From a bacterium (GTDB taxonomy: Bacteria > JAHJDO01), in contig JAUWOV010000026.1 of NCBI GenBank assembly GCA_030611945.1, forward strand, positions 1 through 20,604: a stretch of 20,604 bases of DNA, given 5' to 3'. A program made the translations under genes and the position numbers. The first letter of the stretch is position 1. Each line of letters begins with the position of its first letter. Under the pieces are notes generated by a model. It was not told the DNA's origin. It was given only the letters and a program-made list of their open reading frames with translations, and ran no database searches. Shown here piece by piece: positions 1-20,604 of this stretch.

Positions 1-61
1 AACATGATGCTTCTTTCTTTATCTCCTTAAATATTCCCGTAGATACTATTAATATTTTCCT

Positions 62-93
62 GACCCCATCCCGAAAGCTTTCGGGATGGGGTC
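62..93. repeat. 32-bp perfect palindrome with TCCCGAAAGCTTTCGGGA core
   Basis: The two 16-base arms are exact reverse complements with no loop. The 18-base core TCCCGAAAGCTTTCGGGA recurs at 17525-17542, at the other end of the window and also in an intergenic gap. No T-run follows, so an ordinary intrinsic terminator is unlikely. A dispersed REP-like palindrome is the simplest reading. Confidence 0.85.
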
Positions 94-179
94 CCTTGTA
101 TCCTCCACCTAGGGGGTAAGGATGTATCTTACCATTTCCAGTAGTAGTAAATTTTTGTGTAGATTTTTAGATGAGGCAA

Positions 180-188
180 TGATACAAT
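180..188 (+). promoter_or_regulatory. Possible extended -10 promoter of the ATPase operon
   Basis: TGA followed by TACAAT makes a TGn-extended -10 box, predicting transcription start near 195, shortly before the Shine-Dalgarno at 202-206 and the first gene at 213. I see no good -35 element at 16-18 bases, so this rests on the extended -10 alone. Confidence 0.35.
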
Positions 189-212
189 TTCATTATGCAC
201 TAGGAGATAGTT

Positions 213-524
213 TTGATAGAAGAAGTAATAGAGAAGATAAAACAATCTGAGCAAAAAGCATCAAAGCTTATAGAAAAAGAAAAACAACAAACAGCCGCCA
301 ATCTAAAAAACGCTCAAAAGGATGCATTGGTTTATATTGAAAAGGCTGTTGCGAATGCAAGTCAGGAAGCAAAGAAAATACTGGCAAAAGCTGATATGCA
401 AGCTAAAAACCAAGTCGAAAAAATACGCAAAAGTAATGAGGAATCTCTCTTTAAACTTGAGCAAAAAGCTCAACTCAAAGAAGCGAGCGCTATAAACACC
501 ATACTAGAAGAACTGAGACATTAA
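213..524 (+). CDS. ntpF: V/A-type ATPase peripheral-stalk subunit (H/G type)
   Basis: A 103-residue protein that is almost entirely charged heptad-like coiled coil, rich in Lys, Glu, Gln and Ala, with no membrane segment. This length and composition fit the small stalk subunit (NtpF in Enterococcus, AhaH in archaea, G in Thermus), which pairs with subunit E to hold the A3B3 head against torque. The start is TTG at 213, supported by AGGAG at 202-206 six bases upstream. Its stop overlaps the start of the subunit I gene by one base, so translation is coupled. Sequence conservation in this family is weak, so the call rests mainly on being first in an ntp-order operon. Confidence 0.85.
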   Translation: MIEEVIEKIKQSEQKASKLIEKEKQQTAANLKNAQKDALVYIEKAVANASQEAKKILAKADMQAKNQVEKIRKSNEESLFKLEQKAQLKEASAINTILEELRH

Positions 525-2488
525 TGGCTATCTCTCAAATGCAAAAGGTCAATATAATCGGAGTTAAATCTCAATGTCAGGATGTTGTCTCTTTTTTAGA
601 ATCACTTAATATCATCCAGATTAATCATATTAAGCAAAAACACGCTGAAAAACACAAGGATTTTCTAAAACCGGTTCAGGCAAATTTTGACCAATCCAAA
701 AAAGAACTTTCTGAACTTCAGTCCACTATAGACTTTTTGTCGCGATTTATGGGGAAAACAGGTTTTGTTTCCAGTTTTACGGGTAGCAAGATACTGCTGT
801 CAGCTGATGAGTTTGAAAAAACAGCTTTGGAATTTGATTATAGAAAAATACACAAAACCTGTATGCTCATTCAGCAGGAATTGCACAAGACAGAAAGAGA
901 AATTGGTGTGCTCCATGCTCAATATAATCAGCTTCTTCCATGGAAACCACTCAGCCTCTCTTTAGACACATTCAATATAATTGACATTATCAAGTATGCG
1001 CTTTTAACCGGAACTACCGGTAAATTTTCTCATTTCAAAACTAATATGAGCAAAAAATTTCCCCTTTTACACTGTGAAAAAGTTTCGGACTATCATGAGA
1101 CAGAAAACATTGTAGCCGTATATTACAGCGATCAGGAAAAAGAAATATTTAGCAAATGTAAGAAACTAGGAGTCGAAAGAGTGGACTTGTTTAATCTTAA
1201 TGGAACAGTAAGTTCAAATCTCGAGAGAATATCCAGTGAGTTGGAAAGTCTTAAGTTAAAACATAAAACCCTTAGAGAAGATGTCTCTGAACTTACACCT
1301 CATTCAGGAAAACTAAAGGTTGCCTACGACTATTTTTTAAGCCTAAACGATAGAACATCCCTGCAAAATAAATTTTTGGAATCAAATAAAACTTTCTTGA
1401 TTGAAGGCTGGCTAAAAAAAGATGACGTTAGAAAATTTAAAAAACAAATTTCAGAAAGATTTCCGGAATCCAGCGTAATCAGGGTAGATCCTGCGAAAGA
1501 AGAGAAAGCGCCTGTATACCTTGAAAACAAGCCTATATTTAAGCCGTTTGAGACAGTAACTGATTTATATGGAACTCCGGCAAATACATCTGTTGACCCT
1601 ACTATTTTTATGGCTCCTTTCTTTTTCTTGTTTTTCGGATTATGTCTTACAGACGCTGGATATGGTCTTATCTTAAGCGCTATTGCTATTTTAGGCTTAT
1701 CAACAATAGCTCATACGCCGGGTGTTAAAAGATTTTTTAAGCTTATACTATATCTTGGAATATCTACGATTATTTGCGGCGTATTTACAGGCGGTTGGTT
1801 TGGCATAGAAGCAGAGAAGCTTCCAATATTTTTGCAAAAGGTTATTGTATTTGATCCTTTAAAAGATTCTATGCAGTTTTTTATGATAGCCTTAGCTCTG
1901 GGATTTATTCAATTGTACTGGGGAATATTAATCAAAGTATACAATTGCATTAAAGGCAAAGATTTTGCCGGAGCAATATTTGATCAGATACCATGGCTTG
2001 TTATTATGCCGTCACTTTTATTGTTAGCAATGGGTAAGAGCATGGCAAAATGGCCGGCTTTAGCCGGAGCCATAGTTATAGTTCTCTTCTTTGGGAGAGA
2101 TCAAAAAAATCCAATTGCAAGAATTCTTTCCGGGGCAGTAATAGGTTGTCTATGGCTGGGCAAAGATATTATTGGCAATATACTTTCGTATTCCAGACTG
2201 ATGGCTCTGGGATTGTCTACTGCGGTTATTGCGCTGGTTGCAAACAAGTTGGCAGGGATTGCTTTTGTGGAGCTTCCAATAGGGATTAACATACTTGCGA
2301 CTGTTATTATACTTTTTTTCCTGCATTCACTGAATTTTCTGGTCAATTCACTCGGCGCATATGTTCACTCAAGCAGACTTCAGTATGTGGAATTCTTTCC
2401 ATATTTTTTTACTTCAGGAGGCGAGCAGTTTGAGCCTTTTACAAAAAACACAAAATATACAATAATAGAACAAACCCCATTGGGGTAA
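524..2488 (+). CDS. ntpI: V/A-type ATPase membrane subunit I (a subunit)
   Basis: A 654-residue protein. The N-terminal half (about 1-355) is soluble, with coiled-coil stretches, and forms the arm contacting the peripheral stalks. The C-terminal half (about 358-640) has multiple hydrophobic helices and forms the ion half-channels next to the c ring. Family motifs are visible: the first membrane block with FFGLCLTDAGYGL, and SYSRLMALGLS carrying Arg558, placed where the essential channel arginine of V-type a subunits sits. Length matches the bacterial/archaeal family (about 620-660). It starts one base inside the stop of ntpF. A small palindrome ACCCCATTGGGGT (2474-2486) spans its stop codon, just before the ntpK ribosome binding site. 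Confidence 0.96.
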   Translation: MAISQMQKVNIIGVKSQCQDVVSFLESLNIIQINHIKQKHAEKHKDFLKPVQANFDQSKKELSELQSTIDFLSRFMGKTGFVSSFTGSKILLSADEFEKTALEFDYRKIHKTCMLIQQELHKTEREIGVLHAQYNQLLPWKPLSLSLDTFNIIDIIKYALLTGTTGKFSHFKTNMSKKFPLLHCEKVSDYHETENIVAVYYSDQEKEIFSKCKKLGVERVDLFNLNGTVSSNLERISSELESLKLKHKTLREDVSELTPHSGKLKVAYDYFLSLNDRTSLQNKFLESNKTFLIEGWLKKDDVRKFKKQISERFPESSVIRVDPAKEEKAPVYLENKPIFKPFETVTDLYGTPANTSVDPTIFMAPFFFLFFGLCLTDAGYGLILSAIAILGLSTIAHTPGVKRFFKLILYLGISTIICGVFTGGWFGIEAEKLPIFLQKVIVFDPLKDSMQFFMIALALGFIQLYWGILIKVYNCIKGKDFAGAIFDQIPWLVIMPSLLLLAMGKSMAKWPALAGAIVIVLFFGRDQKNPIARILSGAVIGCLWLGKDIIGNILSYSRLMALGLSTAVIALVANKLAGIAFVELPIGINILATVIILFFLHSLNFLVNSLGAYVHSSRLQYVEFFPYFFTSGGEQFEPFTKNTKYTIIEQTPLG

Positions 2489-2505
2489 ACAAAAAAGGGG
2501 ATTAA

Positions 2506-2988
<483 letters not shown>

Positions 2989-2996
2989 TAGTTTTT

Positions 2997-3170
2997 ATGA
3001 AATCAATAAAAACTTTATTAAAAAAAGCGCTGGGATTGAACAAAATAGAACAACACAGCAATATTAAAGACTACAAGGATCTATTTGGAACATGGAATGA
3101 AAGAGATCTTAAATTATTTGAGGAAAATGTATCTGATTTTGAGAAAATAGATCAAAGTGACTGGCAATGA
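2997..3170 (+). CDS. VapB-like antitoxin, partner of a broken VapC
   Basis: A 57-residue ORF eight bases after ntpK. Its C-terminal part (DYKDLFGTWNERDL, then FEKIDQSDWQ) resembles the FGTW-x-E...FEKIDxxLW tail of small antitoxins that precede PIN-domain toxins. Its TGA overlaps an ATG (ATGA at 3167-3170), the usual coupling in such pairs, and what follows is a VapC C-terminal stump. The ORF is intact, but I see no clear ribosome binding site. The toxin is lost, so this is probably a relic or an immunity-only antitoxin. Family assignment is from remembered pattern, not a search. Confidence 0.6.
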   Translation: MKSIKTLLKKALGLNKIEQHSNIKDYKDLFGTWNERDLKLFEENVSDFEKIDQSDWQ

Positions 3171-3306
3171 AAAAATCAAAGGTATCCCCTTGCCAATAAA
3201 TGATATATGGATAGCTGCTCATACAATTGAAACAGGTTCGTTATTAATAACCTATGATCAACACTTTAAACACATTGATAACATTAGACTATGGAATAAA
3301 ATATAA
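3167..3306 (+). pseudogene. Truncated vapC toxin gene (PIN-domain 3' end only)
   Basis: From 3175 one frame reads IKGIPLPINDIWIAAHTIE and continues through LLITYDQHFKHIDNIRLW to a stop at 3304-3306. This matches the end of VapC-type PIN ribonucleases, including the NDxWIAA block with a conserved Asp and the T-x-D-x-HF block. The first roughly 85 residues, with the DTN-type N-terminal metal site, are missing. The overlap ATG at 3167 is in another frame and stops after ten codons. The gene therefore lost its 5' two-thirds and went out of frame. No active toxin can be made. Confidence 0.75.
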
Positions 3307-3398
3307 AGAGGAAAAAATCAAAACAAATACAGGGGAAGCAATGGAATTTACAAAAGAAGAAAAGGAAATTTTAGAGAAAATAAGGAGCGTGCGGATTT

Positions 3399-3857
3399 AT
3401 GTATAAATTAACAATTATTCCCCTAGTTTTGTTTCTCTATCAAGCTATTGATATGGTTTTGAGAATTCCAAAAGGTAATTCAAGGATGTTCATTACGTCC
3501 ATTTATATCATTTCTGCTTGTACTCTATTTGTTTTTGTCAGTTTATCATTGCTTCGTGAACACAAACAGAAGTTCAAGTTGACATTTGTTTTATCCAGCG
3601 TTGTTATTGCGCCATGTTTGCTCCTTCCTTTAGTTTATTTAGCTCTTGCCACTCATTTAATTGGTGGTGCTGGTATAGGCACGATGTCTATTATGCTTTA
3701 TTCTCCTATAGCCATGCTTATATTTTTAATAACCATCTGGAATTTTTATAGAAAAACTAAAGATAAGAAAATTCTTGCTTTGCTTTTTTCCGGGATACCA
3801 ATAATAGGTTTTCCTTTTATAAATATGATTCATTTATTTATCTTTGGGCTTTATTAG
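3399..3857 (+). CDS. Unrecognised small integral membrane protein
   Basis: I do not recognise the family. The 152-residue product has about five hydrophobic stretches: roughly 3-20, 30-50, 62-86, 92-115 and 126-150, separated by short basic loops (REHKQK, YRKTKDKK). It looks like a compact polytopic inner-membrane protein with no soluble domain. AAGGAG at 3382-3387 lies 11 bases before the ATG. It sits between ntpK and ntpE, next to a broken toxin-antitoxin locus and a second membrane ORF. It is therefore more likely part of an inserted segment than an ATPase subunit, although an accessory membrane partner cannot be excluded. Confidence 0.6.
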   Translation: MYKLTIIPLVLFLYQAIDMVLRIPKGNSRMFITSIYIISACTLFVFVSLSLLREHKQKFKLTFVLSSVVIAPCLLLPLVYLALATHLIGGAGIGTMSIMLYSPIAMLIFLITIWNFYRKTKDKKILALLFSGIPIIGFPFINMIHLFIFGLY

Positions 3858-3928
3858 CGGAGCATAGATTTGAAAAATTCTATTATTAAGGAAATATAGG
3901 AACGACAATAACAAAAAGAAGACAGTAG

Positions 3929-4288
3929 ATGGAAAATAACGACAAGAAAACTATGGACGAACAACAAAAGAAAAACTATAGAATAATTTTCTGGAGACTG
4001 TTTGGCATAGGATTGCTTTTAAATATTGGTTTGCCTGCTTTAGACCAATCGCCGATTTTATCAAATTTAGAACCTTTATTTCTCATAGGTCCTTTCATCC
4101 TGCTTATCTTTTGGATGAAATACTTTAATGAGGCGTGGAAATTAATAGGTAAAAGATTTGGCTGGATAGTGGGATTGCTAACATTAATCCCACTCGGCGT
4201 GTTCGTAGCAATTGGAATTGCGCATCATTATTTAAAAGGGACAGATTATTGGAGAGGTAAATATAAAACTTTTCATGTGCAAAAATAA
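3929..4288 (+). CDS. Unrecognised three-helix membrane protein
   Basis: I do not recognise the family. The 119-residue product begins with a charged tail of about 18 residues. Three hydrophobic segments follow (about 22-38, 50-64 and 80-98), and it ends in a basic, aromatic tail. It follows the 3399-3857 membrane ORF by 71 bases on the same strand, with no obvious ribosome binding site. A hairpin lies 28 bases downstream. Length, hydrophobicity and codon use look like a genuine gene. No enzymatic motif is visible. Confidence 0.55.
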   Translation: MENNDKKTMDEQQKKNYRIIFWRLFGIGLLLNIGLPALDQSPILSNLEPLFLIGPFILLIFWMKYFNEAWKLIGKRFGWIVGLLTLIPLGVFVAIGIAHHYLKGTDYWRGKYKTFHVQK

Positions 4289-4315
4289 ATACAAATATGC
4301 AAAAAAAGTTGTTTC

Positions 4316-4335
4316 GGGTCGGATAAATCCGACCC
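4316..4335. repeat. GGGTCGGAT inverted repeat (hairpin)
   Basis: Nine-base arms GGGTCGGAT and ATCCGACCC are separated by AA and followed after five bases by a short T-run (4341-4345). It could end transcription of the two upstream membrane ORFs. The absence of an immediate T-tract and its resemblance to dispersed intergenic palindromes make a repeat element equally likely. Confidence 0.7.
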
Positions 4336-4351
4336 CTACATTTTTGAAAAT

Positions 4352-4400
4352 TAGGATTTTGAATTTGTTTAGAATTTCGGATTTAGAGTTTAGGATTTGG
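4352..4400. repeat. Degenerate AGGATTT/GAATTT low-complexity repeats
   Basis: A purine-pyrimidine-skewed stretch in which variants of GAATTT, GGATTT and AGAGTTT recur about every 6-10 bases. It lies between the hairpin at 4316 and the ntpE start, in non-coding sequence. Confidence 0.5.
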
Positions 4401-4401
4401 G

Positions 4402-4407
4402 TATAAT
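4402..4407 (+). promoter_or_regulatory. Possible -10 box (TATAAT) just before ntpE
   Basis: A perfect TATAAT ends four bases before the GTG start of ntpE. No -35 hexamer is visible at the right distance. If used, it would make a leaderless or near-leaderless ntpE transcript. In sequence this AT-rich it may be chance. Confidence 0.25.
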
Positions 4408-4410
4408 ACT

Positions 4411-5010
4411 GTGTCTGTAGAAAACATTATAAAAAAAATAGAAGCTGATGCTGAAGGGGAGTGCAAGGTACTGCGGGATAGAGCATCTCGGCAGATTAAA
4501 CAGATACAGGAGCAAGCAAAAAATCAGGCTAAAAAAGAGGAAGAAAGCGTTCTGAAACATGCAAACGAGCAAGCAGAAAAAAACATGAATAAGGCTATTG
4601 TTTCTGCAAATCTTGAATGCAGGATTAAGTCATTAAAGGTTAAGCAGGGCGTAATTTCAGCATGTTTTGAAAAAGCATATAATGAAACACTTAAGCTGCC
4701 TCAATCAGACTATTTAGAATTAATGGAGTTGAAACTGCTGAAATTTGTAGAAACAGGAGATGAAAAGGTAACGTTTGGAGATCTGCACAGAGAAAAGTTC
4801 AATAGCGATTTTTTGAATCAAATAAATAAGAAACTGGTTTCCATGGGGAAAAAGGGAGGGCTTTGTATCTCAAATGCTTCAAGACATCTAAAGTCCGGAT
4901 TCATTCTAATAAAAGGGAAACAAGAGACCAACGCATCCTTAGAACAATTAATTAAGATGCTAAGGCATAAATTACTAATACAAATAAACAACGTTCTCTT
5001 TGGAGAGTAG
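4411..5010 (+). CDS. ntpE: V/A-type ATPase peripheral-stalk subunit E
   Basis: A 199-residue protein with a long N-terminal helix (about 1-85) of Ala/Lys/Glu/Gln coiled coil and a globular C-terminal half with predicted alternating strands and helices. This is the typical layout and length of subunit E, which forms the outer stalk with the H/G subunit and caps the B subunits. Start is GTG at 4411. The family's initial helix (VENIIKKIEADAEGE) begins directly there, but the ribosome binding site is poor. It is separated from ntpK by 1.4 kb of accessory sequence and from ntpC by four metabolic genes, although in the usual ntp order K, E and C are contiguous. Confidence 0.9.
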   Translation: MSVENIIKKIEADAEGECKVLRDRASRQIKQIQEQAKNQAKKEEESVLKHANEQAEKNMNKAIVSANLECRIKSLKVKQGVISACFEKAYNETLKLPQSDYLELMELKLLKFVETGDEKVTFGDLHREKFNSDFLNQINKKLVSMGKKGGLCISNASRHLKSGFILIKGKQETNASLEQLIKMLRHKLLIQINNVLFGE

Positions 5011-5069
5011 GCACACCCAAATCAAGACTGCTTTTCAAAGGTTCGTATGTTAAAAGTTTGGAGGAATAT

Positions 5070-5744
5070 ATGAGTGAGTATTTAAAAAGTGAAGTTTATG
5101 AAGCTAATCTAGCTTTACCTGAAAATGGTTTGGTAGCAGGGACAAGTGGAAATGTCAGCGCTATTAACAAGGCAAGGAATAAAATCTACATAAAGCCAAG
5201 CGGTGTAAGTTATAAAAAATTAAGAAAGCAGGATATTGTCGGAGTTGATTTAAAGGGAAAGGTAGTTGAAGGTGAGCTTAACGCTTCAGTTGATCTGTCT
5301 CATCATCTTTATTTGTATAAGCATCTGCCTGAGATTGGCAGTGTTATTCATACCCACTCTGTTTATGCCACAGCCTTTGCCATGGTCGGCTCATCTATCC
5401 CTGTTTACAGCACTGCGCATGCAGACATTTTTGGGAAAGAGATTCCTTGCGCTCCATATGTAGATAATCAAGGAGAACATATTGGTAAGTCTGTTGTTAA
5501 ATATCGGCAACAAGGTTGCCCTGCTGTGTTACTTGGCAGGCACGGTGTTTTTATTTTTGAAGAAACCGTTGCCAAGGCTATCAAAGCAGCGATTATGCTG
5601 GAGCATGTAGCGCAGGCATCCAAAGAGGCATTGGAACTTGCCCGAATTTTAAGACGGTCTCTAAAACCCTTTTCAAAGAAAGAGGCAAAAAAATGGTATG
5701 ACCGCCATCATGGCGGTTGTTATGGACAAAAAAACAGGAGATAA
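5070..5744 (+). CDS. Class II aldolase/epimerase, AraD (ribulose-5-P 4-epimerase)-like
   Basis: A 224-residue class II aldolase/adducin fold protein. Visible landmarks are TSGNVSA and KPSGVSY near the N-terminus (phosphate/substrate loops), IHTHS with zinc ligands His94 and His96, GRHG with the third ligand His158, and HADIFG with Asp119. A C-terminal CYGQ with Tyr218 is also present. Asp119 and Tyr218 sit like the acid/base pair Asp120/Tyr229 of E. coli L-ribulose-5-phosphate 4-epimerase (231 residues). This favours epimerase over fuculose-phosphate aldolase, though both act on ketose phosphates with bound zinc. The ATG at 5070 is chosen because GGAGG (5060-5064) is five bases upstream. First gene of a four-gene cassette inside the ATPase operon. 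Substrate unknown. Confidence 0.85.
   Translation: MSEYLKSEVYEANLALPENGLVAGTSGNVSAINKARNKIYIKPSGVSYKKLRKQDIVGVDLKGKVVEGELNASVDLSHHLYLYKHLPEIGSVIHTHSVYATAFAMVGSSIPVYSTAHADIFGKEIPCAPYVDNQGEHIGKSVVKYRQQGCPAVLLGRHGVFIFEETVAKAIKAAIMLEHVAQASKEALELARILRRSLKPFSKKEAKKWYDRHHGGCYGQKNRR
5701..5717. repeat. Hairpin ACCGCCA-TCA-TGGCGGT in the 3' end of the araD-like gene
   Basis: A perfect 7-base stem with a 3-base loop, inside codons for DRHHGG and 18 bases upstream of the AGGAG site of the next gene. It could influence coupling or mRNA stability between the two genes, but it may also be a coincidence of codons. Confidence 0.5.
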
Positions 5745-5748
5745 AGAT

Positions 5749-6645
5749 ATGCAGACCATAAGTAAGAGAGAGCTTTATAATTGGTGTTCTATTCCCTATG
5801 ATAAGTTAAGCGAACATTCCCCAAAGATACCTTATGAAATTGCTGCTGATTCAAAAGAAATGGGAGAAAAGATGGCAAGAGAGTTGACTGAAGAGATACG
5901 ATCTCATAATAATAAAAATGAACCTACCCGGGCAATTATACCCTGTGGTCCCTCATGCTGGTATGAACCTTTTGCTCGAATTGTTAATACGGAAAAAATC
6001 AGCCTTAAAAATTTAGTTGTATTTCATATGGATGAATGTCTTGACTGGCAGGGCAACTTATTGCCAAAAAATCATCCATATAATTTCCGTACTGCTATGG
6101 AGCAGGTTTTCTATAACCCTGTTAATTCGGAATTAAGTGTTCCAGAAAAGCAGAGATTCTGGCTTGCTCCAAAGACAATGGAGCGAGTGAAAGAGGAGAT
6201 TTCAAAGGCTCCTATAGATATTACACTCGGCGGTTGGGGCCAGGACGGCCATATTGCCTACAACCAAACCCGCAGGGATCCGTATAGTATTTTATCTATA
6301 GAAGAACTGGCTGAGTCGTCTATAAGGATACAAAATAACAACTGGGATACTGTAATAGCCCTTGCTCAACGCACTTTGGGAACTGCGTATCAGTTTTCTC
6401 CGCCTATGTCTATAACTTTAGGAGTAAAAGAGTGTCTTGGAGCTAAAAAGATAAGGGTTTACAGTGATACGGGCAGCTGGAAACAGACTGCCTTTCGAGT
6501 AGCTCTTTTGGGACATGTGACTACAGAATATCCTCTAACACTCCTTCAAAAACACTCGGATGCCAGAATTACTGCAACAAAGGATACCGCGGCTCATGCT
6601 ATAAGCCTTCATCCTGAATGGGATTTCTTTGGAGGTAAAGATTGA
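5749..6645 (+). CDS. NagB-like sugar-phosphate isomerase/deaminase
   Basis: A 298-residue member of the NagB/RpiA fold family (glucosamine-6-phosphate deaminase/isomerase, 6-phosphogluconolactonase). Landmarks are FHMDE with Asp95 (NagB Asp72 position) and GGWGQDGHIAYNQ with Asp166 and His168 (NagB Asp141/His143). Where NagB has its catalytic Glu148 (GHIAFNE), this protein has Gln173. Either the deaminase chemistry is altered or the substrate differs. The N-terminus is also longer than in NagB. The ATG at 5749 is preferred over in-frame ATGs from 5698 on because AGGAG (5736-5740) lies eight bases upstream and it clears the previous stop. It overlaps the next gene by four bases if TTG is used there. 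Confidence 0.8.
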   Translation: MQTISKRELYNWCSIPYDKLSEHSPKIPYEIAADSKEMGEKMARELTEEIRSHNNKNEPTRAIIPCGPSCWYEPFARIVNTEKISLKNLVVFHMDECLDWQGNLLPKNHPYNFRTAMEQVFYNPVNSELSVPEKQRFWLAPKTMERVKEEISKAPIDITLGGWGQDGHIAYNQTRRDPYSILSIEELAESSIRIQNNNWDTVIALAQRTLGTAYQFSPPMSITLGVKECLGAKKIRVYSDTGSWKQTAFRVALLGHVTTEYPLTLLQKHSDARITATKDTAAHAISLHPEWDFFGGKD

Positions 6646-7727
6646 GTTCAATGACCAATTTTAAAATCATGATTGGCATAGGAGGGATTGGCTCAGGAAT
6701 ATTTTTTGAGTTAAAGGGGAAGCATACCTTAGGACGTAATGAGAGCCGGGCAGGGGTTCTTTTAAACAGACAGGACTTTTGCAAACTCCATATTATTTCT
6801 CATTATGTTTCGGTGTTTCTTAATGCAGAGAAAAAACAATTTAAAGTGCTTCCAATCGGTAAGATTGGGAGTGATTCTACAGGCAATAAATTATTAAAGC
6901 AGATGTCAGAAGCCGGGATAGATATATCTCATGTAGAAAAGGCTAAAAGCACAAACACGCTTTTTTCAGTATGTTTCCAGTATCCTGATAGCTCAGGAGG
7001 TAACATTACTACGGATAATAGCGCCAGTAATTTTGTATCTACTTCTGATGTTAAGCGCACGGAAATCTATTTTAAAAGATTTGCAGGTAAAGGAATTGCC
7101 CTTGCTGTGCCTGAAGCGCCTCTGGCGGCAAGAATCAAATTGCTGGAGACGGCAACTAAATATGATTTTTTCAGGGTCTGTGCTTTTAGTTCATTAGAGG
7201 CAAAGGAATTATTAGAACAGGATATGCTTAGAAACGTTGACCTTTTGGCTATGAATATAGATGAAGCAGAATCAATTATTGGTTACAGATATAATCCTCT
7301 GAAGTTGAAGATATTTTTAAAAAAGATCGAAAATAGATTAACAAGTTTTAATCCTGAAATAAAAATCTCTTTAACTATAGGTTCTAACGGCAGTTATGGG
7401 TATGAACAGGGTGTTTGGCAATGTATTCCATGCGCGCTGGTTAAGCCCATAAGCACAGCCGGAGCAGGAGATGCTCATTTAGCCGGACTTATTATTGCTA
7501 AGGCAATAGGATTGCCTTTTATAGATAAGGAAATAGAGAATAAAAAATCTTTGCCCAATAGTTCTATTGAGAGCGGCATGGCTTTTGCTAATCTATTGGC
7601 TTCTTTGTCTGTTGTCTCGCCTGACACCATAAATTTGAAAGCTAGCCCTAGTTCACTTTATGGACATGGCTTAAAACAAGGAATACAATTTTCTAAAAGA
7701 ATCAAAAAAGCACTGGATATTATTTAA
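6642..7727 (+). CDS. PfkB-family carbohydrate kinase
   Basis: A 361-residue ribokinase/PfkB-type kinase. Seen are an N-terminal glycine-rich segment, GKIGSDSTGNKLLKQM (the family's G-x-D-x-x-G block), and near the C-terminus STAGAGDAHLAGLI with the catalytic base Asp277 and anion-hole glycines. It would transfer phosphate from ATP to a sugar or sugar-phosphate hydroxyl. It is longer than typical members (about 300), with extra sequence around residues 20-50 and at the C-terminus. TTG at 6642 has GGAGG (6631-6635) at ideal spacing. The in-frame ATG at 6651 is the alternative. It overlaps the upstream stop and is two bases from the next ORF frame, so the cassette is one transcript. Substrate unknown. 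Confidence 0.85.
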   Translation: MSSMTNFKIMIGIGGIGSGIFFELKGKHTLGRNESRAGVLLNRQDFCKLHIISHYVSVFLNAEKKQFKVLPIGKIGSDSTGNKLLKQMSEAGIDISHVEKAKSTNTLFSVCFQYPDSSGGNITTDNSASNFVSTSDVKRTEIYFKRFAGKGIALAVPEAPLAARIKLLETATKYDFFRVCAFSSLEAKELLEQDMLRNVDLLAMNIDEAESIIGYRYNPLKLKIFLKKIENRLTSFNPEIKISLTIGSNGSYGYEQGVWQCIPCALVKPISTAGAGDAHLAGLIIAKAIGLPFIDKEIENKKSLPNSSIESGMAFANLLASLSVVSPDTINLKASPSSLYGHGLKQGIQFSKRIKKALDII

Positions 7728-7735
7728 TTGTGGTT

Positions 7736-8773
7736 ATGAAGATAATAGATGCCCATGCTCATGTGTTTCCTCATTATGCTGAAATGGCTGTAAAGGTAAT
7801 GGATAAGGCGGGAATAGATTCAACTGTTACCCTCGAATGGCATGATGGATTTGGAAAGGTACTGAAAGAGCATTTGAAAATATTCAGTAATTTTAAAGGT
7901 CGTTTTAAGGTTTTTGGGAATATCGATATGTCCATGATTAATGAGCCAAATTTTCCCCGTCAGGCAGTGGAAGAATTGGAAAGGAGTGTTGAAGCAGGTA
8001 TGGTCGGCTTAAAGATTTATAAAAATCTTGGGCTTGAACTTAAGGATAGAGATGGAAAGTTTATTCCTATAGATGATGAAAGATTTGACACTATTTGGGA
8101 TAAGGCAGGCGAGTTGGGCATTCCTGTATTAATACATTCAGCAGACCCGTCTTTTTTCTGGCAGCCAATTAATGAAGAAAATTTCTGGGAGGGGGTGCTT
8201 CAAGGAGAATACGCCCATTGGAGTTATTATCGTAAAGGATTCCCGTCACGAGAAGAACTTTTATCTGAACGGAATAACATCATTAGAAGACATCCAAAGA
8301 CAATCTTTATTGGAGCTCATATAGGAAGTTCTGCAGACAATCTTGATTATATAACGCAGGTTTTAGAAAGATATCCAAACTTTTATGTGGATATTTCTGC
8401 AAGGATACCTATTCTGGGGCTTCAAGGATTAAGTCGTAAAAGATCTGTAGAATTTTTTAATAAATATTGCGACCGGATATTATTTGGCACAGATCTAATC
8501 TATGATGATGAACATGTTGCCACTGGCATTCAGTCCCAGACTTTTTTATCCGAAGAAGATATAGATATTTCAGGTCTTACAAATATTGAAGCCTATATAA
8601 AAACATCAGCGGATTTTGTTAAATCGCATATTAATTTTATTTCAACCAGTAAAATACAAACTAATCCTCCTTTCAAGAGAATAAAAGACAGTTACGTCAT
8701 TAAAGGGCTGGGACTATCAGAAGAAATTCAGAAAAAAATATATAATAGAAACATAGAACAAATCTTTAAATGA
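7736..8773 (+). CDS. Amidohydrolase-2 (ACMSD-like) TIM-barrel hydrolase
   Basis: A 345-residue metal-dependent hydrolase of the amidohydrolase superfamily. Barrel ligands are visible in order: DAHAH with His7 and His9, GLKIYK with Lys93, LIHSADP with His134, GAHIG with His195, and FGTDL with Asp253. A lysine with HxH at strand 1 is seen in several amidohydrolase-2 proteins, which include decarboxylases, lactonases and uncharacterised sugar-cluster hydrolases. ATG at 7736 is chosen; an in-frame GTG at 7730 is possible, and neither has a strong ribosome site. Last gene of the carbohydrate cassette and 21 bases before ntpC. A role as lactonase or hydrolase for a sugar acid in the same pathway is conjecture. 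Confidence 0.8.
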   Translation: MKIIDAHAHVFPHYAEMAVKVMDKAGIDSTVTLEWHDGFGKVLKEHLKIFSNFKGRFKVFGNIDMSMINEPNFPRQAVEELERSVEAGMVGLKIYKNLGLELKDRDGKFIPIDDERFDTIWDKAGELGIPVLIHSADPSFFWQPINEENFWEGVLQGEYAHWSYYRKGFPSREELLSERNNIIRRHPKTIFIGAHIGSSADNLDYITQVLERYPNFYVDISARIPILGLQGLSRKRSVEFFNKYCDRILFGTDLIYDDEHVATGIQSQTFLSEEDIDISGLTNIEAYIKTSADFVKSHINFISTSKIQTNPPFKRIKDSYVIKGLGLSEEIQKKIYNRNIEQIFK

Positions 8774-8794
8774 ACGTTACGAATTTCATTAGGA

Positions 8795-9835
8795 ATGGCT
8801 TATATAATGTTTATTGATAAGACCTCATACATGGAATATAATCCAGAATATTTGTTTGCTGTAGGCAAGCTAAGAGTTTATGAAAGAAAGCTCATTAATA
8901 AGGCTGCTCTTACCAAGCTTATCGAATGTAATGACTTTGGGGAACTGGTTTCCATATTAAGCGAGAGAAATTATTCAGATAACATATCCTCTGTAGAAAG
9001 ACCTGAAGATCTAGAAAATCTAATATTTGACGAGATGTCAAACACTATAGGTAAGATAAAAAAACTATCTCATGACAAAGAAGCAACTAATTTGTATTTA
9101 TTCAGGTATGATATACAAAATCTAAAACTCATGATAAAAGCCACGAAAAATTCCGAAGATGTTAATCATGCTTTGCTCTATAGGAGTATAATAGATACTG
9201 AGAATCTTGAGGATTCAATAAAAAAAGAAAATTTTTATGTGTTTTCAGACTCTTTCAGGGATAAAATAAAAACAATATGGCTTGAGGAAGTACAACAAGG
9301 AAATCTCCAGGAGGCAGAAATTCTCTTAGATAAACTATGGCTGGAAACAGGATATTGTCACATGAAAGAGAGAGAACAGATATTCCTGAGGGATTTCTTT
9401 TCTGTATTAATTGACCTATACAACCTTAAGCTGATCTTTAGAACTAAAGTTATGAGTTACGATCAGGAGAGAGTTCGTGAATACATTGCAGAAGGAGGGT
9501 TTATTGATAAGGCCGTCATCTTGAATTCCTGTAATATGAAGCAGGAAGGGATTGTACAATCTTTTCAGTTCTCGGATTATAATAAGATTATTAAACAAGG
9601 TCTTGAATATTTTGAAAGATATAATTCTTTCTGGAAATTTGAGCAGTTATGCAACGATTTTCTGATAGAGTTTGTAGATATTGTAAAATTCCTGGTTGCC
9701 AGTGTGTCAGTCCTCATACGATACCTGGTAATTAAAGAAATTGAGCTTAAAAATCTGAGAGCTATTTTAATCGGGAAAAATAATGGGCTTTCACATGAAC
9801 AAATCAGCCAAAATTTGGGGTGCGCATATGCATAG
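8795..9835 (+). CDS. ntpC: V/A-type ATPase subunit C (rotor socket)
   Basis: A 346-residue, mainly helical soluble protein of the V-ATPase C/AC39 family, the funnel that seats the central stalk on the c ring. The N-terminal YLFAVGKLRVYERKL motif, repeated leucine-rich helices and the length (usual range 320-360) support this, as does its place between E and F. The start is uncertain. ATG 8795 has AGGA directly adjacent, ATG 8807 has it 12 bases away, and ATG 8831 begins right at the conserved Tyr motif. The 3' end overlaps the F subunit start by eight bases. The socket normally holds subunit D, which this locus lacks. Confidence 0.88.
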   Translation: MAYIMFIDKTSYMEYNPEYLFAVGKLRVYERKLINKAALTKLIECNDFGELVSILSERNYSDNISSVERPEDLENLIFDEMSNTIGKIKKLSHDKEATNLYLFRYDIQNLKLMIKATKNSEDVNHALLYRSIIDTENLEDSIKKENFYVFSDSFRDKIKTIWLEEVQQGNLQEAEILLDKLWLETGYCHMKEREQIFLRDFFSVLIDLYNLKLIFRTKVMSYDQERVREYIAEGGFIDKAVILNSCNMKQEGIVQSFQFSDYNKIIKQGLEYFERYNSFWKFEQLCNDFLIEFVDIVKFLVASVSVLIRYLVIKEIELKNLRAILIGKNNGLSHEQISQNLGCAYA

Positions 9836-10136
9836 TATTGCAGTAATCGGTAAATCAGATATAGTTTCTGTATTCTCTGCATTTGGCATAAGTACCTTCC
9901 CAATGGATAACTCAGAAGATGCAGTGTTAAAACTTAATGAACTGGTTTCTTTAAACACAGATATTGTTTTCATCACAGAAGAGCTGGCAGGTCAAATTAG
10001 ACATGTAATTTCTGAGCTAAACATAAAGACACAAACCAGTATTACTGTTATCCCTGATCATAAAGGTTCAAAGGGACTAGCAACAGCAATAATTAAAGAT
10101 ACTGTAAAAGAAGCAATAGGAATGGATATTATATGA
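9828..10136 (+). CDS. ntpG: V/A-type ATPase subunit F (central stalk)
   Basis: A 102-residue alpha/beta protein beginning [13 protein letters not shown], the standard N-terminal strand of subunit F, followed by an FGI turn and an [12 protein letters not shown] strand-helix block. I chose ATG 9828 over the longer frame from 9783 because the family starts at this strand and GGGG (9817-9820) is seven bases upstream. F binds the side of the D shaft and modulates rotation. The gene overlaps ntpC by eight bases and ntpA by four (ATGA), so these subunits are translationally coupled. Its direct partner D is not encoded in the window. Confidence 0.92.
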
Positions 10137-11905
10137 ACGGTAAAATAATAAAAGTTTCAGGGCCTCTGGTCTTAGCAGACTGTATGCACGATGCAAGAAT
10201 GTTCGATTTGGTAAAAGTAGGAGATAAAAAGCTCATTGGAGAGATAATAGAATTAAGAGGTGACGTAGCCTCTATTCAGGTATACGAAGAAACGGCAGGA
10301 CTTGGTCCGGATGAACCCGTTATATCAACAGGCAAACCTCTAAGTGTAGAATTGGGGCCTGGTTTAATAGAATCAATATATGACGGTATCCAACGTCCTC
10401 TGGATATACTGATGGAGAAAACGGGAGAGTACATTACTAGAGGTGTTTCTGCCCCTGGAATTGACCGCAATAAAAAATGGCATTTTGTGCCGTCTGTAAA
10501 AGCAGGAGACTCTGTACGTTACGGAGATACAATCGGGACAGTTCAGGAAACAAACCCGGTTATCCATAAAATTATGGTGCCTTCAGGAGTAGAGGGCAAA
10601 ATAGAAAAAATCATAGAAGGGGAGTTCTGTGTTGAAGATACGGTCGCAGTGATTCAAACTGACAAAGGATTTAAAAATATTACTATGCTCCAATACTGGC
10701 CCGTAAGAATTCCAAGAACATATCAGAAGAAGTTAGTGCCTGAGATTCCTCTTGTTACAGGTCAGCGAGTGATTGACACATTTTTCCCAATTACAAAAGG
10801 AGGCACTGCCTGTATTCCAGGTCCTTTTGGCAGCGGAAAAACTGTTGTGCAACATCAACTTGCAAAATGGTCAGACGCAGAGATTATTATCTACATAGGA
10901 TGCGGAGAACGTGGAAACGAAATGACAGATGTATTAATGGAATTTCCCCAGCTAAAAGATCCAAAGACAGGGGATCCGTTAATGAAAAGGACAGTGCTTA
11001 TAGCCAATACATCTAACATGCCTGTTGCTGCTAGAGAAGCTTCTATATATACGGGAGTAACAATAGCTGAATATTACCGCGATATGGGATATAACGTTGC
11101 TGTAATGGCTGATTCTACATCCAGATGGGCAGAAGCGTTAAGAGAAATGTCAGGCAGACTTGAAGAGATGCCCGGTGAAGAGGGTTACCCGGCATATCTG
11201 CCTGCAAAACTTGCTGAATTCTACGAACGGGCAGGCAGAGTGATCTGTAAAGGCGCAGATTCCAGAGAAGGCACATTAAGCATAATCGGCGCCGTGTCAC
11301 CTCCGGGAGGCGACCTTTCTGACCCGGTTGTTCAGGGAACATTGAAGGTTGTTAAAGTCTTTTGGGCGCTGGAGGATAAGCTGGCATACAGACGTCATTT
11401 CCCTGCAATAAGCTGGATCAATAGTTATTCCTTATATCTTGATAATATCCATGATTTCTTAAAAGAAAATTTAGGTGAAGACTGGATGAGAATGCGGCAG
11501 GAAGGCATGAAACTTCTTCAGCAGGAAACTGACCTTCAGGAAATCGTACGGCTTGTCGGAATGGATACTCTTTCTACTTCTGACCGCCTTATTCTTGATA
11601 CTGCAAAATCTATAAGAGAGGATTTCCTGCATCAAAACGCATTTCATGAGATAGATACTTATACATCCCTTAAGAAGCAATATCGCATGTTAAAACTAAT
11701 TATGATGCTTCATGAAAAGTGTATTCAGGCAGTAGGCGAGGGAACGCCGATAGAATCCCTGACTAACCTGAAAATCAGAGAAGATATATCACAAATGCGG
11801 TTTATTAAGGAGAAAGAACTTAACAAGTTCTCCGAGCTGGAGAAAAGGGTGGATGAAGAAATAAGCCAGCTTACAGCAGACAATAAGCAACAAGCGGAGT
11901 TATAA
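10133..11905 (+). CDS. ntpA: V/A-type ATPase catalytic subunit A
   Basis: A 590-residue catalytic subunit, normal length. Order: N-terminal beta barrel (1-75), the V/A-specific non-homologous bulge (about 110-190), nucleotide-binding domain with Walker A GPFGSGKT (230-237, Lys236) and the catalytic glutamate in CGERGNEM (Glu259), [13 protein letters not shown], then the C-terminal helical bundle. Three copies alternate with B and hydrolyse or synthesise ATP. Its ATG overlaps the F stop (ATGA), and its TAA directly abuts the ntpB ATG. All catalytic landmarks are intact, so the head should be active. Confidence 0.98.
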
Positions 11906-13294
11906 ATGCAAAAAGAATATTTAACTGTTAAAGAGATAGTTGGCCCCCTTATTCTTGTAGAGGATATTGAAGGGGTGAAATATGATGAGCTGATAGAGAT
12001 TGGCTTACCCAATGGAGAAATAAGACAGGGAAAGGTTCTGGAAATTTCAACTGATAAAGCTCTTATACAGGTATTTGAGGGCACAAGCGGGATAGATATA
12101 GCTAAAACCCGCGTGAAATTTTTGGGTAAAGGAATAGAGCTTCCTGTTTCTGAGGACTTGATGGGCAGAGTCTTTGACGGGCTTGGCAAACCAATGGATG
12201 ATGGACCGGAAATAATTCCTGAAAAATATCTGGATATAAACGGCAATCCTATTAATCCATATGCGCGTGATTATCCATCTGAGTTTATTCAAACCGGGAT
12301 ATCTGCAATAGATGGTTTGAACACTCTGGTCAGAGGACAGAAACTACCTATTTTTTCCGGCTCCGGGCTTCCGCATTCCCATGTTGCCGCTCAGATTGCA
12401 AGACAGGCAAAGGTTATTGGCAAAGATGAAAAATTCGCTGTTGTGTTTGCTGCTATTGGCATAACCTTTGAAGAAGCAGATTACTTTATTTCGGATTTCA
12501 GAAGAACAGGGGCTATAGAGAGAACAGTCCTGTTCATAAACCTTGCTGATGACCCTGCTATTGAGAGAATTGCTACTCCGCGTGTTGCGCTTACAGCAGC
12601 AGAATATCTGGCATTTGAGAAAGGTATGCATGTATTGGTTATACTAACAGACATGACAAATTATTGTGAAGCATTACGTTCTGTGTCTGCGGCCAGAAAA
12701 GAAGTTCCAGGCAGAAGAGGATATCCGGGTTATATGTATACTGATCTTGCTTCAATCTATGAAAGAGCTGGCAGAATCAAAAATAAAAAAGGGTCCATTA
12801 CGCAGATCCCTATTCTGACCATGCCTGATGATGACAAAACACATCCTATACCGGACTTGACAGGTTATATTACAGAGGGGCAAATTATACTGAGTAGAAG
12901 TCTTCACAAAAAGGGAACATCCCCCCCCATTGACGTTCTTCCATCACTCTCAAGATTGAAGGATAAAGGGATTGGCAAGGAGAAAACCAGAGAAGACCAT
13001 GCTGATGTCTTTAATCAGCTTTTTGCTGCTTATGCAACAGGTAAAGAAGCGCAGGAACTTGCAATTATTCTCGGAGAGTCTGCTTTGAGTGATATAGATA
13101 AAATATACTTCAAGTTCTCAGACGAGTTTGAAAAACGCTATGTGGGTCAGGGATACGACGAGAATAGAACCATAGCCCAAACACTTGACTTGGGATGGGA
13201 GCTTCTTTCAATGCTGCCAAAATCGGAGTTAAAAAGAATAAGACCTGAATATATAGAGAAATATCTCAAGAGTAAATCCTATGCGTTGGACTGA
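11906..13294 (+). CDS. ntpB: V/A-type ATPase non-catalytic subunit B
   Basis: A 462-residue regulatory head subunit of normal length. It has the degenerate nucleotide loop [14 protein letters not shown] in place of Walker A, the family block [14 protein letters not shown], and PSLSRL with Arg350, the same number as the arginine finger I recall for E. hirae NtpB, which completes the catalytic site of A. It starts on the base after the ntpA stop. An eight-C homopolymer (12921-12928) sits in the codons for SPPI just before PSLSRL. The 3' end overlaps proS by 14 bases, where ntpD would be expected. Confidence 0.98.
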
Positions 13295-14525
13295 GTCTCT
13301 TATAAATACTCTGTGGCAAGCGCCATCTGAGGCGGAAATTTCGTCTCATAAATTAATGCTCCGCGCCGGGCTTGTCAAGAAGCTCGCTGCAGGCATATAC
13401 ATCTTTATGCCTCTGGGACTCAAAGTATTACGCAAAATAGAAAATATTGTGCGAGAAGAAATGGACGCCTCCGGAGCTTTAGAACTTCTGATGCCGACTC
13501 TGCAGCCTGAGCAGTTATGGCAGGAGACAGGAAGATGGGATAAGATGGGTAAGGAGATGATGAAAATTCAAGATCGGCACAAGAGACAATTTGGTCTTGG
13601 TCCAACACATGAAGAGATTGTGACGGATGTTATTCGCAAAGAGGTTAAATCATATAAGCAGCTGCCTGTCACACTCTATCAGATTCAAACAAAATTCAGA
13701 GATGAAATAAGACCGCGATTTGGAGTTATCAGAGCCAGAGAATTTACCATGAAAGATGCATATAGCTTTGATAGAGATATTGATGGATTAAATAAAAACT
13801 ACAAGAAAATGCGTGAGGCTTACTGCAAAATCTTTGACAGATGCGCGCTGAAATATCAAATTGTTGAAGCGGAATCAGGTATTATGGGAGGCGATGTATC
13901 TCACGAATTTATGGCTTTAGCTGATTCAGGAGAAGATACAATTGTTCTGTGTCCGTCCTGTGGATATAGCGCAAGTATGGAAAAAGCAGAAGGAGACAAA
14001 TGTCCCAAATGCGCCAGTCGTATGAAAATTAAGAAAGGAATAGAACTCGGGCATATATTTAAACTTGGCACTAAATACAGCGAGTCTATGGGAGCAGAAT
14101 TTCTTGACAAAGACGGCAAGAAAAAGACAATTGTAATGGGATGTTATGGAATTGGGATATCCAGAATTATTGCAGCGGTTATAGAACAAAATAACGATGA
14201 AAATGGAATAATATGGCCAAAATCAATAGCTCCATATCAGGTAGAGATTTTGCCTGTAAATGTTAATGACAACGAGACAATGCAGATAGCAGAAAATCTA
14301 TATAAAAATTTTTTATCAGAGAGAATAGAGGTTATTATTGATGATAGGAATGAACGCCCGGGAATAAAATTCAAAGATGCAGATTTAATTGGCATACCAA
14401 TCAGAATCACAATTAGTTCACAAAAAGCAAAAGACAATATTGTGGAAATTCATAAAAGAGACACAGGCGAGAATAAACTAGTTAAGATAGATGACCTGTT
14501 AGAGAATTTAAGAATCTACCTATAA
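13281..14525 (+). CDS. proS: Prolyl-tRNA synthetase, short type lacking the INS editing domain
   Basis: A 414-residue class II synthetase that charges tRNA-Pro. Class II motifs are seen in order: motif 1 near [16 protein letters not shown], motif 2 [20 protein letters not shown], motif 3 [14 protein letters not shown], then an anticodon-binding domain. The approximately 180-residue Ala-tRNA-Pro editing insertion, which in E. coli begins near residue 224, is missing. In its place are about 25 residues with two CxxC pairs (Cys224/Cys227, Cys241/Cys244), a likely zinc knuckle. Long ProRS is about 570 residues. It overlaps ntpB by 14 bases in a different frame, so it is cotranscribed with the ATPase. 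No terminator is visible before rpmH. Confidence 0.95.
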
Positions 14526-14564
14526 TCAAATCAACATATTTGGAAAAAATACTGCTAAAAATAC

Positions 14565-14593
14565 TTGAAACGTTATAGAGCTTTCTGTATAAT
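14565..14593 (+). promoter_or_regulatory. Promoter of the rpmH-rnpA-yidD-yidC operon
   Basis: TTGAAA (14565-14570) and a perfect TATAAT (14588-14593) are separated by exactly 17 bases, a near-consensus housekeeping-sigma promoter. Transcription would start near 14600, giving a leader of about 45 bases to rpmH. It lies in the 119-base gap after proS. Confidence 0.85.
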
Positions 14594-14644
14594 CGCCTGA
14601 TGTTTGGCTTAAATGAGTGAAAACAAGTGAAAGTATAAATTATT

Positions 14645-14782
14645 ATGCCTAAAAGAACATATCAGCCGTCTAATGTAAGTAGAAATAGAGCGCTAGGTTT
14701 TCGCAAGAGAAGTTCCACTAAAAATGGAAGATTGGTTCTCAAAAGAAGAAGACGTAAAGGTAGAGCAAAGTTGACCGTATAA
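14645..14782 (+). CDS. rpmH: 50S ribosomal protein L34
   Basis: A 45-residue, extremely basic protein beginning MPKRTYQPS and continuing with GFRKR, NGR and an RRRRKGR run, which is the full-length L34 pattern. It binds 23S rRNA in the large subunit. The ribosome binding site is weak: only purine-rich AGTGAAAG about 10 bases upstream. It follows a strong promoter and precedes rnpA by 19 bases, the near-universal bacterial pairing. Confidence 0.98.
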
Positions 14783-14801
14783 AGTAGGATACTTCCTGCC
14801 T

Positions 14802-15167
14802 GTGAAAAATTTTTCTTTTTCAAGAGACGAAAAGCTTAAGAAATATGATCAGATCAAGCTTGTGCGCGCAAATGGTAAAAAGCATTGTGGAGCGTTAGCT
14901 AATCTTTATATTAGAATAAATGATACATCAAGAACTAGATTGGGAATTGTTGTGAGAATGCCAAAAGCTTTCAAAGGCAGGGCAGTACAAAGAAACAGGG
15001 CTAAGAGATCAGTAAGGGAGTTCTACAGGCTGAATAAACACAATGTGGTTAAGGGAGTTGATCTTGTTTTTGAAGTGTTTCTCTCTTCTTCTAATACATA
15101 TAAATATAATGATGTTAAAATAAATGCTTTTAACCTGTGTAAAAAAGCAGGAGTATGGCAGACTTAA
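14802..15167 (+). CDS. rnpA: Ribonuclease P protein component
   Basis: A 121-residue basic protein. It has the family's N-terminal FSRDEKLKKYDQIKLV element and the RNR signature in AVQRNRAKRSVREFYR, which contacts the RNase P RNA during 5' maturation of tRNAs. Length is usual (110-130). The start is GTG at 14802, because the conserved N-terminus begins there. A weak AGGA lies about 13 bases upstream. Six bases separate it from yidD. Confidence 0.96.
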   Translation: MKNFSFSRDEKLKKYDQIKLVRANGKKHCGALANLYIRINDTSRTRLGIVVRMPKAFKGRAVQRNRAKRSVREFYRLNKHNVVKGVDLVFEVFLSSSNTYKYNDVKINAFNLCKKAGVWQT

Positions 15168-15173
15168 CGAACA

Positions 15174-15392
15174 ATGAATATATTAAATAAACCAGCCGTT
15201 CTTATTATACAGTTTTACCAGAATTATATTTCGCCGTTGAAGAAGCCTACATGCAGATTTTTCCCAACATGTTCAGAGTATACCAAGCTTGCCGTATTAA
15301 AATATGGATTTTTTAAAGGATGTGTGTTAGGTTTTCTTCGTTTGGTTAAATGTCATCCTTTTCATTCAGGCGGATATGATCCGCTAAACTAG
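15174..15392 (+). CDS. yidD: YidD membrane protein insertion efficiency factor
   Basis: A 72-residue complete YidD: N-terminal amphipathic helix (about 7-21), then CRFFPTCSEYTKLAV with the paired cysteines, the basic mid segment, and the end motif CHPFHSGGYDPLN. It is a membrane-associated protein thought to assist YidC-dependent insertion. It lies in its conserved place between rnpA and yidC, eight bases before the latter. Confidence 0.97.
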   Translation: MNILNKPAVLIIQFYQNYISPLKKPTCRFFPTCSEYTKLAVLKYGFFKGCVLGFLRLVKCHPFHSGGYDPLN

Positions 15393-15400
15393 GAGTATTT

Positions 15401-17233
15401 ATGGATAGAAGAACATTATTTGCGATTGTATTGTCTCTCTCAGTATTTCTAATATTTAATCATTATTATAGTCCCAAACCGTTAAAGAAACCTGTTGGAG
15501 AGAATATCGCTTCCCAATCTGTCCCAGTTAGAACTGTTCCTGTTAGAATTGGAAAGGAAAAGCAGAAAGAACATGTATATAGAGAAGAAGAAAAGAAGCC
15601 TTTAGTCAAGGAGAAAGAAGTTACTGTTGAAACAGATTTGGCAAGGATTGTTTTGGGAAGCGTTTCCGGAACAATCAAAAGTTACAAGGTAAAGGAATAT
15701 AAGGAATCTGAAGTAAAACCAAATACAATTGCGCTGAATAATCAGAGAATAGAACAGCTCTCCAGTCAAATTGCAAAAGCTGCCTCAGAAGAGCAGAGAC
15801 AGCTGCTTTCGTATCAAAAAGAAAAGATAGAATATATTAACGACGGATTAATATCAAGAAAAGGGCTAAAAACACCGCGGGATATTGAGCTTGTGTCATT
15901 TGACAATTATTATACTCAAACCTATCCTCTTGAGACATACTTCCAGACAAATGAAGAAATGTCTGTTATTAATGATTTTAAATGTGAGAGCAGCGGGCTT
16001 TTACTCTCTAAAGGAAAGCCGGAGGGATATGTTAGATTTATTTCTCATATGAAAGACGGGTCAACTATAATTAAAAAGATCCTATTTAGGAATGATAGTT
16101 ATCTTATTGGCGTAAATCTGGAATTGATAAATAATACAGATAGGAATGTTGAACAAACCGGTTTTTTAATTAGCACAGGCGCAGGTCTCAGGTTAATGGA
16201 GGAACAAAGCCGTGGCAGGGGAAGTGGAGTCCAATTACAATCTGTGTCTTATATAAATGATAAGGTAATAAAAAAGCCGTTTAGCCGCGGAGAGAAAAAT
16301 AGAGATGCAGAGCATTCATATGTCGGCAAAATATGGTGGACTGCATTATCCACAAAATATTTCCTGAATGCACTGATCCCTGTAGAACCTGCATCAAAAG
16401 TTGTTATTAAGAAAAATAAATTAAATATATTACAAAACTATGTGGAAACCGTTATTCCAATTGTCAGACCTAATCAGAGTTTCGCTTTCAATATTGACTG
16501 CTATTTAGGACCGAAAGAGATAGGCAGACTAACAAAACAAAAAGTTAATCTGGAAGCGCTTGCTGACTTTGGTTTCTTTGGAAATCTTTTCAGGATCGTT
16601 TATATCCTAAAGTTCTTGCACAAAATCACAGGAAACTATGGAGTGGCAATTATTTTATTAACAATCCTGATGAGTATAGTTCTGTTCCCGCTCACAATGA
16701 AAAGCCATAAGTCAATGAGAGACATGCAGGAACTTCAACCGCAGATCAGCGCGTTGAAGAATAAGTATAAGGATAATGCCCAAAAAATAAATAAAGAGAC
16801 TATGGCGCTATACAAGAAAAACAAGGTCAACCCGCTTGGCGGATGTTTCCCAATGATGTTACAAATGCCTCTTTTCTTCGCGCTTTTTACAACCTTAAGA
16901 AATGCCATAGAGTTAAAAGGAACCTGTTTTATTCCCGGATGGATACCTGATCTGTCTTTACCTGACACAGTATTCTACTTAGGAGCATTAATGAATAAAC
17001 CGGGAGTATATCCTCTCAATATTCTTCCGATTTTAATGAGTATAACCACAATCCTTCAGCAAAAGTTCACTGCTCAGTCTGCAGATCCCAGACAGGCAAA
17101 GATGATGCTCCTCATGCCCGTGTTCATGCTGTTCATTTTCTACAATTTTCCTTCCGGATTGGTTCTATACTGGCTAACCAACAATATCCTTAGCATTGCG
17201 CAACAAGCCTGGATTCGTAAGAAGCATAAATAG
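15401..17233 (+). CDS. yidC: Membrane protein insertase YidC (diderm type)
   Basis: A 610-residue insertase of the Oxa1/YidC/Alb3 family. It has an N-terminal membrane helix (about 5-20), a large periplasmic domain (about 25-390, with a Gln/Glu-rich helical stretch near 110-145), and then the conserved five-helix core. Core markers are NYGVAIILLTILMSIVLFPL with MKSHKSMRDMQELQP, the cytoplasmic hairpin, and NPLGGCFPMMLQMPLFFALF. The first helix plus periplasmic domain is characteristic of Gram-negative-type YidC. ATG has AGGAG at 15391-15395. In diderms mnmE often follows directly. Here 1.8 kb of accessory DNA intervenes. Confidence 0.98.
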   Translation: MDRRTLFAIVLSLSVFLIFNHYYSPKPLKKPVGENIASQSVPVRTVPVRIGKEKQKEHVYREEEKKPLVKEKEVTVETDLARIVLGSVSGTIKSYKVKEYKESEVKPNTIALNNQRIEQLSSQIAKAASEEQRQLLSYQKEKIEYINDGLISRKGLKTPRDIELVSFDNYYTQTYPLETYFQTNEEMSVINDFKCESSGLLLSKGKPEGYVRFISHMKDGSTIIKKILFRNDSYLIGVNLELINNTDRNVEQTGFLISTGAGLRLMEEQSRGRGSGVQLQSVSYINDKVIKKPFSRGEKNRDAEHSYVGKIWWTALSTKYFLNALIPVEPASKVVIKKNKLNILQNYVETVIPIVRPNQSFAFNIDCYLGPKEIGRLTKQKVNLEALADFGFFGNLFRIVYILKFLHKITGNYGVAIILLTILMSIVLFPLTMKSHKSMRDMQELQPQISALKNKYKDNAQKINKETMALYKKNKVNPLGGCFPMMLQMPLFFALFTTLRNAIELKGTCFIPGWIPDLSLPDTVFYLGALMNKPGVYPLNILPILMSITTILQQKFTAQSADPRQAKMMLLMPVFMLFIFYNFPSGLVLYWLTNNILSIAQQAWIRKKHK

Positions 17234-17249
17234 TAGGTAATGAATAGTG

Positions 17250-17414
17250 ATGAATAATAATCAATATATATGCGAAACAATTTGTAAAACTATCCCCTTT
17301 GATGTCGTGATTCCTAATGAAGTTACCTGCAAGACATTCGAGAGTGCCGATTCCGGACGAGATCTAATCGTGTGTAAGAATGCAGACGACATGTTTAATA
17401 AGCTGGGAATCTGA
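17250..17414 (+). CDS. Possible orphan RelB/DinJ-like antitoxin
   Basis: A 54-residue ORF, 16 bases after yidC. The C-terminal half (IPNEVTCKTFESADSGRDL, then KNADDMFNKLGI) resembles the end of RelB/DinJ-type antitoxins, where a ..ETxKAxEEAExG.. helix is followed by a short strand and a DxLFxxLGI ending. The N-terminal ribbon-helix-helix is too short to be convincing, and no relE-type toxin follows. It may be a remnant or an orphan antitoxin. No good ribosome site is visible. The match is by remembered pattern only. Confidence 0.45.
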   Translation: MNNNQYICETICKTIPFDVVIPNEVTCKTFESADSGRDLIVCKNADDMFNKLGI

Positions 17415-17440
17415 TTCTTTATCATTCTCCGATTTTCATA

Positions 17441-17507
17441 TTGTAGGGGCGGGGCTTGCCTCCGCCCTTTGCTTTTGTAGGGGCACAGCGTGATGTGCCC
17501 TTTTTTT
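17441..17507. repeat. Paired TTGTAGGGGC hairpin units
   Basis: TTGTAGGGGC occurs at 17441 and 17475, 34 bases apart. Each copy opens a hairpin: GGGCGG/CCGCCC (17447-17467) and GGGCACA/TGTGCCC (17481-17500). The different stems after an identical lead look like two members of a dispersed palindromic family placed in tandem rather than one duplicated element. Confidence 0.65.
17481..17507 (+). terminator. Rho-independent terminator after the yidC transcript
   Basis: A stem GGGCACA/TGTGCCC with a six-base loop is immediately followed by seven T residues. It would end transcription from rpmH-yidC, and the RelB-like ORF, about 250 bases after yidC. The stem is the second TTGTAGGGGC unit. Confidence 0.8.
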
Positions 17508-17523
17508 ATGTCCATTGCGAAGA

Positions 17524-17543
17524 GTCCCGAAAGCTTTCGGGAC
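17524..17543. repeat. Second copy of the CCCGAAAGCTTTCGGG palindrome
   Basis: A 20-base perfect palindrome sharing the 18-base core TCCCGAAAGCTTTCGGGA with the palindrome at 62-93. It is intergenic, 17 bases beyond the terminator T-run. No T-tract follows. Confidence 0.8.
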
Positions 17544-17650
17544 AATCCAGAAATTAAATTTATTGAGGTTTTTGGTAATTTTGGGTATGGTAGTATTAAA
17601 GTAGAAGTGATTGTTTAGTAATTAATATTATATCCGAGAAAAAAAGAGTG

Positions 17651-18394
17651 ATGGAAGATAGCTCAACTAGATCGTGGAATGGGATAGCTGATGATTGGGC
17701 AAATCATGCAGATGAGAACGACTACAAGAATGTTTTTCTCATGCCTCAGACTCTTGCATTGTTTTCTGACGTTACTGGCAAAGATATCCTTGATTTGGGT
17801 TGTGGCGAAGGAAGCTATGCTCGTGCTTTGAGTTCTATGGGGGCTGTTGTCACTGCTGTTGATGGCAGCGATCGCCTCATTGAAATAGCGCAGGAAAGGG
17901 CTCGGAAATATAAACTAAAAATTGAATGGCTGACAAAGAATGCTAATTTGCTTCAAGGATTGGATGATTGTTCCTTTGATTATGTTCTTGCCGCAATGAG
18001 CTTGATGGATGTCGAAGATTATCAGGGTTCTGTTTCGGAGATTGTCCGAGTGCTTCGGCCAGAAGGGCAACTCATCATGTCTATTCTCCATCCGTCATTT
18101 TCAGGAAGAAAGTGTAAATGGTGGCATGATGGAGATAAACGATTTGATCATTATGCTGTGGATGATTATTTCAAAAAAGAATCATGGAAAGAACATGTTA
18201 CAGACAAGTTCAAGAATCTTGTAATCTTTCGTCATATACCTTTGCAAAGTTTTATGAACCCATTGATTGAGAAAAAGCTAAGATTGGTGTTGTTCAAAGA
18301 ACCGAAACCAGATGAAAAGCAACTTTCAAAATCCAAACGCTTGAGTAGGCTCTGTCGGGTTCCGTTTTTTTTGATAATGGTATGGCAAAAGTAA
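17651..18394 (+). CDS. Class I SAM-dependent methyltransferase
   Basis: A 247-residue Rossmann-type methyltransferase. Motif I DILDLGCGEG (about 45-54) binds SAM, followed by AVDGSDRLIEIA (the acidic residue after strand 2), then SFDYVLAAMSLMDVED and the EIVRVLRPEGQLIMSI block typical of small-molecule/ubiquinone-type methyltransferases. The substrate is not evident. ATG 17651 is chosen; the GTG three bases upstream is less likely. It stands alone between the yidC terminator and brnTA, with no obvious promoter, which suggests it is part of the accessory segment inserted between yidC and mnmE. Confidence 0.85.
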   Translation: MEDSSTRSWNGIADDWANHADENDYKNVFLMPQTLALFSDVTGKDILDLGCGEGSYARALSSMGAVVTAVDGSDRLIEIAQERARKYKLKIEWLTKNANLLQGLDDCSFDYVLAAMSLMDVEDYQGSVSEIVRVLRPEGQLIMSILHPSFSGRKCKWWHDGDKRFDHYAVDDYFKKESWKEHVTDKFKNLVIFRHIPLQSFMNPLIEKKLRLVLFKEPKPDEKQLSKSKRLSRLCRVPFFLIMVWQK

Positions 18395-18482
18395 CCGGAT
18401 ATAACAATGCCATGCAGACGGAGACTCATACCTTGCGCCGCTGATGGCAGGCTTTCGCAATGACAGAAAAGAGATTTTTTTG

Positions 18483-18512
18483 TTGACAATTGGTATCTTT
18501 TTGGTATATAAA
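18483..18512 (+). promoter_or_regulatory. Promoter of brnTA with possible BrnA operator
   Basis: A perfect TTGACA (18483-18488) is followed by TATATA (18505-18510, spacer 16) or TATAAA (18507-18512, spacer 18). Transcription would start at about 18517-18520, on the brnT ATG at 18520, so the mRNA would be leaderless or nearly so. The inverted repeat ATATA-AAG-TATAT (18506-18518) overlaps the -10 and start site and is a plausible binding site for the antitoxin. Confidence 0.75.
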
Positions 18513-18519
18513 GTATATT

Positions 18520-18780
18520 ATGGAATTTGAGTTTGATCCTAGAAAGAGCGAAATCAATAAGAAGAAACATGGTATTGACTTTATTGAAGCACAGTTATTG
18601 TGGGATGATATTGACTTGATTGAAATTCCGGCAAGAACTAGTGATGAACCAAGATACTTGGTAATTGGCACGATTTCCGGAAAGCATTGGTCAGGAGTTA
18701 TTACATATCGTGGCGAGAAGACAAGGATTATTTCAATAAGACAATCCAGAAAAGAGGAGGTTGAAATATATGAAAGCTAG
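18520..18780 (+). CDS. brnT: BrnT-family ribonuclease toxin
   Basis: An 86-residue protein with the BrnT pattern: FEFDPRKSEINKKKHGIDF at the N-terminus (F-x-D-x-x-K-x-x-x-N-x-x-KHG), EPRYLVIGTISG, then TRIISIRQSRKEEVEIYE (R-x-IS-x-R-x-x-x-x-E-x-x-x-Y). This is a RelE-fold ribonuclease that stops translation. The ATG at 18520 starts directly on the conserved motif. It overlaps brnA by 11 bases in the toxin-first order usual for brnTA. The reading frame and the recognisable signature blocks are intact, so it may be active. Confidence 0.92.
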   Translation: MEFEFDPRKSEINKKKHGIDFIEAQLLWDDIDLIEIPARTSDEPRYLVIGTISGKHWSGVITYRGEKTRIISIRQSRKEEVEIYES

Positions 18781-18994
18781 AGAGTTTGATAGAAAGTTTG
18801 ATGAAGGGAATAACATTTCTAAGCATCTGGATCTCACAAAGGCGAAAAGGCTTGAGCAAGATCAGAAAAGGGTCAATGTAGACTTTCCTATTTGGATGAT
18901 TCACTCATTGGATAAGGAAGCAAAGCGTCTGGGCGTACCTCGTCAATCCATTATCAAGGTATTGCTGTCAGAGCGATTAGGGAAAGCAGTCTAA
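18770..18994 (+). CDS. brnA: BrnA-family antitoxin (ribbon-helix-helix)
   Basis: A 74-residue CopG-like protein: a charged N-terminal toxin-binding segment, then a ribbon (KRVNVDFPIWMIHSLDKEA) and helix-helix (KRLGVPRQSIIKVLLSERL) DNA-binding fold. It neutralises BrnT and normally represses the shared promoter. ATG 18770 is chosen, since GAGGAGG (18754-18760) lies nine bases upstream. The TTG at 18761 is in frame but too close. The strong internal ribosome site contrasts with the leaderless toxin and would favour antitoxin excess. A hairpin follows six bases after the stop. Confidence 0.9.
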   Translation: MKAREFDRKFDEGNNISKHLDLTKAKRLEQDQKRVNVDFPIWMIHSLDKEAKRLGVPRQSIIKVLLSERLGKAV

Positions 18995-19000
18995 TGCAAT

Positions 19001-19024
19001 AACCGCCAGCTAAAGCAGGCGGTT
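19001..19024 (+). terminator. AACCGCC/GGCGGTT hairpin after brnA
   Basis: Seven-base perfect arms AACCGCC and GGCGGTT enclose a loop that can add an inner GC/GC pair. No T-run follows, so termination would be inefficient. It may equally be a dispersed palindrome. It lies 30 bases before the mnmE start. Confidence 0.55.
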
Positions 19025-19054
19025 GATGGGTGAGGGGGATTCAGGGGGATGTTA

Positions 19055-20431
19055 ATGACCACAGACACAATAGCAGCAATATCAACTCCGCTTGGCGAGG
19101 GTGGGATAGGGATTATAAGACTAAGCGGACCGGATGCAATAAATATTGTCTCGAAAATATTCAAGCCAAAGAAAAACATAAATCTGGAAAACCAAAAATC
19201 TCATACACTTCATTTTGGATATATTATTAAGGGAAAAACTCTGCTTGATGAAGTGCTGGTTTCCATAATGAAGTCTCCTCATTCATACACAAAAGAAGAT
19301 GTTGTGGAGATTAATTGTCATAGCGGGGTTTTGGTTCTAAGGTCTATTTTAGAGCTTGCATTAAAATATAGTGCACGTACCGCGCAGCCGGGTGAATTTA
19401 CTAAAAGGGCGTTTTTAAACGGTAGAATAGACCTGTCACAAGCTGAGTCAGTAATAGACTTGATAAGAAGCATGTCATCAAAAGGATTGAGATTAGCAGC
19501 GCAACAGCTATCAGGAAAATTATCCGTTAAAATAAAAAACTTACATATAGAATTGCTTGATCTACTGGCGCGTATAGAAGCATTGCTTAATTTTCCTGAA
19601 GACGGAGTTAGCTTAATGAGCAGAGGTTCAATATTATCTTCAGTTAAGAAGATGCAGAAAAAGATTGAGTCTTTAATTGATACTGCTGAACAGGGAGAGA
19701 TTTTCAGACATGGTGTAAAGACTGTCATTGTTGGCAAACCAAATGTTGGAAAATCCAGTCTTTTGAATACGCTTATGGAAGAAGAGAGAGCAATAGTAAC
19801 AGGGATTCCAGGAACTACAAGGGACACGGTAGAGGGACAGATTCATATACAAGGGCTTTCCTTTACCTTAATAGACACTGCCGGCTTACAGCCTGTAAGC
19901 AATATTGTAGAAAAAATAGGCATTGCCAGAAGCAAGAAAAAACTTCTGGAAGCTGACCTTATACTCTTCATGTTGGATGCAAACACTACGATTGATTCCA
20001 ATGATAAGAAACTGTTTGAACTTGTTAAAGGGAGACATACTATTATTCTGTTTAATAAAATAGATTTGCCCTCCCAAACAGAGATATCTGATATTCGCAA
20101 ACTTGTTCCTAAAGGAATGATTTTGAAAATATCTGCAAAGGACGAAATTGGGATTGATGAGCTCAAAAACACAATGTTTAATGCAGCATTATCTAAGTTT
20201 AAGCACCCTCAGTCCTCTGTGTGCGTTAATATGAGACATAAGGAATCGCTGTTAAGCACGCAAAGGAGTTTAGATAATGTTATTCATACTATGACAAGAA
20301 CAAAATTGACTGAAGAGTTTGTCTCTCTTGATCTAAAAAACGCGTTGGATTCTCTTGGGCAGATAACAGGAGAAACAGCGAATAATGAAGTGCTGGATAG
20401 GATATTTTCAAAATTCTGCATAGGAAAGTAA
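19055..20431 (+). CDS. mnmE: tRNA modification GTPase MnmE
   Basis: A 458-residue GTPase that, with MnmG, makes 5-(carboxymethyl)aminomethyl-type wobble uridines in tRNA. It begins with DTIAAISTPLGEGGIG and IRLSG (the folate-binding N-domain), then PGEFTKRAFLNGRIDLSQAE, the helical domain, the embedded G domain with GKPNVGKSSLLN (G1), DTAGL (G3) and NKID (G4), and the C-terminal CIGK with the catalytic cysteine. ATG 19055 is preferred over 19049 because GGGGG (19044-19048) is six bases upstream of it and adjacent to the other. Length is normal (about 450). Confidence 0.98.
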   Translation: MTTDTIAAISTPLGEGGIGIIRLSGPDAINIVSKIFKPKKNINLENQKSHTLHFGYIIKGKTLLDEVLVSIMKSPHSYTKEDVVEINCHSGVLVLRSILELALKYSARTAQPGEFTKRAFLNGRIDLSQAESVIDLIRSMSSKGLRLAAQQLSGKLSVKIKNLHIELLDLLARIEALLNFPEDGVSLMSRGSILSSVKKMQKKIESLIDTAEQGEIFRHGVKTVIVGKPNVGKSSLLNTLMEEERAIVTGIPGTTRDTVEGQIHIQGLSFTLIDTAGLQPVSNIVEKIGIARSKKKLLEADLILFMLDANTTIDSNDKKLFELVKGRHTIILFNKIDLPSQTEISDIRKLVPKGMILKISAKDEIGIDELKNTMFNAALSKFKHPQSSVCVNMRHKESLLSTQRSLDNVIHTMTRTKLTEEFVSLDLKNALDSLGQITGETANNEVLDRIFSKFCIGK

Positions 20432-20466
20432 CTACAAAGTTTAATATTTTTCCACTTTTTTCTATT

Positions 20467-20604
20467 TTAGGGAACGGTCAACACATCATTACCCCCCTGG
20501 GCAGAAAAAGACTGATCTAATCTAATCGCAGTATCAAGGTCAATAGGAGGAATCATAAGCAAGCGCTTGTCCAGATTCGGCACCTTATCTTTAGCTAATT
20601 GCCA
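20467..20604 (-). CDS. 3' end of a convergent gene, product unknown (partial)
   Basis: Reading the minus strand from the window edge gives 45 codons open to a TAA at 20469-20467, ending LDQSFSAQGGNDVLTVP. The composition (KRLLMIPPIDLDTAIRLDQ) looks like a real protein. No + strand gene overlaps it, and it abuts mnmE convergently with 35 bases between stops. I do not recognise the family. The start lies outside the window. Confidence 0.5.
   Translation of the reverse strand, partial: WQLAKDKVPNLDKRLLMIPPIDLDTAIRLDQSFSAQGGNDVLTVP

Follow-up and report, generated by a model that had tools for sequence, protein, structure and literature searches.

Organization of the gene cassette

The locus described here raises the question of why four genes of apparent sugar metabolism are found inside a rotary ATPase operon, and whether they belong to one pathway. 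The window, i.e. the whole 20,604-nucleotide stretch of bacterial DNA analysed, carries ATPase subunit genes arranged as H, I, K, E, C, F, A, B. Open reading frames and family profiles confirmed the first-pass annotation in that the E–C interval holds four genes on the same strand, encoding AraD-like, NagB-like, PfkB and Amidohydro_2 proteins, with members of the vATP-synt_E and vATP-synt_AC39 families as flanks. The features are:

4411–5010, + strand: ATPase subunit E (family profile, comparison with relatives); stop from an altered CAG codon
5012–8802, + strand: inserted segment (ancestral E/C junction CAGCAGG/TATAATG in relatives; junctions compared side by side)
5070–5744, + strand: AraD-like ketopentose-5-phosphate 4-epimerase (Aldolase_II, Pfam E-value 1.2e-48)
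5749–6645, + strand: predicted NagB-like sugar-phosphate isomerase of a distinct subfamily (profiles, alignment, fold)
6642–7727, + strand: PfkB-family kinase (Pfam E-value 5.3e-19; ribokinases closest by profile)
7730–8773, + strand: Amidohydro_2 metal-dependent hydrolase (Pfam E-value 1.3e-20)
8807–9835, + strand: ATPase subunit C (start set by comparison; the open reading frame call starts at 8795)

The close packing reported earlier holds for the downstream genes, the annotated pfkB start and the nagB stop sharing 4 bases and the amidohydrolase gene (amh) beginning 2 bases past pfkB. The overlap of araD with nagB, in contrast, is an effect of start calling, as it arises only from an upstream nagB start in the same frame; the nagB start is most likely ATG 5749. 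The araD gene starts at ATG 5070 or TTG 5058, and comparison with the genus-mates makes 8807, rather than 8795, the most likely start of subunit C. With 59 bases between E and araD and 33 bases between amh and C, co-transcription of the cassette with the ATPase genes is plausible. Elsewhere in the window, a class II tRNA synthetase gene (ProRS-like, 414 aa; 13281–14525) overlaps the end of B, and a BrnT toxin and CopG-type antitoxin pair is located at 18490–18994. Subunit D is not next to B and is encoded on another contig of the genome (G000:C36:5412–5981).

Insertion at the E/C junction

The set searched for relatives comprised five species of one genus, namely that of the window and four genus-mates. 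In all four genus-mates, whose C subunits are 81–86% identical to that of the window, the genes for E and C are directly joined. Their junction reads CAGCAGG (or CAACAGG, CAGCAAG), followed at once by TATAATG, whereas the window has GAGTAGG at 5005–5011 and TATAATG at 8803–8809. Comparison of these letters therefore indicates that about 3,791 bases (5012–8802) were inserted and that no ATPase sequence was lost. A base change in subunit E of the window brings the stop codon two codons earlier than in the relatives. Among the four genus-mates, neither a NagB-like orthologue (remaining matches at most 33% identical) nor an amidohydrolase orthologue was found, although gene absence carries less weight for one of them, the assembly of which is 62% complete. 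Inspection of the insert borders by eye revealed neither a target-site duplication nor a mobile-element gene.

The nagB–pfkB pair in other genomes

A homologue scan with one genome per species yielded 80 loci from many phyla, with NagB-like proteins 57–70% identical to that of the window; one of these loci, L036, is from the cultured Chryseolinea serpens. In 71 of them pfkB is directly downstream of nagB, and at six (L012, L013, L027, L035, L046, L055) pfkB is followed by an orthologue of the amidohydrolase (48–54% identical in the alignment); L027 is the sole locus among the 80 with all four gene types. In the trees of both the NagB-like and the PfkB proteins the window is placed beside the same Glassbacteria genome (SH-aLRT 95 and 99, respectively), as would be the case if the two genes moved as a unit. 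Per genome the family is scarce, being present in 2 and 3 of 395 genomes in the two phyla sampled, so that a further phylum contributed few new loci. The gene set thus recurs outside ATPase operons and is not a chance assembly; the chance insertion that the first-pass annotation had considered suits the location of the cassette, but not its gene content.

The linkage to araD is less frequent, the gene not being nearby at most of the 80 loci. It is found immediately upstream of nagB at L004, L054, L059, L066 and L174, within three genes of nagB at L065, L068 and L079, and downstream at L027. By an informal estimate, assuming that a genome of several megabases has a single AraD gene or a few, some 0.1 to 0.3 such linkages would be expected by chance among 80 loci. 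The linked AraD proteins occur in several phyla and fall into two kinds, distinguished by the presence or absence of an internal segment, which suggests repeated recruitment; all of them retain the epimerase Asp and Tyr.

The further neighbours of the pair are diverse and include genes for FucI-like isomerase, LacI, GH43, GH36-like, GH38 and pectinase-like proteins, and at some loci adjoining aldose 1-epimerase genes; the glycosidases near the pair point to no single sugar. Near nagB–pfkB, 29 of the 80 loci (e.g. L012:7042–7389 and L059:11989–12300), among them all six amidohydrolase loci, also encode a conserved protein of about 103 aa, which is missing from the cassette of the window and gave no Pfam or NCBIfam match. 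No description of the NagB-like/PfkB pair or of the four-gene set was found in the open-access literature; the pair is apparently a widely conserved, uncharacterised and undescribed combination made of known enzyme families.

Position of the cassette in the ATPase operon

The cassette is not the only insert in this operon. In the K–E interval of the window two membrane open reading frames without a Pfam match are inserted (3399–4288), and a hairpin with a T-rich tail follows them at 4316–4335. Among the genus-mate loci with inserts (L114, L115, L116), genome G001 carries a HEPN/nucleotidyltransferase pair and a small open reading frame in its K–E interval, G003 a TPR protein in its A–B interval, and G004, in its A–B interval, a HepT/nucleotidyltransferase pair together with a weak DUF3592 match. 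The cassette and these inserts have no function in common, and within the genus the operon seems to have served repeatedly as a landing site.

These observations bear on the suggestion, made in the first-pass annotation, that sugar catabolism is tied here to membrane energisation, the cassette being retained in the operon by joint regulation of sugar catabolism and ion pumping. The common strand, the short gaps on either side and the failure to find a promoter-like site on the + strand at 4900–5070 would agree with such coupling; however, the cassette is missing from the four genus-mates, unrelated inserts share the operon, and none of the 80 loci with homologues of the pair has an ATPase subunit gene nearby. 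We therefore regard coupling as very improbable; the position of the cassette is best read as opportunistic, and the cassette would have no functional connection to the ATPase. Unrelated inserts in one conserved operon show that conclusions on function drawn from operon position can go astray. Given the absence of the cassette from four genus-mates, its exact borders and the presence of the module elsewhere, an insertion at the species level placed a pre-existing sugar-catabolic module, most likely acting as kinase, isomerase and epimerase, into the ancestral H-I-K-E-C-F-A-B operon; taken as a whole, together with the pathway proposed below, this account is the leading candidate, held with less than even confidence.

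Sequence and structural features of the encoded proteins

The AraD-like protein scored best with NCBIfam NF005123 (225.6 bits, under the cut-off of 251) and reached 181.4 bits with TIGR00760, under the curated cut-off of 389.1. Its residues Asp119 and Tyr218 align with Asp120 and Tyr229 of E. coli AraD, which we take to be the epimerase residues.

The NagB-like protein, with glucosamine-6-phosphate deaminase as its nearest relative in both sequence and fold, remained below the family thresholds (Pfam 22.5 under 27 bits; TIGR00502 71.3 bits against a cut-off of 236.9). Its predicted model matched the NagB fold with TM-scores of up to 0.73 (normalized to the query) and 0.88 (to the target). Asp95, Asp166 and His168 are equivalent to Asp72, Asp141 and His143 of NagB (E. 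coli numbering), and the equivalents of the phosphate-binding Arg172 and Lys208 are also retained. At the position of NagB Glu148, however, Gln173 is found, which is invariant among 45 aligned members, and the PTGGTP loop of NagB is replaced by PCGPSCW. A separate locus of the same genome (L120, G000:C32, 3455–6739) encodes in a row a PIG-L deacetylase, a divergent NagB-like protein with an altered D-G-H catalytic motif and a xylulokinase; NagB-like homologues similar in size to that divergent protein are present in three genus-mates.

The kinase clearly belongs to the PfkB family (Pfam 69.1 bits, gathering score 25.8 bits). Its GAGD motif is positioned at residues 274–277, with the G and D invariant among the aligned homologues. 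Ribokinases ranked first in a PDB profile search, although the protein stays under the ribokinase family cut-off.

The amidohydrolase scored 74.7 bits with the Pfam Amidohydro_2 profile (gathering score 26.4 bits) and displays the metal-ligand pattern of HxH, two further histidines and an aspartate. Across 13 homologues, His9, His11, His136 and His197 are conserved throughout, whereas Asp255 is shared by most. The structural model, built from seven sequences (mean pLDDT 79), gave weak fold matches to ACMSD and related hydrolases, with less than 20% identity to any solved structure.

Proposed pathway and alternative substrates

The first-pass annotation had proposed a complete route from hydrolase or lactonase through kinase and isomerase to C4 epimerisation or aldol cleavage. 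With both epimerase residues retained in the AraD-like protein, a route from kinase via isomerase to C4 epimerase stands as the best reading, whereas a hydrolase or lactonase as the first step is a guess and the amidohydrolase would be accessory. The ribokinase-like PfkB protein would phosphorylate an L-aldopentose at O5, with L-arabinose and L-ribose as candidates; the NagB-like enzyme would convert the aldose-5-phosphate to L-ribulose-5-phosphate; and the AraD-like enzyme would epimerise the latter at C4 to D-xylulose-5-phosphate, to be passed on to transketolase. Such an order would reverse the usual sequence of AraA followed by AraB. A transketolase is encoded in the same genome, in which AraA_N was not found; both observations speak for this route, as do the aldose 1-epimerase genes adjoining the pair at some loci.

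Contig C35 of this genome encodes a ribulokinase above curated cut-offs and, at the contig end, a FucI-fold-like isomerase, assigned by eye and without an NCBIfam match; a conventional route to L-ribulose-5-phosphate therefore probably exists. The two genes belong to a group (L176, G000:C35, 9531–14848) that also includes a LacI regulator and a DUF2961/GH172-like protein (by eye), and the contig ends without an araD seen beside the ribulokinase, so that the cassette AraD may serve this route also or instead. A reading of the pair as a strict replacement of AraAB is disfavoured by the ribulokinase of this genome and by the complete araABD sets carried by several other hosts of the pair.

The main rival substrate is an amino sugar. 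In that case the amidohydrolase would deacetylate it, PfkB phosphorylate it and the NagB-like enzyme deaminate and isomerise it, e.g. galactosamine-6-phosphate to tagatose-6-phosphate, before C4 epimerisation of the ketohexose-6-phosphate by the AraD-like enzyme. The kinship of the NagB-like protein to glucosamine-6-phosphate deaminase points in this direction, as do LmbE-type proteins encoded after pfkB (L008, L015, L043, L049, L074, L076), NagA-like genes near the pair (L016, L017, L072, L080) and GH20 in two neighbour sets. However, the replacement of NagB Glu148 by Gln in all aligned members, the proximity of PfkB to ribokinases and the ketopentose-5-phosphate 4-epimerase residues kept by the AraD-type enzymes speak against it, and we know of no deacetylase group among Amidohydro_2 proteins; an amino sugar is accordingly judged unlikely. 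The pair might also act on a hexose, a deoxysugar or a sugar of the L-lyxose type, araD being linked to it only through a shared pentose phosphate outlet and the cassette AraD mainly serving the C35 ribulokinase. This would fit the widely varying neighbours of the pair and a ribulokinase without adjoining araD, but the repeated, independent and direct linkage of two AraD kinds to nagB argues for a closer relation, and such a substrate, if conceivable, appears rather doubtful. The furthest-reaching form of our proposal, that the widespread pair constitutes an undescribed L-aldopentose route in which phosphorylation comes first and entry is via AraD, combined with the ATPase operon as a recurrent landing site, is likewise put forward tentatively and with low confidence.

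No assigned function was found for this NagB-like family, which is nearly always accompanied by one kinase. Establishing its substrate would correct the annotations that name it glucosamine-6-phosphate deaminase, and a pentose route whose steps run in reversed order might come to light.

Comparison with known systems

The cassette resembles the L-arabinose pathway of AraA, AraB and AraD in ending with an AraD-type 4-epimerase with both catalytic residues, but has PfkB and NagB-like proteins in place of AraA and an FGGY-type kinase. The D-allose pathway, in which the kinase AlsK is followed by an aldose-phosphate isomerase and an epimerase, offers the same logic as that proposed here (phosphorylate the aldose, isomerise, epimerise); its isomerase and epimerase are from families unrelated to those of the cassette, and the epimerisation is at C3 instead of C4. 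With regard to the individual enzymes, the NagB-like protein shares with glucosamine-6-phosphate deaminase the fold, the Asp/Asp/His catalytic residues and the phosphate-binding Arg and Lys, and is set apart from it by the Gln substitution, the altered loop and the sub-cut-off family scores. The kinase is like RbsK in its best PDB profile matches and GAGD motif, while its N-terminal GGIGSG..TLGRNESR is not ribokinase-like and its ribokinase score is below the cut-off. The amidohydrolase, finally, despite its low identity to solved structures, shares fold and metal-ligand pattern with the ACMSD-like amidohydrolases.
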